NCBI RefSeq assembly: GCF_007744515.1 | Contig: NZ_CP036268.1 | Coordinates: 1,589,712-1,653,711, forward strand | Direction of reading: 5' to 3' | DNA from: Stratiformator vulcanicus | GTDB taxonomy: Bacteria > Planctomycetota > Planctomycetia > Planctomycetales > Planctomycetaceae | DNA length: 64,000 nucleotides | Shown: positions 1 through 64,000 of the stretch, in pieces | Position numbering within the stretch: the stretch's first letter is position 1 | Layout: every line of letters begins with the position of its first letter | The notes under the pieces: generated by a model | The model's database searches: none | Told to the model about the DNA's origin: nothing | The model's input: the letters and a program-made list of their open reading frames with translations, nothing else | Program-made: the position numbers and the translations under genes

Positions 1-1
1 G

Positions 2-472
2 CCTTCCGCGCGTCCTAGCGCGCGGCCCCATTGAAGCGCGAAGGAATCTGGCGTCGAACTCCGGCGGGCGGCCACCTTCCGCGCGTCCTAACGCGCGGCC
101 CCATTGAAGCGAGTTGCCCGGTCAGTGGTCGCACATCGAGCGGCACCTTCCGCGCGTCCTAGCGCGCGGCCCCATTGAAGCTGCATTGCCTCCAGCTCGG
201 CAATCGCGTGCCAAAGCCGCCTTCCGCGCGTCCTAGCGCGCGGCCCCATTGAAGCAAGATAGAGCGTCAGCGTGCCGTTTTGCGCGACCGGTCCTTCCGC
301 GCGTCCTAGCGCGCGGCCCCATTGAAGCGGTGGCGCCGACCTCGCGGACTCGGATGAAGCCGTCCCTTCCGCGCGTCCTAACGCGCGGCCCCATTGAAGC
401 TGAAGGGGCGAGCCGCGAGTGGGCGATTCGTAAATCCCTTCCGCGCGTTCCAACGCGCGGCTCCATCGAATA
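2..472 (+). CRISPR. CRISPR array, trailer end, 7 repeats and 6 spacers visible
   Basis: A 36-nt repeat begins at 2, 75, 146, 220, 293, 365 and 437, separated by unique spacers of 35-38 nt. Each repeat holds a 7-bp stem (CCGCGCG / CGCGCGG) around a TCCTAG or TCCTAA loop and ends in ATTGAAGC, the form of an 8-nt crRNA 5' handle in many type I systems. The last repeat is degenerate (loop TTCCAA, end CCATCGAATA), but its stem is kept. A degenerate last repeat marks the leader-distal end, so I infer transcription on the + strand from a leader left of the window. The array is cut by the window start and no cas gene is visible. Subtype is not assigned. Confidence 0.95.
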
Positions 473-829
473 ACTGCGGGCAACTGGCGATGCGTCGCGA
501 TGTCCGGCACAGGTCCGGGCGTTTGAATCCGGGTCTTCCGTTGTAGCCTGAATCTTAAAACTAGTTTTGGAATTAGCCCTGTTCCCCAACCGCGGATTGA
601 ACTTGGCAGCGCGAAGTGGAGACTGAGCGGCAATTCGGCCCGTCCTCTCGCAAAATCAACCATGCGGCCGGATCAACGTGTGATTCTCCTCCGGCGGTCT
701 GCTGCGTCGCCTTCACAATCTGCAATTTCCCTCCGCCATCCTCTCCCAGCTAAATAAACGGCGAAAATGCGTCATAAGACTTGGACGACGGCTTAGCCGT
801 CAAATTTTGGCCAAGTCTCGGAGGAAAAA
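473..829. other. Intergenic stretch after the CRISPR array, no gene seen
   Basis: About 350 bp with no convincing reading frame. Minus-strand frames running through here and the array are translations of CRISPR repeats. The right end holds the Shine-Dalgarno of the small gene at 830. Confidence 0.6.
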
Positions 830-1003
830 GTGAACAGTCTTGAAGCCGGAGACGAGAACAAGGATCGCGATGCCAACATCAATGCTGAGAGAACGGACAG
901 TTCGAATCGAGGTAAAGCCTTGGCTCAAGAATTGGGAAGGATGATAGGGCGTTATCTCGCTGAGCGTGAGAGACAGTTGCGTCAAGAAGCGGCAGACTCC
1001 TGA
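830..1003 (+). CDS. Small hypothetical protein (57 aa), GTG start
   Basis: This short frame starts with GTG, preceded by a strong Shine-Dalgarno GGAGG at 820-824 with a 5-nt spacer, which is the main reason to call it. The product is highly charged: an acidic, Asn-rich N-terminal half, then a helix-like C-terminal half (GRMIGRYLAERERQLRQEA). There is no membrane segment or Cys pair. It lies beside and converges on an unknown minus-strand gene, near an integrase, a common place for excisionase-like or accessory small proteins. No family was recognised and the role is unknown. Confidence 0.5.
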   Translation: MNSLEAGDENKDRDANINAERTDSSNRGKALAQELGRMIGRYLAERERQLRQEAADS

Positions 1004-1013
1004 CCGCGCGAGT

Positions 1014-2021
1014 TCAATCAGCTTGCTTCCGCTTTTCTGAGCCTGATCGATTTGCCAGCGATTTCGTAAGTCTTAACCGCAGTTGACGGACAGACTCCAG
1101 CCCTATCGAGTCATTACTACGTCCGCTGAGGTATTGAGTGAACGCTCGATCCAGCAAGCCGACACTGCCGTATTTGCGGTCGCCGTACCGCGCATTGAGG
1201 GCACGAATGCGGTAGACGAACAGGACCAATTGCCATCCAAAAGTCAGGTAGCCCGAAGTCGCTGGCGCGCCTCGAAGCCACGGTTTGACGTGCTCAATGT
1301 TCTCCGATCTGTGAACTCTGTTGAGCAAATCTCGGACAGTCAGTCTGCTGTCGGCCAAGGTGGCCCAAGGCAGGAACACGTGCAGTCCCGATTCGTTTAG
1401 GTCGGCCGACGGCATGGCCGCCTGTCCGCCGACGGCAGCGTCTAAGGGGGTCGGTAACTCCCATGTCGCGAATCGTTCTATGCCCCATTTCCGTTGTAGG
1501 CCGTGGAGAAGTTTAAGCGGTTTCTGAAGTCGCTGCGGGATTTGCAATTTCGAATCACGATCATCGGAACTGACCAAGGACGGAAGCGGGCATAGTTTCG
1601 CGATTGAACTCTCATGAGAGCCTAGCAGCTGACGCCGCTCGTTAAACATTTCTGTATCGAGGATGAGGTAAGCGGTGTAGGCACACCTCAAGCGAATGTT
1701 CGCCTGAGAATCGACCCCGGCCCCTGCAGACCGACGGCGAATGGGCGCTGTCTTTAAAGAGATCTGAAATTGCTCCAAGGGCGAATTCGTTATGGACCGG
1801 CCGTTGCAAAATCCGATGCCAGGGCAAGCCGCTAATGCCCGTTCGAACTGTGCGTCCCGACGGGAGAGGAGCGACGTACCGGTTTTCTCGATAACGAGGT
1901 CGAGCAGCGGTCGAGGCAGGCTGTAGATCGTCTGCCCGGCTGCCTCGACCTCCTCAGGAAAGTGATCACGAAGTTTTGTGAACTTCGGGCTGATTGTCTG
2001 TCGTTCGTCAAATGAGGTCAT
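1014..2021 (-). CDS. Hypothetical protein, 335 aa, beside integrase
   Basis: A long frame on the minus strand, divergent from the integrase at 2142 with about 120 bp between them that must hold both promoters. The product is soluble and basic, with no signal peptide and no motif I recognise. A central RLQKPLKLLHGLQRKWGIERF segment and a Leu/Arg-rich C-terminus (RQLRLRLTKSLANR) suggest a helical protein. Together with the small gene at 830 and the integrase it may form one integrated unit. Function unknown; it could be cargo of the integrase-borne element. Coding status is supported by length and by the lack of any better frame on either strand. Confidence 0.6.
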   Translation of the reverse strand: MTSFDERQTISPKFTKLRDHFPEEVEAAGQTIYSLPRPLLDLVIEKTGTSLLSRRDAQFERALAACPGIGFCNGRSITNSPLEQFQISLKTAPIRRRSAGAGVDSQANIRLRCAYTAYLILDTEMFNERRQLLGSHESSIAKLCPLPSLVSSDDRDSKLQIPQRLQKPLKLLHGLQRKWGIERFATWELPTPLDAAVGGQAAMPSADLNESGLHVFLPWATLADSRLTVRDLLNRVHRSENIEHVKPWLRGAPATSGYLTFGWQLVLFVYRIRALNARYGDRKYGSVGLLDRAFTQYLSGRSNDSIGLESVRQLRLRLTKSLANRSGSEKRKQAD

Positions 2022-2141
2022 GACATGTCGTGCCGGTGATCACTTCGTTAGAAACTTACGCTTAAGTCTCACTATGCGCAATTTCGCGAGAGAAGTCATG
2101 GTCAAGCTATACAGCAAAGAAATTCAGCCAATTGCAGCGCG

Positions 2142-3710
2142 ATGGACGGCAGCAGCACAAAAACGAAAAACCCGACAGCCCGTAGCGATGCGTGGACTCG
2201 GGCTGAACTGAACGGAAAACATTCGTTTCCGTGTCGATGCGGCCCTACGCTCCACATATGTCGTCGACGCGGTAATTTTGTCGCGAGGTTTCGATTTCAG
2301 AAACGACAGCTATACGAGACACTGGGCAAAAAAGAAGAGGAGGCTTTCTCGCAGCTCTGTGAATTGAAAGCCGAACTGGACGCTGGCCGATACTGCCCAC
2401 AATCGGAACGGAAGCCCCGCATGATTGCCAAGCGGACTTCGGTCAAATTGACGCTCGATGAACTGTGCAACGCGCATTTAGAAGAATTGCGGTCTCGCAA
2501 AGGGAACACAACGGCCACTACTTATCGCAGCCGCCTTGTCGAAGTGCTGGCGTTTGCAGCGAAACCTGCGCAACGAAAGTATCGCTACGCGGAAGAAATC
2601 GATCGTGAATTCGTCGTCAATCTTTCAAGCCACCTACACACGACGAAAACAACCCGGAACGGAAAGGCAGGCGGCATCGCGAAGACAATCAGCGCAAAAC
2701 AAATCCGAAACTCGCTCGAAACACTTCGTACGATTTTGAATTGGGCGAAGCAACCAGCCGTTTGTAAGCTGCCGCTCGACTTCGTTGTCCCGGTTACAAA
2801 GGACATTCTGCCGCCTCAACCAAAGGCCGACCCGTTACGTGAATCACCTGCAAAGATTGAACAGCGCGTTGAGGCAATTTCACGCATGGACGCGTTCGAG
2901 CTCTGCGTGTTTGGGCCTTCAATGCTCTTGGCACAGCGTCCGGACGACCTTTGTGGACTTCTCACAACTGATGTCGACTGGGAGCGGCGGAGACTACGGT
3001 TCGGCGTCCACTTCGAGGGCGCGGACCACACGAAGGGTCGCACGTCTTTCCAAGTCGTCTTTCCGCCCGAGTTAGATCCACTTCTTTTTCGCCTTGTCAA
3101 AACGCGAACCGAAGGCCCGTTACTTCTGTCTGCTCAAGCGTTTGCAAACTCCGCGCGTGATTCAGCGACTGTAGGTGGCATGACAGTTCGTCCGTTGTAT
3201 GAGCAAGCCCTTGAAAGCGAAGGCTCTGAAGAAATCCAGTGCGACAATGATCGCAAGCGAGTCTATCGTTCCGTCCTTAAGAAGCTTGGCGGAATGACCC
3301 CCGATCTGATGGGGAAGGACTTCGACCGATTCCGTAAACGCGAACAACTTGCGTTACCTAGCATCGGTCAATTCAGGCACGCCATTACACACGACATGAA
3401 ACAGTCGGGAATGGGGATCCTGGAACTTCGTTATCTGACATCGCACTCCACCGATGACATACTAAACGAATACACCAGCATTGACATCGTTGGGGCTATG
3501 GAGAAGTATTTCGACATAGTTGATCCGATTCTTGTTGCGATTCGCAGTAGAGGTCGCGAACTTGGATTGACTGAGCCACAGCAGCCGAACAATGACTGCC
3601 GGTGCTCGGCTGGTGCACAATCGGTGCACACGATCATCAAAGTGACTTCGGCGGATAAATTTGATGCTTCTGCGCAGGAGCGATGTAACTCCTGCAATTT
3701 CTTGACTTAG
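2142..3710 (+). CDS. Tyrosine-type site-specific integrase, 522 aa
   Basis: Phage-integrase-like tyrosine recombinase that would cut and rejoin DNA for element integration or excision. The N-terminus has a Cys-containing patch (FPCRCGPTLHICRRRGNF) and a basic DNA-binding region. A SAM-like core-binding region lies around residues 100-200. The catalytic domain shows the first Arg box (LLAQRPDDLCGL), the second box (GQFRHAITHDMKQSG), LTSHSTDD, and the nucleophile region NEYTSID. The usual His three residues before the second Arg is Gly here (GQFRH rather than HxLRH), so activity is not certain. About 60 residues follow the Tyr and contain scattered Cys (CRCSAG, CNSCNF). It is divergent from the unknown gene at 1014-2021. 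No attachment site was identified. Confidence 0.85.
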   Translation: MDGSSTKTKNPTARSDAWTRAELNGKHSFPCRCGPTLHICRRRGNFVARFRFQKRQLYETLGKKEEEAFSQLCELKAELDAGRYCPQSERKPRMIAKRTSVKLTLDELCNAHLEELRSRKGNTTATTYRSRLVEVLAFAAKPAQRKYRYAEEIDREFVVNLSSHLHTTKTTRNGKAGGIAKTISAKQIRNSLETLRTILNWAKQPAVCKLPLDFVVPVTKDILPPQPKADPLRESPAKIEQRVEAISRMDAFELCVFGPSMLLAQRPDDLCGLLTTDVDWERRRLRFGVHFEGADHTKGRTSFQVVFPPELDPLLFRLVKTRTEGPLLLSAQAFANSARDSATVGGMTVRPLYEQALESEGSEEIQCDNDRKRVYRSVLKKLGGMTPDLMGKDFDRFRKREQLALPSIGQFRHAITHDMKQSGMGILELRYLTSHSTDDILNEYTSIDIVGAMEKYFDIVDPILVAIRSRGRELGLTEPQQPNNDCRCSAGAQSVHTIIKVTSADKFDASAQERCNSCNFLT

Positions 3711-3918
3711 TGTTCCGGATTCGAGCAAAGACGGTCGGCTATTTGGTGATTGACAGGAAGGGGGCGGAGAATCCCCCCCTCTCCGCTTGATTGCAGGCCC
3801 TTGAGACATAAGTCGTTGTCTTGAGGGCTGTTGCATTTCCGAGGCGTGCTCGGAGCGACCCGTTTGTGGCGTCATTTGTGGCGTTTTGTGGCGGGGGCGT
3901 TCTCCGAAAGATGTCTCG

Positions 3919-4674
3919 ATGCCCCAGAAAAAAAGCTTCCGGATCGGTCGCGTGCGCGGCGATCTCCGCGGTCGGGTGTGGTACCTGACCTATCACGAAC
4001 AGGGCCAGCGTCAGCGGCCGAGGGTTGGCCCGTCACTCGATGAAGCCCGCCAGACGGCGGCCCAGATCAACGGCCAGCTGGAGTCAGGACAGACGGCTCT
4101 ACTGACCTTTGATCGAATCGGTATCGACGAGCTTCGCTGCCGCTGGCTCGACTACCACGAGCATGTCCGCCGATCGTCACTGCAGACCCTGCGACGCTAT
4201 CGCACCGCCACACAGCACCTGATCGATTTCCTTAATAGATCGCCGGTCCGTTCGGTGGCCGAGTTGCTCGCCGCAGCCGATGAGTGGCTCTTCCCGATCG
4301 CTGCGACGTTGGCCTTCACGCGGATGCGTCCGGGCGAAGTCGTGCACTTGTTCGTTGAAAACTTTGACCGTGATGAGGGACTGCCGCACGTTCGCTGTCG
4401 ACCCGAACTCGCTACGCCTAAGACCTTCCGGCACCTCTTCGCCGCGACGCAACAGCAACGGCGCGTCGATCCACTCCTCTGCAATCTATTGATGGGCCAC
4501 ACCCCCGAAGACGGCGGTAAGCATCGCACCGGCCCCGGCATGACCGCCGTTCACACGCACACGCGGGTAGAGACGCTCTGGCAGCGGCACGCGGCGACCC
4601 TTATGCGCGCAGGACGAGGCTCAAGCGGAGCTGCACGGCCGCTGAAAAGTCGAACGCACCATCGGCTGGCTTAA
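3919..4674 (+). pseudogene. Internally deleted tyrosine integrase remnant
   Basis: Starts at MPQKKSF, a common beginning for planctomycete integrases, with a beta-hairpin-like N-terminal region (RGRVWYLTYHEQGQRQRPRVG) and part of a SAM-like domain (RRYRTATQHLIDFLN). It then jumps to pieces of the catalytic domain: DEWLFPIAATLAFTRMRPGEV (first Arg box), TFRHLFAATQQQ and LLMGHTPE, ending in MTAVHTHTRVET. Relative to full-length family members, the linker before the first box and the region between the boxes look deleted in frame, so no complete active site remains although the frame stays open. The C-terminal residues are read into an adjacent transposase remnant. I judge it decayed; a truncated but expressed protein is possible. 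Confidence 0.7.
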
Positions 4675-4771
4675 ACAGTTTCGTCGTTCGGGAATGCACT
4701 GGGAATATCACGCTCACCACTTCGCAGGCTTCTGGCAACTCGGCTGCCTGTTCAGTATTCTGAGAGGGTGA
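4649..4771 (+). pseudogene. IS5-family-like transposase C-terminal fragment
   Basis: Read from GTC at 4649 to TGA at 4769-4771, the translation gives VERTIGWLKQFRRSGMHWEY, then HAHHFAGFWQLGCLFSILRG. This resembles the C-terminus of IS5-type DDE transposases (VERTxxWLxxFRRLxxRyE and a final helix). Only about 40 codons survive, in a different frame from the overlapping integrase remnant. The upstream part of the transposase is missing. It ends 28 bp before the Nudix-SLOG gene and so marks the left edge of that cassette. Confidence 0.65.
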
Positions 4772-4799
4772 TAGGACCGGTCATAGAAAGCCCAGAAGT

Positions 4800-5807
4800 A
4801 TGAGAACATCGACGGCCGCGCTGGCCTTAATCACAAACTCCTCACCGCAGGGTCCTCAATTCTTAACGCAATGGAATGAGGGCTGGGAAGGATTAAGGCT
4901 GATCGGTGGGCATTTGGGATCGGGTGAATCGTTCCACGAATGCGTCCTGCGTAAGACGTGCGAAGAATTACAGCTTTGCGAGACTGATTTGAACATTGCC
5001 CCGCGGCCAGTCGCTCATCTTAATTTTCAACAATTCTCCGAGCGGGCACGGGTGGTCACGAAGTATCGTTTCGAGATGTATGATGTCTCGCCGCGAGATC
5101 GCGACCAACTCGTGGCTATCGCCGCTCGGCCGGAAAATGAATGGGTGACCGAAGAAGAAATCGGGCGTGGCCAGACCCGCAACGGTCGGCCGATCAGCCG
5201 GACCGTCCGGCTTCTGCTGGAAAAGAGCGGTCGAATTGAGGCGGAACGCGATCCCGAAGTCTTAACGATTGGTGTCACGGGGCATCGCAACTTAGAGCCG
5301 CAGGATTACAGCGAGACTCGGCTGGCCGTTAATTTGGCGTTCGATGATGCCGAGGAGTTGGCCCAGGGGCGCAAGATTGAAGTGCTGTCGCCTCTCGCCG
5401 AGGGGGCCGATAAATTGGTGGCGGAGGCGGCCTTACAACGGGGGTACGTATTAAAGGCCCCGCTGCCGTTGCCGCTTGAATTTTATGAAACGGACTTTGA
5501 CGGTCGCGCCCTCGATAGTTTTCGGCATCTTCTCAAGCAGGCAAGGGAGTGGTACAGCCTGCCGCTGCCGGGTGATGTGCATCTTAATGACTTGCATACT
5601 CACGGCCCGGATCGCAATCGGATGTATGCCGCCGTCGGCGAGCACGTCGTCGACCGCTGCGACATCCTGTTCGCCCTGTGGGATGGCCGCGAAAGCGGCC
5701 AAACCGGCGGCACCGATGACACGCTCAAATATGCCTTGCGGGAACGAATCGGGACCGAACCCCTGGGGGTCAAGCACATCCGCGTCGAGCGGGCGGGGGG
5801 GACATGA
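4800..5807 (+). CDS. Nudix domain fused to SLOG-type nucleotide-sensor domain
   Basis: A two-domain cytoplasmic protein. Residues 1-150 are Nudix-like, with a box GHLGSGESFHECVLRKTCEE that fits G-x5-E-x7-R-x-x-x-E-E, except that the Glu right after the conserved Arg is Lys. Residues 160-330 look like a SLOG/Rossmann domain: GVTGHRNL, LSPLAEGADKLVAEAAL, PLPLPLEFYETDF, DILFALWDGRESGQTGGTDD. SLOG domains are predicted to bind or process nucleotide-derived signals in bacterial conflict systems. It is the first gene of a same-strand trio with TIR (43 bp downstream) and TrkA-RyR genes. The Lys substitution hints at ligand binding rather than hydrolysis (inference). The start has only a weak Shine-Dalgarno (AGAAG). 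Confidence 0.8.
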   Translation: MRTSTAALALITNSSPQGPQFLTQWNEGWEGLRLIGGHLGSGESFHECVLRKTCEELQLCETDLNIAPRPVAHLNFQQFSERARVVTKYRFEMYDVSPRDRDQLVAIAARPENEWVTEEEIGRGQTRNGRPISRTVRLLLEKSGRIEAERDPEVLTIGVTGHRNLEPQDYSETRLAVNLAFDDAEELAQGRKIEVLSPLAEGADKLVAEAALQRGYVLKAPLPLPLEFYETDFDGRALDSFRHLLKQAREWYSLPLPGDVHLNDLHTHGPDRNRMYAAVGEHVVDRCDILFALWDGRESGQTGGTDDTLKYALRERIGTEPLGVKHIRVERAGGT

Positions 5808-5850
5808 ACAGCGATTCAACAAATCTTCACAAAGTGCCCGTATTGTTCTG

Positions 5851-6426
5851 ATGGACGCAGGGGCAGTCAACGGCCGGCGGGAGGAAGTGGTGCCATCTGA
5901 ACTTTGGAAAAATTGGGTCGAACCGTTCGACCTCTTCATCAGCTACGCGCGAAAAGACAATTCGGGTGAAGTAGAGCGATTGGTCGACGAAATTGTTGCC
6001 GAGATCGAGCGGGATCACGAGAGCTTCTCGCCGGGTGTCACGCTGCGTGTTTTCTTCGACAAGACGAGCATCGTGACCGCGCAGCTTTGGCGAGAAAAAC
6101 TTCGCGACGGGTTGCGGCAGTCCAAGCTGATGGTCGCGATACTTTCGCCAAACTATTTCGCGAGCGAGCACTGTCGGTGGGAGTGGGAAGAGTATCTGCG
6201 GGTCGAACAGGCCCGCACCTATCCCGGCGAGGCACTGACGCCGATATTTACCATTCCGGCACGAGACCTCGATGCCCGCGGGGCGTTACTTCCCCCGGAT
6301 CGCCCGTGGCTCGAACAGGTTCGCGAGAGGCTCCGCCAACTGCCGCCGGAGGAGGGGACACCCAAAGCGAGAAAGCCTTCGTTGCCGCGATACGGAAGGA
6401 CCCTCACCGCCAACGCGAGTTTGTAG
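5851..6426 (+). CDS. TIR domain protein (predicted NADase/signal generator)
   Basis: 191 aa. The TIR fold spans about residues 28-150: FDLFISYARKDN at strand A, FFDKTSIVTAQLWREKLRDG, then SKLMVAILSPNYFASEHCRW with the conserved Cys-x-x-Glu (CRWE), whose Glu corresponds to the catalytic Glu of NAD-cleaving TIRs. In bacterial immunity such domains cleave NAD or make ADP-ribose-type messengers. There is no attached effector domain, which fits a role as signal producer for its neighbours. The ATG at 5851 lacks a clear Shine-Dalgarno, and translation may be coupled to the gene before. The last 25 residues (TPKARKPSLPRYGRTLTANA) look unlike protein; the +1 frame downstream of 6355 reads sensibly, so a frameshift near the GGAGGAGGGG run is possible. 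Confidence 0.85.
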   Translation: MDAGAVNGRREEVVPSELWKNWVEPFDLFISYARKDNSGEVERLVDEIVAEIERDHESFSPGVTLRVFFDKTSIVTAQLWREKLRDGLRQSKLMVAILSPNYFASEHCRWEWEEYLRVEQARTYPGEALTPIFTIPARDLDARGALLPPDRPWLEQVRERLRQLPPEEGTPKARKPSLPRYGRTLTANASL

Positions 6427-6584
6427 TTGAAAAGCCGCGGTTTAGTGAAATCTTGGCCGTTTAAATGGGGCTGCAACCAGATCAGAATTTTTCGCGTTAG
6501 TTTTCGACCAGATTTCATAAGTTTCTCTGGACTCAAATAAAATCCGCGACGCCTTTCTCAAGAACATTGCACGGGAGATTTGTG

Positions 6585-8810
6585 ATGCCGAATCGATCCA
6601 TTACCAGCCGCGAGGCGGAGTCGGCGCTGCGACCTTGGCACCGCTACCGGGGCATGCTCAGCCGTCGATTTCTCACATTTCTTATCGCTTTGGCTTTGGC
6701 ACTCGTCGTGGTGACCGGCACCGGATTCTATGTAGGTCACGTTAAGGAGTATAATGCGGCCTGGGACAATGGGGATTGGGGGACACTCGCCTCACTCACG
6801 AGTGCGATGGTCTACGAGATCGGGCAGGTCTTCACGCTTGAGATGGAAGATCACCTGATCGACTCAGATAATTCGGAGAAAGCGAGCGACACGCCGATCA
6901 AGCGCAAGGCAAGCCCTTGGTATGCGGTCGCCCGGTTTCTCGCGGTTGTCTTCGTGGGCATCCTGGCGCTGAAGGCGATTCTGTTACTGCTCCGAACCGT
7001 TCGACGCGATGCCATGCGCACGAGCCGGCGTGGTCATAATGTCGTTTGCGGCATTGGTCGAATCGGGACTGCCGTAATTGAAGAAATTCGGCTCGATGTG
7101 CTCACCTGGGGCGACGTTTTCGCCCAATGGTGGAACCCGTGGCGGATCGGTACGGGCATTCTTACGAAGCTGTTTGGCTGGATTCGTTCGAAAATCAAAA
7201 GAGAAACGCCGAAAGATGTCGTCGCGATCGATTCGGACGTGAAACGCTGGAACCAGCGGAGAGTTGAAGATCGGGATGCGATCGTCTTGCATGCGGATGC
7301 GACCGACATCCGTTCGTTGTATCGAGCTCGCGTTCACAAGGCGGCGCGGCTGTTTGCAGTGACCGGTAGTGATGAAGCGAATATAGAAATCGTGACTGAC
7401 ACCTATCGTCTGATCGAGATTGAAAAGCGAAAACTGCCGAAGCCGCTGGAATGCTACGCACACGTCAGCGATCCAGGATTAGAACAAGTTCTTCGCTCCC
7501 ACCTGCCGTCGGAAGAGCAATCGCAATTGCGGACGCACACCTTCAACGTCTTCCAGATCGCGTCCCGTCGCCTCCTGATCGACCATTTATTAAAGCATCG
7601 ACCGCGTGGAGAAGAAGTTGCTCTCTACATCGTGATAGGGTTCGGTCAGATGGGACAAACGCTCGTGCGATATCTCTCGGAGCAGGCTCACTTTGAGAAC
7701 CGGAAGCGGGCGCGATTTCTCATATTGACCGGAGAGTCTGAAAACTCGAGCGCTACCGCTGCGGAAGTAGCGGATGCGTTCTTGAGCCGGTGGGGGCAGT
7801 TCTCTCCCCGAGCCGTCGCAGATTCATGGGCCGACATCCGACGTCATTTCAAATCCGCATGCGACAGTTGGGATTGTCAGGACGATCGGCTCGACCCCCA
7901 TTACCGTACGGGAAATCCGGACGCGGTCGAATACGCCGCGAACGCCGTTTTTGCTCGCCTTCCCAAATATCCCGCTGACCTGCGATTCCTGCATCACTTG
8001 GACAAAATTCTTTCCGATCCGACGGTTCGTCCGGCACTGATGGTCTGCTTTGACGACGATGACCGGAATTTCGCCACGGCGGGAGAACTCCGCTTAAAGT
8101 TGGCGACGTTCGCTAATGTCGATGCCGAACGACTACCAATCTTTGCCAGCCTTCCGCGTCAGCAGGCTCTTGCTGACTTTTTGGACGACATAAAGCAGGA
8201 CGTGATTCCATTCGGCCGGTGCGAAGATGTCGCGACACTCGATGAAATTACGAATTCTATTACGGAGCGTTTGGCACTGCACATTCGTGCGAACTACAAA
8301 AGGGAGCGACTCAGAAGTCGCGAGGAGGAAGACGCCTACCGTCAGAAATTTTTTCAGGACACCGCCGACTTTCGGCATTCGAATCTAATGGCCGCGGAGC
8401 ATGCGATGGTCAAGCTCGCTTGCCTCGGATACGGGTGGCGTCGGCCCGGGGAAAGTCTTGATGGCCTTCCGGTCGTCCGCACATTGGAGGAGCCGGACAG
8501 GGTGCTGCTGGCTCAAATGGAACACAACCGTTGGCTCGCCGAGCGCCTACTCGCCGGTTGGCGTTATGGCAAAGGAAAAGATTCGCAGCCGCGACGAATC
8601 TCATTTTGCACTTGGGATAAGCTGAGCGACCAGGCGCAAGAGCAAAAGAAAGATCTTCGCCAAGTCGATCTCGTGTTCGACGTCCTCCAGAGCGAATTGT
8701 TCGAAATGACGATCGTCAAATTGAACCGCGCCGAAGATGTTAGTAAGCAGCAAACGATCGATCGAGCCCCGATAGATGCAGAGCAGCCCTCCGTCACGGC
8801 TTCCGGATAG
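6585..8810 (+). CDS. Two-TM protein with tandem TrkA-N/RCK domains and a RyR domain
   Basis: 741 aa, with ATG at 6585 preceded by GGGAG at 7 nt. Two hydrophobic helices (about 29-51 and 115-137) flank a segment that could be a pore-like loop, though no TVGYG filter is present. A first Rossmann domain follows (CGIGRIGT at 155, acidic VAIDSD at 213, DATDIRSL), split by an extra about 40-residue insert. The second has VIGFGQMGQT at about 350. The C-terminus (about 636-705) is a RyR domain: MEHNRWLAERLLAGWRYGKG, then CTWDKLSDQAQEQKKD. TrkA-N/RCK domains bind NAD(H) or nucleotides and gate ion flux in K+ channels and transporters. RyR domains occur in animal ryanodine receptors and in predicted prokaryotic signalling systems. 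Likely the membrane effector of the cassette; function inferred from domains. Confidence 0.85.
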   Translation: MPNRSITSREAESALRPWHRYRGMLSRRFLTFLIALALALVVVTGTGFYVGHVKEYNAAWDNGDWGTLASLTSAMVYEIGQVFTLEMEDHLIDSDNSEKASDTPIKRKASPWYAVARFLAVVFVGILALKAILLLLRTVRRDAMRTSRRGHNVVCGIGRIGTAVIEEIRLDVLTWGDVFAQWWNPWRIGTGILTKLFGWIRSKIKRETPKDVVAIDSDVKRWNQRRVEDRDAIVLHADATDIRSLYRARVHKAARLFAVTGSDEANIEIVTDTYRLIEIEKRKLPKPLECYAHVSDPGLEQVLRSHLPSEEQSQLRTHTFNVFQIASRRLLIDHLLKHRPRGEEVALYIVIGFGQMGQTLVRYLSEQAHFENRKRARFLILTGESENSSATAAEVADAFLSRWGQFSPRAVADSWADIRRHFKSACDSWDCQDDRLDPHYRTGNPDAVEYAANAVFARLPKYPADLRFLHHLDKILSDPTVRPALMVCFDDDDRNFATAGELRLKLATFANVDAERLPIFASLPRQQALADFLDDIKQDVIPFGRCEDVATLDEITNSITERLALHIRANYKRERLRSREEEDAYRQKFFQDTADFRHSNLMAAEHAMVKLACLGYGWRRPGESLDGLPVVRTLEEPDRVLLAQMEHNRWLAERLLAGWRYGKGKDSQPRRISFCTWDKLSDQAQEQKKDLRQVDLVFDVLQSELFEMTIVKLNRAEDVSKQQTIDRAPIDAEQPSVTASG

Positions 8811-8915
8811 GCCATAACCTTAGCGAGAATCGAATCGTCCGGCACAAGGTCACTTTTTAAAACCCCTCCCGGGCAGCGAGGAAATTCTTAGACATTCGGA
8901 GCGGGCGGTTCCTAA

Positions 8916-9134
8916 AAGAAGGTGCTTCATGATCGCAAGATATCCCGCCTATTGGCCGAAATGGAGCACAATCGGTGGTTAGCAGAGCGGCTGATGGCCG
9001 GGTGGCAGTATGGAGAGCGATCCGAGCAGCCTCCGCGTCGAACGTCACTCATCGCTTAGGACGCGCTCCCGAGCGACGAGAGTCAGAAAGATTTCTCGCA
9101 AATCAATCTACCGATCGATCTCGCCACCGATCCT
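8916..9134 (+). pseudogene. Broken second RyR-domain copy
   Basis: The frame from 8916 reads VLHDRKISRLLAEMEHNRW, then LAERLMAGWQYGERSEQPPR, a TAG stop at 9057-9059, and continues in the same frame as DALPSDESQKDFSQINLP. The parts before and after the stop both match the RyR domain layout seen at the end of the gene just upstream (MEHNRWLAERLLAGW; then Leu-Ser/Pro and a QKD motif). Sequence differences from the intact copy show it is diverged, not a fresh duplication. It probably came from a second RyR gene lost by deletion and a stop mutation. Confidence 0.75.
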
Positions 9135-9329
9135 CCGTTCGGCCTAAATATCTTACGGCGCAAGCGGACGGCGGGACCTCTGTAGAGGCCTGCCGAGGCG
9201 ATCGCAGCCGTAGCCCGAATGAGCCGAAGCCGGTCGGACAGGCAAGGGTGATTCTCATGGCTCGGAACCGGTCAAAAGATTGAGTTCGAACTTGGTGCCG
9301 TCGGAGGACTTAAGCGACGGCATCCAAGA

Positions 9330-9824
9330 CTATGACCGCAATATCATTCGGGATTTTCCGATCACGCTCGAGATAGTCGACCTCCACTTGAAAGACGCAC
9401 ACGATCCGCCGCCGACCGTGTTCGGTTGCTCCACCGGATCGAGAGCTAGCGGCTCGAGCTTACTGATTTCGCGAGCCGCGTCTTTGTGATGGAGGTGGAA
9501 GTAGTGCTGTGTCATCGCCGGATCATGGTGCCCCATCCACGACATGGCTGTCTGCTGGCTGACACCCTGACGGATCGCCTCACTGCAGAAGTGATGTCGG
9601 AACGAATGAAGCCGCCTCTCGGCGAGAAGCCTGTCTCCGGGAAAGTCTTCTTGTATCAGTCGGAGCGACTTGGCAACGAACCGTTCCCGCCAACGGAAGT
9701 GAGTCTGATTGGTCTCGCCGATGTGCCGGCAGACATAACCGGCGGTCTTGCCCTGCGAAAGCCGTACTCCGACCTCGCGCGGGTGCCCGATAATCTGCTC
9801 ATTCATTGATCGCTTCCGCAGCAT
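9330..9824 (-). pseudogene. Chimeric remnant: IS3 orfA N-terminus joined to integrase C-terminus
   Basis: A single open frame of 164 codons from two sources. Residues 7-48 (NEQIIGHPREVGVRLSQGKT, then TNQTHFRWRERF) match the helix-turn-helix start of IS3-family OrfA proteins. The rest is the end of a tyrosine recombinase: LHSFRHHFCSEAIRQGVSQQ, MSWMGHHDPAMTQHYFHL, with the RH, GH and Tyr motifs but no first Arg box. The recombinase part must have lost its N-terminal half when the IS fragment was joined. Neither half can be active alone. It marks the right edge of the accessory region. Confidence 0.7.
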
Positions 9825-10143
9825 CGAATTCCTACTCGGTCCGGGATGCTAATCGAAATTTTAACACAACAAGTGGCGTCAATTTGAGTTGGCGAGGTAG
9901 ATGAATGCGGACGTATCCGCACCTTCGCGGCCCATTTCGCTCTTCAAGGCAGGCTCGAACTGGTCAGCCTGCAGAATTCTCTTGATGTCTACTACCGGAG
10001 ACTTTTCGGCGACGCTATTGGGAGAGTAGTGGCAGCCCACAGAGTCGCCCTGCTCGGAAGTTCGTACCATACCATTGGGCTTGCTTTGCCGTGCGAGGTT
10101 GCTAAAGATGGATTCGGGTTGGCCGGACCCGCTGTGACTGCTG
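9825..10143. other. Intergenic, no gene seen
   Basis: About 320 bp between the recombinase remnant and the His-rich gene. The region near 9854-9876 is AT-rich (AATCGAAATTTTAACACAAC) and might hold promoter sequence for the following gene. I saw no clear palindromic Zur-like operator. Confidence 0.4.
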
Positions 10144-10623
10144 ATGAGCCTGCGTCTGACGATGCGCCGAATCGTCCGAAATCTCGTTGTTGCACTACTG
10201 GTGCCGCCGCATCTTTTTGTGGCGTGCTTCGGAACGCTGCTGCACGTCCACGTGCCAGACTGCGTTTGCTCGTTCCACGCTGAACATGGGCATGAGCATA
10301 GCGCGCATTGCGGCACTCATCGGCATCGGCCTCATCACGGGGCCGGGCATTCCTGCCACCACGATCACGGGGACGCAAAGCAGCACGCGGTTTCCGAGCA
10401 AACAGAGCCGTCGAGCTCTGAAGATCAGCGACGGTCGAACCCGCCGCACGATCACCGTGATTGCCAGATCTGCCAGATTTTGGCGCAGGTCGGTTTTTCG
10501 ACTTCTGCTCCGGCTGCTTCTGACGTGCAGCCTCTGTTCTTCCGGTTCGTGGTCGACGGGCCGCAGATTGTCGAGTCTCACCTCGCAAGCGAGCATCATC
10601 CGCGCGGCCCGCCTCTGATCTAG
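10144..10623 (+). CDS. Histidine-rich exported metal-binding protein (predicted)
   Basis: 159 aa. A hydrophobic N-terminal helix (NLVVALLVPPHLFVACFGTL) is followed by many His and Cys: HVHVPDCVCSFHAEHGHEHS, then HRHRPHHGAGHSCHHDHGD, and a DHRDCQICQILAQVG motif. This fits an exported or membrane-anchored protein that binds Zn, Ni or Co through His clusters. The CQICQ segment recalls short planctomycete exported His-rich proteins. An alternative start at 10162 would begin MRRIVRNLVV. It opens a same-strand run containing a NiCoT exporter, MerC and CobW proteins, which supports a metal role. Exact metal and mechanism unknown. Confidence 0.65.
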   Translation: MSLRLTMRRIVRNLVVALLVPPHLFVACFGTLLHVHVPDCVCSFHAEHGHEHSAHCGTHRHRPHHGAGHSCHHDHGDAKQHAVSEQTEPSSSEDQRRSNPPHDHRDCQICQILAQVGFSTSAPAASDVQPLFFRFVVDGPQIVESHLASEHHPRGPPLI

Positions 10624-11137
10624 GGCGGATGTCCGGTGAGTGTCGTAATTTCCGCGGCGATCCCTGCAAATATGCAGGCGCTGCGCGCTCGGTAGTTGCG
10701 ACCGATCGTCCGGATCGGCTCGAGAGCTTACGTCCTGTCAGTGTGCGGGTTTCGGTCGCCATCCTTGCGAAGTCGCAAGCGGTGTCAGCCTGATCACCGC
10801 TCTGCAACGCAGGGACCTGCTGTCGTTCCGTCGCCGACCTTCGCTGCTATTTGAAAAACGCTCTGGCGTGTCCGGTCCCGCTTCCGTGACAGCGCCCGAA
10901 GTGTGAGTTGCTTCAAAGGCTCAGTTCTTTGCCGGCTTGGCCGGTGAAGCTCCCCGTTGCGGTGAGTCTGCCGACTAACCGCGTGGTCCGGCCAGTCTGC
11001 GCGAGCAGTCCACCGCAGCGGGGTTTCTGCAAGTTTCTACGAACCACGAAAGCCGTCTACTTCGTCTTTTGGCGAAGTGACCGGAGTTCCGCGCATCGCG
11101 CGACATTTTCATCACCAGCATCTATAGGAGTTAGAAG
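10624..11137. other. Intergenic 514 bp with small palindrome
   Basis: No convincing gene. A CCTGCA-AATA-TGCAGG hairpin or operator-like palindrome sits at 10663-10678. The far right contains the Shine-Dalgarno GGAG (11127-11130) for the DUF1559 gene. Whether the palindrome is regulatory is not known. Confidence 0.35.
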
Positions 11138-12181
11138 ATGCGTTTCCACAATGGCATACGACAATCCCGCGTGGGTTTCACTTTAATCGAGCTGCTCGTC
11201 GTGATCGCGATTATTGCGATCTTAATCGCCCTATTGCTTCCTGCAGTGCAACAGGCTCGTGAAGCTGCGCGGAGGAGTCAGTGCAAGAACAATTTGAAGC
11301 AGATGGCGCTCGCGATGCACAATTATCATGCGACCCACAGCGTGCTCCCGCTGACGAGTTTCAACCTCGGAAGCAATCCCGCACCGGGAACACGCCACAC
11401 CGGATTTTCGCCACAGGCGCAAATTCTGCCGTATCTGGAGCAGGCGAATCTTTATGACTTAATCGACTTCGATGAGCCGCTGTTGAACGTGGCACTACCG
11501 CCTTGGGCGACCAACCTTAATACTGTTCACGAAGTCGCGGCCCGCACGCGGGTTGATACATTTCTCTGCCCGAGTGATCCGGCCCAGGTACTCTTTGACG
11601 ATGGCGGCACACTCTACGCCGGTCATAATTACATGGTCAATCTCGGCTCGGGTCGCGTTCGGTCTTACTATGACTCCGCCCCGGACCCCGCCGACTTGTG
11701 CGACGGACTGTTCTATCGTGGCTCAAGAATTAAGTTTCGAGACATTACCGACGGATTGTCGAATACCGTGCTGCTTGCCGAAACCACCGGCGGAGCAAAG
11801 GTGGGATCAATTCCCGGTGCCACCGCCGTTACGGATGTCCGCACACAGATGAAGCGAGTCGATTCAGACCCTCCCGGTGGCCCGCTCGCGGACGACCTGT
11901 GGGCCCTGCCTTTTGACTCAGCGGACGGTCGCCGGGGCGGAAGCTGGATTCGCGGGCTCGGTTATTTCGTCTACGTGACCGGGTTCCGCGGGCCGAACAG
12001 TCCGGAACCCGACGTTGCCAATCATGGGAACGGTCTCGTCACGCCTCGTAGCTATCACACGGGCGGCGCGAACCTCGCGCTGGCGGACGGCAGCGTTCGC
12101 TTCGTTTCCGACAGCGTCGACCTCGAGACCTTCCGGAATGCCTTCGCGAGAGACGACGGCCAGGTCATGGGAGAGTTTTAA
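11138..12181 (+). CDS. DUF1559 prepilin-like protein
   Basis: 347 aa. The N-terminus carries a type IV prepilin-like signal: a short basic leader, Gly-Phe cleavage site ([18 protein letters not shown]) with Glu at +5, and the conserved RREA-type helix end ([19 protein letters not shown]). The C-terminus has LALADGSVRFVSD, the usual DUF1559 end. Such proteins are very numerous in planctomycetes; their function is unknown and probably extracytoplasmic or pseudopilin-like. The start is set by GGAG 8 nt before ATG. The stop overlaps the ATG of the beta-propeller gene (TAATG), so the two are translationally coupled. Its place in a metal gene cluster with a prepilin-peptidase-like gene (17409) suggests a specialised role. 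Confidence 0.9.
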   Translation: MRFHNGIRQSRVGFTLIELLVVIAIIAILIALLLPAVQQAREAARRSQCKNNLKQMALAMHNYHATHSVLPLTSFNLGSNPAPGTRHTGFSPQAQILPYLEQANLYDLIDFDEPLLNVALPPWATNLNTVHEVAARTRVDTFLCPSDPAQVLFDDGGTLYAGHNYMVNLGSGRVRSYYDSAPDPADLCDGLFYRGSRIKFRDITDGLSNTVLLAETTGGAKVGSIPGATAVTDVRTQMKRVDSDPPGGPLADDLWALPFDSADGRRGGSWIRGLGYFVYVTGFRGPNSPEPDVANHGNGLVTPRSYHTGGANLALADGSVRFVSDSVDLETFRNAFARDDGQVMGEF

Positions 12182-13596
12182 TGCGGTCGACATTCCTAAA
12201 GTCATTCATCCCATTACTGGATCAACGAATGAAGAATATATTTAATCTCTGCGTTCTCTTCCTGCTAATGTCGGGATCGGAATCTTACGCCGGCGACGCG
12301 GGTCCGACTGGCACCCGCCTGTTCTATCAAGACGAAAATGCCGCGGTTCTCCGTTGGCTTGACGTGTCCGGAGCGAACCAGCCGCAATTCGGAAGTGATT
12401 CCGTGGTGACCGGATTGCCGAAGCTGGATTCGGAACGTCAACGACTTGTTCAAATGCAGCCGCTAGGGAAGTACCTTGTGGTCGGCGTTCGTGATGATGC
12501 CGAAGGAGAACACGGTAGCGGTTGGATCGCGGTTCGGACCGGAGTCAACGGAAGCCAACACGGCAACCACTCACACTGGTCCTATAAAGATAAACCGGAA
12601 ACCGCCTCGATTAATATTAATGCCGCTCAGGGGAACCCCGCACACGTATACCGTTACGGAAACGCGGTTTACTTAGCCAACGATACCAAGAATGGATTTA
12701 CCCGGCTTGATGAGCGGGCAATCGACAGCGGCGAAGCCCTGAAAGAAGGCTTCGGCTTTCAATCGGGTGGGGGTGGTCACATCACCCTTTCGGTTATTTC
12801 CGACCGAATCGGCTATAGCACGTGGATTGACGGTGGCGGTCCGAACAAGGGTCGTGTCGACGTCGTGCGACTGAAGCGCAGCGGCGGCGGCGAAATTGCC
12901 TACTCTTTGCACCTCGAGCACGGCGTGCTCCACGGGGCTACCATGCGTTACGGCAAAGCTTTCTTCGCGCCCTCTTCCGGCATCTACTGGCTAAAGGCTG
13001 ATTCGACGGGACGTCAATCACCCGAATCAGTTAAGATTCACCGAATCGACCTCGGTGTTAGTAGTGAAGACGAATCGCCACTTAGGGCCGGGTCGTTTAC
13101 AGGCTATCGCAATTATGTCCTTTGCACCGTTGGAAAAGGGTCCGATGCAAGCCTGTGCCTGCTTGATGCGAGGCGGACGCCGCCGGCGATGACCATGTTG
13201 CCTCTTAATATCGACGAGGGGTTGTCGCCAGTCGGTCTCAAGGTTGTCCGCACCATTGCGGGCAAACGACTCGCGTTCGTCTTCGCGGACAAGCCGGGCG
13301 ACGTGGAGCGAGATGAATTCTTAAAGGTGATTGATCTCGACCCCAACGGCAACCTCAGATTCGACGAAGCCAAAGTCACTGCGACGTTGAGTGTCGGAGC
13401 GAGCGAAGTCGTTGGGCACTCCGGGCACCACGCGATCACGTTCGATGCCGACGGACGGTTTGCGTACTTCAGTAATCCCGGTGACGGAACGCTTTCAACT
13501 TTCTCGCTGACCGACCTTGTCGTCGTTGCAGAAACACCCGTGGAAGGTAAGCCGGGGGCCCTGATCGCGATCGGCGGTCGAGAGGTCAAGCACTAA
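12181..13596 (+). CDS. Exported beta-propeller protein, candidate metallochaperone
   Basis: 471 aa from ATG 12181, which overlaps the previous stop. An internal ATG at 12229 gives a cleaner signal peptide (MKNIFNLCVLFLLMSGSESYAGD). The body is repeated beta-strand blades with Gly-Asp turns, ending in HHAITFDADGRFAYFSNPG and TLSTFSLTDL. Possible metal ligands are GSQHGNHSHWSY near residue 120, GGGGHIT, EHGVLHGAT and VGHSGHHAIT. Periplasmic zinc chaperones of the AztD type are His-bearing beta-propellers, and the neighbouring His-rich, NiCoT, MerC and CobW genes favour a similar role. That link is inference; a generic PQQ- or WD40-like propeller remains possible. Confidence 0.6.
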   Translation: MRSTFLKSFIPLLDQRMKNIFNLCVLFLLMSGSESYAGDAGPTGTRLFYQDENAAVLRWLDVSGANQPQFGSDSVVTGLPKLDSERQRLVQMQPLGKYLVVGVRDDAEGEHGSGWIAVRTGVNGSQHGNHSHWSYKDKPETASININAAQGNPAHVYRYGNAVYLANDTKNGFTRLDERAIDSGEALKEGFGFQSGGGGHITLSVISDRIGYSTWIDGGGPNKGRVDVVRLKRSGGGEIAYSLHLEHGVLHGATMRYGKAFFAPSSGIYWLKADSTGRQSPESVKIHRIDLGVSSEDESPLRAGSFTGYRNYVLCTVGKGSDASLCLLDARRTPPAMTMLPLNIDEGLSPVGLKVVRTIAGKRLAFVFADKPGDVERDEFLKVIDLDPNGNLRFDEAKVTATLSVGASEVVGHSGHHAITFDADGRFAYFSNPGDGTLSTFSLTDLVVVAETPVEGKPGALIAIGGREVKH

Positions 13597-13606
13597 TTCG
13601 ATTCCG

Positions 13607-13637
13607 CCTGGAGGTCTCCGTTCCGGAGGCCTCCGGG
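13607..13637 (+). terminator. Strong hairpin after beta-propeller gene
   Basis: A 14-bp stem (13607-13620 with 13624-13637, two G-T wobbles) around a TTC loop, followed by a short T-containing run (TCTTCT). It lies 11 bp after the stop codon and 45 bp before the next start. Works best as a terminator or attenuator, though the T-tract is weak. Confidence 0.55.
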
Positions 13638-13681
13638 TCTTCTAATGTCCCGTCAAATCACCTGCCGATTGAGGCAATGCC

Positions 13682-14461
13682 GTGTTCGCCCACATTCATG
13701 TTCAAGAAATGACGCTCGGTCTCGGGCTGCTGTTCGGAGCATTACATGCTTTGGAACCGGGGCACGGGAAGACGGCCCTGTTCGTGCATTTGCTCGACGG
13801 CCGCCGAAGTCGCTGGGTGCCGTTGACGATGGGGCTTTCCACGGCCGTCTCACACACGCTTTCCCTGCTGCTGATCGCCTTTTGCGTTCACGGCGTCACA
13901 CACATGATCGCGCACGGAGTCGCCGAGTCGGTGGTGCCGGAGACGATGCGCTGGGTGAGCGTGGCCTTAATTCTTGGCGTCGGCGGGTGGATGCTCTTCA
14001 CCGCACTCCTCGCAAAAAATCAACAGTCAAGCTGCGGCTGCGGCGCTCATCAACACGAAACGCATCAGTTGGACGAACATCACCACGGTCACCACGCGGC
14101 TCAAGAAACCGATCACGCAGTCGCCGGGAAGAGCGATCTGAGAACGACGGCGCTGCTGGGAACAGCCGTCGGCTTATTGCCCTGCCCATCAGCGCTAGCG
14201 GCCTATTTGACCGGCATGGCTTCCGGCGACCCGGCTGACGGGTATCTGATCATCGTGGCATTCGGCATTGGGATCGCCGTGTCGATTTTCGGAGTCGGCC
14301 TGGTGCTGCAGTGCTTAAGCACCAAGCTGCTACCGCTTCTTAAAATGTCCGACCGGTCGGTGCGTCGCTGGAACATCGCGCGGGCGGTCTTAATTCTATT
14401 CGTCGGTCTGTCTTATGCGGGCTGGCTCAGTTACGAATCTATTTTGCCGATATCGAATTAG
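13682..14461 (+). CDS. NiCoT/RcnA-like nickel-cobalt exporter
   Basis: 259 aa, GTG start. Six or so membrane helices with the family motif GALHALEPGHGKTALFVHLL (HxxxxGHGKT) in the first part, and a second motif LLPCPSALAAYLTG. A cytoplasmic or periplasmic loop at about 115-150 is rich in Cys and His (SCGCGAHQHETHQLDEHHHG), as in RcnA-type exporters where such loops bind Ni or Co. Predicted to move divalent metal (Ni, Co or perhaps Zn) across the inner membrane. MerC and CobW genes follow, and a His-rich exported protein precedes, so it acts in metal homeostasis. Direction (export versus import) cannot be read from sequence alone. Confidence 0.8.
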   Translation: MFAHIHVQEMTLGLGLLFGALHALEPGHGKTALFVHLLDGRRSRWVPLTMGLSTAVSHTLSLLLIAFCVHGVTHMIAHGVAESVVPETMRWVSVALILGVGGWMLFTALLAKNQQSSCGCGAHQHETHQLDEHHHGHHAAQETDHAVAGKSDLRTTALLGTAVGLLPCPSALAAYLTGMASGDPADGYLIIVAFGIGIAVSIFGVGLVLQCLSTKLLPLLKMSDRSVRRWNIARAVLILFVGLSYAGWLSYESILPISN

Positions 14462-14485
14462 TCGGCGTGCGGTAAGGATCGCTTC

Positions 14486-15094
14486 ATGAAGACGACGTAT
14501 TTCAATCTTGATGGCCTGGGGATGTGCGCTTCTGGGCTCTGCATGTTGCATTGTCTAGCGCTCCCGCTATTGCTGACAATAGCGCCGATCTGGGAACTCA
14601 TGCAGAACGAGCCGCTCGCTGATCAATCAACGGCAGCCGCTGTCTCGATTTCGACTGAAGCCCCTGCCGAAGTGGAAAGGTGTTGTTCCACGGCGGCCTG
14701 CTGCACGGAAGTGGGAGGTAGCACTAGCGCCCATGAAACGGCCGGATGCTGTTCTTCGCCGTCGGACTTCTGGTTTCACACCTTCATGCTGGCCACCATT
14801 GTTCCGCTGGGGTTGGCCGCATGGGGCTTCGGCTTCAGGCAGCACGGTGACGTGCGTGTGCTTTATCTTGGCGCGTCCGGCACTTTGCTCCTGCTGGCGG
14901 CGCTGTTATTCGGACACATGCTCCCGCTGACCCGTGGCGAACAAGCCGTCAACATTACCGGTAGCATTTTCTTAATTTCTGCCCACGTATTGAACCGCCA
15001 CCAATGTCGTTGCTGCCGCGAAGGTTTGTGTTCTAAAGCTCCTCAGCAGGTTGCCCTGACGAACTTGCAGGTCGAACATCCGGCCACAAGTTAG
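14486..15094 (+). CDS. MerC-domain membrane protein with Cys-rich loop
   Basis: 202 aa. The N-terminus reads DGLGMCASGLCMLHCLALPL, typical of MerC-type proteins with a Cys-containing first helix, and is followed by hydrophobic helices (TFMLATIVPLGLAAWGFGF; LLLLAALLFGHMLPL; AVNITGSIFLISAHVLNRHQ). Between the first helices is an unusual loop with CCSTAACCTEV and AGCCSSP pairs, and a tail with HQCRCCREGLC. MerC proteins carry mercury or related thiophilic metals; in planctomycetes similar proteins sit near Zn or Co genes. It is 24 bp after the NiCoT gene, so likely the same transcript. Substrate unknown. Confidence 0.75.
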   Translation: MKTTYFNLDGLGMCASGLCMLHCLALPLLLTIAPIWELMQNEPLADQSTAAAVSISTEAPAEVERCCSTAACCTEVGGSTSAHETAGCCSSPSDFWFHTFMLATIVPLGLAAWGFGFRQHGDVRVLYLGASGTLLLLAALLFGHMLPLTRGEQAVNITGSIFLISAHVLNRHQCRCCREGLCSKAPQQVALTNLQVEHPATS

Positions 15095-15161
15095 AGACCG
15101 TTGCAAATGAAATTTTACAAGATCGATAAAAACAGGGACGCCGAGTTATCGGCGAATATCT

Positions 15162-16373
15162 ATGACTCAAAAATTACCCGTGACCGTCCTCTCCGGTTTC
15201 CTCGGTGCCGGTAAAACGACGCTGCTCAATCATGTCCTCTCAAATCGGGAGGGCCTGCGCGTCGCGGTCATCGTGAACGACATGTCCGAGGTCAATATCG
15301 ATGCCGCGCTCGTTGATCGCGATGCAGCCCTCTCGCGGACCGAGGAAAAGCTCGTTGAAATGTCCAATGGTTGCATCTGCTGCACCCTGCGCGATGACCT
15401 GCTGCAAGAGGTCGCCCGGCTCTCGAAGGAGGGACGCTTCGACTATCTGCTCATTGAAAGCACCGGCATCAGCGAGCCGATCCCGGTCGCGCAGACGTTC
15501 ACCTTCGAGGCCGAAGATGGTACGAGCCTCGCCGACGTGTCTCGGCTCGACACGATGGTCACCGTCGTGGATGCCGCGAACTTTCTGGATGAATATGAAG
15601 AGGCCGATTATCTCAAAGATCGGGGTGAGTCGCTCGGCGAGGAAGACGAGCGAACGGTGACCGACCTTCTGTGCGATCAGGTGGAGTTTGCCAACGTCAT
15701 TTTGGTGAATAAGACTGATCTCGTCGATTCCGAAGAATTAAATCGCGTTGAAGGAGTCATTCGAGCCCTCAACCCTGCCGCGAAGCTCATTCGGACCAGC
15801 CGCAGCCAAGTGGACCTGTCAGAGGTCCTTGACACTGGTCGCTTTGACTATGAGAAGGCCGCGAGTTCGGCGGGCTGGATTCGCGAAATGGAAGGGAAGC
15901 ACACCCCGGAGACAGAGGAGTACGGCATTAGCAGCTTCACCTTTCGCGACCGTCGGCCGTTCCATCCGCAGCGATTCTGGGACTTCATTCACGACGACGC
16001 GGTCTGGGACGGCATCGTTCGCAGCAAAGGATTCTTCTGGATCGCGACGAAGGATCAAGTTGCCTACGAGTGGTCGCAGGCCGGCGGAGTGAGCGACCAC
16101 CGCCCCGTCGGAGTCTGGCAAGCCGCGCTGCCCGAAGAGTATCGGCCCGCCGGGCTGGAAGAGTCGCCGGAGTGGCATCCCTACTTCGGTGACCGGCACC
16201 AGACGCTCGTTTTTATCGGAATCGGATTGGACGAGAGTTCGCTGCGTCAACGTCTGTCGGAATGCCTCATGTCTTCCGGAGAACTGGCTCAAAGCGTTGA
16301 AACACTCACATCGACCGCTGATCCGTTTCCTCCGGTCGATTTTCGGCCAAACGATGAGGAGGTGCCGGTGTGA
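15162..16373 (+). CDS. CobW/COG0523 GTPase metallochaperone
   Basis: 403 aa. Walker A is [13 protein letters not shown] at the N-terminus, switch regions follow, and the hallmark metal-binding CICC motif ([14 protein letters not shown]) sits near residue 70. The guanine-specificity motif is NKTDLVD. The C-terminal CobW_C domain follows ([20 protein letters not shown], ending [20 protein letters not shown]). These G3E GTPases deliver Zn, Co or Ni to target proteins, often under metal limitation. The start ATG 15162 has no strong Shine-Dalgarno. Its stop overlaps the next start by 4 bp (GTGA), making it the head of a coupled four-gene set that ends in a prepilin-peptidase-like gene. Confidence 0.92.
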
Positions 16374-17008
16374 GTGCGACCCGAAATCGAAACCGAAATC
16401 AAAATAAACGGCGACGGTCAGGCAGCGGGCGGTCGAAACCGTCCGCGGAGCAGCAACTCTTCACCACAACACAGCAGCGCGAAGCCGCCGAAGTGTTCGA
16501 TCTGCAAATGTGGTGCTGGGGCTGCGATATCAAGCGTAAGGAAGGGAACCTCCTAGCCGAGTTTGGCCTGACGCGACGAAAGCCGCTTAACAAGAGCGGG
16601 AAGCCCGACCCGAAGATCAGTTCCGGTTATCACGGATTCCATCACGATTTAGAAGTTGCACTCTGGGGCTGGGGTGTCCTCGCATCGCATCAGTCAACTG
16701 GGACACTCTTCATACGTCGGGACGGCTTTCAGCCAAGGCTGATCGCGCCGATCAGACACGACTCGGTGTCGGTACTCGCAGATGTACTCGACACTTCGAT
16801 TGATGACTTGAACATCGCGCATCGCTTGAGTTTGCAGCTCTTGGAATTCTTCACCGCATACGAGACGTGGGCACTACTGCAAACGGGAGAGGAGCATCGC
16901 AGCCTGTGCGAGAGCGAACGGAACAAGAAGTGGTCCATTGCCGCGTGCGATCTGGCCACGTTCTGGCAGGACTTTCGAAATTCGCTCGCGAACGGGGGAG
17001 CGTCCTAA
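16370..17008 (+). CDS. Hypothetical protein, 212 aa, coupled to CobW
   Basis: GTG start overlapping the CobW stop by 4 bp and preceded by GAGGAGGTG. The N-terminal 25 residues are basic ([20 protein letters not shown]). The remainder is a soluble alpha/beta protein with Trp-rich stretches ([26 protein letters not shown]) and an [10 protein letters not shown] helix near the end. No family was recognised. Two Cys in CWGC could bind metal or be redox-active, but that is only a guess. The tight overlaps with CobW before and the membrane protein after point to one functional unit. Confidence 0.7.
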
Positions 17009-17412
17009 TGAAAGACGCCCAAATTCTCCGGTGGACATCGTCGCCCCTGATCGACTTGGCCAGGCAATTGGTCTTCTTCTATGCCGTCCTTGCGACCTGC
17101 TATTGGTCTGGCATTTGGGTCATCTCTTCCGACGGCCTTTATCTGCCTATCTGTAATGCGGTTTTGGCGATCACGGTTCTCCGTCTGCCGTCTTGCCGAT
17201 TCACCCGCCAGAACCTGATCGGAATCGCCCTTTCTCTGGCAGCGCTATCCACCCAGACCACTGTTTCTCGTCCGATCGAATTTGATACGATGACGCCGGT
17301 CCGGCCCGAGTGTCTGGTTGTTCTACTATTCGCTATGCTTGTCCTCGAATTTATCGAACAGGTCGGCAGTGGCGGTAGAGCCGGTCAAAGTCGCGGCGGG
17401 GATGAAGAGTGA
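17008..17412 (+). CDS. Small integral membrane protein, 134 aa
   Basis: ATG at 17008 overlaps the preceding TAA by one base (TAATG). Four hydrophobic stretches are visible: LVFFYAVLATCYWSGIWVI, LPICNAVLAITVLRL, LIGIALSLAALST and ECLVVLLFAMLVLEFIEQV. No motif was recognised. It could be a partner of the prepilin-peptidase-like protein that follows with a 4-bp overlap. A longer frame is open upstream, but the overlap and the hydrophobic N-terminus support this start. Confidence 0.65.
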   Translation: MKDAQILRWTSSPLIDLARQLVFFYAVLATCYWSGIWVISSDGLYLPICNAVLAITVLRLPSCRFTRQNLIGIALSLAALSTQTTVSRPIEFDTMTPVRPECLVVLLFAMLVLEFIEQVGSGGRAGQSRGGDEE

Positions 17413-18491
17413 CGAATCGTCAAAATGTGATTTGGTGGACAAGCCGCGGGCTGATCGGATTGGGAGCCGCCGCGGCTCTTGTCTATTTCATCGCGATTCC
17501 GACGTGGGACACGATTGATTACGTCTTCTTCGAGCAGCCGCAATCTGAAGTTCTCGAAGATCTCACGATCGCCGAGCAAATTCGCATCCGCGGCATGGAG
17601 TTCTTTACCGCCACCTGGTTCGCCGCGTTGGGGGCCGTTGTTGCCAGCTATTTGAATGTCATCGCCTACCGCATGCCGATCGGCAAAACGGTTTTCGCGA
17701 AAGACTCGGCGTGCCCCTCGTGCGGCAGCCGCATCCGGATGGCTGATAACATTCCGATCATCGGCTGGCTCCGCCTCCGCGGTGAGTGCCGCGACTGCCA
17801 GGAACCAATCTCCGTCCGTTACCCACTTGTTGAATTTGTCGGCGCCGCGATTTTCTTAACGCTCTATATAGTCGAAGTACTCAGCGGCGCAGAAAATATC
17901 CCGAATACAACGCGCTATTTTTATCGCGGCGCCCTGTGGATCGTGTGGTACACCAAGTGGGATGTCATTGGGCTCTATTTTTACCACTGCCTGCTGCTAT
18001 CCTCGCTGTTGACATTCGCACTCTTGGGGATTGATCGCCACCGCGTGCCGTGGTTCGCGTTCACCACCGCGGTCGTGTTCGGCCTTGTTCCACCTCAAAT
18101 CTGGACACACCTTAATCCGATCGCGCCGATACCCGGGGATGTCTTCGCTGAACTTTTCCCGTTCGAGCCGCAGAGACTGAGCGGCGTGTGCGGCCTTTTG
18201 GCCGGAATGATTCTGGGTGGGGCAATCGACCTTAGCATTAATCGCCTGTTGCGCCGCCCTTCGTGGGAGTCGCTTTGCGGGCTGGGAGTCGCGGGCACGT
18301 TTTTGGGGTGGCAGGCCACATTAGCCATTGCGTCAGCCCTCTGCAGCGTTTTAATCATCATCTTGGCGGCTCGAGTCATGTGGAAGCCAACTTTCACGAT
18401 CCCAGCAAACGGCTGCCTCTGCTTTGTAACCCTTGTCTTTCTCTGCAGTTGGTCGTGGCTACTTAAAAGCTATGGATCGCTTTGGCCGTAG
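17409..18491 (+). CDS. Prepilin peptidase-like (A24 family) protein, perhaps altered active site
   Basis: 360 aa, GTG start overlapping the previous stop. An N-terminal membrane helix leads to the PilD-type zinc-binding cytoplasmic domain with two Cys pairs (CPSCGSRIRMADNIPIIGWL, then CRDCQEPISVRYPLVE). The membrane part follows, with the first catalytic Asp candidate in LLGIDRHRVPW. The second should be a GxGD motif before the conserved FLGWQA segment. Here the segment before FLGWQATL reads SWESLCGLGVAGT, with no GD. Either the alignment shifts or the second Asp is lost. Prepilin peptidases cleave prepilin leaders such as those of DUF1559 proteins. Confidence 0.75.
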   Translation: MTNRQNVIWWTSRGLIGLGAAAALVYFIAIPTWDTIDYVFFEQPQSEVLEDLTIAEQIRIRGMEFFTATWFAALGAVVASYLNVIAYRMPIGKTVFAKDSACPSCGSRIRMADNIPIIGWLRLRGECRDCQEPISVRYPLVEFVGAAIFLTLYIVEVLSGAENIPNTTRYFYRGALWIVWYTKWDVIGLYFYHCLLLSSLLTFALLGIDRHRVPWFAFTTAVVFGLVPPQIWTHLNPIAPIPGDVFAELFPFEPQRLSGVCGLLAGMILGGAIDLSINRLLRRPSWESLCGLGVAGTFLGWQATLAIASALCSVLIIILAARVMWKPTFTIPANGCLCFVTLVFLCSWSWLLKSYGSLWP

Positions 18492-18546
18492 ATTGTTCGC
18501 AGAATTTTTGGGATGAATGCGGGTAACTTCATCTGGTTTAAAAACC

Positions 18547-18765
18547 GCTCGCAACTTTAGGGCCTCTCGGATGGAGAACTTTCCGAGTGTCCGTGGGTTA
18601 CGAAATAAATGATATCGAACAGGATATTAAAAACGACCAACCCGACTTGTTTGAGCGACGAGAATCTTTGTCCTCCGAGCGTGTGCAAAGCGACGGTCTG
18701 AAGAAGCAGATTCGCCAAGCGTTGCTCGACGAACCGCCCGAATTGCTAGGCCTTTCTGCCGTTTG
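18547..18765 (+). other. Short open frame fragment of unknown origin
   Basis: The frame reads VGYEINDIEQDIKNDQPDLF, then RRESLSSERVQSDGLKKQIRQA and LLDEPPELLGLSAV before TGA. The composition is protein-like (acidic, helical), but there is no clear start signal. It is followed at once by transposase debris. It may be a leftover gene piece from the same decay event. No function assigned. Confidence 0.3.
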
Positions 18766-18904
18766 AAAAGGCGGTCGATAGTCAGCGGGATGCGGTCGCG
18801 GAGCAAGCCTTGTTTGATTGTAACCGCCTCGATGAGACGAAAGAGCGGACTTCCAACTTGGCTTGTGCTACCGACGCAAGAAGCCTCCGGAGAATTGTCG
18901 AGGT

Positions 18905-19072
18905 CGCCAGCTCGCGTGGGCGATTGAATAGTGCTTCGAGCAGTTCGAGCAGGAGCCCAGACTCAACGAATATGAAGTCCGGTTATGAGGTGTCTTGCAC
19001 CGGCACATCACGCTTTCCATGGGTGCCTTCTCAGATCTGGCGATCATCCGCACCGCAGCATTCACAACCTAA
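18905..19072 (+). pseudogene. IS701-like transposase C-terminal remnant
   Basis: The frame from 18905 reads RQLAWAIE, TAG, CFEQFEQEPRLNEYEVRL, TGA, then GVLHRHITLSMGAFSDLAII before the final stop. This matches the end of IS701-type transposases, where CFEEAKGExGLDxYEVRxWxGWxRHITLxM is typical. Two in-frame stops show it is dead. Short protein-like pieces just upstream (EQALFDCNRLDETKE at about 18800) may belong to the same decayed element. Confidence 0.7.
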
Positions 19073-19792
19073 AGAGGCAGGTTGAGAGAGAAAATGGTTC
19101 GCCAATCGTGCCAGAATTTCGCCGTGTGCCCGTGAGGGTTGCCCTAACAGACCGGCCGAGGTCCGAAATCCGTCTTAATTTGGCCAGAGTGGTGACACCG
19201 CCACCTTTTCATCGCGTGCTGCTGCTTAAAACGCGGATTTCCTCCGCCAAAATCGGCTGTTTTAATTGGCTCTAGGATGACAGCGTATGACTTACGCCGC
19301 CTCGTCTTGACGTAGCGTGAAAGCAATCCGCTTCTTCGCATCCCCCTTGTGCCTCATTGCTCGATTGTCCGACTTTAAACTTAAAATTCAGTTGAAAACT
19401 CGCACACGGTACCGACAAGGGGATAGAGAGCAGGTCACCCACGCCCTATCAAACCATGTTACTGGTTTACGTCGACTCGATTCGGTGTCGTACCAACAGT
19501 CGATCTTTTCCAGTGCCATGCAGAGGCTTGCTGATGGCGAAGCTTTTTCGGTTTTCCTGCCATGTCCTGTGTTTCGTTTTAAAGCGCTCCCCGATGCCGC
19601 TGGGAATTGACTTAGGCAGATCATAGTAGGAAACTGATGCCTCGAAGCTCATTCGATTTGTTGTTGCGAAGTGACCATGTCGCCGGTTGCTTCTCTTCAT
19701 GTCGTGGGAGACTTTCTCGCTCGACGACTCTCTCGAAGAGATCGAGTGGCGCGCAGCGATCGATGCCCAGAGAATACAGGTACGGAACCAAT
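19073..19792. other. Intergenic decayed region, no gene seen
   Basis: About 700 bp between the transposase remnant and the sulfatase. Frames are short and not protein-like. It probably contains further eroded mobile-element DNA and the sulfatase promoter, neither of which I can define. Confidence 0.4.
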
Positions 19793-21568
19793 ATGTTTCG
19801 AGTGTTGCTCAACAGTCAGGCCGGTTGTCGAAGGTCTTTCCCTCGCGATTTGCTACACCAGAAGATTAGACAAGCCTTTATGCTTCTTGCGGTCGCTTGC
19901 GCACAACTTTTTTCTAGCCAAGCAATTTTTGCCAATCAGCCAACTCGGCCGAATATCATTCTGATTATGGCGGATGATATGGGCTACTCGGACATTGGCT
20001 GTTACGGGGGCGAGATCGAGACGCCGAATCTCGACAGGCTCGCCGCGGGCGGGGTGCGGTTCACCCAGTTTTATAATACGGCCCGATGCTGTCCGACGCG
20101 GGCCTCACTGTTGACGGGATTGTACCAGCATCAAGCGGGCATCGGGCACATGCAGAATGATCTCGGCTATGATGGATATCGTGGTGACTTAAATGACCGC
20201 TGCGTCACGATTGCGGAGGTCTTAAGAGAATCGGGCTATGGCACATATATGGCGGGTAAGTGGCATGTGACCAAGCACATCGGCCCCGACTGCCCAAGGC
20301 ACAATTGGCCGCGGCAGCGCGGGTTTGATCGCTTCTACGGCACGATTACCGGGGCGGGGGACTTTTACGATCCGCCGACGCTCACCCGTGATAATACGAT
20401 GCTCACGATTCACACAGATAAAGAGTATCCGGCGAAAGACTATTATTATACGGACGCAATTAGCGACCACGCGGTTAGATTCATTGGCGAACATCTTGAC
20501 AACGACGCGGACCGGCCGTTTTTCGCTTATGTGTCTTACACGGCAGCGCACTGGCCGATGCAAGCGCCGGACGAGGCTGTGGGAAAATATGAGGGACGCT
20601 ATGCCGGCGGTTACGCTCCGATCAGGCGGGCTCGCTTCGACAAAATAAGAGAATTGGGTCTGATTAATTCATCGTGTCAATTAACCGAATGCGTGGGCGA
20701 ATGGCCAAATGTGAAACATAAGGAATGGGAAGCCCGCTGCATGGAGGTCTATGCGGCGATGGTCGACGTGATGGACCAGGGGATCGGGCGGATCGTTAAA
20801 GAACTTGAGAGGCGAGGGGAACTTGATGAGACGCTGATTCTATATTTGCAAGACAATGGCGGCTGTGCCGAGGGTACGGGTCGAAGGCCCCGGCCCGATT
20901 TCTCGAAACGCCCTGCGAGCGCACCCTTTAAGCCGCTCGCCGCCGATGAGATTGTGACGACTTACAAACCCAGTCAGACGCGTGACGGCTATCCGATGCT
21001 TCGAGGTCCACAGGTGATGCCGGGGCCGCGGGACACCTTTATTGCGTACGGGAAAAACTGGGCGAATGTTTCCAATACGCCTTTTCGCGAATATAAGCAC
21101 TGGGTGCACGAAGGAGGGATCTCGACCCCATTGATTGCTCATTGGCCCGAAGGCATTCGCGAACCGGGGCGGCTTGTCCATGATCCGGCCCATTTAATCG
21201 ACATCATGGCCACCTGTGTGCATATCGGTGACGCGCCGTATCCGACTGAAAAGGGTGACGTTGATGTCGTCCCGTTCGAGGGGACGAGCCTTGTTGGCGT
21301 CTTTCGGCAGACACAACCGATCTACAAACGAGCGATATTCTTCGAGCACGAAGGTAACCGGGCCGTCAGAAAAGGTGATTGGAAGCTCGTTGCCAAAGCG
21401 GGGCGTCCTTGGGAACTGTACAATATGGTCAGTGACCGCAGCGAAACGACCGACCTCGCCGAAGATCGCCCAGAATTGGTCGATGGCCTTAAGACGGAGT
21501 GGAATAAATGGGCAGATCGAGCGAACGTCCGCCCGTATGATGTCTGGCGAAAAAGCCGCAATAAATAG
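19793..21568 (+). CDS. Formylglycine-dependent sulfatase, exported
   Basis: 591 aa from ATG 19793. The hydrophobic segment AFMLLAVACAQLFSSQAIFA then acts as signal peptide; ATG 19880 is an alternative. The mature part begins RPNIILIMADDMGYSDIGCY, the metal-binding DD motif of sulfatases. The activation site is CCPTRASLLTG (C-x-P-x-R), whose first Cys would be converted to formylglycine. Later motifs are MAGKWHVTKH and LYLQDNGGCAEGTG. The tail (GDWKLVAKAGRPWELYNM) is typical of arylsulfatase-A-like planctomycete enzymes that cleave sulfate esters from polysaccharides. Substrate unknown. It is a single gene, isolated by decayed DNA upstream and mtfA downstream. Confidence 0.92.
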   Translation: MFRVLLNSQAGCRRSFPRDLLHQKIRQAFMLLAVACAQLFSSQAIFANQPTRPNIILIMADDMGYSDIGCYGGEIETPNLDRLAAGGVRFTQFYNTARCCPTRASLLTGLYQHQAGIGHMQNDLGYDGYRGDLNDRCVTIAEVLRESGYGTYMAGKWHVTKHIGPDCPRHNWPRQRGFDRFYGTITGAGDFYDPPTLTRDNTMLTIHTDKEYPAKDYYYTDAISDHAVRFIGEHLDNDADRPFFAYVSYTAAHWPMQAPDEAVGKYEGRYAGGYAPIRRARFDKIRELGLINSSCQLTECVGEWPNVKHKEWEARCMEVYAAMVDVMDQGIGRIVKELERRGELDETLILYLQDNGGCAEGTGRRPRPDFSKRPASAPFKPLAADEIVTTYKPSQTRDGYPMLRGPQVMPGPRDTFIAYGKNWANVSNTPFREYKHWVHEGGISTPLIAHWPEGIREPGRLVHDPAHLIDIMATCVHIGDAPYPTEKGDVDVVPFEGTSLVGVFRQTQPIYKRAIFFEHEGNRAVRKGDWKLVAKAGRPWELYNMVSDRSETTDLAEDRPELVDGLKTEWNKWADRANVRPYDVWRKSRNK

Positions 21569-21671
21569 ATGCCTCGTTTTTTTAGGGTGGCCAATAAGCT
21601 GAAGGCTCTTTTCGCTGCACAATCCGGACTCGGGCCGGACCACTCTTAATTTATTCGGATCGCCGCATTAC

Positions 21672-22463
21672 ATGTTCGGATTATTTCGTGGTTGGCGACG
21701 CGGGAGGCTGAAGAAGAAGCCATTTCCCGAGCAGTGGGAGCAATGGCTGAATGAGAACTTCACGCAATTCCGAATGCTGCCGGTCGAAGACCAGCAAGAG
21801 CTCCGCAAGAGTGTGCAGATCTTCGTGGCGGAGAAGCATTGGGAGGCGGCAAAGGGCTTTCAATTGACAGAAGAAATGAAGGTGATCGTCGCCGCGCAGG
21901 CCTGCGTGCTGACGTTGGGCTTTCCCGGCGACTACTTCGACAATCTCAGCAGCGTCATCTTATTTGAGGATGAATATAGCCGGAAGACATCGGGGCTCGA
22001 ACGGCGCGGATGGGTGGCGTCGATGGAAACCGGCGTCCGTTACGGCGAGGCGATGCTGCATGGCCCGGTGGCTCTTTCGTGGGAAGATACGCTTCGCGGT
22101 GCCCGAATTCCCAACGACGGATTCAATCTGGTTTACCACGAATTCGCACACATCCTCGACTTCGCTGATTTCTCCGTCGACGGAATTCCGTCCGCCTTTG
22201 GACTCGAAGACCTCGATCGCTGGAAGGAGTCGTTTACTCGGGAATATCACAATCATGTCCGCGCGACGCGTCAGGGAGAGCACACGCTGTTGGGCCGATA
22301 CGCCGCGACGAATCCGGCGGAGTTTCTGGCGGTGGGCACGGAGGTGTTCTTCGAAAAGCCACGCCTGATGCAAGTTCGCCTGCCGCAATTGTTCGATCTG
22401 TTTCGAGAGTTTTATCGGCAAAATCCCGCGGAGTGGAAAGCGGACGAAACTCAGGAATCGTGA
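21672..22463 (+). CDS. mtfA: MtfA-type zinc-dependent peptidase
   Basis: 263 aa. The zinc motif HEFAH (LVYHEFAHILDFADF) lies near residue 160, with a downstream Glu in the NPAEFLAVGTEVFFEKP segment as third-ligand region. The N-terminus (PFPEQWEQWLNENFTQFRML) and overall length fit the MtfA family, cytoplasmic metallopeptidases related to anthrax lethal factor. In E. coli, MtfA interacts with Mlc. Here there is no phosphotransferase context, so the physiological role is open. The 3' end overlaps the convergent ferredoxin gene by 13 bp. Confidence 0.88.
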   Translation: MFGLFRGWRRGRLKKKPFPEQWEQWLNENFTQFRMLPVEDQQELRKSVQIFVAEKHWEAAKGFQLTEEMKVIVAAQACVLTLGFPGDYFDNLSSVILFEDEYSRKTSGLERRGWVASMETGVRYGEAMLHGPVALSWEDTLRGARIPNDGFNLVYHEFAHILDFADFSVDGIPSAFGLEDLDRWKESFTREYHNHVRATRQGEHTLLGRYAATNPAEFLAVGTEVFFEKPRLMQVRLPQLFDLFREFYRQNPAEWKADETQES

Positions 22464-22849
22464 CGTGGATCGGCCGGGCGGTCGTGCGTTTCGGCCCACT
22501 GACGCACGTGATCGGCGGTGGCGTTGTTGACGAAGTCGTCCGGGATCAAGAGGTCTTCGAGGATACGTCCTTTAATGACGGTCTCTGCGATAATCCGCGG
22601 CACGTCGTCGATCGTGACGTTTCCATAATGGATTCCATGAGGATAAATGATCACGGCAGGGCCGTACTCGCATTGCTCCAGGCACCCGGCGTGATTCGCT
22701 CGGACATCGGGACCGAGGCGATGCTTGGCGATTTCTGCCTTGAACGCGGCACGCAGCGATTGATCGGCCAACGGATCGCAGCAACCGCGGCGATGGTCGG
22801 GTGATCGCTGGTTCCCGCAGACGAAGATATGGTGTGTGAATGCGGGCAT
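22451..22849 (-). CDS. Thioredoxin-like [2Fe-2S] ferredoxin
   Basis: 132 aa. Four Cys sit in the thioredoxin-like ferredoxin pattern: HHIFVCGNQRSPDHRRGCC, then AGCLEQCEYGPAVIIYPHG. This matches small (2Fe-2S) ferredoxins related to NuoE or the Aquifex and Azotobacter Shethna-type protein. It would carry electrons in the cytoplasm; the partner is unknown. The C-terminal tail (HVRQWAETHDRPADP) is hydrophilic. The gene is convergent with mtfA and overlaps its last codons; a terminator in the shared tail is not visible. Confidence 0.85.
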   Translation of the reverse strand: MPAFTHHIFVCGNQRSPDHRRGCCDPLADQSLRAAFKAEIAKHRLGPDVRANHAGCLEQCEYGPAVIIYPHGIHYGNVTIDDVPRIIAETVIKGRILEDLLIPDDFVNNATADHVRQWAETHDRPADPRHDS

Positions 22850-22982
22850 GGGTCAGTCTGCAAATCCGATTGCGATTGTCGTGGTTGGGGAGGGAGCGAA
22901 CCGGTGTCGCCCGCTACAATAAACCGACGCACGTAGTTTGGGAACGAGATCGAGTGATCAGGAAGTCGGTCGGAGCAGCCGA

Positions 22983-23639
22983 ATGTGGGTGAAATTCTGC
23001 GGATTGACGTCGGTCGAGGCCGTCCGGTCGCTGTCTTCCCTGCAGCCGGATGCACTGGGGCTGAATTTTTATGACCGATCGGTCCGGTGCGTCAGCGTGC
23101 AATTGGCGCAGGAGATGACCGAGGCGATTCCGCCTTCTATCGCGAAGGTCGGCGTGTTCGTGAACCAGATTCCCGATGAAGTCGTCCGGCACGTCAGTGA
23201 GGTCGGCCTTGATGTCGCGCAATTTCATGGCGATGAGTCACCGGAGTTGCTGCTGGCGTTTCGAGAACGGCTGCCCGATACTAAGGTCATCAAAGCCGCG
23301 CGGATGACGCCGTCGTTCGAAGACGACTTTCCTGATTACCTGGCGGAGTGCGACAAGCTCGATTGCCGACCGGACTATTGCCTGATCGACGCGCATGTCA
23401 AAGGTGAGTACGGTGGGACAGGGGCGACGCTCGAATGGTCACGTCTCGCCGAAATCGATCGGGCCGGTTGGCCGCCACTGATCTTGGCTGGCGGATTGGT
23501 GCCCGAAAACCTGGCCGAGGCAATCGCGACAGTCAGGCCTTTTGGGGTCGACGTCGCGGGGGGAATCGAAGCGTCGCCGGGCGTCAAAAACTTTGATCGA
23601 GCACGGCGATTCATGAATCATTGCGAGCGGCGCGATTGA
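22983..23639 (+). CDS. trpF: Phosphoribosylanthranilate isomerase
   Basis: 218 aa starting MWVKFCGLT, the signature beginning of TrpF (KxCGxT), which fixes the ATG at 22983 rather than an upstream frame extension. Further motifs are [43 protein letters not shown] and [15 protein letters not shown]. The last is followed by [19 protein letters not shown]. TrpF is a TIM barrel that catalyses the third step of tryptophan synthesis (PRA to CdRP). Other trp genes are not nearby, as is common in planctomycetes. The family is confidently identified. Confidence 0.95.
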
Positions 23640-23742
23640 TCCGTTCTCCGTGCGCCGTAGAAATGAGACAGGGCGCGCGGATAGACTTCGCGTAAGACCC
23701 GCCCTGTGTGAACATTCGCCTCTCCTCACAAAGCCGATTGCG

Positions 23743-24177
23743 ATGCCTGCCGATAAAATCGTTCTGATCGAAGACGACCGCGAAATCTCTAGCACGCTGA
23801 CCAGCGTCCTTTCCGGCGCCGGCTATAGCGTGCGGGCCGCCCCGAACGGCCTCGAAGGGCAGAAGCTACTCAGTGCGGATCGACCGGACCTACTGATCAC
23901 CGATATGATGATGCCGCGGATGGGCGGGTTTCCGATTCTCGAATTCCTGAAAACGCTCGACAACCCGCCGCCGGTGATCATGATCACCGCGAACGAAGGG
24001 GGGCGTCATAAAGCGTACGCAGAGATGCTCGGAGTGGTCGACTACCTTCGCAAGCCCTTCGCGATGGACGTGTTTCTCGATGCGGTGTCGCGGGCAATTG
24101 CGAAGGGCAAGGAAGGCGAAGGCCAGTCGGAGTCCGACGAAGCTGTCGGCAGCCCGAAATTGCGGAAGGGCAAGTAG
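23743..24177 (+). CDS. Single-domain response regulator
   Basis: 144 aa from ATG 23743. A CheY-like receiver: acidic pocket IEDDRE near residue 9, phospho-acceptor Asp in [14 protein letters not shown], Thr in VIMITANEG, Lys in [10 protein letters not shown]. There is no output domain; a charged tail ([20 protein letters not shown]) follows. Such stand-alone receivers act in phosphorelays or chemotaxis-like control. No histidine kinase is adjacent, so the partner is unknown. The upstream frame is open but lacks receiver sequence, hence the shorter start. Confidence 0.9.
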
Positions 24178-24234
24178 CGTTCTCGCCGCATTGAATCAGG
24201 CGGCGGTCAAGAGCGTAGGTGACTCGTTGCTATA

Positions 24235-24260
24235 GTCCCTTGCTTGCGCTGCGGGCTTGT
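24235..24260. repeat. 26-bp repeat R4, copy 1
   Basis: GTCCCTTGCTTGCGCTGCGG and six more bases. Recurs at 25551 with one G/A change. The two copies bracket the lipoprotein and bshB1 genes. Resembles short intergenic repeats common in planctomycetes; role unknown. Confidence 0.7.
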
Positions 24261-24282
24261 TAGAGTAAAATGCGCATTTCGA

Positions 24283-24585
24283 TCAGCGCACATTCAGGTT
24301 GTCGTCGATGCGGCGCGCTTGCTCCGACATGATGTACTTTCGCCAGAACCAATCGGGATCGCTTTCGACATTCTCTTCGCCGCGGCCCTCGCGGCCAACG
24401 ACTGCCCAAGGATCTTCCTCGGGCAGATTTGCGTCGTCATCAAATCGTTTGAAATGATTATCCAAGGCGACGGACCGTTCATGCCAGTACTCGTCCCAAG
24501 TCTCGAGCGAGGTGCAACCTAGTCCGAAGACAATGAGAGAAAGACCGGCGACGGCCATAAAAACGAACGATGGTCGGTGTGGCAT
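24283..24585 (-). CDS. Small putative lipoprotein, 100 aa
   Basis: The N-terminal hydrophobic helix (SFVFMAVAGLSLIVFGLGC) ends in a lipobox-like GLGC followed by TSLETWDEYW. The mature part is short, acidic and Trp-rich (DDDANLPEEDPWAVV; SDPDWFWRKYIMSEQARRID). It is probably anchored in the membrane facing the periplasm. No family was recognised. It is divergent from bshB1, with about 200 bp of shared upstream DNA. The lipobox is a good but not decisive sign, since the frame is short. Confidence 0.65.
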   Translation of the reverse strand: MPHRPSFVFMAVAGLSLIVFGLGCTSLETWDEYWHERSVALDNHFKRFDDDANLPEEDPWAVVGREGRGEENVESDPDWFWRKYIMSEQARRIDDNLNVR

Positions 24586-24793
24586 GGCGCAATTCCTACG
24601 TCGACTTCGAGGATGAAGCCGTTTGAAATGCGATGTGAAATGGGAAACCGCGGGGAGAGGGGCCGGACGTTAGATTGTTGGCGGTTCGGTGTCCAGACGG
24701 AGTTTCATTGCTGCGGCGATCACGGTCTCATCGATCGCGGTCTCGTCGATCACCGTTTCGGTAGGCTTCGGCGTTTTGCGAGAGTGATTCAGT

Positions 24794-25504
24794 ATGAGCG
24801 TTCAAGAAATGCCGGCGTCCCCGCTTGATTTACTGGTCGTCGCTCCGCATCCCGACGATGCGGAAATCAGCGTCGGCGGCACGATTCTCAAGGCACTGGC
24901 GGATGGCAAGTCGGTCGGCGTCGTCGACCTCACCGACGGTGAGCCAACGCCGCACGGCACGCCGCAGCGACGGGCGAAAGAGACGACCGCCGCGACGGAA
25001 GTGCTCGGGCTGACGTGGCGACATCAGTTGGGGCTGCCGAATCGATCATTGGTCGATGACCTCGATGCACGGGCGAAACTGGCGGGTGTCTTTCGTCAGA
25101 CTCGACCGAGCGTGATTCTCTCTCCATTTGCCGAAGATGCGCATCCTGATCACGTTGCCGCCACGCGATTGATCAACGATGCCCGATTCTGGGCGAAACT
25201 GTCGAAGACTGATCTGCCTGGGGAGCCGTTTCATCCGCCGCGGATTTTGTATTACTTCAGCGTCCACTTGCGGATCGTCGAACAGGCCTCGTTTGTCGTC
25301 GATGTGTCGGAGCATTTCGAACGCAAGCTGGAGGCGATCCGCTGCTATGAAAGCCAGGTCATCGAAGGGCGTTCGACCGAATTCCCGACAGTGTTCGATG
25401 ATCTACGGGGTCGGGCGAGGTACTGGGGTTGGACGATCGGCGTCGGCTATGCTGAGCCGCTGCACAGTCGCGAGCCGATTCATGGTGACGTGTTTAGCGT
25501 TTGA
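24794..25504 (+). CDS. bshB1: BshB1-like LmbE/PIG-L deacetylase
   Basis: 236 aa. The zinc site [13 protein letters not shown] near the N-terminus and the second site [13 protein letters not shown] define an LmbE/PIG-L N-acetylglucosaminyl deacetylase. The order of motifs ([36 protein letters not shown]) matches BshB1, which removes acetyl from GlcNAc-malate in bacillithiol synthesis. Other bsh genes are not in the window, so the bacillithiol assignment rests on family resemblance alone. The ATG at 24794 has no strong Shine-Dalgarno. A related mycothiol-type or other sugar deacetylase is a less likely alternative. Confidence 0.85.
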
Positions 25505-25550
25505 TCGACGAACTCAATCGGTGACGCTGTCCGGGCAACGCCCACTCGCG

Positions 25551-25576
25551 GTCCCTTGCTTACGCTGCGGGCTTGT
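25551..25576. repeat. 26-bp repeat R4, copy 2
   Basis: Same orientation as the copy at 24235, one mismatch (TTAC versus TTGC). It lies just after bshB1 and just before the end of the DtxR-type gene. Confidence 0.7.
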
Positions 25577-25585
25577 GTCTGGTCG

Positions 25586-26251
25586 CTATCGCTCTTCGAC
25601 GAGCAGGCCTTCGGCGGCGGCGTGGCCGAGGGAGATCGACTTGCCGTCGACATCGACCGTCACAAGTGCAGCTTCAGTACTGTTGCCCGAGATCGTGCCG
25701 CTGACGCCGATCTCCATGCCTGAGTCGGACAGAAAACGAAGAAAGTCGGCCGACTGATTCGTCACGCGGACCAGCCGAAAATTCGTGCCCGTCTTGCAGT
25801 CGCAAAGCCGACACGTGTCGATCTGATCAGTCGGCATTTCGCCCTGCGACGTCGGGATGGGGTCTCCGTGGGGGTCGGTCGTGGGGGAGCCGAGGAACTC
25901 GTCGATTGCGTCAATCAGTTGATCGCTGACGGCGTGTTCCATGTGCTCCGCCTCTTCGTGAACCTGATCCCACGTAAGGTTGAGCGTCTTCACCAGGAAC
26001 AGTTCGATCAGGCGGTGGCGGCGGAGGACTTTGATCGCGTGCGTCCGGCCTTTTTCGGTCAGTTCGACCCCCTCGTACGGGGTGTATGCCGCCAGTTCAG
26101 CGTCGGAGAGCGTTTTCAACATGCTCGTCACGGTGCCGGGTGAGACACCAAGTTCCTCAGCGAGTCGACCAGTCGAGACGACCTGATGGTCGGTACGCAG
26201 CCCGACCTGTAGGATCGACTTCAAATAGTTCTCGACGGTCAGGCTGGGCAT
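25586..26251 (-). CDS. DtxR/MntR-family metal-dependent repressor
   Basis: 221 aa. The N-terminal winged helix reads TVENYLKSILQVG, LAEELGVSPGTVTSMLKTLS, YTPYEGVELTEKG. The dimerisation/metal domain follows, with RHRLIELFLVKTLNLTWDQV and HEEAEHMEHAVSD, holding the His and Glu residues that bind Mn or Fe in this family. The C-terminal part has Cys (TCRLCDCKTGTNF) and an SH3/FeoA-like domain. It would repress metal-uptake genes when Fe or Mn is bound. It is convergent with bshB1. Targets are not visible here; the metal cluster at 10-18 kb is a possibility only. Confidence 0.9.
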   Translation of the reverse strand: MPSLTVENYLKSILQVGLRTDHQVVSTGRLAEELGVSPGTVTSMLKTLSDAELAAYTPYEGVELTEKGRTHAIKVLRRHRLIELFLVKTLNLTWDQVHEEAEHMEHAVSDQLIDAIDEFLGSPTTDPHGDPIPTSQGEMPTDQIDTCRLCDCKTGTNFRLVRVTNQSADFLRFLSDSGMEIGVSGTISGNSTEAALVTVDVDGKSISLGHAAAEGLLVEER

Positions 26252-26377
26252 GGTCGACTTCGGTTGAGGACAGCACAGGCAGAGGTCGCGATCGCCCCGG
26301 ACATCTTGCTGCCCGGAATCATACGTCCCGACCCAATCAAAGTTCGACCCACGACGTGATTAACGAGCATTTCCGGA

Positions 26378-26439
26378 ACAAGCCGCGCATTAAGTGAGCG
26401 GGCCGTGTGAGTGATCCGCTTACTTCGTGCGCGGCTTGT
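26378..26439. repeat. R1 inverted repeat (26.4 kb)
   Basis: Arms ACAAGCCGCGCAT..AGCGG and CCGCTTACTTCGTGCGCGGC close on a loop containing GTGTGAGTGAT. The left arm has several mismatches to the family consensus. First of the R1 copies found between 26 and 47 kb. Confidence 0.8.
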
Positions 26440-26708
26440 TGAAGCAATTCATCCTGCGGCAGCAATTACGGGCCTTCTCCCTCGGGAGAAGGTGCCGAAG
26501 GCGGTTGAGGGGGCGGTGGGGCGCTCGCCAAACGTCAACGTTGTTTGCTCAAGAGCTTTGCCCATTGAGCATCGACGCCGCGGCTCGAGGCTCAACCGCC
26601 GCAGCATCCCCTCACCCCAACCCTCTCCCAAGCGGAGAGGGGGCACTGCGTGCCTTTGTGCCTGCGGCAGCAAGGGTTCGGCAAAGGCATCAAGCGCGGC
26701 TTGTGTGC
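26440..26708 (+). repeat. R2 multi-hairpin unit (26.4 kb)
   Basis: Follows an R1 copy directly. Contains CATCCTGCGGCAGCAATTAC, a CCTTCTCC..GGAGAAGG hairpin, a GGTGGGGCGCTCG segment, CCCTCACCCCAACCCTCTCC followed by GCGGAGAGGG, and a second GCCTGCGGCAGCAAGGGTTC. It ends in a truncated R1-like GCGCGGCTTGTG. Frames through it are not genes. Confidence 0.8.
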
Positions 26709-26728
26709 TTAATCGTTCGATCAATTGA

Positions 26729-27556
26729 TCAAGATTGCCCCAACTCTGTGGCGCGTCGGCTGGCGGCGAGGACGGTGTCGATCAGCACGCCGCGGAGGCC
26801 GCCGGTTTCCAGTTCTCGAAGTCCCGCGATCGTCGTCCCTCCTGGGCTGGTGACGGCGTCTTTCAATTGGCCGGGGTGTTCGCCGGTCTCCAAGACCATT
26901 TTGGCGGCGCCTAGCAAAGTCTGTGCGGCGAGGCGTGTCGCCGTTTCGCGCGGGAGCCCGGCGGCGACACCGCCGTCTGAGAGAGCTTCGATCATCTCAA
27001 ACCCATAAGCGGGACCGCTGCCGGAGAGGCCCGTCACCGCGTCGAGCAGCGACTCGGAGACCTGTTCGGCGATGCCGACCGTCGCGAACATCGCTTCGAC
27101 CAACGCCGCATCGTCGTCGGTTGCCTGACCACCAAGTGCATAGGCGGCCGCACCCGCGCCGACGAGGCAGGGGGTGTTCGGCATCACGCGAACAATACGG
27201 CAGTCCCCGCCGAGCGTGCGAGTGAAGGTCGCAATCGGCACGCCTGCGGCGATCGAGACGACGAGTTTGGCGTGGTCGATGTCGCCTTTGAGTTCCGTGG
27301 TGACCTCGGCCATCATCTGAGGTTTGACCGCGAGGACGATGACATCCGATTTCGCAATTACTTCACTGTTCGACTCTGCGACGGTCGATCCCGTCGCGGA
27401 TTGAAAAGAGTTGCGGGAGGCCTCGATCGGATCGCCAGCCAAGATTTGAGCGGGCTTACAAAACTCGGCAGCAACGAGGCCCTTCGCGAGAGCCGCCGCC
27501 ATGCGGCCTGCTCCGATGAATCCGATGGTTTGATCTGCCGGAAAGGTAACTGCCAT
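26729..27556 (-). CDS. proC: Pyrroline-5-carboxylate reductase
   Basis: 275 aa. The Rossmann start is IGFIGAGRMAAALAKGL. VILAVKPQ-type motif (VIVLAVKPQMMAEV), VVSIAAGVP, RVMPNTPCLVGAGAAAY, and the conserved dimer and proline site DAVTGLSGSGPAYGFEMIEA with SPGGTTIAGLRELE. It reduces P5C to proline with NAD(P)H in the cytoplasm. Length is standard. A repeat-rich gap follows its stop at 26729. High confidence. Confidence 0.95.
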   Translation of the reverse strand: MAVTFPADQTIGFIGAGRMAAALAKGLVAAEFCKPAQILAGDPIEASRNSFQSATGSTVAESNSEVIAKSDVIVLAVKPQMMAEVTTELKGDIDHAKLVVSIAAGVPIATFTRTLGGDCRIVRVMPNTPCLVGAGAAAYALGGQATDDDAALVEAMFATVGIAEQVSESLLDAVTGLSGSGPAYGFEMIEALSDGGVAAGLPRETATRLAAQTLLGAAKMVLETGEHPGQLKDAVTSPGGTTIAGLRELETGGLRGVLIDTVLAASRRATELGQS

Positions 27557-27727
27557 GTTCGAAGCCGTTTACTTTGTGCGCAATTGCGTTGTGGGCGACA
27601 TGAAGACGATCGCTGGTCGCGTATGATGGTATGAGGGAGCGTCGCGAGATTCATCTCGACGACGATCTGCGCGGCCGCGGGGGTCGGTAGGAATGATCGA
27701 GAAGCACTTTATCCGGACGGGACTGAG

Positions 27728-28360
27728 ATGTCGGTACTGCTGCTGTGCCGCAAATGTCTGGCATGGAAACGAGCCGAAAGCGGTCGGTGTCCGCGGTGTG
27801 GGGCTTCACTGAGCGCGGATCGGCCCGACCCGCCGCGCGATGAGTTGGAAGCGGCCATTGGTCCGATCGAAACCTGTCTCGGAGAAGTTCGCGTTCGAGG
27901 TGATCAATCGACCGGCCCGGCTTCCCTGTACGTGACCGAACAGGGGCTATTGTTCATTCCGCACCGCCTCGAATATCGCACGATTGAAGGATCGGATGCC
28001 ACGGCGGGCAGCGTCGTCTGGACGATCGCCGAGCTGTTCTTCATGCCCCTATTGGTTTTGCGATTGGTTTTTCGTCCGGATGACAGCCGAGTCATCGCTA
28101 CGGCGGTGCCTCGGAAAGCCCCTTTTGAACAACCGGGGCTGCCGGCGGATTGGCTGATGGAAGATCCCGGTGCGTTTTTCATCGAGCGGACGAACATTCT
28201 CGCGATTCGTCGCAACTGGCGAGGTCGCTACCGTATCCTGTGCGTCGGGCATGTTGTCGTCGGGTTCGCTCCGTTGGCGTCCGGATCATCCTTCCGCCAA
28301 AAACTGGAATCGCTGGCGGAGGACGAACAGTGGCGCGGTTTGGCGTGGGACATTTCCTGA
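27728..28360 (+). CDS. Hypothetical protein with N-terminal zinc ribbon
   Basis: 210 aa. It begins LLLCRKCLAWKRAESGRCPRCGASL, two CxxC pairs forming a zinc ribbon. The middle has a hydrophobic helix (VVWTIAELFFMPLLVLRLVF) that may be a membrane segment, and a GRAM- or PH-like part (LYVTEQGLLFIPHRLEYR). The C-terminus is basic then acidic (AIRRNWRGRYRILCVGHV; LAEDEQWRGLAWD). No family is assigned. It is followed 165 bp later by a DUF2752 gene. Divergent from proC. Confidence 0.7.
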   Translation: MSVLLLCRKCLAWKRAESGRCPRCGASLSADRPDPPRDELEAAIGPIETCLGEVRVRGDQSTGPASLYVTEQGLLFIPHRLEYRTIEGSDATAGSVVWTIAELFFMPLLVLRLVFRPDDSRVIATAVPRKAPFEQPGLPADWLMEDPGAFFIERTNILAIRRNWRGRYRILCVGHVVVGFAPLASGSSFRQKLESLAEDEQWRGLAWDIS

Positions 28361-28524
28361 GTGACATTCCCTTCCCCGAGAGCGAATTCCGTGAGTGGCT
28401 ATTTCGTCTGTCTCCCTTGCCGTTGTCGCGGGCTTATGTGAGACGTTTTGTATTGATGCCGGAAACTCGGCTTGCCGCCCGCGTGGCGATCTCCTATGAC
28501 CCTGCTCCTCTCTCCTAATTCCTG

Positions 28525-28971
28525 ATGACATTTCGAACGATATTCGACGGGCAACCGTTACGCCGCGCTGAGCGTGGGGCGTTGGTCGTCTGGGCGTGTT
28601 TGTTAATCGCGGGCTTTTCGGTCGCTCTCTCATTAGAGCCCGACAACCGCGGCTTTGGCACGCATCAGCGACTGGGCCTTCCTCCGTGTACGTTTCGGGC
28701 GCTATTCGGATTCTCCTGCCCAAGTTGCGGTATGACGACCAGTTTTTCGAACTTCGTCCGTGGTCAATTTGCAGCCTCCGTAGCCGCAAATACGACCGGA
28801 CTCATCCTCGCCTTGTGCTGTGCGGTACAGATTCCGTGGGCGCTGGCGAGTGCATGGAGCGGACGTTTGATCGGAATTCATCGGCCGGAATCGGCGGCAG
28901 CCACGCTGCTGGTCGTTCTGGCGGTCTTATGCCTTTCGGAATGGATCGTTCGACTGAGTCTAGCGGCCTGA
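28525..28971 (+). CDS. DUF2752 membrane protein
   Basis: 148 aa. The DUF2752 signature is [20 protein letters not shown] followed by [10 protein letters not shown]. Three hydrophobic helices are visible: [34 protein letters not shown] and [17 protein letters not shown]. Members are small inner-membrane proteins of unknown function; the CPxCG motif may bind metal or form a disulfide. The same-strand neighbour upstream has a zinc ribbon. Identification of the family is good; the role is not known. Confidence 0.85.
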
Positions 28972-29180
28972 ACCTGACTGCGTTTCCAAAACACATCCTA
29001 AATTCGTAGCGGAATTGGCTCGCCCTCTCTGCGAGCAGTGAATCGACATCTCCCTTTCGCCGGTCGGCTGTTCAAGTCGGCGGGTAAGTCATCCCAAGAC
29101 CAATTCAACATCCAAGCCGCGGTCGAATCCGACCGACGGGCCGTCACCGTTCTCACGGAATCTCCGGAGTCTGCCGCACG

Positions 29181-29882
29181 ATGCGCCATTCGCAACGACT
29201 CGCATTAAAAACCGTCGGCCGATCGCGGCGGGCGGTGTCGCTGGTCGTCACGGCGGCGGTCCTGCTGTCTTGCGGCAGCGGATGCTCGTTATTCGTGATG
29301 GCGGGCAAGATGTTCTTCGGCGATCCCACGATCCCATCGCACTTTCATCGGATGGTTGGAATAGACCTGACCGACGGTGAGCACTCCGTGCTGGTCGTGA
29401 CAACGACCCCCGAAGCCATCAAACGCGATGCTCCGGCGATCGATCTCGACATTACCGAACGCGTCAGCCGACGGCTCAAAAACAAAGGGGTCGATCTCTT
29501 TCCGTCGGGGGAGGTCCTCACGTGGCTAGATGATCGTGGCGGTCGGTGGGATGATGTCGACGAAATCGCGCGAGCGTTCGAAACCGATTACATCGTCCAC
29601 TGCGACTTGCGTGAGTTGACGTTCTACGAAGAAAACAGCTCCGACCTCTACCGGGGCAAGGTCAACGGATCGATCTACTGCTACGAAGTGGCCGAAGAGA
29701 ATGGCGTCTATCTGGCGCAGCGGGTGTTCAACGTTGAATTCGATTCGACCTATCCGTCTCACCGGCCGAAATTGGCTCATCAAATGTCGGAACGTATTTT
29801 CCGCGAAGAGTTCGTGGACCGCGTCTGCAAGCAGGTCGCGTTGACGTTCTATGACCACAAATTGTCCGAAGAAATCGACTGA
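29181..29882 (+). CDS. Putative lipoprotein A of a tandem pair
   Basis: 233 aa. The signal region SLVVTAAVLLSCGSGCSLFV contains lipobox-like Cys. The body shares a layout with the next gene: SLFVMAGKMFFGDP at the N-terminus, VLTWLDDRGGRWDDVDEIARA, DYIVHCDLRELTFYEENSSD, LYRGKVNGSIYCYEV, and a C-terminal FREEFVDRVCKQVALTFYDH. No known domain was recognised. Start ATG 29181 has GGAG at 11 nt. The family appears to be an exported planctomycete lipoprotein of unknown role, present twice here through duplication. Confidence 0.75.
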   Translation: MRHSQRLALKTVGRSRRAVSLVVTAAVLLSCGSGCSLFVMAGKMFFGDPTIPSHFHRMVGIDLTDGEHSVLVVTTTPEAIKRDAPAIDLDITERVSRRLKNKGVDLFPSGEVLTWLDDRGGRWDDVDEIARAFETDYIVHCDLRELTFYEENSSDLYRGKVNGSIYCYEVAEENGVYLAQRVFNVEFDSTYPSHRPKLAHQMSERIFREEFVDRVCKQVALTFYDHKLSEEID

Positions 29883-29920
29883 CGGCTCCGCCCGTTGCCG
29901 CACCAAAGAATGCGAAGACC

Positions 29921-30577
29921 ATGATCCATCGAACGCGAACACTGCTGTGCGCCGCCGTGCTGGCCATCGCTTGCAGCGGATGCAACTACGTCCTCATGGC
30001 GGGTTACCTGATCGGCGGGCCGCCGTCGGTCGAGCCCGACTTTGATGCCGCAACCGGTGAGTCGTTGACCGATTACGAAGCGACCGCTGCCGTTGTGTGC
30101 TTCGCACCGGTCGAATTGCAATGGGACTTCGACGATGTCGACAAAGAAATCGCCGAGCATCTCGCCCATCGTCTGGCGTTTCACAAGATCGCGGTTCGCA
30201 ACCCTGATCGCGTCCACGAGTGGCTCGATCGCAATCCCGATTGGGACAAACCCGAAGAAATCGGGCAGGCGATGGATGTCACCTATGTGATCTACATCGA
30301 CCTGAGCCGATTCAGCCTGTACGAGGAAAACGCCAGCCACCTTTATCGCGGCCGGGCCGAAGCGGTCATTAGCGTCGTCAAGATGGACGGCGACGGCCAC
30401 GGCGAGAAGATCTTCAGCAAAGACCTGACCTCGAAATATCCGCTCGCGGTGCCGCGGTCGACATCGGTGGAGTCGTACGCCCAATTCAAGAAGAACTACC
30501 TCGACCGACTCAGCGAGGAAATCGGCCGGATGTTCTACGAGTATTATACACAGGACGATCTGGACCAGGTGAATTGA
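29921..30577 (+). CDS. Putative lipoprotein B of a tandem pair
   Basis: 218 aa. The lipobox-like signal is CAAVLAIACSGCNYVLMAGY. Shared parts with the upstream gene include VLMAGYLIGGPP, VHEWLDRNPDWDKPEEIGQA, TYVIYIDLSRFSLYEENASH, LYRGRAEAVISVV and LDRLSEEIGRMFYEYY. It lies 38 bp after its paralog on the same strand, so they are probably co-transcribed. The pattern (a predicted nucleotide- or peptide-free soluble domain after a lipid anchor) gives no function. An R1 repeat begins 34 bp after the stop and may act as terminator. Confidence 0.75.
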   Translation: MIHRTRTLLCAAVLAIACSGCNYVLMAGYLIGGPPSVEPDFDAATGESLTDYEATAAVVCFAPVELQWDFDDVDKEIAEHLAHRLAFHKIAVRNPDRVHEWLDRNPDWDKPEEIGQAMDVTYVIYIDLSRFSLYEENASHLYRGRAEAVISVVKMDGDGHGEKIFSKDLTSKYPLAVPRSTSVESYAQFKKNYLDRLSEEIGRMFYEYYTQDDLDQVN

Positions 30578-30611
30578 TTGAACCTGCTACGGTAGCGAGC
30601 ACTCTTTAACA

Positions 30612-30671
30612 ACAAGCCGCGCACGAAGTAAGCGGATCACTCACACGACCCGCTCACTTCATGCGCGGCTT
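30612..30671. repeat. R1 inverted repeat (30.6 kb)
   Basis: Arms ACAAGCCGCGCACGAAGTAA and the partly changed CCGCTCACTTCATGCGCGGC. It sits 34 bp past the lipoprotein stop. Confidence 0.8.
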
Positions 30672-30946
30672 TTGTCCATTATTGATGACTTTGCCGAACC
30701 CTTGCTGCCGCAGGCACATAGGCACGCAGTGCCCCTCTCCGCTCGGGAGAGGGTTGGGGTGAGGGGAAGCGGCGGAGGTTGATGCTCAATGGGCAAAGCT
30801 TGTGAGCAAACAACGATGACGTTTGGCGAGCGCCCCACCGTCCCCTCATCCGGCCTTCGGCCACCTTCTCCCCAGAGGAGAAGGCCCGTAATTGCTGCCG
30901 CAGGATGAATTGCTTCAACAAGCCGCGCACGTATTAAGCGGATCGA
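30672..30946 (-). repeat. R2 unit in reverse orientation (30.7 kb)
   Basis: Reverse complement of the 26.4 kb unit: TTGCTGCCGCAGGCACATAG, CCCTCTCCGCTCGGGAGAGG, CCTTCTCCCCAGAGGAGAAG, TTGCTGCCGCAGGATGAATT. It ends in a single R1 arm at 30918-30946. Confidence 0.8.
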
Positions 30947-30967
30947 TCACGCCCCGACGTCGCCCAC

Positions 30968-31165
30968 AACGAGCGATGGATTGTGCAATGCATCGCTTCC
31001 GGGGGCGGCTAGAACGCCGTCCCCGGCCACCCGATGATGATAGCCCGACGCGCAAGCGAGGCCGTGAGATAGCGGCGGATGGCTTTGGCAGGCGATCCTC
31101 ACGCCGCTCACCTTCGGCGACGGATCGAGCGACGCGTCTTCATCAATGGTCGCCGTGACGCGCAG
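30968..31165. repeat. R3 GC-rich repeat (31 kb)
   Basis: Contains ATCGCTTCCGGGGGCGGCTA, then CGCCGTCCCCGGCCACCCG, GATAGCCCGACGCGCAAGCG, AGGCCGTGAGATAGCGGCGG and CGACGCGTCTTCATCAATGG. Also found near 32.7, 36.2 and (short) 49.6 kb. Confidence 0.75.
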
Positions 31166-31215
31166 CCGGGGGCTTCGAAAGAGTCGTTATCGGCCAGCCG
31201 GCGATGTGACAAGCC

Positions 31216-31242
31216 GATCCGCTCACTTCGTGCGCGGCCTGT
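31216..31242. repeat. R1 single arm
   Basis: GATCCGCTCACTTCGTGCGC and GGCCTGT: one arm of R1 with two changes, in the leader region of the LhgO gene. Confidence 0.65.
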
Positions 31243-31331
31243 CTTGCTTTGCCCTCGCTCCATCCTTGCGGCGTCTGAATGAACCCTCGACGATAGGACC
31301 GTTCACCGGCCTTTATCGATTTGCTGCGAGC

Positions 31332-32531
31332 ATGGGATTGATTGAAACCGACGTGGCGATCATCGGCGGGGGGATCGTCGGAATGGCGACCGCCTACCAA
31401 TTGACCCGCCGCGACGTGCCGCCGCGGGTCGTCGTCATCGAGAAAGAGAGCCGGCTGGCCGCGCACCAAACGGGGCACAACTCCGGCGTGATTCACTCGG
31501 GCCTCTACTACCGCCCCGGTAGTTTGAAGGCACTGAATTGTCGCGCCGGTAAAGCGGCGCTGGAACGCTTTTGCGACGACGAAGGCATTGCGTGGGACCG
31601 GTGCGGCAAGGTGGTTGTGGCGACGACCGAAGAAGAGCTTCCTCGGCTTGATGCCCTACTGGAGCGCGGCCGTGAAAACGGCGTCGAATGCGAAATGATC
31701 GGACCGGAACGCCTGTCGGAACTCGAGCCGCACGCCGCGGGGCTCAAAGCGATTCATGTCCCCGAAACCGGCATCGTCGATTACGTGGCGGTCACTGAAC
31801 GGCTGGGCGAGCGTGTTCTTGAGCGGGGCGGGCGATTGCTACTCGGTGCCAAAGTTATGGGCTTTCGAAATCGCGACGGGCGTCGAATCGTCGAGACGAC
31901 CAACGGCGTCGTCAAAGCGAAGACAGTCATCAATTGCGCCGGGCTGCATTCCGATCGGGTGGCGCGACAAAGCGGAGCTCGACCCGACGCGAAGATCATT
32001 CCTTTCCGCGGGGAGTATTTCGAGCTGACAAAGGGCGCTGAGGGTTTCGTGAAGAACCTGATCTACCCGGTGCCCGATCCGCGGTTTCCTTTTCTCGGCG
32101 TCCACTTCACGCGGATGATTCAAGGAGGCGTCGAGTGCGGACCGAATGCCGTCCTCGCTTTCGCCCGGGAGGGCTATACGAAAACCCGTATGAACATCGG
32201 CGATCTCGGCGAGGCACTCTCATTCGGCGGCTTCGTCAAAATGGCAAAGCGTCACTGGCGGATGGGCATGGGCGAAATGTATCGCTCGATGAGTAAGGGG
32301 GCGTTCGTCAAAGCCCTTCAACGCCTCGTCCCCGACATCCGGGCCGAGCACCTACATGCGGCCCCCGCGGGGGTCCGCGCTCAAGCCGTACGCGGCAATG
32401 GCGAGCTCGTTGACGACTTCCTGATCGACGAATCGGGAGACGTGATCAACGTCCTCAATGCCCCTTCGCCGGCAGCAACCGCCTCGCTGCGAATCGGCGA
32501 GCAAATCGCGGAGCGGATTCCACTCAATTGA
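31332..32531 (+). CDS. lhgO: L-2-hydroxyglutarate oxidase
   Basis: 399 aa FAD enzyme. The dinucleotide motif is [18 protein letters not shown] at the N-terminus. [19 protein letters not shown] is the diagnostic L-2-hydroxyglutarate dehydrogenase/oxidase motif. Other conserved parts are [36 protein letters not shown] and the C-terminal [18 protein letters not shown]. It oxidises L-2-hydroxyglutarate to 2-oxoglutarate, a metabolite-repair reaction at the membrane. The start at 31332 is chosen because upstream codons are repeat DNA. Flanked by repeats on both sides. Confidence 0.93.
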
Positions 32532-32561
32532 GCCACCCGCAATGCGAGTTTTCGAATCGAC

Positions 32562-32630
32562 ACAAGCCGCGCACGAAGTAAGCGGCTCGATCTTAACATC
32601 ACAAGCCGCGCACGAAGTAAGCGGATCGAT
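32562..32630. repeat. Two R1 arms in direct orientation
   Basis: ACAAGCCGCGCACGAAGTAA occurs at 32562 and again at 32601 in the same orientation, 30 bp after the lhgO stop. This is a tandem, not inverted, arrangement. Confidence 0.8.
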
Positions 32631-32636
32631 CGCGTC

Positions 32637-32939
32637 TCGGGACGGCTACAGGCTGCGACTTTCAAACCGCCCAAAATGCTCGAGGTTGAACGACGCGTCC
32701 TCATCAATTGACGCCGCGTGATCAATCGTTCCGGGGGCGTCGAAAACGCCGTCCCCGGCCACCCGGCGACGACAGCCCGACGCGCAAGCGAGGCCGTGAG
32801 ATTGCGGCGGATGGCTCTGGCGGGCGTCACTCACTCCGCCCACGGGGATCGAGAGGTTGAACGACGCGTCCTCATCAATCACCGCCGTGCGATCATTCGT
32901 TCCCGGGGGAGTCGAAACCGCCGTCCCCGGCCACAAATC
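32637..32939. repeat. R3 repeats, about two partial copies
   Basis: Shares TTGAACGACGCGTCCTCATC (two copies), GTTCCGGGGGCGTCGAAAAC, CGCCGTCCCCGGCCACCCGG, GACAGCCCGACGCGCAAGCG and GTGAGATTGCGGCGGATGGC with the 31 kb unit. Confidence 0.75.
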
Positions 32940-32988
32940 TCACAAAGAAAATTCGCGGCTCGCTCGAACCCTATCGCCGTTTCGGTCA

Positions 32989-33132
32989 CTACGGCGTCAG
33001 CACGCGAAAGAACGAGAATCCGATCGTCGCGAGGATGACCGGGAACTTCCATCGTTCCGCGCGGGCCTGCTCACTGATTCGAGCTCGTTCTCGCAGCTCG
33101 TCCGCAATCCACGAAGTAAATTGAATACTCAT
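32989..33132 (-). CDS. Possible small protein with C-terminal membrane helix
   Basis: 47 aa from ATG 33132: MSIQFTSWIADELRERARIS, then a basic stretch (EQARAERWK) and a hydrophobic end (FPVILATIGFSFFRVL). A charged helix followed by one membrane span is the form of many small bacterial proteins. Shine-Dalgarno is weak. It sits in an otherwise unexplained gap between repeats and a divergent lipoprotein gene. Low confidence; random open frames of this size are common. Confidence 0.3.
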   Translation of the reverse strand: MSIQFTSWIADELRERARISEQARAERWKFPVILATIGFSFFRVLTP

Positions 33133-33381
33133 TTCGTCCGATTGCAGGGCGTACATGAAGAGGCTCGCACAGATAATGGGGCTCTTCGATGGGCGAAGAG
33201 CGGGGGATGATAGAAGAGTCATCGGCTCATTCGCCCGATTCGTGGCAAAAAAGAGCCGCAATCGTGCCGGTCACGGCGACCCTGCCGCGTTGAGAACCGT
33301 CCATGCCGGTCATTCCGGTTCGGTGGAGGGGGCCGCGTCGTTCCGGGTAAGATTGATTTATCCCCACAACGAGATCGCCTG

Positions 33382-34170
33382 GTGCATCATCATCCTTTTC
33401 GAAGCTGCCCACTCTCGATCGTTCAACTGCAGAACTTTGCCTTCGTGCTGTCGGCAGCAGCGGCGCTATTCGCCGCCGGTTGCGGCACTGATCCGGCCGA
33501 GCCCTCGACCGAAGAGTCCGTGGATCAGGTCGAGCCGGAACCTCCCGATGTCGTCGGCACGCCGGTCCTCAGTGAGATCGGTAATGAGGAAGGCTTCGTC
33601 GCTTTGACGCGAGCCGACTTCGCGATGGACGGATTCGGATTAGTGGAAGAGGAGACCGCCGTCACTTGGTCGAATCGGACACCCGACCTTGGCGGATTTT
33701 TGGTTCGCTTTGATTCAGGTCGCGGCTATCTTCACACGAATGATGCCTACGGTAATTTCACGTTGCGACTCGACTATCGCTTTCCCATCGATGCCGACGC
33801 CGAATCGCCAGAAGACCGGGAGCAACTGAATTCTGGCGTGTTCGTGTTTCTCGAGCCGCCGCACAAGGTCTGGCCCCGCTGCCTCGAGGTGCAGGGGAAG
33901 TGGTCGGAGATGGGGCACATCAAGTCGAACGATCGAAACATTCAACTTGAAGTCAGTGACGACCAGGAGCGTCGCGAGCAGGCACGTCGCCCCCCCGGCG
34001 AGTGGAACTCGCTCGAAATCGTGACACGAGACGGAACCGTCACGAGCTTCGTCAACGGAGTCAAAATTTGCGAGAGTCAGCCATCAGAACTCAACAGTGG
34101 TTTGATTGCCCTGCAGGCGGAAGGGGACCCCGTCGAGTTTCGCCACATCCGCATTCGCCCCGGCGAATAG
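33382..34170 (+). CDS. DUF1080 lipoprotein (3-keto-disaccharide hydrolase family)
   Basis: 262 aa from GTG 33382. The signal ends in lipobox ALFAAGCGTDPAEPS, followed by an acidic linker. The DUF1080 fold then shows FVALTRADFAMDGFGLVEEE, GGFLVRFDSGRGYLHTNDAY, GNFTLRLDYRF, LNSGVFVFLEPPHKVWPRCLE and the end GLIALQAEGDPVEFRHIRIR. Some members cleave 3-keto-glycosides; many planctomycete copies are uncharacterised. Exported and lipid-anchored. It stands alone between repeat blocks. Confidence 0.88.
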   Translation: MHHHPFRSCPLSIVQLQNFAFVLSAAAALFAAGCGTDPAEPSTEESVDQVEPEPPDVVGTPVLSEIGNEEGFVALTRADFAMDGFGLVEEETAVTWSNRTPDLGGFLVRFDSGRGYLHTNDAYGNFTLRLDYRFPIDADAESPEDREQLNSGVFVFLEPPHKVWPRCLEVQGKWSEMGHIKSNDRNIQLEVSDDQERREQARRPPGEWNSLEIVTRDGTVTSFVNGVKICESQPSELNSGLIALQAEGDPVEFRHIRIRPGE

Positions 34171-34190
34171 CAAGCGCCTTCGAAATCGCA

Positions 34191-34252
34191 ACAAGCCGCG
34201 CACGAAGTAAGCGGGTCGCTCTCACGGTCCGCTTATTTTGCGCGCGGCTTGT
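34191..34252. repeat. R1 inverted repeat (34.2 kb)
   Basis: It begins 20 bp past the DUF1080 stop. The right arm reads GTCCGCTTATTTTGCGCGCG, the same variant seen inverted at 42809. Confidence 0.8.
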
Positions 34253-34594
34253 GTCGGCTATTGATGACTTTGCCGAACACTTGCTGCCGCAGGCACATAG
34301 GCACGCAGTGCCCCCTCTCCGCTCGGGAGAGGGTTGGGGTGAGGGGATGCAGCGGCGGTTGATCCGATAGCCGCGGCGATGATGCTCAATGGGCAAAGCT
34401 TGTGAGCCAACAGCGATGACGTTTGGCAATCGCCCCACCACCCCCTCATCCGACCTTCGGCCGCCTTCTCCCCAGAGGAGAAGGCCCGCAATCGCTGCCG
34501 CAGGCACACAGGCACGAAGTGCCCTCATCCGCCTTCGGCACCTTCTCCCGAGAGGAGAAGGCCCGCGGATGCTGCCGCTGGAGGAATTGGTTCG
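34253..34594 (-). repeat. R2 unit in reverse orientation (34.3 kb), with partial duplication
   Basis: As at 30.7 kb, plus a second CACAGGCACGAAGTGCCCTC and CCTTCTCCCGAGAGGAGAAG block at 34505-34562, so the hairpin portion is doubled. Confidence 0.8.
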
Positions 34595-34623
34595 ACAAGC
34601 CGCGCACGAAGTAAGCGGATCGA
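34595..34623. repeat. R1 single arm
   Basis: ACAAGCCGCGCACGAAGTAA then GCGGATCGA; closes the 34.3 kb R2 block, about 100 bp before the methyltransferase start. Confidence 0.75.
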
Positions 34624-34721
34624 TCGCGTCTTGCCGATCGCATTCCGCTCACCTTGCGTAATCGGCTCAACCGATAGAGATGGCAGAGGCCAGCTCTGTG
34701 TTCCTTTGCGCGCGGTGGATT

Positions 34722-36053
34722 ATGTCGAAACAGCATTCGTCGAACGAAGCCCGGCTCAACGGTGATGTGACCGAGCGGGTCCGTTCCCAGTATGAGCAAC
34801 TCCCGTATCCGCACCGTGAGCCCGCTGACGAACGCAAGCGGCTTTGCATGACCGAACTCGACGACTTAAATATCGTCAATCATTACTGTTTCGGCGGTGA
34901 GCGTGATCTTTCCGGCGGCCTGCGGATTCTCGTCGCCGGCGGGGGCACCGGGGACTCACTCGTCTTTCTGGCCGAGCAGCTTCGTGACACCCCGTCCGAG
35001 TTGGTGTATGTCGACCTCAGTGACGCCGCAATGAAGATCGCCCGCGAGCGGGTTCGCATCCGTGGTCTCGACTCCCTCGTCCAATGGCATCGCCGATCGC
35101 TGCTTGACATCGCTGAGATGGATTTCGAACCGTTCGACTTCATTAATTGCTCGGGGGTGCTGCACCATCTGGAGAATCCGGCTGACGGACTCGCCGCGTT
35201 GAAATCGGTTTTGAAGCCGGACGGCGGAATGGCGTTGATGGTATACGGTGAGATGGGGCGGACCGGGGTCTATCAGATTCAACGGCTGATGCGGATCGCT
35301 GCGGCGAACGCGAGTTCTGAGCAGGAGAAGATTGATCTGACACGCACGATGCTGTCGAACCTGCCGAAGACGAACTGGTTTGTCGCCGGTGGCGGGTTGA
35401 ATTCCCTGACCGCAGACAGCAGCGATGCCGAGATATACGACCTCTTTCTGCACAGTCAGGACCGCCCATTTTCGGTCGATGAGCTTTACGGTTGGGTCGA
35501 AGAGGCCGGGCTGCACGTGGCTGAGTTCACGATGCAAAACCGAATGCTCTACGAACCGGCGTTTCTACTCGGCGATTCAAATTTGGTCGAAGAGTTAAGC
35601 AGCCTGCCCGATCGTCAGCGGCGGGCCGCGGGCGAACTGATCAGCGGTTCGATCGCGAAGCACAACTTCTGGGTCTCCGCGCGGGCTGAATCGAAGGTCG
35701 ACGGGATTCGAGCTGAATATGTGCCTTGCCTGTCTCAACTGGGGCAGCAATACGACGTGCTGACCGCCATCGAGCAGGCGAAAACGCCGAACGTTTCGAT
35801 TCAGGTCAACCTGCAGAATGGCAGCTCGGTCAAGCTGGCGATCGCGATGAACGACAGTCTGCGGGCGATGGCGAAGCTGATCGACGGTTCGCGATCGCTA
35901 CTGGAGATCGTCGTGGCGATCGTCGGCCCGGGGGCGTCCCGTGAGAAAATCGATCGTGTGTGGAGCGAACTTCAGATCGCCATCGGCACGCTGCGGCAGA
36001 TCGACTTTATCGTGTTCCGGCAGAAAGTCGATCGCCGCACGCAGGCCGCGTGA
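34722..36053 (+). CDS. Class I SAM-dependent methyltransferase with C-terminal extension
   Basis: 443 aa from ATG 34722 (MSKQHSSNEARLNG). The N-terminus RVRSQYEQLPYPHREPADE recalls the YPxR region of small-molecule methyltransferases. The SAM fold: ILVAGGGTGDSLVFLAEQL (motif I), VYVDLSDAAMKIARER, FDFINCSGVLHHLENPADGL. After about residue 230 comes a large unassigned part, ending with LIDGSRSLLEIVVAIVG, which resembles a PqqD-like or winged-helix domain. The acceptor is unknown. It is convergent with flagellin, but no evidence ties it to flagellin modification. Confidence 0.85.
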   Translation: MSKQHSSNEARLNGDVTERVRSQYEQLPYPHREPADERKRLCMTELDDLNIVNHYCFGGERDLSGGLRILVAGGGTGDSLVFLAEQLRDTPSELVYVDLSDAAMKIARERVRIRGLDSLVQWHRRSLLDIAEMDFEPFDFINCSGVLHHLENPADGLAALKSVLKPDGGMALMVYGEMGRTGVYQIQRLMRIAAANASSEQEKIDLTRTMLSNLPKTNWFVAGGGLNSLTADSSDAEIYDLFLHSQDRPFSVDELYGWVEEAGLHVAEFTMQNRMLYEPAFLLGDSNLVEELSSLPDRQRRAAGELISGSIAKHNFWVSARAESKVDGIRAEYVPCLSQLGQQYDVLTAIEQAKTPNVSIQVNLQNGSSVKLAIAMNDSLRAMAKLIDGSRSLLEIVVAIVGPGASREKIDRVWSELQIAIGTLRQIDFIVFRQKVDRRTQAA

Positions 36054-36074
36054 AGGTTGAATTTCACGAGCACC

Positions 36075-36102
36075 ACAAGCCGTGCACGAAGTAAGCGGAT
36101 CG
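36075..36102. repeat. R1 single arm
   Basis: ACAAGCCGTGCACGAAGTAA then GCGGATCG, one base changed from consensus, 22 bp after the methyltransferase stop. Confidence 0.75.
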
Positions 36103-36111
36103 CAATTGCCT

Positions 36112-36409
36112 GGGTATTCAATCGCCTCGCCGGGACGGCTGAAGCGCCGTCCCAAGCCTCCAATAATGATAGCCCGACGCGCCAGCGAGGCTGTGAGATT
36201 GCGGCGGAAGGCTCTGCGGGGCGTCCCTCACGCCGCCCGCCATGATCGAGGGCTTGAGCGACGGCAGCCATACAAGCCGTCGGATAATCGCTGGTTGATC
36301 GACCATCGGCTTGCGCCATTGGCTGGCATGGAACGCTTCTCGTCGACGCCGTGCGATCAATCGCTTCCGGGGGCGGCGAAAGCGCCGTCCCCGGCCACCC
36401 GAAGCCAAA
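36112..36409. repeat. R3 repeats (36.2 kb)
   Basis: Contains GGACGGCTGAAGCGCCGTCC, ATAGCCCGACGCGCCAGCGA, GTGAGATTGCGGCGGAAGGC and, near the end, CGCTTCCGGGGGCGGCGAAA then CGCCGTCCCCGGCCACCCG. Two parts of R3 are separated by unrelated bases. Confidence 0.75.
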
Positions 36410-36474
36410 ACAAGCCGCGCACGAAGTAAGCGGATTAGAGTCTCTTCGATCCGCTTACTTCGTGCGCGGCTTGT
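36410..36474. repeat. R1 perfect inverted repeat (36.4 kb)
   Basis: The 25-bp arms 36410-36434 and 36450-36474 are exact reverse complements around a 15-nt spacer. This is the cleanest copy of the family and could form a cruciform or a strong RNA hairpin. Confidence 0.85.
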
Positions 36475-36510
36475 ACCTCTCAGGGTCGGTGATCGGACGC
36501 CCTTCAACGG

Positions 36511-36543
36511 AAAAACGCCGGCCGCGGAGGTCCGCGGCCGGCG
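36511..36543 (-). terminator. Rho-independent terminator of flagellin
   Basis: A perfect 13-bp GC-rich stem (36516-36528 with 36531-36543) and a GG loop, followed on the minus strand by five T (AAAAA at 36511-36515). It lies 35 bp past the flagellin stop. Confidence 0.85.
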
Positions 36544-36577
36544 TGTCAGGTTCGTCCTAAATCATTCGGAGAGGGGA

Positions 36578-38713
36578 TTAACCGAGAAGACTTAGAACCT
36601 GCTGCGGGTTCTGGTTGGCGATTGCGAGAACCGAAATCGCCGACTGGCTGAGGATCTGGGCCTTCGTGAGTTGGGCCGTTTCTTCAGCGAAGTCGGTATC
36701 GACGATCTGGCTTCGGGCTTCGGAGATGTTCTCCAAAGCAACGCCGAGCGTCGAAATGTTGGTATCGATCACGTTCGCCTGGACGGCACCGAGACGACCC
36801 CGGAGTGACGACACGCGGGTGATCGACTGCTCGATGATCGAGACAAGCGTTTCGCCCGAGACGCCGCCTTGGCCGACGTCGAGCAGGCTCTTGCCCTTAC
36901 CGGTGCCCAATTCGAAGAGCTTACCGGTGATGCCGCCGAGTCGGGCCGTGTTGACGGCTTCGATCCCGATGCCGATCTGACCACTCGGCGAGACTTCCTG
37001 GCCGATCTGGAACAGGCTACCGCCGCCGGTGATCGAAATGCTGGCCGATTCATCGGCCACGTTCGAAGCTTCGGCGAAGCTGATCGTCGCATCGAGCGTA
37101 CTGGTTCGAAGCGTCGCATCGAGACCACGGCCGTAAGCCGACTGACCGTTGATCGTCACGGCGATGTCGACACCGGTGTCGGCACTGCTGACGGTCGTGT
37201 AGTCGGCGTCGGTCGTCGCGAACGAGCCGTCCAGCACGTTGATGTTGACCGACTCGGCCGACCCGTATTCTGCACTGCGGAGTTCGAGCGTCGTGCCGTT
37301 CGTCGCATCGAGATTAGTCGAGGCCAATGCTCGGACCAAAGTCGTGTTGTCCGACCCGGTCGCCGATCGAACGTCGAGGGCATCGGCAACGGTCGTCGTG
37401 CCGTCGGCGAGCGTCTCGGTCGTCTCACCTTGCAGCGCGGTGATGACATCAGCCAATGTCGAGGTCAGAGCCCCGTTTGCGTCGGTCGCGAGACTGACGG
37501 TGATCGTCGTATCGTCGCCACTTGTCGACGTTGCGATCGAAAGTGCCTGACTGTTAGCACTGGGGTCGGCGAAGACGATACTAATCGCCCCGTCGGCGTT
37601 TTCGCCACGGATGTCGTCGATCTGCAGTGTGGCTTCCGACAGGTCGGCCGAAGCGGCTGCCGCGACTGTGCCCGAACCGTCGCCACCGGCGATCGTGTCG
37701 ATCAATGCACTCGCATCGGCGTCGCCGTCGAGAGCCGTTTCCAACTGAGCGGCGGTCGTCGTGATCGCGCTGTTGGCATCGGTCGCGAGGTTGACGGTGA
37801 TGACCGTGTCGCCGGTGTCGGCATCGGTCACGGTATCGATGCTGAGTGCTGACGAAGCGGAAGCCGGGTCGGCCAAGACGACCGAGACGGTGCCTTGCAC
37901 GTCGGTGGCATCGCCGGCTTGGTTCCGCACAAACGTGACGGCCGCGTTACCGGCACCGACCGTCAGGTCACCGGCTGCGAGCGTGACACCGCTGCGGATG
38001 GCCGCTTCGACGCCGGTCGAGTCGCTCACGCCGTTGATGGCGTCACGGACGTTTTCGACCGTCGCGGAGTCGCCGAGGAAGACGACTTCGTTACCCTTTG
38101 AGCCACCGACTTCGATCGTGGCACCGCTGGTGAAGTCGCCCCCTTGATAGAGGACGGAGGCCTTCTCGGCGACCGTATCGATCGTCGCGTCGAGACTGAT
38201 CGACGAGGCGGTGCCGATGACGGCTTCGTTGACTTGCAGGTCGGTGATCTTCGCGGCGTCGGCCGTCGAGATACTCGTGGTGAATGCTTTCGAACCGTCG
38301 ATCAGTTTGTCACCGGCGAACGAGGTGTTCGATGAAATCCGGTTGATGGCCGAGAGGGCGGCGTCGATTTGAAGCTGATTCGCTTCAATTTCCGACTGCG
38401 ACAATGCCCCGTCGTTCAGACCTTCCTGAACCAGACCACGAATCTGCGTGAGCAGGCCGCCGATTTCGCCGAGGGCCGTATCGGCCGTCGAGATCACGTT
38501 GTTGGCCCGGTTGCTGTTCTTGATCGACTGTTCGATCGAGCTGATCTGTGATCGCAGCGTTTCGCTGGCGATCAGGCCGGCCGGGTTGTCTTTACCCGAG
38601 TTAATTTTCAGACCGGTCGAGAGCCGCTCGAGCGAAGTGCCGAGCAGGTTGTTCGCCCCGGTCGTGCTGCGCAGAGCACGCAGCGAGGCGACGTTGGTGT
38701 TAATCCGCGTCAT
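36578..38713 (-). CDS. Flagellin with large central insert
   Basis: 711 aa. The N-terminal D0/D1 part reads RINTNVASLRALRSTTGANN, LERLSTGLKINSGKDNPAGL, LIASETLRSQ. The C-terminus ends SAISVLAIANQNPQQVLSLLG, with VIDTNISTLGVALENISEAR. Both ends match polymerising flagellins. Residues about 160-600 form a surface-exposed Ala/Thr/Asp-rich insert. Inside it, a module is duplicated: VLADPASASSALSIDTVT with VITVNLATDANSAITTT, and VFADPSANSQALSIATST with TITVSLATDANGALTST. Secreted through the flagellar apparatus. csrA lies just upstream on the same strand, suggesting post-transcriptional control; FliW is not seen. Confidence 0.93.
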   Translation of the reverse strand: MTRINTNVASLRALRSTTGANNLLGTSLERLSTGLKINSGKDNPAGLIASETLRSQISSIEQSIKNSNRANNVISTADTALGEIGGLLTQIRGLVQEGLNDGALSQSEIEANQLQIDAALSAINRISSNTSFAGDKLIDGSKAFTTSISTADAAKITDLQVNEAVIGTASSISLDATIDTVAEKASVLYQGGDFTSGATIEVGGSKGNEVVFLGDSATVENVRDAINGVSDSTGVEAAIRSGVTLAAGDLTVGAGNAAVTFVRNQAGDATDVQGTVSVVLADPASASSALSIDTVTDADTGDTVITVNLATDANSAITTTAAQLETALDGDADASALIDTIAGGDGSGTVAAAASADLSEATLQIDDIRGENADGAISIVFADPSANSQALSIATSTSGDDTTITVSLATDANGALTSTLADVITALQGETTETLADGTTTVADALDVRSATGSDNTTLVRALASTNLDATNGTTLELRSAEYGSAESVNINVLDGSFATTDADYTTVSSADTGVDIAVTINGQSAYGRGLDATLRTSTLDATISFAEASNVADESASISITGGGSLFQIGQEVSPSGQIGIGIEAVNTARLGGITGKLFELGTGKGKSLLDVGQGGVSGETLVSIIEQSITRVSSLRGRLGAVQANVIDTNISTLGVALENISEARSQIVDTDFAEETAQLTKAQILSQSAISVLAIANQNPQQVLSLLG

Positions 38714-38994
38714 GGGTCAGAAACCTTTCGTTGGATTGCCCGGCCTTCGGCGTCGTACGGCCATTCGGTGTCAGGCGGCGCCGTCTGTCGATGTCCGAAT
38801 CGATCGTAAGACGCGAGGGGGTTGATGTGTCCGGTGGCGATCCATGCTCTGTGTGCGTCAGGGGAGCCGACGCGATCCTATTCCACGTCACAGATCGGCA
38901 TCGGTCGCACGGCACTTGCCACGACTTGAAGAAAACCCCGGTGACTTGGTGAAGGCCGGGGAATCGTGTCGATCGTGACGAATGCGCAGCCCCT

Positions 38995-39183
38995 TTACGC
39001 GGTCGTCAGCTCCTGGGCCTCCTCCTGTTTAATCGCCAGATAGACTTCTTCGCGATGAACAGAAATTTCGCCGGGGGCTTCGATTCCGATACGAACTTTG
39101 TCGCCACGGACATCGACGATGGTGATGCGGATCGAGTCGCCGATCATGATCGACTCATCACGCAGTCGAGAAAGAACAAGCAT
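38995..39183 (-). CDS. csrA: Carbon storage regulator CsrA
   Basis: 62 aa: [20 protein letters not shown], then [20 protein letters not shown] and [15 protein letters not shown]. This is a full-length CsrA with the RNA-binding VHREEVY segment. The start at 39183 is fixed by AAGGAG 6 nt upstream and by the family's fixed N-terminus; the longer frame upstream is not used. CsrA is an RNA-binding dimer that blocks translation at GGA sites. In many bacteria with lateral flagellin genes it represses flagellin mRNA and is antagonised by FliW. The 281-nt gap to flagellin contains a GGA-rich leader (ATGGA and AGGA on the minus strand), consistent with but not proving a CsrA target. Confidence 0.95.
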
Positions 39184-39564
39184 TTCGAACTCCTTTTCGT
39201 TGGCGGCGCGGCGGGGGGCCGGCCTTGTTTGCGAATGACGTTGACGCGGCACGCGGTGAGGCGATGGGAATGACCGCCAATCGTTTGTTTTGCGTCTCCT
39301 GCCGGTGGCCGATTCCTTGGCGACTGTCGGGAGAGCGGAGATCACCGCGTGCCGGTTTTTCATCGGCCGGTTGGGAGACTGGGCAGGCGGGAGAGCTTCG
39401 AAATGCTGGGCGACGCGAGCAAGCCGCGCAGGGCTTACCGGTTATTCCGATTCTTTCGTCCGAGCAATGTCGACTGCGGTCGCGTGCCCGATTCCGGATC
39501 TCATATTAGACGAGGTGAACCGCGTTGATCGCTGACTGCGTACTTCATTCAAAGCATGTTGGTT
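39184..39564. other. Upstream region of csrA, no gene seen
   Basis: About 380 bp holding the csrA Shine-Dalgarno (39188-39193) and presumably its promoter. Plus-strand frames here lack start signals and protein-like composition. Confidence 0.45.
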
Positions 39565-39821
39565 CGTGATCTATTGCGGCCGCAGAACCTAACCTTCTCC
39601 CTCGGCAGAAGGTGCCGAAGGCGGATGAGGGGCGGGTGGGGCGCTCGCGAAACGTCATCGTCGTTCGCTCTTTCGGGCTCGCCCAACGAGCATCAACTCC
39701 GCGGCTGGCGAATCAACCGCCGCCGCATCCCCTCACCCCAACCCTCTCCCGAGCGGAGAGGGGCACTGCGTGCCTTCGTGCCTGCGGCAGCAAGGGTTCG
39801 GCAAAGGCAACAAAAATGGAC
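39565..39821 (+). repeat. R2 unit (39.6 kb)
   Basis: Starts with TTGCGGCCGCAGAACCTAAC, then CCTTCTCCCTCGGCAGAAGG, CAACTCCGCGGCTGGCGAAT and CCCTCACCCCAACCCTCTCC, ending GCCTGCGGCAGCAAGGGTTC. The left edge lacks the usual CATCCTGCGGCAG. Confidence 0.8.
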
Positions 39822-39883
39822 ACGAGCCGCGCACGAAGTGAGCGGACCGTGTGAGTGATCCGCTTACTACGTGCGCGGCTTGT
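39822..39883. repeat. R1 inverted repeat (39.8 kb)
   Basis: Links two R2 units. Arms ACGAGCCGCGCACGAAGTGA and CGCTTACTACGTGCGCGGCT with loop GTGTGAGTGAT. Confidence 0.8.
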
Positions 39884-40110
39884 TGAAGCAATTCATCCTG
39901 CGGCAGCAATTACGGGCCTTCTCCTCTGGGGAGAAGGTGGCCGAAGGCCGGATGAGGGGGTGGTGGGGCGCTCGTGAAACGCCATCATGGTTCGCTTTTA
40001 AGCCTTGCCCAACGAGCATCAACTCCGCGGCTGGCGAATCAACCGCCGCTGCATCCCCTCGCCCCCAGCCCCTCTCCCGAGAGGAGAGGTGGGAAGGGCG
40101 TACCTGCGGG
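39884..40110 (+). repeat. R2 unit (39.9 kb), 3' part diverged
   Basis: Begins CATCCTGCGGCAGCAATTAC, CCTTCTCCTCTGGGGAGAAG, and ends CCCCTCGCCCCCAGCCCCTC, where the usual ACCCCAACCCTCTCC is replaced and the final CTGCGGCAGCAAGGG is missing. Confidence 0.8.
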
Positions 40111-40251
40111 GCGCGTCCACAAAAATTCGCCCTGAGTATCCTTGGCTTGTCGATTCCGTGTTGTTCGAAGGATTCGATCTCGTTGCGACCGACCGCGAGG
40201 CCCGCTACGTTGGGCTAATCACGTTCTGGCTCACACGTAATTGCCTCGCCC

Positions 40252-42108
40252 ATGGACACCCTGCTTATTGCCGTCGGTGCGTTTGTTGGCTATCTGATCG
40301 CCTACCACACCTACGGGCGTTTTCTGAGCCGAAAGATATTCAACCTCGATGCCGAAGCCAACGTGCCAAGCGTCGCGCTGCGGGATGACAACGACTTCGT
40401 GCCGACGCAGCGGCAGGTGATCTTCGGGCACCACTTCACCAGCATCGCCGGCACCGGACCGATCGTCGGGCCGGCCATTGCCGTCTTTTGGGGTTGGCTG
40501 CCCGCGCTGCTGTGGGTCTTTTTCGGATCGATCTTCGTTGGAGCGGTCCATGACTTCGGTGCGCTGATTATCTCGATCCGCAACCGCGGTCAGACGCTCG
40601 GGGAGGTTGCCGGACGGCTCATCTCCCCACGCGCCCGCGTGTTGTTTCTGCTCGTGCTCTTTCTCGCGCTGACGGTCGTGCTCGCGATCTTCGGGCTGGT
40701 GATCGCTGTGATCTTCAAACTCTACCCGTCGTCAGTGCTGAGCGTGTGGCTGTCGATGCCGATCGCGATTGGCATCGGACTGTGGACGCGATCAAAAGGC
40801 CACGGGTTGCTGATTCCCTCTTTGATGGCATTGGTTGCCCTTTACGTGGCGATCTACATCGGGGCGTATCACCTGCCGATCGAACTCTCTGGGATTCCAA
40901 TGATCGGGGCAGCCGACGCCGACGGAGGCTTCTTCAACTCGGTCGTCGTTTGGACGCTCGTGCTGCTCGCCTATTGCGCAGTCGCATCGGTCCTGCCAGT
41001 TTGGTTGTTGCTCCAACCGCGAGATTACGTCAATAGCCACCAATTGCTCGTCGCGCTCGTTCTCTTGGGGGGCGGAGCGATTGTGGCCGGGGCGTCGGGT
41101 GAGGCGGTGATGAGTACCTCGGCTCCCATGATCGCTGAAGAACTGCCTGCCGGAGCGCCACCGATCTTTCCGTTTCTGTTCATCACGATCGCCTGCGGAG
41201 CGTGCAGCGGGTTTCACTGCCTCGTCAGTAGCGGGACAAGCAGCAAACAGGTCGCGTGCGAGCCGGATGCTCAATACGTTGGTTACGGAGCGATGCTGCT
41301 CGAAGGCGGACTGGCGGTCCTTGTGATCCTCGCCTGCTGTGCGGGGCTGGGCATGGGGCGGGAAGTCGACGGCACTCGTTTGGTCGGCAACGAAGCTTGG
41401 GCGTCGATGTACAGTTCCGACGGGAACTGGGCTCAGTTCGGGCTCGGTCAGAAAGTCGGTGCTTTTATCGAAGGCGGGGCTAATTTTATCGGGGCCTTGG
41501 GCATTCCCAACGATTTCGGCATCGCCGTGATCGCTGTTCTCGTGGCGTGTTTTGCCGCGACGACGCTCGACTCGGCCACCCGGCTGCAGCGTTACGTTAT
41601 TCAGGAACTCGGAGAACCGCTGCGGATTGCCCCGCTGAAGAACAAGTACGTCGCGACTGCCGTTGCGGTCCTGTGCGGCGGGATCGTCGCGCTCATTCCG
41701 GCTCCGGGGAAAGCACCGGGCAGTGGCGGACTGATCCTCTGGCCGCTGTTCGGCGCAACGAATCAATTGCTAGCCGGGCTGGCTCTACTAGTACTGACCT
41801 TCTACCTGTGGCGCCGCAACAAGCCGATCTGGTTCGTCGTCCCGCCGATGGTGCTGATGCTGATCGTGCCCGCTTGGGCGATGCTCTATCAGGTCTTCAT
41901 GCAATGGCTGCCGCGAGCGATGGACCCGCAGTTTTCCGACGAAGCATGGATGAATTGGATTTTGTTCGGCTTCGGACTCGCCATTACCGCGTTGCAGATC
42001 TGGATGATCGTCGAAGCGATTCTCACCTGGTCACGGGCCAAAGGCGTCTTGGAAGAGCTACTGCCGCCGCTCCCCGAGCGCGACGCCGTCGCTTCGCCCG
42101 GTGCATAG
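40252..42108 (+). CDS. cstA: Carbon starvation protein A (CstA) family transporter
   Basis: 618 aa polytopic protein. Family motifs are DFVPTQRQVIFGHHFTSIAG and TGPIVGPAIAVFWGWLPALL at the N-terminus, VGAVHDFGALIISIRNRGQT, then ACGACSGFHCLVSSGTSSKQ and TTLDSATRLQRYVIQELG. More than a dozen hydrophobic helices follow. CstA-type proteins import peptides or pyruvate under carbon limitation. Substrate here is not known. It is an isolated gene; an R1 hairpin at 42191 follows the stop by 80 bp. Confidence 0.93.
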   Translation: MDTLLIAVGAFVGYLIAYHTYGRFLSRKIFNLDAEANVPSVALRDDNDFVPTQRQVIFGHHFTSIAGTGPIVGPAIAVFWGWLPALLWVFFGSIFVGAVHDFGALIISIRNRGQTLGEVAGRLISPRARVLFLLVLFLALTVVLAIFGLVIAVIFKLYPSSVLSVWLSMPIAIGIGLWTRSKGHGLLIPSLMALVALYVAIYIGAYHLPIELSGIPMIGAADADGGFFNSVVVWTLVLLAYCAVASVLPVWLLLQPRDYVNSHQLLVALVLLGGGAIVAGASGEAVMSTSAPMIAEELPAGAPPIFPFLFITIACGACSGFHCLVSSGTSSKQVACEPDAQYVGYGAMLLEGGLAVLVILACCAGLGMGREVDGTRLVGNEAWASMYSSDGNWAQFGLGQKVGAFIEGGANFIGALGIPNDFGIAVIAVLVACFAATTLDSATRLQRYVIQELGEPLRIAPLKNKYVATAVAVLCGGIVALIPAPGKAPGSGGLILWPLFGATNQLLAGLALLVLTFYLWRRNKPIWFVVPPMVLMLIVPAWAMLYQVFMQWLPRAMDPQFSDEAWMNWILFGFGLAITALQIWMIVEAILTWSRAKGVLEELLPPLPERDAVASPGA

Positions 42109-42190
42109 GAAAACGAACCGGTAACCAACGGTTCGTTTAGAGAACGTCGTTAATGGTAGTGCCAATCACATCGAATCATCGGAGAGGCCC

Positions 42191-42252
42191 ACAAGCCGCG
42201 CACGGAGTAAGCGGACCGTGTGAGTGATCCGCTTACTCCGTGCGCGGCTTGT
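42191..42252. repeat. R1 inverted repeat with compensatory changes (42.2 kb)
   Basis: Both arms differ from the consensus at the same paired position: CACGGAGTAAGC on the left and GCTTACTCCGTG on the right, keeping the stem perfect. Confidence 0.85.
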
Positions 42253-42482
42253 TGAACCAATTCATCCTGCGGCAGCGATTGCGAGCCTTCTCCTCTCGGG
42301 AGAAGGTGGCCGAAGGTCGGATGAGGGGGTGGAGGGGCGCTCGTGAAACGCCATCATGGTTCGCTCTAAAGCCTTGCCCAACGAGCATCAACTCCGCGGC
42401 TGGAGGCTCAACCGCCGTCGCATCCCCTCACCCCAACCCTCTCCCGAGCGGAGAGGGGGCACTTTGTGCCGTATGTCGGGTA
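42253..42482 (+). repeat. R2 unit (42.3 kb), 3' end shortened
   Basis: CATCCTGCGGCAGCGATTGC, CCTTCTCCTCTCGGGAGAAG, CCCTCACCCCAACCCTCTCC, then GGGGGCACTTTGTGCCGTAT. The terminal CTGCGGCAGCAAGGG is absent. Confidence 0.8.
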
Positions 42483-42544
42483 ACAAGCCGCGCACGAAGT
42501 AAGCGGACCGTGTGAGTGATCCGCTTACTACGTGCGCGGCTTGT
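42483..42544. repeat. R1 inverted repeat (42.5 kb)
   Basis: ACAAGCCGCGCACGAAGTAA with CGCTTACTACGTGCGCGGCT; one mismatched base pair, loop GTGTGAGTGAT. Confidence 0.8.
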
Positions 42545-42808
42545 TGAACCAATTCATCCTGCGGCAGCGATTGCGAGCCTTCTCCTCTCGGGAGAAGGTG
42601 GCCGAAGGTCGGATGAGGGGGTGGTGGGGCGTTAAACGAAGGGCACTGCTGTTAGCTCTTAATCTCATTTCGAAGAGCATTCTACCGCCGCAATCCATCA
42701 AACCGCTGCCGCATCCCCTCACCCCAACCCTCTCCCGAGCGGAGAGGGGGCACTGCGTGCCTTTGTGCCTGCGGCAGCAAGGGTTCGGCAAAGTCATCAA
42801 TAGCCGAC
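42545..42808 (+). repeat. R2 unit (42.6 kb)
   Basis: Near-duplicate of the preceding R2 at its 5' end, but with its own middle (TTAAACGAAGGGCACTGCTG) and a complete 3' end with GCCTGCGGCAGCAAGGGTTC. Confidence 0.8.
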
Positions 42809-42868
42809 ACAAGCCGCGCAAAATAAGCGGACCGTGAGAGCGACCCGCTTACTTCGTGCGCGGCTTGT
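42809..42868. repeat. R1 inverted repeat (42.8 kb), end of rmlD-like gene
   Basis: ACAAGCCGCGCAAAATAAGC and CGCTTACTTCGTGCGCGGCT. It ends 4 bp from the stop of the minus-strand reductase gene, so it lies where a terminator would be expected. Confidence 0.8.
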
Positions 42869-42872
42869 CACG

Positions 42873-43787
42873 CTACGCGGCGATGAGTTCTCGAACGGGT
42901 TCGGTTGATGCCGCTTCAGCCCGCTGTCCGGCCAACCGGACGAGGCCTTCATCAACCATCGGCAGGGCCAGATTGAGCAGGTTCCGGACGCGTTTGCTGT
43001 TGAGCCCGGTCTCTCCGGCTCCGAACCCCGCGGCTCGGGTCGTCAGTGTCGGACCCGGTGTGATCTCCGGAGCCGGTAGTTGAAACACATCGGCCAAAGT
43101 TCGAGCGAAGTCGGCAAAGCTGCACCGTTCGGCTCCGCCGAGGTGGAGCGTGCCGGTCAATTCTTCTTCGATGGCCCGCGCGATCATGTCGGCCAGATCG
43201 GTTGCCAGAATCGGTGTCGCGTGACGGACGGCGTCGAGATGTTCGGTTCGCCCGCGGCTCAAATCGTCGACTAAAGTTTCGACGTAGCCGTTCCCGTCGG
43301 GAGACCAGCCGTAGGCATGGGTTCGCACAATCAACGACTCCGGAAGGACTCGACGAACGAGGTCTTCCATTTCCACGATCAGCCGGGCTTCGCGGCTGGT
43401 GCAGCGGTTCGGCGAATTTTCTTCGTGAAACAGACGAGGTCCGGTGAAGACCGCGTCGGAAGAGACAAACGTCAGTCGAACCGACTCGTCGTGTGCGGCG
43501 CGAAGCCAGATCCGAAGTGTATTCGCGTCGTCGGAAGTCAGTTCGGTGCGTGCCCAACAGCTTTCGGCTGCCGCGCCACAATAGATGATTTGTGAAGCTC
43601 CGCTCGCCGCGATCACATCGCGAGCGATCTCAACCGCGACCGTCGTCGAATAGGCGTCCTGCTCTTCGTCCGACAGATGCGTCGGCACAACGAGCGGGCG
43701 GGCAGAAACTCGAGTTTGATCGGCCAGTCCGGCGGCGAGATTCGCGCCGGTTGTGAATTCGCTGCCCAGTACCAAAATATCGTCCAC
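42873..43787 (-). CDS. RmlD-like NAD-dependent sugar-nucleotide reductase
   Basis: 304 aa from GTG 43787, chosen because GGAGG lies 5 nt upstream and the Rossmann start (DDILVLGSEFTTGANLAAGL) follows at once. Other motifs are IIYCGAAAESCWA, VRLTFVSSDAVFTGPRLFHE, CTSREARLIVEMEDLVR in place of the YxxxK region, and GTLHLGGAERCSFADFARTL. This is the extended short-chain reductase layout of dTDP-4-dehydrorhamnose reductases and NAD-dependent epimerases. The active-site Tyr-x-x-x-Lys is not obvious, so activity may differ. Substrate unknown. Confidence 0.75.
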   Translation of the reverse strand: MDDILVLGSEFTTGANLAAGLADQTRVSARPLVVPTHLSDEEQDAYSTTVAVEIARDVIAASGASQIIYCGAAAESCWARTELTSDDANTLRIWLRAAHDESVRLTFVSSDAVFTGPRLFHEENSPNRCTSREARLIVEMEDLVRRVLPESLIVRTHAYGWSPDGNGYVETLVDDLSRGRTEHLDAVRHATPILATDLADMIARAIEEELTGTLHLGGAERCSFADFARTLADVFQLPAPEITPGPTLTTRAAGFGAGETGLNSKRVRNLLNLALPMVDEGLVRLAGQRAEAASTEPVRELIAA

Positions 43788-43914
43788 GCCAGCCTCCGTG
43801 CTCGCGTCCTGCGGGTCAGTCCAATCTGCTGCGTCCCGGCGGTTCGCACCGGGGCGGCGACTATAGGAGGCCAACGATGCCGAAGCCAAGGCCAATTTGT
43901 GAGAGGCGTTTAGG

Positions 43915-44015
43915 TGAGAGGTGATGGGTGAGAGGTGATGGGTGCCGCATTCATTCCGCTTCTCGCTTCTCACTTCTCGCTTCTGACTCCTGACTCTCGA
44001 CTCCTGACTCTCGCC
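43915..44015. repeat. Heptanucleotide repeat tract
   Basis: Purine-rich part 43915-43942: TGAGAGG TGATGGG twice. Pyrimidine-rich part 43960-44015: eight heptamers of the form TTCTCGC, TTCTCAC, TTCTGAC, TCCTGAC, TCTCGAC. The two parts are partly complementary. Located between divergent genes. Confidence 0.8.
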
Positions 44016-44246
44016 CGCCCTTCGGCCGAAATGCTGTGAATCTTGAAAGTAAATTGTACAAACCGAAAAAGAACTGTTTTGGCCCGTGTTGACCGTTCTG
44101 CGAGTCGGCTCTTACAGTCTGGTCCACGTCGGCAGTCGATCACTCCCACTGCAACGCCCGTTGCAAACGTCTGCCGAAACCCGACCCAATCGGACACTCG
44201 TTCGAACGACTCGCATCTCTCCCGCGGACCGAAAAGGATTTCAGTC

Positions 44247-44660
44247 ATGAAACGTCTCGCACTTGCCATGCTCGGCCTTGCCGTCAGTGCTATTTCGACC
44301 GGATGCTGCTGCCTCAGCGGCGGTGGCGGATGCGGCCCGTGTGGCGGCGGAGCATACTACGGCCCGACGCCGGGTGTCGTCGCACCGGGTGGTTGCCCCA
44401 ACGGCAACTGCGGCATTGGTGCCGCTGCTCCTGGCTACGGGATTTCCCAAGCCTCCGTCATCCCGACGAACGCCAACGCCCAATTCGCCTCGGCCGCTCC
44501 GGCTTACACACCGGTCTCAGCTTCGACCGGACCCATTGCCACGACCTCGGCTCAGCCGACGTCCGGCCCGGTCATCATGCAGGCAGGTGGTTTCCAGACC
44601 GGCCCGCAGTTCACGCAAGCCGCCCCCGGCATTCGCATGAATCCGCTGCCGACTTACTAA
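44247..44660 (+). CDS. Small Gly/Cys-rich lipoprotein
   Basis: 137 aa. Signal MKRLALAMLGLAVSAISTGC ends in a lipobox (STGC). A Cys/Gly run follows: CCCLSGGGGCGPCGGGAYYG, then CPNGNCGIGAAAPGYG, then a low-complexity Ala/Thr/Pro/Gln tail (ASTGPIATTSAQPTSGPVIM). Planctomycetes carry many such exported small proteins. Function is unknown. ATG 44247 has AAAAGGA at about 8 nt. It lies upstream of def on the same strand, but with a 140-bp gap. Confidence 0.75.
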   Translation: MKRLALAMLGLAVSAISTGCCCLSGGGGCGPCGGGAYYGPTPGVVAPGGCPNGNCGIGAAAPGYGISQASVIPTNANAQFASAAPAYTPVSASTGPIATTSAQPTSGPVIMQAGGFQTGPQFTQAAPGIRMNPLPTY

Positions 44661-44798
44661 GTGAAGTTGATGAGCCGCAACCGACGGGAATAGGGTTCAA
44701 CACGGGCTCATTGTTGAATGCGTCCTTTCGGTCGCGGCTCAACGGTGGGGCCGGGTATAATCGGGGCATCGATAATCGAATGTCACGATGCCGCCACC

Positions 44799-45395
44799 AT
44801 GCAAATTGTCCGCTTTCCCCATCCCGCTCTACGTTTTGAATCGGTCCCCGTGCGTGAGATCAACGCCGGGCTGCGTGCCATCGTCCGGCGGATGTTCGAC
44901 TTGATGTATGAAGCCAACGGCATCGGCTTGGCCGCCAATCAGGTCGGATTGCCGTTGCGGCTGTTCATCATCAACCCCACCGGCGATCGGGATGTGGGGG
45001 ACCAGGAGTTCGTTTTCATCAATCCGCAAATTCTCAAGCGGAACGGTTCCGAGGCGGCCGAAGAAGGTTGCCTGAGTCTGCCGAGCATTTACGGCGACGT
45101 TCGCCGGGCTGAGCGGATCTCCGTGGAAGCGTTCGATTTGAAAGGTCGCTCGTTCCGGCTCGACCTCGAGGAGCTTCACGCCCGGGTCGTGCAGCACGAA
45201 TACGATCACATTGACGGCGTGATCTTTCCCGACCGGATGACCGACGACGATCGGTCGGAGATCACGGAACAACTCGCCGCGATGGAAACCGTGTTTCGCG
45301 AAGCACAAACGAGCGGCGAACTGCCCTCGGATGAGGAATTGCTCGCCGAGATCCAAGCGATGGCCGACGGTAAGCACGCACTCCCGACGGTGTAG
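44799..45395 (+). CDS. def: Peptide deformylase
   Basis: 198 aa from ATG 44799 (MQIVRFPHPALRFESVPV). The three family motifs are present: GIGLAANQVGLP (GxGxAAxQ), EEGCLSLPSI (EGCLS) and VVQHEYDHIDGVIF (HExDH), which supply the metal ligands Cys, His and His and the catalytic Glu. It removes formyl from N-terminal Met of new proteins. A C-terminal extension (EAQTSGELPSDEELLAEIQA) exceeds the minimal size. Forms a pair with fmt 99 bp downstream, a common arrangement. Confidence 0.95.
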   Translation: MQIVRFPHPALRFESVPVREINAGLRAIVRRMFDLMYEANGIGLAANQVGLPLRLFIINPTGDRDVGDQEFVFINPQILKRNGSEAAEEGCLSLPSIYGDVRRAERISVEAFDLKGRSFRLDLEELHARVVQHEYDHIDGVIFPDRMTDDDRSEITEQLAAMETVFREAQTSGELPSDEELLAEIQAMADGKHALPTV

Positions 45396-45493
45396 GGCGT
45401 GTTGTGCCCGATGAATACGACTTGGCGATGAGCGCAGAGAACCGGAAAAAATCCTCTTTCGCTCACCAATAACTTCTCACCACTCACCGCTCC

Positions 45494-46438
45494 ATGCGCA
45501 TCATTTTCTTCGGCAGCGGCTCGTTCGGATTGCCGACTCTCCATGCGCTGATTCGCTGCGAGCATGAGGTCGTCGCGGTCGTCACGCAGCCCGATAAGAC
45601 CGGTCGAGGACATCATCGGCACGTCAATCCGATCAAAGAAGCGGCCAACGAGGCCGGTCTTACTTTGCTGCAGCCGGCGAACGTCAACGACGATGACTCG
45701 CTGAATGAGCTTCGGGAACTGAAGGCCGAGTTGTTTATCACGGCCTCTTACGGGCAGTTGCTCAAGCAGCCGTTTCTTGACCTTCCGCCGCGTGGGACGA
45801 TCAATCTTCATGCTTCACTGCTGCCGAAATATCGAGGGGCCGCGCCGATTCACTACGCGATTTGGTCTGGCGAAACGCAGACCGGCATCACGATTTTTCA
45901 GGTCGTCAAGAAGCTCGACGCCGGCGACATGCTGGCGAAGGTGACCACCCCGATCGGTCCGCACGAAACGACCGGCGACCTGTTCGATCGGCTGGCTGAC
46001 CTTGCTGCTCCACTCACACTTGAGGTCATTGACGGCATCGCCCAGGGCACGCTGACGCCGGAACCTCAAAATGAGGCGGAGGTGACGTTCGCCCGCTCGC
46101 TTCGCAAAGAACAGGGGCAGATTGACTGGTCGAAGTCGGCGGCCGAGGTCGATTGCCACATCCGGGCGATGCAGCCTTGGCCGGGGCCGTTTACATTCTT
46201 GCGAATCGACGATCGCGAACCCGAGCGGATCGTGATGACGGCGGTCGAGCCACTCGACTTCACGACACACGAGGCATTGCCCGGTGCGATGCGAATCAGC
46301 GACGACGGCGAACTATTCGTCGCCTGCGGTCGCGAAACGGAGGTCCGTGTCGAAAAGCTTAAGCCCGCCGGCAAGCGAGAAATGACGGCAACAGAATTTA
46401 CTCGCGGCCGAAGCCTGAGCCAGGCCACGTTTTTGTGA
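45494..46438 (+). CDS. fmt: Methionyl-tRNA formyltransferase
   Basis: 314 aa. The N-terminal GART-like fold: IIFFGSGSFGLPTLHALI, VVTQPDKTGRG, LFITASYGQLLKQPFLDLP, and the formyl-THF site INLHASLLPKYRGAAPIHYA followed by TGITIFQVVKKLDAGDML. The C-terminal anticodon/tRNA-binding OB-like domain ends LKPAGKREMTATEFTRG. It formylates Met-tRNAi, the partner reaction of def. The HxSLLPKxRG catalytic motif is intact. An R1 hairpin begins 12 bp after the stop and probably ends the transcript. Confidence 0.96.
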   Translation: MRIIFFGSGSFGLPTLHALIRCEHEVVAVVTQPDKTGRGHHRHVNPIKEAANEAGLTLLQPANVNDDDSLNELRELKAELFITASYGQLLKQPFLDLPPRGTINLHASLLPKYRGAAPIHYAIWSGETQTGITIFQVVKKLDAGDMLAKVTTPIGPHETTGDLFDRLADLAAPLTLEVIDGIAQGTLTPEPQNEAEVTFARSLRKEQGQIDWSKSAAEVDCHIRAMQPWPGPFTFLRIDDREPERIVMTAVEPLDFTTHEALPGAMRISDDGELFVACGRETEVRVEKLKPAGKREMTATEFTRGRSLSQATFL

Positions 46439-46449
46439 TTGAAATCATC

Positions 46450-46511
46450 ACAAGCCGCGCACGAAGTAAGCGGACCGTGTGAGTGATCCGCTTACTACGT
46501 GCGCGGCTTGT
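46450..46511. repeat. R1 inverted repeat just after fmt
   Basis: Arms 46450-46474 and 46487-46511, one mismatch, loop CCGTGTGAGTGA. Only 12 bp from the fmt stop codon. Confidence 0.85.
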
Positions 46512-46837
46512 TAAATCATTCTATTCTGCGGCAACGATGACGGGCCTTCTCCACTCGGGAGAAGGTGCCGAAGGCGGATGAGGGCACTTCGTGCCTTTGT
46601 GCCTGCGGCAGCAACAGCGGGCCTTCTCCTCTGGGGAGAAGGTGCCGAAGGCGGATGAGGGGGCGGTGAGGCGCTCGCGAAACGTCATCGTTGTTAGCTC
46701 TTAAGCCTTGCCCAAAGAGCATCAGCGCCGCGGCTGGCGGATCAATCGCCGCCGCATCCCCTCACCCCAACCCTCTCCCGAGCGGAGAGGGGGCACTTCG
46801 TGCCTGCGGTCGCGATCGTGAGGTCTCAATGTGGGCA
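46512..46837 (+). repeat. R2 unit with internal duplication (46.6 kb)
   Basis: CCTTCTCCACTCGGGAGAAG and CCTTCTCCTCTGGGGAGAAG hairpins occur one after the other, separated by GGCACTTCGTGCCTTTGTGC. CCCTCACCCCAACCCTCTCC follows. Confidence 0.8.
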
Positions 46838-46979
46838 ACAAGCCGCGCACGAAGTAAGCGGATAAAGCACGCTCAATTGGCCCTGCACGATGTAAGCGGG
46901 CCGTGTGAGTGATCCGCTTACTACGTGCGCGGCTTGTCATCGACGTGAGAGTGATCCGCTTACTTCGTGCGCGGCTTGT
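46838..46979. repeat. Cluster of R1 arms (46.9 kb)
   Basis: Left-type arm at 46838, an inverted pair at 46884-46937 with a decayed left arm, and a further right-type arm at 46952-46979. Shows nested or repeated insertion of the family. Confidence 0.8.
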
Positions 46980-46989
46980 CATCGAGACG

Positions 46990-47021
46990 AAAAAAGCCCA
47001 CGGGCGGGACCCGTGGGCTTT
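46990..47021 (-). terminator. Rho-independent terminator of DUF1559 gene
   Basis: A perfect 12-bp stem AAAGCCCACGGG / CCCGTGGGCTTT with CGGGA loop, followed on the minus strand by T6. It lies about 30 bp past the stop at 47051. Confidence 0.9.
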
Positions 47022-47050
47022 CGATCGAAAGCGATCGTCGTCAATTCCGC

Positions 47051-47959
47051 TTAGAATTCGCCGACGACGTTGCCGTCGTTGATCGTGGCGAGATTCGTCA
47101 GCGTAACGCCATCAATGTTTTCGCTCAGGAACTTAACCGCTCCGTCCGCGAGTACGAACTGGGCACCACCGACGTGAAGGCTGTTGAAGCCGTCATCGGC
47201 ATTGGCTGTGACATCCGCGTTGATGCCGGTGCCTGTCGCACCGACCACGGCGACAAATTCAGCCGGGGTACCAGCTGCCGTAGTCGTATCGCACATGAAG
47301 ACGTTACCGGCATTTGAGTTAACCTTGCCGGCCGAACCATCGTACTCCCAAGCCCGTTCACCCACGGCGAGTGTGTTGCTCGTTCCGTCGGTGATGTCGC
47401 GAATCGCGATCGAATTCCGTTGGTGTGTATTGCTGAGGAAGTTACCCCACACGAACACGCCTGTCAGCGCAGTCGAGTTAGCGATTGCCACGACCGGAGC
47501 GTTAAGCGGCGAATTCACCCCAACGTAGTTCGACATCGTGGTATTGATTGCATTGATCGGATAGATCGAGTTGTGCGTCGGACCGGGGTCGGACGGACAC
47601 CGCATCGCCGTCAGCACGAGTGGTTCGGAAACCAAGTTCGCTTGGTCATACGGATCAGCCGTGCCAGCGTTGAGGTTGTCGTACAGCGGTGCCTGATCGA
47701 TGAACGGAAGGATCATCGTGCCCCAGGCCCATGCCCCGTTCGTGCCGGTCACGGTGGCGTAAGCCCCGGCCGGGAACATCTTGTAGTTATCGTGATAGTT
47801 GTGCAGGGCAAGGCCGATCTGCTTGAGATTGTTCTTGCACTGGGTTCGCCGGGCCGCTTCACGGGCCTGCTGGACGGCGGGGAGGAGCAGCGCGATCAGG
47901 ATCGCGATAATCGCGATCACGACCAGCAGCTCAATCAGCGTAAAACCTTTGCGTTTCAT
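47051..47959 (-). CDS. DUF1559 prepilin-like protein
   Basis: 302 aa: [20 protein letters not shown], then a long helix [20 protein letters not shown], and [19 protein letters not shown]. Middle: [38 protein letters not shown]. End: [20 protein letters not shown]. This is a full DUF1559 protein with class III-type prepilin signal. It was likely exported and processed by a prepilin peptidase. Role unknown. It is the second of a tandem pair with the gene at 48036-49133 on the same strand (76 bp apart) and has its own terminator. Confidence 0.92.
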
Positions 47960-48035
47960 CAGGAACTCTCCGAAAAAAGGAATGAGATGAGTAACTTATA
48001 TGTGTAGGGCCCGCATCAAATGATGCGTCCGACGA

Positions 48036-49133
48036 TTAGAATTCGCCGATGACCTGGCCGTCTTTGATGTTTACGAGGTTAGAAAATGTGAGTGTGTTGA
48101 TGTTCTCGCTAATGAACTTGACAGCGCCGTCCGCGAGAACGAATTGGGCACCGCCCACATGCAGGCTGCTAAAGCCCATTTGTGCCTCAAGAGAATTCTG
48201 CGTTGCATCGACGTCGGCGTTGAGATTCGGGCCAGCACCGTTGGTTAGCAGGGCACAGGCAGCTACATCAGAGAGATTACTGACTGAAGTCGTTGCCGCT
48301 GCGGATGCCGTTGAATCGACAATCCCAACCCCACCGGGACCGAAAGCGTTTCCGGCAAAAGCATTAACTTTGCCGTTGGCACCATCGTACTGATAAGCTC
48401 GCTCGCCAATCGCGATCGTGTTACTCGTACCGTCTGTGATGGTGCTCACACTGATCGAGTTCACCGAGTTTTCTTCGTCGCTGTCGGTACCGTCAAATTG
48501 CTCATACAACCCATAAGGAAACATGCCATGTCCGCGAGTCAATCCGGCGATAGGTAGGCCCGTTGGTGCAGCCGCACCATCGTCGGTGACGATCGTGTCA
48601 TCGAACATCAAGCTAAGCTTATTGTTGTCGGCATTCGGGGTGCCACCCGGAATGGCGGCACGGGCTTGAATCGCGTTGTCGAGCAGGCCAGCGTGGCTGT
48701 TTGCTCCAACGTAGTTCGACAGCGTCGACGCTCCGCCGTTCAAATTACGCGAATCATTCAAATCGGGACCCGGATCGGACGGGCAGCGATAGGTCGGCAA
48801 AACCACAGTCAAGCTACCGGCAGTATTATTCGGTCCTGCTGTGCCGACATTGAAGTTATCGTAAAGTGGTGCCTGATCCATGTAGGGCAGGATCATCGTG
48901 CCCCAACCCCATGCGCCTTGGCCAAGTTGCAAATATGCAGCGGCCGGGAACTGTTGATAATTATCGTGGTAGTTGTGGATCGCCAGGCCGAGTTGCTTCA
49001 GATTGTTTTTGCACTGGCTGCGGCGGGCAGCTTCGCGGGCCTGTTGCACGGCCGGCAGCAGCAGCGCAATCAAGATGGCGATGATCGCGATCACCACCAA
49101 CAATTCAATGAGTGTAAAACCTTTGCGCTTCAT
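48036..49133 (-). CDS. DUF1559 prepilin-like protein
   Basis: 365 aa from ATG 49133 ([20 protein letters not shown]). The upstream open codons are not used, since GGAG lies 8 nt before this [63 protein letters not shown] and a [20 protein letters not shown] end mark the family. The insert in the middle ([20 protein letters not shown]) makes it longer than its neighbour. The two share high similarity at both ends and are tandem duplicates. AT-rich DNA at 49240-49450, with a TTGACA-like element on the minus strand, is the likely promoter. Confidence 0.92.
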
Positions 49134-49299
49134 CGAGAGGACTCCAGTACGAGAAAAAGGGAACCGAAAAAGTGGTCGAGCCGGGTGTTTGTCCTGGTGA
49201 TGAAAATTCCAGGGCGAGCGACACAGAATCCGTCCGACTCCAAGTAAAACTCGAATTGCTATACTGAGAGATGAAAGATTGGCGCAATTCGACAATTCA

Positions 49300-49874
49300 A
49301 AGCATGACGTAGGTTTGATATGTTGTCAATCCTGTTCAATTTGAGAAAATTTTGAGAATTGGCTGAAACCGCCGTCATTCGCTGAAGACGGACTAAGTAG
49401 AAACGTGAGTATTTCACAACTTCAACGCCAAAACTTCAAAATCTGTTGATTTTTCCTAAGAGCTGCTCGGTTCGCAATCGGGGTGTGAAAACTGGTCAAG
49501 ACCGGTCGATGATTCGCCGCCCGTCGCCCTCGAGCAGTCGCAAGTTCGAGCTAATTCGTTCCGGGGGCGGCGAAAGCGCCGTTCCCGGCCACCCGACAGC
49601 AACTCATCCGGTCCGGCATCCAATACCGGATGTGGCCGGTCACTGAGCACTCTGGCGGCTGCGCCGTACGGACGTTGTCCGTGCCACTCAGCATCGGTCG
49701 CCGCGTTCCAGCTCCGATCGCGCGGGCTTTGTCGGTTGTGACGGTGAAGGTCGAGCGTCGCGTTTGCCGAATGTTTCCCGGATGTTGCATTCGGGCAACG
49801 TCGGCAAACGTGACCTATGTTTTCCGTGACAGGATCGGCGGACTCCCTCCCGCCACCTTTCGCGGGAACAACAC
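49300..49874. other. Intergenic: DUF1559 promoter region, R3 fragment, kinase leader
   Basis: The left part is markedly AT-rich (TTGAGAAAATTTTGAGAATT) and faces the DUF1559 gene. The right part leads into the kinase gene. No gene is seen; plus-strand frames here lack ribosome sites and protein-like composition. Confidence 0.5.
49549..49612. repeat. R3 fragment (49.6 kb)
   Basis: TTCGTTCCGGGGGCGGCGAA, AGCGCCGTTCCCGGCCACCC: the hairpin part of R3 alone. Last R-family copy in the window. Confidence 0.75.
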
Positions 49875-52355
49875 ATGCCCACAGAACACAACGATCTTCA
49901 TCGACCCGATACCGAAGCGATTCTCGATGCCATCAGCCGGGGCGAATCGCCGACCGGTCTCGATGACGGTGCCGAAATATCGGGCGGGCCGAACGAGACG
50001 ACGCTGTCCGATGCACGGTTCGACCACGCTTCCGCTTCTCCGGCTGACTCTCAGGACCTGCCCTACGATGCGACATTTGTCGTGCCGCAGCCGGACGAAT
50101 CGGAGCATCCGGTCTTCGTCCGCAAGCAGGAGCGCGACCTCGCCTTCGCCCTCGCGGCGATTCACTCCGGGGCTTTAGCGGAGAACGAACTCACGCGGGT
50201 CATCGATGAATGGACGATTCACGGCAGCGAAACGCTGGCCGAATTCGTCGCCCGGAAAGGCTTGATCGCGGAGGAACGGCGAGATGAAGTCGACGCACTC
50301 GCTCAGCAGCGGTTGCAACAGGTGCTCGCGACCCTGCCGGACGACCAATGGGGTATGTCCTCGGGCGAATCGTGCCGCATCAAACTCTCGATGATCGACC
50401 CGCGCGGCCGGCTCACGAAATTGCTCGGGATCGCCGCGACCGGAACATGGCTTCTGGAAGACGTCCCACGGGTTCTGTTCGCTCGATACTCCCTGATTCG
50501 TAAGCTGGGGCAGGGTGGTCTCGGGACCGTCTGGCTGGCCCGCGATCAGAACCTGCAGCGATACGTTGCCATCAAAGAAATCAATTCGTCCGGCCAACAC
50601 GACGTCACGGCCCTAGCCCGTTTTCGCCGAGAAGCGGAAATCACCGGCCGACTCGAACACCCCGGCATCGTCCCGATCTATCAGTTCGGTTGGGACGAAG
50701 AGACCCGCCGTGTGTTCTACGTGATGCGATTCCTCGGCAAGCAGACATTGCAGGACGCGATCAACGAGTACCACGAACGGCTCGAGTCGGGCGACCAGAA
50801 TCGGATGTCGATTCACAACCTGCTGACCGCCTTTGTGTCGGTCTGCCAAGCGATCGCACATGCCCATTCCCGAAAAGTCATTCATCGCGATTTGAAACCG
50901 GACAACGTCGCGCTCGATTCATTCGGTCAGGTCGTATTGCTCGATTGGGGATTGGCGAAAATCAATGATGAGACCGGCGTGTATGACGGGGCCGGCGAGA
51001 TCGAGCCGGCCGATATTCACGATTCCGGAACCTCTTTGGCGGCTCAAGTCGTAGGGACGCCCTCCTACATGGCCCCCGAACAGGCGGCCGGCAGGCACGA
51101 AGACATTGACGAACGGACCGACGTCTACGGCCTCGGGGCGATTCTCTACACGATATTGACGGGCGTGGCCCCGCACGAAACAACGATCCGCGGGAGCCGC
51201 AGCCGATTGACGATCAGCGAACTGCTGACGGCGATCGTGCGCGATCCCACCCCCTCGCCGCGCGACTTCAATCCGTCCCTCCCGCGCGAACTCGACGCGA
51301 TTTGCCGCAAGGCGATGGCGAAGAAACGGTTCATGCGTTATCCGTCGGCGGTCGCGCTCGCCGAAGACGTTCAACGGTGGATGGCCGGTGAGGCGGTCTC
51401 CGCCATCAGCGATGCTCCGTTTCAAAAACTGCGACGCTGGTCGACGGCGAACCGCCGCTCGTCCCAATCTTTGATGGGCGTGCTGACGGTCGCGTTCATT
51501 GCGATCATCTGTCTCTCGATGGGGATGTACCGCGATCGCATTATTGAAACCCGCGCGGTTGTCGAACGCGTTCATGGCGAAGGTCGGGAAGTCGCTATCG
51601 GTTTGCGAGCCGACATCGATCGATGGACCCGCGATACGCGGTTCGTCGCCGGCTTGCCTCCGGTGACCGCTCTCGCGGACAAAGCTGCTTCCGATAGCCG
51701 CGAAGAACGATCACCCGACCCCGAACAGAGGGATGCCTTCGGCCGATCCGTCTCGTCGACCTTTCGCAAGCTGTTTGATGATAATGGTTTCTATCGATCG
51801 ATCGCGCTCATCCGGCACGATGCCGACCTGTGCGAAGTCCTTCGCGTCGAACGGGGGACCGGTAGTGGCGGCGTCATCAGCGATGTGCCGCCCGGATGTT
51901 TGACCCGTCTGGCGTCTGAGGCTGTTCCCCGAGTGGTCGCCAAGCTGAGGCCGGGGCAGACCTACGCGATGAGAGGCAGTTTGGGCGGCTCGGAGACGGG
52001 GCCAGATCAACTGGGCTATTCGATTTTGTCACCCGTATTCACTGGCGAAAGCGGCGAGTACTTCGGCTTTGTCGTGATCGAGGCCGATCTCGGGCGAGCG
52101 GCGGCGACACGATTTGAAGATCGGTTACGTTGGTCGCGTCAGGCGACGATCGGGGACGACGGCGGCGACCGCCAACTGACTTACGTGCCGGCCCGTCAGT
52201 CCTTCCTGCCGACTCTCACGAGGGCGACGAGCAGTCTGCCGGTTGAACAGGCCCCAACGCCTCAGCAGGACGGCGATCGCTCGATCTTCGAAATCGTGCT
52301 GGGACTCGATAGCCGCAATCCTGATGCCGCGATCCGCTTGCAATTCTTGCGGTAA
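49875..52355 (+). CDS. Transmembrane Ser/Thr protein kinase with extracytoplasmic sensor
   Basis: 826 aa. The kinase domain spans about 200-505: glycine loop KLGQGGLGTVWLARD, VAIKEI lysine, HRDLKPDNVALDSFG catalytic loop at about 335, DWGLAK in place of DFG, GTPSYMAPEQAAGRHEDIDE activation segment, and TDVYGLGAILYTILTG. After a basic region there is one membrane helix (SLMGVLTVAFIAIICLSMGM, about 532-552). The outer part (about 555-826) with DRWTRDTRFVAGLPPV and VVIEADLGRAAATRFEDRLR looks like a Cache-type sensor. The N-terminal 200 residues are acidic and unassigned. Targets unknown. Confidence 0.92.
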   Translation: MPTEHNDLHRPDTEAILDAISRGESPTGLDDGAEISGGPNETTLSDARFDHASASPADSQDLPYDATFVVPQPDESEHPVFVRKQERDLAFALAAIHSGALAENELTRVIDEWTIHGSETLAEFVARKGLIAEERRDEVDALAQQRLQQVLATLPDDQWGMSSGESCRIKLSMIDPRGRLTKLLGIAATGTWLLEDVPRVLFARYSLIRKLGQGGLGTVWLARDQNLQRYVAIKEINSSGQHDVTALARFRREAEITGRLEHPGIVPIYQFGWDEETRRVFYVMRFLGKQTLQDAINEYHERLESGDQNRMSIHNLLTAFVSVCQAIAHAHSRKVIHRDLKPDNVALDSFGQVVLLDWGLAKINDETGVYDGAGEIEPADIHDSGTSLAAQVVGTPSYMAPEQAAGRHEDIDERTDVYGLGAILYTILTGVAPHETTIRGSRSRLTISELLTAIVRDPTPSPRDFNPSLPRELDAICRKAMAKKRFMRYPSAVALAEDVQRWMAGEAVSAISDAPFQKLRRWSTANRRSSQSLMGVLTVAFIAIICLSMGMYRDRIIETRAVVERVHGEGREVAIGLRADIDRWTRDTRFVAGLPPVTALADKAASDSREERSPDPEQRDAFGRSVSSTFRKLFDDNGFYRSIALIRHDADLCEVLRVERGTGSGGVISDVPPGCLTRLASEAVPRVVAKLRPGQTYAMRGSLGGSETGPDQLGYSILSPVFTGESGEYFGFVVIEADLGRAAATRFEDRLRWSRQATIGDDGGDRQLTYVPARQSFLPTLTRATSSLPVEQAPTPQQDGDRSIFEIVLGLDSRNPDAAIRLQFLR

Positions 52356-52618
52356 TTGCCGACTTAAGTCCGCGACTCGCGAGTCCCTCCGTCAATGAAC
52401 GCTCTTCTGACCGAGTCGGTTGGGTGCCTGCGTCGGAATTCGGGTTTCTGACGCATTGGTAAATGTGCTAATTCGCCGATTCCCTCGGCGCGCGACCGAA
52501 TAGCAGGAATGACCGGAGACCCGGTCGGGCAAACTTGGCCGATTGGGCAATCAATTCGTCGTCGGCGTGCCGATATAGTCAGCGTTGCCACAATAGCTTC
52601 GGACGGACGGAATCTGCG

Positions 52619-53287
52619 ATGAGTCAATCAATTTCGGTGTACGAATCGGGCTCCCTGTTTGTCCGACCCGAGCGATTGAATCAGATTACCCATGCCTTCG
52701 GCTTCGCCCTGACGATTCCGGCGGCCATTGCCCTTGTCAGTTCCGCGGTCGTCCATAGTGACGCGGCAACCGCCATCGGTTGCCTCGTGTACTCGATCAC
52801 GCTGTGCGGCACCTACCTGGCCTCAACGCTGTCGCACAGTTTCGACGATCGCCCTGCCGTTAAAGACATGTGGCGGGTGATCGACCAGGTCTTCATTTTC
52901 AGCTTGATCGCCGGGTCTTACACGCCATTCGCGATCGTCCACGCGCCTCACACCGCGGGGATCGCGGCGCTGATAGCGATGTGGGTTCTCTGCATCGGCG
53001 GGATGATTATGCGGATCGTCAGGCGTGGCAAACCGCTGACGGCTGCGGAGGTCGGATATTGTCTGATGATCGGTTGGGTTCCGCTGGTGACCCTGCCGGA
53101 AATCATGTCGACCGGCGGCATCCCCGGCTTCTCGCTCGTCATCGCCGGCGGCGTCCTCTACACGGGCGGAACGTTCTTTCTGATGAATGATCACCGCCAT
53201 CCCGCCATGCACGCCGTGTGGCACCTTTGCACGATCGGCGGAGGCATGTGCCACTACTTCTTCCTGTTGCTGTTTACCGCGGCGTGA
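52619..53287 (+). CDS. Hemolysin III (HlyIII/PAQR) family membrane protein
   Basis: 222 aa from ATG 52619. Seven hydrophobic helices. Family signs: LNQITHAFGFALTIPAAIAL (helix 1 with His), LASTLSHSFDDRPAVKDMWR (Ser-x-x-x-His region), IDQVFIFSLIAGSYTPFAIV, and the C-terminal HPAMHAVWHLCTIGGGMCHY with zinc-ligand His residues. The family is related to adiponectin receptors (PAQR), probably zinc-dependent membrane hydrolases; many bacterial members are uncharacterised. Isolated gene between kinase and sulfatase. Confidence 0.88.
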   Translation: MSQSISVYESGSLFVRPERLNQITHAFGFALTIPAAIALVSSAVVHSDAATAIGCLVYSITLCGTYLASTLSHSFDDRPAVKDMWRVIDQVFIFSLIAGSYTPFAIVHAPHTAGIAALIAMWVLCIGGMIMRIVRRGKPLTAAEVGYCLMIGWVPLVTLPEIMSTGGIPGFSLVIAGGVLYTGGTFFLMNDHRHPAMHAVWHLCTIGGGMCHYFFLLLFTAA

Positions 53288-53426
53288 ACAGGACTGCCTT
53301 GGGGCCAGGGCGTGACGTGTTTCGCGCATCGACGGTTGCACGTGGTTGCAGAGATCGTGATCTTGGGGTGCGGAGTCCGTCTGCCAACGGATCGCAATCA
53401 ACGTCGCCCTCACGTCAGGCCTCGCG

Positions 53427-55232
53427 ATGCCGAACGAAATTTGCTGCCGCGCTCGAAATGCTCCGAGCGTGTGCTCTGCGTTGTTCCCGGTCAAGCTTCT
53501 CGGCTTCCTGTGCGCTCTGCTCGCACCGGCCACAATCTTAGTCGCGGCCGAGCGTCCCAACGTCGTCATTTTCCTCGCCGACGATCAGGGGTGGGGCGAT
53601 CTGAGCGTGAGCGGCAATCGCAATCTGAACACTCCGAACATCGACTCGCTCGCCCGTGACGGCGCGACCTTCGAGCGCTTCTACGTCTGTCCGGTCTGCT
53701 CGCCAACCCGCGCCGAGTTCCTGACCGGCCGCTACGCCCAGCGCGGCGGCGTTTATTCGACGTCGCGGGGCGGAGAGCGGCTCGACCTCGATGAGAAGAC
53801 GATCGCGCAGTATTTCCAGCAGGCCGGATACGCGACCGGTGCTTTCGGAAAATGGCACAACGGGCTGCAGTCCCCGTATCACCCGAATGATCGCGGATTC
53901 AGCGAGTACTACGGTTTCTGCTCCGGTCACTGGGGAAGTTATTTCGACCCGCAGTTGGAACGAAACGGCGAACTCGTTGCTGGCGAGGGATACATCACGG
54001 ACGACCTGACGACCAAGGCGATCGAATTTGTTCAGCGCAGCAAGGGAGAGCCCTTCCTTTGCTATCTCCCTTATTGCACTCCGCACTCGCCGATGCAGGT
54101 GCCCGATCAGTGGTACGAAAAATTCGATGGTGCCGAGATCGAGATGCGTCACCTTAATAAGTCACGCGAGTCGTTACCGATGACCCGAGCCGCGCTGGCA
54201 ATGTGCGAGAACATCGACTTCAACGTCGGTCGCATGCTCAGCAAACTGGACGAACTCGGAATCGCCGACGAGACGATCGTCATCTACTTCAGCGACAACG
54301 GCCCGAACAGCTATCGTTGGAATGGAGGCATGAAGGGCCGCAAAGGCTCCGTCGATGAAGGGGGCGTCCGAGTTCCGTTCTTCATTCGCTGGCCGGGCCA
54401 TATCGACAGCGGTTTAAAGGTCGATCGCATTGCTGGGGCGATCGATCTACTGCCAACGCTTGCTGATCTGTGCGAACTCTCGATGAATACCGATCACCAA
54501 ATCGATGGCCGAAGCTTAAAACCGCTGTTGCTGGAAGAAAATTCGACTTGGCCCGACCGTTCCTTGGTTTCGGCATGGGGGAAGCGTGTCAGCATTCGGA
54601 CGCAGAAGTATCGGCTTGATAACGAAGGCCGACTGTTCGACATGATCAACGACCCCGGACAAAGTCACGATATCTCGACCGGCTCACAAGGAATTGCGCG
54701 GCAATTAAAATCAGAGGTCGAGAAATGGAAGCAGGAGGTCGGATTCTCGGACACTAATACCGATCGACCGTTTTCAGTCGGCTATTCGAAGAGCACACGA
54801 TTGCCGGCCCGAGATGGAATGCCTCACGGGAAGGTAAAGCGGAGCTGCCACCACCCGAATTGTTCCTTCTTCGAAAACTGGGTTTCGGATGAAGCATCGA
54901 TTTCCTGGGACATCGAAGTTGCTGAAAAAGGAGACTATCAGGCACTACTCGATTACACGTGTCGTCCGGACGACGTCGGGGCCGTATTGAAACTCGCCGC
55001 CGGTTCCTCAGCGGTCATCGGTCAGATTGCCGAAGCATTTGATCCGCCGCTGCGCGGGGCGGAGCACGACCGTGTGAAACGGCAGGAATCGTATGTCAAA
55101 GACTTTGAGCGGGTGAATCTCGGCACACTAAATTTACCCTCCGGGCAAGCCAAACTTGTTTTAAGTGCTATCAAAATACCGGGGACCGAAGCGGTCGACG
55201 TTCGACGTGTGACGCTCGTTAAGCAGGACTAA
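53427..55232 (+). CDS. Formylglycine-dependent sulfatase with C-terminal beta domain
   Basis: 601 aa. Signal-like segment KLLGFLCALLAPATILVAAE, then RPNVVIFLADDQGWGDLSVS. Activation site VCSPTRAEFLTG (C-x-P-x-R). Later motifs are AFGKWHNGLQSPYHPNDRGF and IYFSDNGPNSYRWNGGMKGR. The body is arylsulfatase-A-like. After about residue 440 is an extra beta-rich domain (FFENWVSDEASISWDIEVAE; YQALLDYTCRPDDVGAVLKL), like carbohydrate-binding or DUF5077-type modules attached to some planctomycete sulfatases. Exported; substrate likely a sulfated polysaccharide, exact type unknown. The start is not certain. Confidence 0.92.
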   Translation: MPNEICCRARNAPSVCSALFPVKLLGFLCALLAPATILVAAERPNVVIFLADDQGWGDLSVSGNRNLNTPNIDSLARDGATFERFYVCPVCSPTRAEFLTGRYAQRGGVYSTSRGGERLDLDEKTIAQYFQQAGYATGAFGKWHNGLQSPYHPNDRGFSEYYGFCSGHWGSYFDPQLERNGELVAGEGYITDDLTTKAIEFVQRSKGEPFLCYLPYCTPHSPMQVPDQWYEKFDGAEIEMRHLNKSRESLPMTRAALAMCENIDFNVGRMLSKLDELGIADETIVIYFSDNGPNSYRWNGGMKGRKGSVDEGGVRVPFFIRWPGHIDSGLKVDRIAGAIDLLPTLADLCELSMNTDHQIDGRSLKPLLLEENSTWPDRSLVSAWGKRVSIRTQKYRLDNEGRLFDMINDPGQSHDISTGSQGIARQLKSEVEKWKQEVGFSDTNTDRPFSVGYSKSTRLPARDGMPHGKVKRSCHHPNCSFFENWVSDEASISWDIEVAEKGDYQALLDYTCRPDDVGAVLKLAAGSSAVIGQIAEAFDPPLRGAEHDRVKRQESYVKDFERVNLGTLNLPSGQAKLVLSAIKIPGTEAVDVRRVTLVKQD

Positions 55233-55280
55233 GAATTTGGCTATCCCGGGTTTTGTCGAGTTTAGAAAGCTGATCCTTTA

Positions 55281-56000
55281 GTGCAAAACTCGTCCATATC
55301 GGTGCCTGAAATCGAAATTGAACTCATCTGCGTTGACCGCCCAGTTCTGGCCGCCAATAAGCCCGGCGGTTTGTTGACGGAAGCGCCGCTAGGAATTGCG
55401 AGCCTCGTCTCTGATGTGAAAGCGTATCTCAAACGAATTCACGATAAGCCGGGCAATGTTTACCTAGGGATTCCGCACCGGCTCGATCGGCCGGTTTCCG
55501 GGGTCATTTTGTTCGCGACCAATTCCAAAGGGGCGGCTCGGTTGTCGGAAGAGTTCGAGCAGCGTCGGGTCATTAAGTCTTATCAGGTGTGCGTCGAGGG
55601 GGCCGTTGAGCCCGGCGAAGGGCAATGGGTCGACTGGTTGCTCAAGCGAGAGGGGACGGCTCACGTCGATGTCGTCCCGGCGGGCACCGCAAAGGCGAAA
55701 GAGGCTCGGCTCTCCTATCGCGTGGTCAAAGTTGACGATGGGATGAGCCTGCTCGATATCAACCTCGAAACAGGGCGGATGCATCAAATCCGCGTCCAGT
55801 GCGCTGCCCGCGGGCACGCCGTTATTGGCGACGTTCAATACGGTTCGACGCGCGATCTGATCGGGCCTGTTTCCGACGACCCCCGCGATCGGCCGATCGC
55901 GCTTCATGCCAACGCGATCCAATTTCGGCATCCGGTGAGATATGACACCGTGACCGTCGAGGCGCCTCTTCCAGCGTACTGGCCGCTGCCGATTGCCTAG
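55281..56000 (+). CDS. RluA-type RNA pseudouridine synthase
   Basis: 239 aa, GTG start. Catalytic Asp in GIPHRLDRPVSGVILFATNS (HRLDRxxSG), preceded by VLAANKPGGLLTEAP. The C-terminal part has LETGRMHQIRVQCAARGHAV (RxHQIR) and GDVQYGS. It lacks an S4 domain, so it resembles RluA/RluC-like short members or planctomycete YqcB-like enzymes. Isomerises uridine to pseudouridine in rRNA or tRNA; the exact site is unknown. It lies 48 bp after the sulfatase stop, perhaps by chance in the same transcript. Confidence 0.9.
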   Translation: MQNSSISVPEIEIELICVDRPVLAANKPGGLLTEAPLGIASLVSDVKAYLKRIHDKPGNVYLGIPHRLDRPVSGVILFATNSKGAARLSEEFEQRRVIKSYQVCVEGAVEPGEGQWVDWLLKREGTAHVDVVPAGTAKAKEARLSYRVVKVDDGMSLLDINLETGRMHQIRVQCAARGHAVIGDVQYGSTRDLIGPVSDDPRDRPIALHANAIQFRHPVRYDTVTVEAPLPAYWPLPIA

Positions 56001-56349
56001 AAACGATTTCAATACCAGCCAGAGGCGCCAGCCGATGGCCAATCAACCAGCGCTTTTCCCGACGGCTTGCGCCTCGGGCTTGTATGCTAGGCGATTAAAA
56101 GCCGCTTTTGACGACTTCGTTAATTCACGAACGGCGAGATTCTCTGCGAAACGCAGTTGATCCGACGGCGTCTTGGCGTTTTTCTTCTTATGGCTTTTTC
56201 TTGATCCCTGCCGAAAGAGGGGTAGAGATCAGCCGACAAATCACTCGCAAATTGAATCTGCTGCCATGGCCGCCGCGCCTTCGGCGTATGGCTGGCCTCC
56301 GTCTTCGTCGCCGCGCTGCGGCCATCGCCAATCTTTAGAGGGTTTAACC

Positions 56350-58869
56350 ATGCTTCAATGGAATCTGCGCTCGCGGTCTGCGCGTCGTCGCCGCCGTCCT
56401 GAAATTAAGGTTGAGCCGCTCGAACAGCGGGTCGTTCTTTCTGCCGACATTCCCACGATTAATGGGATCGGCAACAACCTCAACAACCCCGACTGGGGCA
56501 GTACCGAAACGGAGCTGTTAAGAAACACCGAGGCGGAATATACCGACGGAACGTCGTCGCCCGCCGGTGATGATCGCCCCAGTGCCCGAGTGATTAGTAA
56601 CACGGTCGGCGATCAGGAAAGCGATGCGACGAATGATCGCTACCTGACGGACTACGTTTGGATTTGGGGGCAGTTCATTGATCACGATATCGACCTGACC
56701 GAAGGGGCGTCTCCGGCAGAAGAGTTTAACATCGACGTACCGCAGGGCGATCCGCTGTTTGATCCGAATGGGACTGGGACGCAGCAGATTCCTCTGGACC
56801 GCTCCATCTACGAGGAAGATGCCGACGGGACGCGGCAGCAGTTAAATCAAATCACTGCGTTCCTCGACGGCTCGGTGATCTACGGGTCCGACGATGTCAG
56901 AGCGAGTGAACTGCGAACGTTCAATGGCGGAAAATTAAAGACCAGCAGCGGCGATCTTCTGCCATTCAATGAAGCGGGGCTTCCGAATGCCGGCGGGCCG
57001 AGCGACTCGCTGTTTCTTGCCGGTGACGTGCGGGCGAATGAAAACGCCGCTCTTACCGCAATGCACACGGTCTGGGTGCGAGAGCACAACCGCATTGCCG
57101 ATGAACTCGCAGCCGGAGATTCGAGCCTGAACGATGAAGAGATTTACCAACTGGCGCGGGCTCGCGTGACCGCTCAACTGCAGGCGATTACCTACAACGA
57201 GTTTCTTCCCGCGTTACTGGGTGATGGCGCGCTCGCCGAATACCAAGGTTACGATGACTCGGTCAATCCCGGTATCGCGAACGTCTTTTCGACGGCGGCT
57301 TACCGACTCGGTCATAGTTTGCTGTCGCCAACGCTCTTAAGGGTTAATGCCGACGGCTCAACCGCAGCTGATGGGAACATCGCACTGCGAGATGCCTTCT
57401 TTAATCCATCCGCGGTCACAGATGAAGGAATTGATTTATTGCTTCGGGGCGCGTCCTTACAAAATGCGCAGGAACTCGATACTCAAATTATTGATGATGT
57501 CCGGAACTTCCTGTTTGGACCTCCGGGAGCAGGGGGCTTTGATCTGGCATCCTTAAACATTCAGCGCGGGCGCGATCACGGCTTGGCAGACTATAACCAG
57601 GCCCGGGTCGACTACGGCCTTGAACCGGTTAGTTCGTTCTCGGAAATCACTTCCGATCCAATTTTGGCGGCGAAGCTCGAATCGCTTTACGGCAGCGTCG
57701 ATAACATCGACGTCTGGGTAGGCGGTTTGGCCGAGGATCACGTTCCCGGCTCAAGCGTCGGAGAGTTGTTCCAGACGATTATTGCCGACCAGTTCGAACG
57801 CATTCGCGATGGTGATCGCTTCTGGTATCAAAACCTCTACTCCGGCGCCGAACTGTTTGAGATCGACAACACGACCCTCGCTGATGTGATTGAACGCAAC
57901 ACCGACATCGACGGTCTGCAGGAGAACGTGTTCTTCGATCGTGCCGTCCTTCGATTGGAGTTGGCTGATTTTGGAACGACTCAGGTAGAAATTGCGAAGA
58001 GCGGTCAGGACCTGGTTATCTCCGACCGCGTTTCGGGATCGGTGTTGGCGGTTGCGGCCATCCAAGATTTGAAGCAGGTCGTGATTGTGGGGACCGCCGC
58101 GAATAATGAGCGAGTGACGGTCAGGGCGGGCGCCGCTGCCGCAGGACTCGAAGGCGGCATTCTGTTCTATGGGAGCCATGGCCAACGCGATCGGCTGATC
58201 GTCACGGGGACGCGACACGCCGACACTTTTGTCGTCGACGGCCATTCCGTTGTGCTTAATGGGTCGGAAGTGCAGGCGTTTCACGTTGAAAATCTGGACC
58301 TGCGAGCTCGAGGAGGGGATGACGTCATGTCGGTCCGTCGAGAATCGGCTGCCAAAATACGGATGTTCGGCGGTAACGGAGATGACCGGCTCTTCGGCGG
58401 GGAGGGATGGGATTTGCTCTCCGGTGGGAACGGCCGCGATCTCCTGTTCGGCAATGGGGGCAATGACGACCTGCGCGGCGGCGCGGGATCGGACAGGATT
58501 TTCGGCGGAGCTGGTGATGACTTCATTGATGCGGGCGAAGGACATGACCTCGTATTCGGCGGGCGCGGCGCGGACTTTATCCTAACCGGACTCGGTTTTG
58601 ATATCGCATTCGGCGGCCCTGGTCATGACACAATCGACGGGCGGACTGATCGTCGCCGAGTTGCCAAGAAGCCACCGGCCCCGCGTTCGGGCGAGCCCGG
58701 TTCCGGCAAGTCCGATTCGGATAGCAAGAAACACAATCGCAGTCGGAACGATGCACCTCCCCAAGTTGCAAAGCGACAGGAGTTGCAATCGGGAGAGAGT
58801 GCGAAGCAACATCGCTCTGATGCCAAGTCGGAGCAAGGTCGCCGACGGACAGGTCGCGGTCGCGCTTGA
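56350..58869 (+). CDS. Secreted animal-type heme peroxidase with RTX repeats
   Basis: 839 aa from ATG 56350 with GAGG upstream. The N-terminus carries KVEPLEQRVVLSADIPTING, close to the planctomycete LEPR-x-LLSA export motif. Peroxidase motifs: distal His WIWGQFIDHDIDLTEGA at about 106, ALTAMHTVWVREHNRIADEL, proximal His in AYRLGHSLLSPTLLRV, and LNIQRGRDHGLADYNQ. Residues about 674-757 are Gly/Asp nonapeptide repeats (GGNGDDRLFGGEGWDLLSGG; GGAGDDFIDAGEGHDLVFGG) that bind Ca2+ in RTX proteins. The C-terminus is basic and hydrophilic. Secretion of RTX proteins usually needs a type I system; an atypical one follows (59185-64000). Confidence 0.92.
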   Translation: MLQWNLRSRSARRRRRPEIKVEPLEQRVVLSADIPTINGIGNNLNNPDWGSTETELLRNTEAEYTDGTSSPAGDDRPSARVISNTVGDQESDATNDRYLTDYVWIWGQFIDHDIDLTEGASPAEEFNIDVPQGDPLFDPNGTGTQQIPLDRSIYEEDADGTRQQLNQITAFLDGSVIYGSDDVRASELRTFNGGKLKTSSGDLLPFNEAGLPNAGGPSDSLFLAGDVRANENAALTAMHTVWVREHNRIADELAAGDSSLNDEEIYQLARARVTAQLQAITYNEFLPALLGDGALAEYQGYDDSVNPGIANVFSTAAYRLGHSLLSPTLLRVNADGSTAADGNIALRDAFFNPSAVTDEGIDLLLRGASLQNAQELDTQIIDDVRNFLFGPPGAGGFDLASLNIQRGRDHGLADYNQARVDYGLEPVSSFSEITSDPILAAKLESLYGSVDNIDVWVGGLAEDHVPGSSVGELFQTIIADQFERIRDGDRFWYQNLYSGAELFEIDNTTLADVIERNTDIDGLQENVFFDRAVLRLELADFGTTQVEIAKSGQDLVISDRVSGSVLAVAAIQDLKQVVIVGTAANNERVTVRAGAAAAGLEGGILFYGSHGQRDRLIVTGTRHADTFVVDGHSVVLNGSEVQAFHVENLDLRARGGDDVMSVRRESAAKIRMFGGNGDDRLFGGEGWDLLSGGNGRDLLFGNGGNDDLRGGAGSDRIFGGAGDDFIDAGEGHDLVFGGRGADFILTGLGFDIAFGGPGHDTIDGRTDRRRVAKKPPAPRSGEPGSGKSDSDSKKHNRSRNDAPPQVAKRQELQSGESAKQHRSDAKSEQGRRRTGRGRA

Positions 58870-59184
58870 TCATGCCTGCGGGTTTCGAGACTCGCAGCAC
58901 ACGGCCTCGTCTTGTTAGTCGAACAGCCGGCGGCGATCTCTGTGAGGGGTCGTCGCTCGGTTGTCACCAAGCGACGATGCAGTACTGAAACTGCGTGATT
59001 CAAAATGTGCGAATATGACCAAAGAAGATACTTGACGGGTTGTGTACCAAATAGCAGTATGCGGGTTCCTCGTTCGATTCGATTCGTCCGTCGAGCGTCC
59101 TGTCTCCCAACCGTCACCTCGAGCGAATTTTTGCGGTCTCCTGCAGTTTCGCCTTCGCATCCATTGTCTTGTTGATCAGCATCG
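58870..59184. other. Intergenic before SecA-like gene
   Basis: About 315 bp with no gene. A TTGACG at 59032 could be a -35 element upstream of the SecA-like gene; the matching -10 is unclear. Confidence 0.35.
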
Positions 59185-61089
59185 ATGACAGCCGTCTATC
59201 AACCAATCGCTCGCCTGCTGCCGCTCTCTGCAAGAGCTGTCGGGACGATTGTATTGCGGCGGTCACGCGAGTTGGCCGATTGCTCCGACACGGAACTGGG
59301 TGACCTCGCTCGTTCCGTGCGATGGCAATTGAGAGAGCGCCCCGGTTCCTCCTCGCTGCGAATCGAAACATTCGCGGTGGTGGCATCCGCTATTCGCCGG
59401 GTGTTCGGTTTCGAGCCTTACGGCGTACAGATTCGAGGCGGCTGGCAGATGTCCTCGGGTCGGCTCGTCGAAATGCAAACCGGCGAGGGGAAAACGATCA
59501 CAGCGTTACTTCCCGCCGCCTTTCATGGCTCGTTCGGACGTGGATGCCATGTGGCCACCGCAAACGATTATCTGGCCGAGCGGGATGCCGACGAGATGGG
59601 GCCGGTCTTCCGGATGTTGGGCCTGAGCGTGGGATGCGTCCGCGAAGACATGTCGGACGACGATCGCCGAACGGCCTACCACTGCGATGTCACATACGGC
59701 ACAGGAAAAGAGATGGGATTCGACTTCCTGCGCGATTGCCTCAAGCGTGGCCCTCAAAGCGGTGACGCGATCGCCCCGATCGGGGTTAACGAACTGCCCG
59801 TGCAGCGAGAGCATTATTTCGCTCTTGTCGACGAGGCCGACAGCGTATTGCTGGACGAAGCACGAACTCCGCTCGTCATTGCCGGGCCGCCGGATGACAA
59901 TCGGACCGAAGAGACGCTGAGGCATTGGGCCGACAGCACCTGCCGGAACTTAGAACCGCAGCGAGATTTCGTCATCGAGGCCAAAAAGCGTTCCGTTGAA
60001 CTAACCGATGCCGGTTGTCGACGCGTGACATTAACCGCGCGATCGGCGTCGGCGAGGCTCTTTCCCGTCGAGCAATTGTTCTCCGCCGTCGAGACCGCGC
60101 TGGTGGCCCGCCACGTCTTTGTGCGTGATCGCGACTATATCGTGAACGAGCAGGGCGAAGTCGAAATTATTGATCTTTCGACGGGTCGGCGGCGAGTCGG
60201 AAGCCGATGGCAGGAGGGACTTCACCAAGCCGTTGAGGCGAAAGAAAAGTTGGTCATTTCAGCCGATTCGACCACGTCGGCTCGCGTCACGATACAGAGT
60301 TATTTCCGCCGGTATCGGCATCTTGCGGGGATGACCGGAACGGCGATGTCGGCCAAGCTGGAGTTTCAAAAGACCTATCGTCTGCGGACCTGTTCGATTC
60401 CCACGCATCGACCCAGCCGAAGGGTCGCACGACCGACCCGCGTGTTCATCGATGCCGCTGCGAAGTGCCGGGCGATCGCCGATGAAACACAAACGATGAT
60501 CGAATCGGGCCGGCCCGTGCTTATCGGAACGCCTTCGGTCGAGGCGTCCGAACTTGTTGCGGCGGCGCTGTCGGAAGCGGGCATCGTCTTCAGCCTGCTG
60601 CATGCCCGCCGAGACGATGTCGAGGCCGAAATCGTTGCTGCAGCGGGACAGGCGAGCCGGGTTACGGTGGCGACAAATATGGCGGGTCGCGGGACCGATA
60701 TCCGCCTTGAAGATTCGGTGAAATCCGCGGGCGGGTTGCACGTGATCGCCACCGAGCGACACGCGTCCGGACGTGTCGATCGTCAGTTGGTCGGACGGGC
60801 GGGGCGGCAGGGTGACCCGGGCACGTTTCGGTTTGTGCTCTCGCTCGACGATGAGCTGCTGCATCGACTCGGCTCGGCCCGCATCGCGCAGCTCAAACGG
60901 ATGGCCCGCCCGGACGCCCATGGAGAATTGCGGGCCGATCGGTGGGAGAAGTTGTTCCTTCGAACGCAGGCGCGGATCGAACGCCGGGATCGCAAACAGC
61001 GGGCGATGCTTCTGAAGTCGGAAACCAAATCACTGGCCGCCTGCGAACGCATGGGAATCGATCCGAATCTCGAGTGGTGCGACTTGTAG
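59185..61089 (+). CDS. Short SecA-like ATPase
   Basis: 634 aa, against about 850-900 for normal SecA. SecA motifs: Walker A MQTGEGKTITALLPAA at about 96, ANDYLAERDADEMG, TYGTGKEMGFDFLRD, VDEADSVLLDEARTPLVIAG, HLAGMTGTAMSAKLEFQKTY, VTVATNMAGRGTDIRLED, HVIATERHASGRVDRQLVGR, AGRQGDPGTFRFVLSLDD. The C-terminal part is cut short: no full helical wing, and no zinc SEC-C motif. It looks like a specialised SecA2-type motor, not the main SecA. Downstream are two adaptor-type genes on the same strand (76 and 1 bp gaps), suggesting a dedicated export role. Confidence 0.9.
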   Translation: MTAVYQPIARLLPLSARAVGTIVLRRSRELADCSDTELGDLARSVRWQLRERPGSSSLRIETFAVVASAIRRVFGFEPYGVQIRGGWQMSSGRLVEMQTGEGKTITALLPAAFHGSFGRGCHVATANDYLAERDADEMGPVFRMLGLSVGCVREDMSDDDRRTAYHCDVTYGTGKEMGFDFLRDCLKRGPQSGDAIAPIGVNELPVQREHYFALVDEADSVLLDEARTPLVIAGPPDDNRTEETLRHWADSTCRNLEPQRDFVIEAKKRSVELTDAGCRRVTLTARSASARLFPVEQLFSAVETALVARHVFVRDRDYIVNEQGEVEIIDLSTGRRRVGSRWQEGLHQAVEAKEKLVISADSTTSARVTIQSYFRRYRHLAGMTGTAMSAKLEFQKTYRLRTCSIPTHRPSRRVARPTRVFIDAAAKCRAIADETQTMIESGRPVLIGTPSVEASELVAAALSEAGIVFSLLHARRDDVEAEIVAAAGQASRVTVATNMAGRGTDIRLEDSVKSAGGLHVIATERHASGRVDRQLVGRAGRQGDPGTFRFVLSLDDELLHRLGSARIAQLKRMARPDAHGELRADRWEKLFLRTQARIERRDRKQRAMLLKSETKSLAACERMGIDPNLEWCDL

Positions 61090-61165
61090 ACAAGAAACCG
61101 ACGAGCCTTTTCGCCAAGCGACAAGTGCGGTCGAACGGCATTCAGGAAATTAGCGAAACACGTTG

Positions 61166-63193
61166 ATGGCGAAACAAATCGAAAAACACGGGCCGGTCGA
61201 CACGCAGCGTCTGCGGGAACTGGAGCAGATTGTCAGCTCGTCGCTCGAGCCGAACGAATTGCTGCGAGAGTTCCTGAGTCGTCTTCTCGAAGCGGTCGAC
61301 GGTCGGTCGGCGACGGCCTGGCAGTTGATCGGGCGGCAAATCAGGCTCGCGATCGAAACGAAGTCGTCGGCCGAGGTCGTTTCGGCTGCCCCCGCGTTGC
61401 GACAGAAGATGACGGCGATGGCGATTCGCGAACGAACGCCGCAACTCTATTTTCCGGGCGACGGCGAGGAGGCACAATCGTTCGCTCAATCGGCGGCAAC
61501 TTCGGGCGACGACAGTCTTTTTCAGCCCACGATCGTCGTACCGCTTCGCGTTGATGACGAGATGATCGGCTCGATCGAAGTCGCCTTCTCGGACGACACG
61601 CCGCGTGACGTCATTGCGGCGCGGCTCGAAGCCGCGGAGTGGGCGGCGAATCTGCTCTGCGGCCATCTCGGTTCGAAAGTGCCGCTGCAATCGTCCGAGA
61701 CATCCGATTCGAACTCGCTGCCACAGGAGACCTACGCGTTTCGGCTGCAGCGGCAGTTCGATACGAACGGCGTGTGCCGAGCTATCGCGAATGAGGCCGC
61801 GTTGCTATTGAGTGCCGATCGTGTCGCCGTCATTTTGAAACGCGGCAGGCGCGCGAAGGTGGAGGCCGTGACCGGACAGGAAACGGTTCATCGTCGGTCC
61901 GAAGTCGTCCGCGCGTTGGCCACGCTCGGCAAAGAGGTCATGCGGTTTGACGGAATCGTCGAACATGACGGTTTTCACTTCGAACACGCGCCGTCGATCG
62001 AGAAGCCGCTCGCGAAAGTCGTGCAGGTCAGCGGGACACGTGCGCTCTTGGCCGTCCCGCTTCATGAGCCGGAGCGACCGAAAGCGGGCGATGACAAGGC
62101 GATTGAAAGTCCGCAACGGCGTCCGCCCCGTGTGATCGGTTGCCTGATCATCGAGTGGTTGCGTGACGTCGAACCACCCGCCGACCGTCGGACGAAGGCG
62201 GATCAGATTATTCCCCTGACTGAGGTGACGGTCACCAACGTTCGCGCTGCCGACCGGATTCCGCTCCGCCCGGTACAGCGGATGTGCGGCAAGGCGATCG
62301 AAGCAATCAAGACGCGATATCGTGTTCAGGCGATGGCCGTCGCGGTTCTGCTGGTCGTCGGGACGGCGGCCTGCTGTTTCGTCCCCGCGCCCTATCGGGT
62401 CACCGTCGACGGCGAATTAATGCCCGAGGTCCGCCGGCGTGTCTTCGCCGCGATCGACGGCGACGTCACCGACGTACATATTTCGGGCGGCGATCATGTG
62501 AAGCAGGGGCAGTTGCTGGCGACGCTCCGCAATGAGGAGTTAGAAGCCGAGTTGATCGGTATTCGAAGTGAAATCGGAGAGAAGGAGCAGCACCGCCGGG
62601 CATTGACCTCACGCTACGAAATCGCTTTTCGTGGAGGACAACGCGAGGAAGCGATTGATTTGCAGGGACAGATTGCCGGGCTGCGGGCGGAGTTGACGGG
62701 GCTGAAGCGAAAGGCGGATGTCCTTTCTCAGCGTTACGAACGATTGAAGATTTATTCCCCGCTGACCGGGACGGTGGCGACCTTTCGGGTGAAGGAAAAT
62801 CTGATCGGCCGCCCCGTCACCCGCGGAGAAGTGCTGATGGAGGTGATGGACGAGACCGGGCCGTGGCGGATCGAACTGGAAGTTGATGAGCATCGCCTCG
62901 GCCACGTGAAGCGTTCGATCCAAAATCGCGAAGAGGCGTTGCCGATCGAGTACCTGATTTTGACGACGCCCGAGCAGACTTACCCGGCGTCCCTCGAACG
63001 ACTTAGCAATCGCACCGTTCCGAGTGACGAGGGAATGTCGAAAGTCGACGCGCACGCATCGCTCGGAGAGCGGCAACCGCCGCTGCGAATCGGAGCCGAC
63101 GTCAGGGCACGCATCGACTGCGGCGACCGCTCCTTGGGGTATGTGATCTTCGGCGACGTGATCGAATTCGTTCGTCGCTACCTTTGGTTCTGA
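61166..63193 (+). CDS. GAF-type sensor fused to HlyD-type membrane fusion protein
   Basis: 675 aa from ATG 61166. The N-terminal about 370 residues are cytoplasmic with two GAF-like regions: LREFLSRLLEAVDGRSATAW ... TIVVPLRVDDEMIGSIEVAF, and GVCRAIANEAALLLSADRVA ... RALLAVPLHEPERPK. One membrane helix follows (VQAMAVAVLLVVGTAACCFV, about 387-407). The periplasmic part is HlyD/biotinyl-lipoyl-like: GDVTDVHISGGDHVKQGQLL, a coiled coil with LRAELTGLKRKADVLSQRYE, and IYSPLTGTVATFRVKENLIG. This joins a small-molecule sensor to an adaptor that normally bridges inner and outer membrane pumps. The gene for a second adaptor starts right after it. Confidence 0.85.
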   Translation: MAKQIEKHGPVDTQRLRELEQIVSSSLEPNELLREFLSRLLEAVDGRSATAWQLIGRQIRLAIETKSSAEVVSAAPALRQKMTAMAIRERTPQLYFPGDGEEAQSFAQSAATSGDDSLFQPTIVVPLRVDDEMIGSIEVAFSDDTPRDVIAARLEAAEWAANLLCGHLGSKVPLQSSETSDSNSLPQETYAFRLQRQFDTNGVCRAIANEAALLLSADRVAVILKRGRRAKVEAVTGQETVHRRSEVVRALATLGKEVMRFDGIVEHDGFHFEHAPSIEKPLAKVVQVSGTRALLAVPLHEPERPKAGDDKAIESPQRRPPRVIGCLIIEWLRDVEPPADRRTKADQIIPLTEVTVTNVRAADRIPLRPVQRMCGKAIEAIKTRYRVQAMAVAVLLVVGTAACCFVPAPYRVTVDGELMPEVRRRVFAAIDGDVTDVHISGGDHVKQGQLLATLRNEELEAELIGIRSEIGEKEQHRRALTSRYEIAFRGGQREEAIDLQGQIAGLRAELTGLKRKADVLSQRYERLKIYSPLTGTVATFRVKENLIGRPVTRGEVLMEVMDETGPWRIELEVDEHRLGHVKRSIQNREEALPIEYLILTTPEQTYPASLERLSNRTVPSDEGMSKVDAHASLGERQPPLRIGADVRARIDCGDRSLGYVIFGDVIEFVRRYLWF

Positions 63194-63194
63194 A

Positions 63195-64000
63195 ATGTCC
63201 GTCATGATTTTCGCCGAAGACTTGTCGTCTGATATTCCTACTGAGGCAGCGACCGTGAAAACAATTTTGTGCGTCTTCGCTCTCGTTCAATTCGCGGTCG
63301 TCGCGAGCGCGAGCGAGCCGATCACGATTCCGGAGTGCAGCGTGCGGCCGGATGAACGCGCAGTCCTCGCATCCGGCCAACCGGGTGTGATTGCCGAGGT
63401 GAAGGTGAGCGAAGGCGATCGCGTCGACGTTCGCGAATTACTCGTCCGCTTATTTGACGACGAGGCAAAGGCGGCATTGGCGGCCGCGGCGAAACAAGCG
63501 GATAACGACGTCTCTTATCGCTATGCGGTCAAGGCGGCGGAGCTTTCTCAGGTCGAGTACGAAAAGGTGCTCGAGGGGAACCGCCGGACGCCCGGAACGT
63601 TCCCCGACATTGAAGTGCGTCGCTTGAAATTGGATGCCGAACGAGCCCGGCTCGAAATTGAGCAGGCCCAGCACGAGCAAGCGATGGCGAAGCTGAGCGA
63701 GGACGAAGCCGCAGCACGGCTCAAGTTGATGCATGTGAGGGCACCGTTTGGCGGGTTTGTCACCCACGTGATGAAATCCGAAGGCGAAGCCGTGCAGGAT
63801 GGTTCGCCGATTCTCGAACTGATCTCGACTCGCAAAGTGAAGGTTGAGGGAGCTGTCGACGTCCACCTGTTGCCCCGGATCAATCCGGGGCAGCGCGTCG
63901 AGGTTCGGGTTGAGGACCCGCTGCTCGCCGAGATTCTGAGGCATCCTGTGCTCGAGGGCGAAATCGTCTTCGTCGACACGCAGGTCCAGCCGGTCGACCC
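63195..64000 (+). CDS. HlyD/RND-type periplasmic adaptor, cut by window end
   Basis: Partial: the frame runs open to 64000. GTG 63255 gives a clean signal peptide (VKTILCVFALVQFAVVASAS); ATG 63195, 1 bp after the previous stop, is the alternative. After the signal come the lipoyl half-motif AVLASGQPGVIAEVKVSEGD, a long coiled coil (LKLDAERARLEIEQAQHEQA) and the second half MHVRAPFGGFVTHVMKSEGE, then a beta-barrel (VEGAVDVHLLPRINPGQRVE). This is the layout of membrane fusion proteins. It pairs with the GAF-HlyD protein in one operon. The pump or outer-membrane partner must lie beyond 64 kb. Confidence 0.85.
   Translation, partial: MSVMIFAEDLSSDIPTEAATVKTILCVFALVQFAVVASASEPITIPECSVRPDERAVLASGQPGVIAEVKVSEGDRVDVRELLVRLFDDEAKAALAAAAKQADNDVSYRYAVKAAELSQVEYEKVLEGNRRTPGTFPDIEVRRLKLDAERARLEIEQAQHEQAMAKLSEDEAAARLKLMHVRAPFGGFVTHVMKSEGEAVQDGSPILELISTRKVKVEGAVDVHLLPRINPGQRVEVRVEDPLLAEILRHPVLEGEIVFVDTQVQPVD

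Follow-up and report, generated by a model that had tools for sequence, protein, structure and literature searches.

A short SecA, an M50-HlyD protein and LEPR-XLL leaders: a candidate dedicated export route in Stratiformator vulcanicus and several other phyla

What does a shortened SecA do at the head of a row of HlyD-type adaptor genes, and what might such a gene set export? The question is raised by an operon at the end of the window, i.e. the 64,000-nucleotide stretch of the Stratiformator vulcanicus chromosome that was analysed. A first-pass annotation had placed the shortened SecA directly before a GAF-HlyD and an HlyD gene, which the ORF positions and Pfam matches confirm. It had also treated the operon as a trio; the three genes are as described, but a fourth, PqqD-M50-HlyD, lies just past the window, so that the M50 peptidase sought beyond 64 kb is present, fused to PqqD and HlyD. 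The relevant features are as follows.

56350 to 58869, plus strand: candidate cargo gene, 839 aa from the ATG at 56350; LEPR-XLL leader, animal haem peroxidase and RTX
56410 to 56448, plus strand: leader core VEPLEQRVVLSAD, by direct reading; fits the consensus [VLMFI]E.[LMI]E.R.LLSAD
59185 to 61089, plus strand: short SecA gene, 634 aa; NBD1, PPXD, NBD2 and the start of the scaffold helix (Pfam)
61163 to 63193, plus strand: GAF-transmembrane-HlyD adaptor gene, 676 aa; Pfam GAF 8.3e-6, HlyD_3 2e-10
63195 to about 64115 (the window ends at 64000), plus strand: HlyD-type periplasmic adaptor gene, 306 aa; HlyD_3 1e-14
about 64112 to 66355, outside the window (L005:8824-11067): PqqD-M50-HlyD gene, 747 aa; M50 Pfam 2e-7, NF041824 3e-56

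The three operon genes that begin within the window lie on the plus strand, with gaps of 73 bp (SecA/GAF-HlyD) and 1 bp (GAF-HlyD/HlyD). Just outside the window, the PqqD-M50-HlyD gene shares 4 bp with the end of the HlyD gene. Three of the encoded proteins bear HlyD domains. In the 676-aa adaptor, the GAF match is above cut-off and N-terminal to an apolar stretch, AMAVAVLLVVGTAACCF, which separates it from the HlyD_3 part; the GAF portion is thus presumably cytoplasmic and the HlyD portion periplasmic. The 306-aa adaptor begins with a signal-like stretch. In the three modules of S. vulcanicus that were read, no ABC transporter gene was found and no operon ATPase other than the short SecA, and the stretch read contains no TolC-type channel gene next to the window module.

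A locus of this kind was published by Kamneva, Poudel and Ward in 2015 as a secondary SecA_DEAD or type I secretion-like locus (PMC4452313), comprising a SecA without the full wing-scaffold, GAF-HlyD, M50-HlyD, HlyD and sometimes OEP genes. The authors also report the absence of an ABC transporter, propose SecA as the ATPase and M50 as a possible pore, name no substrate and call the broader role 'completely unknown'. The window operon, with a truncated SecA_DEAD beside GAF-HlyD, M50-HlyD and HlyD, belongs to this kind of locus.

The short SecA matches SecA_DEAD (8.9e-92), P-loop_SecA (5.7e-51) and SecA_PP_bind (3e-23). Its ATPase motifs (GEGKT, DEAD and GRAGRQGDPG) are intact, and they are invariant or nearly so across 46 relatives from different phyla. 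The family profile aligns to residues 11-608 of Bacillus subtilis SecA (3jv2, 1tf5) and ends at about 608; the wing, two-helix finger and C-tail are absent. An AF2 model (pLDDT 89) shows one long terminal helix, corresponding to the start of the scaffold helix, and in Foldseek its best TM-scores are to SecY-bound, substrate-engaged SecA (6itc, TMq 0.85; 5eul, 0.82; also 3dl8). The protein reaches none of the NCBIfam cut-offs for SecA or SecA2, including that for housekeeping SecA (TIGR00963, 578 bits against a cut-off of 800). An accessory SecA2 identity was rejected on the scores for TIGR03714 (481 against 930), TIGR04221 (458 against 725) and TIGR04397 (560 against 1085) and on the single SecY gene of the genome. 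Replacement of the housekeeping SecA, which the first-pass annotation had named as grounds for dropping its reading, is ruled out by the presence of ordinary SecA as a separate 1182-aa gene; two further short SecAs are encoded elsewhere in the chromosome. In genome G022, which has a strong LEPR match, the place of SecA in a module that is normal in other respects is taken by a very divergent SecA-like ATPase (L034:11157-13109; 125 bits, against about 530 for others).

In the M50 protein, the HExxH and N..NP...DG motifs are invariant in 64 of 64 relatives, and the protein is accordingly predicted from its motifs to be a site-2 (M50) protease. A PqqD domain was matched in 53 of these 64 relatives. 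The AF2 model (pLDDT 92.5) comprises an N-terminal PqqD-like fold, about seven membrane helices and an HlyD domain; given a cytoplasmic N-terminus, the model would place the HlyD part in the periplasm and HExxH near the cytoplasmic side. Among NCBIfam models the protein matches that of the RRE-M50 daptide peptidase, NF041824, best, although at 191 bits it falls below the equivalog cut-off of 300. Only HlyD-like proteins appear among the Foldseek matches listed for this model, and no inner-membrane channel of the route was identified.

A candidate cargo is encoded upstream of the short SecA. The product of this gene, whose ATG at 56350 is preceded by AGAGGG, matches NF012209 (LEPR-8K) at residues 20-34 (19.7 bits, cut-off 17; the profile is only 24 positions long) and contains An_peroxidase (1.5e-165) and HemolysinCabind (1e-19) domains. 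This haem peroxidase-RTX protein may well be the cargo of the window module. The leaders of giant proteins, read at their 5' ends, consist of a basic stretch followed by [VLMFI]E.[LMI]E.R, a hydrophobic run and usually SAD; the first E is present in 15 of 16 SecA-type giants and replaced by D in the remaining one, and the full consensus recurs in giants that adjoin the module in other phyla. Within the loci, the SecA-type leader was found in 13 of 1182 N-terminal windows and 1 of 2920 internal windows, and the FDGA type described below in 16 of 1182 and 0 of 2920, respectively. By a crude test distinct from a signal-peptide predictor, the 19-residue hydropathy maximum of the leader is about 0.3-1.5, against 1.7-2.2 for the signal peptides of HlyD adaptors. 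The leader, basic and of low hydropathy and without a Sec-like hydrophobic core, thus contains no evident Sec signal, and the domains that follow it are of extracellular types (RTX, cadherin, Ig and DUF4347-bearing). Proteins with an N-terminal LEPR-XLL leader, often thousands of residues long, are strong candidates for the cargo. NF012209 misses LEDR..LLSA and several FDGA/LDA variants that adjoin modules, so that LEPR cargo is undercounted. The leader was also seen on a stop-free frame of 19,427 codons (G173:C115:112865, minus strand) in a genome with several M50 modules.

The four-gene set occurs three times in the 5.23-Mb chromosome of S. vulcanicus, two further copies (L006 and L007) being in other gene orders. 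Seven LEPR genes over the NF012209 cut-off are present in the whole genome, with frames of up to 9375 codons; the 9375-aa frame adjoins module 2, as does an OEP gene, and another LEPR gene lies directly upstream of the window SecA. A fourth M50 gene, without SecA, is located about 5 kb from a LEPR gene. Three of the five M50 genes are within 12 kb of a LEPR gene start, a number that random placement attained 53 times in 200,000. Module 3 (L007) is complete and flanked by multihaem cytochrome and redox-enzyme genes; no LEPR gene over cut-off lies within 150 kb of it, and its cargo, if any, is located elsewhere.

The association of leader and machine was examined in 78 Planctomycetota genomes and an even draw of 199 Pseudomonadota genomes. 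All nine planctomycete genomes with LEPR over cut-off carry short SecA and M50-HlyD (Fisher 3e-8); in Pseudomonadota, M50 is present in 59 genomes, LEPR in 38 and both in 36 (Fisher about 1e-21), p-values that overstate independence because the genomes are related. M50 is present in 35 of 35 Pseudomonadota genomes whose leader-bearing ORF is 500 aa or longer; the two LEPR genomes without M50 have their NF012209 matches in frames of 178 aa (G115) and 99 aa (G188), taken as chance. Short SecA occurs in 19 of the 199 Pseudomonadota genomes, accompanied by M50 in 19 and by LEPR in 18, and all 26 copies lie 14-973 bp from M50. Where a LEPR ORF shares a contig with M50 in this phylum, the two are within 15 kb in 30 of 32 cases, mostly 1.7-2.5 kb apart, which is space for one GAF-HlyD gene; on seven long contigs, 9 of 10 leader ORFs are within 15 kb, and at least four linked leader ORFs on such contigs arose in 24 of 200,000 random placements.

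Searching genome contigs with the M50 profile gave 80 loci from many phyla, most of them with SecA, GAF-HlyD and HlyD genes. Besides Planctomycetota, the module occurs in Pseudomonadota, Verrucomicrobiota, Nitrospirota, desulfobacterial groups, Omnitrophota and Fibrobacterota. The genes are therefore linked in many genomes, contrary to the unlinked state that would have counted against the first-pass reading, and the suggestion that the route is specific to the planctomycete cell envelope was abandoned, a planctomycete-specific function being ruled out by the occurrence across many phyla. Among 35 genomes that harbour such M50 loci, 28 carry LEPR above the cut-off, with frames reaching 13,078 codons; in at least 10 of them a giant frame begins with the leader and ends a few kb from M50 on the same contig, whose length was identical in the M50 and LEPR searches. 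TolC-type matches were found in 23 of 115 loci examined. In G036 and G065, two members of the family-level group to which S. vulcanicus belongs, SecA is not linked to M50; there, the short SecA lies beside LEDR/LEPR proteins (L038, ORFs of 1594 and >1288 aa; L042, one of 2006 aa), which is a separate tie of SecA to cargo, independent of M50. In these two loci the short SecA gene is placed divergently to the LEDR/LEPR genes, one of which has a cyclophilin-type isomerase domain and cadherin-like repeats. No NF012209 match was found in seven short-SecA genomes (G013, G027, G036, G045, G052, G060 and G146), among which G036 carries the LEDR variant overlooked by that profile. The module thus travels with leader-tagged giants across several phyla, which suggests a dedicated export machine; the claim of a dedicated export route is well supported by this comparative evidence (leader-machine co-occurrence and adjacency).

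A branch of the M50 family without SecA bears on the role of the ATPase. In a FastTree phylogeny of M50 (126 rows), the SecA-less genes form one clade of 21 members with support 1.0, and the 11 genomes checked from this clade have a single SecA, the housekeeping one. The variant loci (L145-L163 in Pseudomonadota; L053, L054 and L056 in Planctomycetota) contain an HlyD gene of about 270 aa, an HlyD gene of about 440-460 aa in which no GAF was seen, M50-HlyD of about 700 aa and TolC, with cargo leaders such as LEPRMMFDGAVAAT or LEERIVLDA. The M50 neighbours in this clade are Ig/cadherin/DUF4347 proteins with LE.R..FDGA or LE.R.VLDA leaders. The ligand gating through GAF proposed in the first-pass annotation stays hypothetical, and this variant lacks GAF as well as SecA. 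The contrast between LLSA leaders with SecA and FDGA leaders without it (p=2e-5) reflects mostly one old split in the M50 tree, i.e. about one event, and adds no independent evidence. SecA is therefore part of one large section of the M50 family and not obligatory for the M50 core, and this branch is the strongest reason for caution about SecA as motor.

The link of leader-bearing cargo to the operon is much firmer than the mechanism. What is directly established is the order of the genes, the presence of an RRE (PqqD) domain, the integrity of the ATPase and protease motifs, and the co-occurrence and adjacency of leader and machine. We consider it probable that the window operon exports LEPR-leader proteins, with M50-HlyD as reader and processor of the leader and the short SecA as motor. 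The set would then resemble type I secretion and be dedicated to the export of extracellular proteins that carry LEPR-XLL at the N-terminus, as a rule giant repeat or RTX proteins. The leader would be bound in the cytoplasm by the PqqD/RRE domain of the M50-HlyD protein, possibly also by the short SecA, which would clamp the unfolded chain and thread it by ATP hydrolysis into the inner-membrane M50-HlyD complex; the M50 zinc site would clip the leader, and HlyD adaptors with a TolC-type channel would carry the cargo outward. Export of the cargo, binding and cleavage of the leader and the direction of transport are what we infer.

That the short SecA drives the M50 complex rather than feeding SecYEG is likewise an interpretation. 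If LEPR cargo instead crossed by ordinary SecYEG, with the short SecA as a dedicated feeder and M50-HlyD, HlyD and TolC only processing the leader and spanning the periplasm, the one SecY of the genome would suffice, no other Sec channel being known here, and the SecA-less clade would simply rely on housekeeping SecA; the similarity of the model to SecY-bound, substrate-engaged SecA (6itc, 5eul, 3dl8) fits as well. SecA, however, engages SecY through its scaffold, wing and two-helix-finger region, which the short SecA lacks; moreover, the leader has no Sec-like hydrophobic core, and SecA gene order is tied to M50 (26 of 26), not to sec genes. We therefore regard the SecYEG route as unlikely. 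Somewhat less likely still is a short SecA acting as a chaperone or quality-control unfoldase that keeps the giants unfolded while the M50 complex exports them with another energy source. The SecA-less variant, with the same M50 core and long cargo, would agree with this, as would the M50 protein EpeP, proposed both to cleave and to export its peptide (PMC10885120), but the operon holds no other ATPase, and the short SecA retains its helicase motifs, which hardly vary between phyla.

Small ligands are bound by GAF domains, and in other systems HlyD adaptors and RRE-M50 peptidases take part in the export of RiPPs and drugs, so that the operon might export or sense a small molecule or RiPP, its link to LEPR proteins being incidental. 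The co-occurrence and adjacency with LEPR giants, replicated in independent phyla, make this highly improbable, and the loci read showed neither a RiPP precursor nor modifying enzymes. A role of the M50 gene as the protease of a RiPP cluster was rejected on the same absence of modifying enzymes.

The preferred reading, export of leader-tagged proteins by a SecA-driven M50-HlyD complex, joins two questions, namely the role of the secondary SecA locus described in 2015 and the exit of giants without an evident Sec signal from Gram-negative cells, and a named leader with a named machine makes both testable. Should the cargo cross the membrane through M50-HlyD itself, this protein would represent a kind of export channel different from those of ABC, RND and Sec systems, with SecA co-opted as the motor of a non-Sec route. 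We give even chances to a broader view, that of a leader-defined secretion system outside the numbered types, in which RRE-M50-HlyD replaces the ABC transporter and reads the LEPR leader, one branch is SecA-driven, and the whole is a main secretion route for the largest proteins of many Gram-negative phyla.

What the present analysis adds to the 2015 account (PMC4452313) is the PqqD domain, the candidate cargo with its LEPR leader and the sister clade without SecA; the words LEPR, giant and PqqD are absent from its main text, and 'substrate' appears there once, on type I secretion generally. A literature search, mostly of papers outside subscription, gave none that links the LEPR leader to the M50/SecA machine. 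The locus was thus already known, and the cargo candidate is new as far as the literature searched shows. The module resembles accessory SecA2 systems in having an additional SecA in the genome and presumed special cargo, and differs from them in a short SecA that is below the SecA2 cut-offs and without the C-terminal region, and in the lack of a second SecY. With type I secretion (HlyB-HlyD-TolC) it shares HlyD adaptors, RTX or giant adhesin-like cargo and, in 23 of the 115 loci examined, a TolC-type match; it differs in having no ABC transporter and, according to the cargo N-termini analysed, in marking its cargo with an N-terminal leader. The RRE-M50 RiPP peptidases (daptide MpaP/DapP, NF041824; EpeP/YydH) share the PqqD/RRE-M50 fusion and a short leader whose core, E-L-x-x-[ML]-E, is similar. 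The leader motif of daptide precursors, ELExMEAP (PMC10036551), is close to ELEPLEPR of one giant found here (L174), a suggestive sequence resemblance. In contrast to these peptidases, the module M50 is below the NF041824 cut-off, fused to HlyD and linked to SecA, and its cargo is a giant protein rather than a modified peptide.
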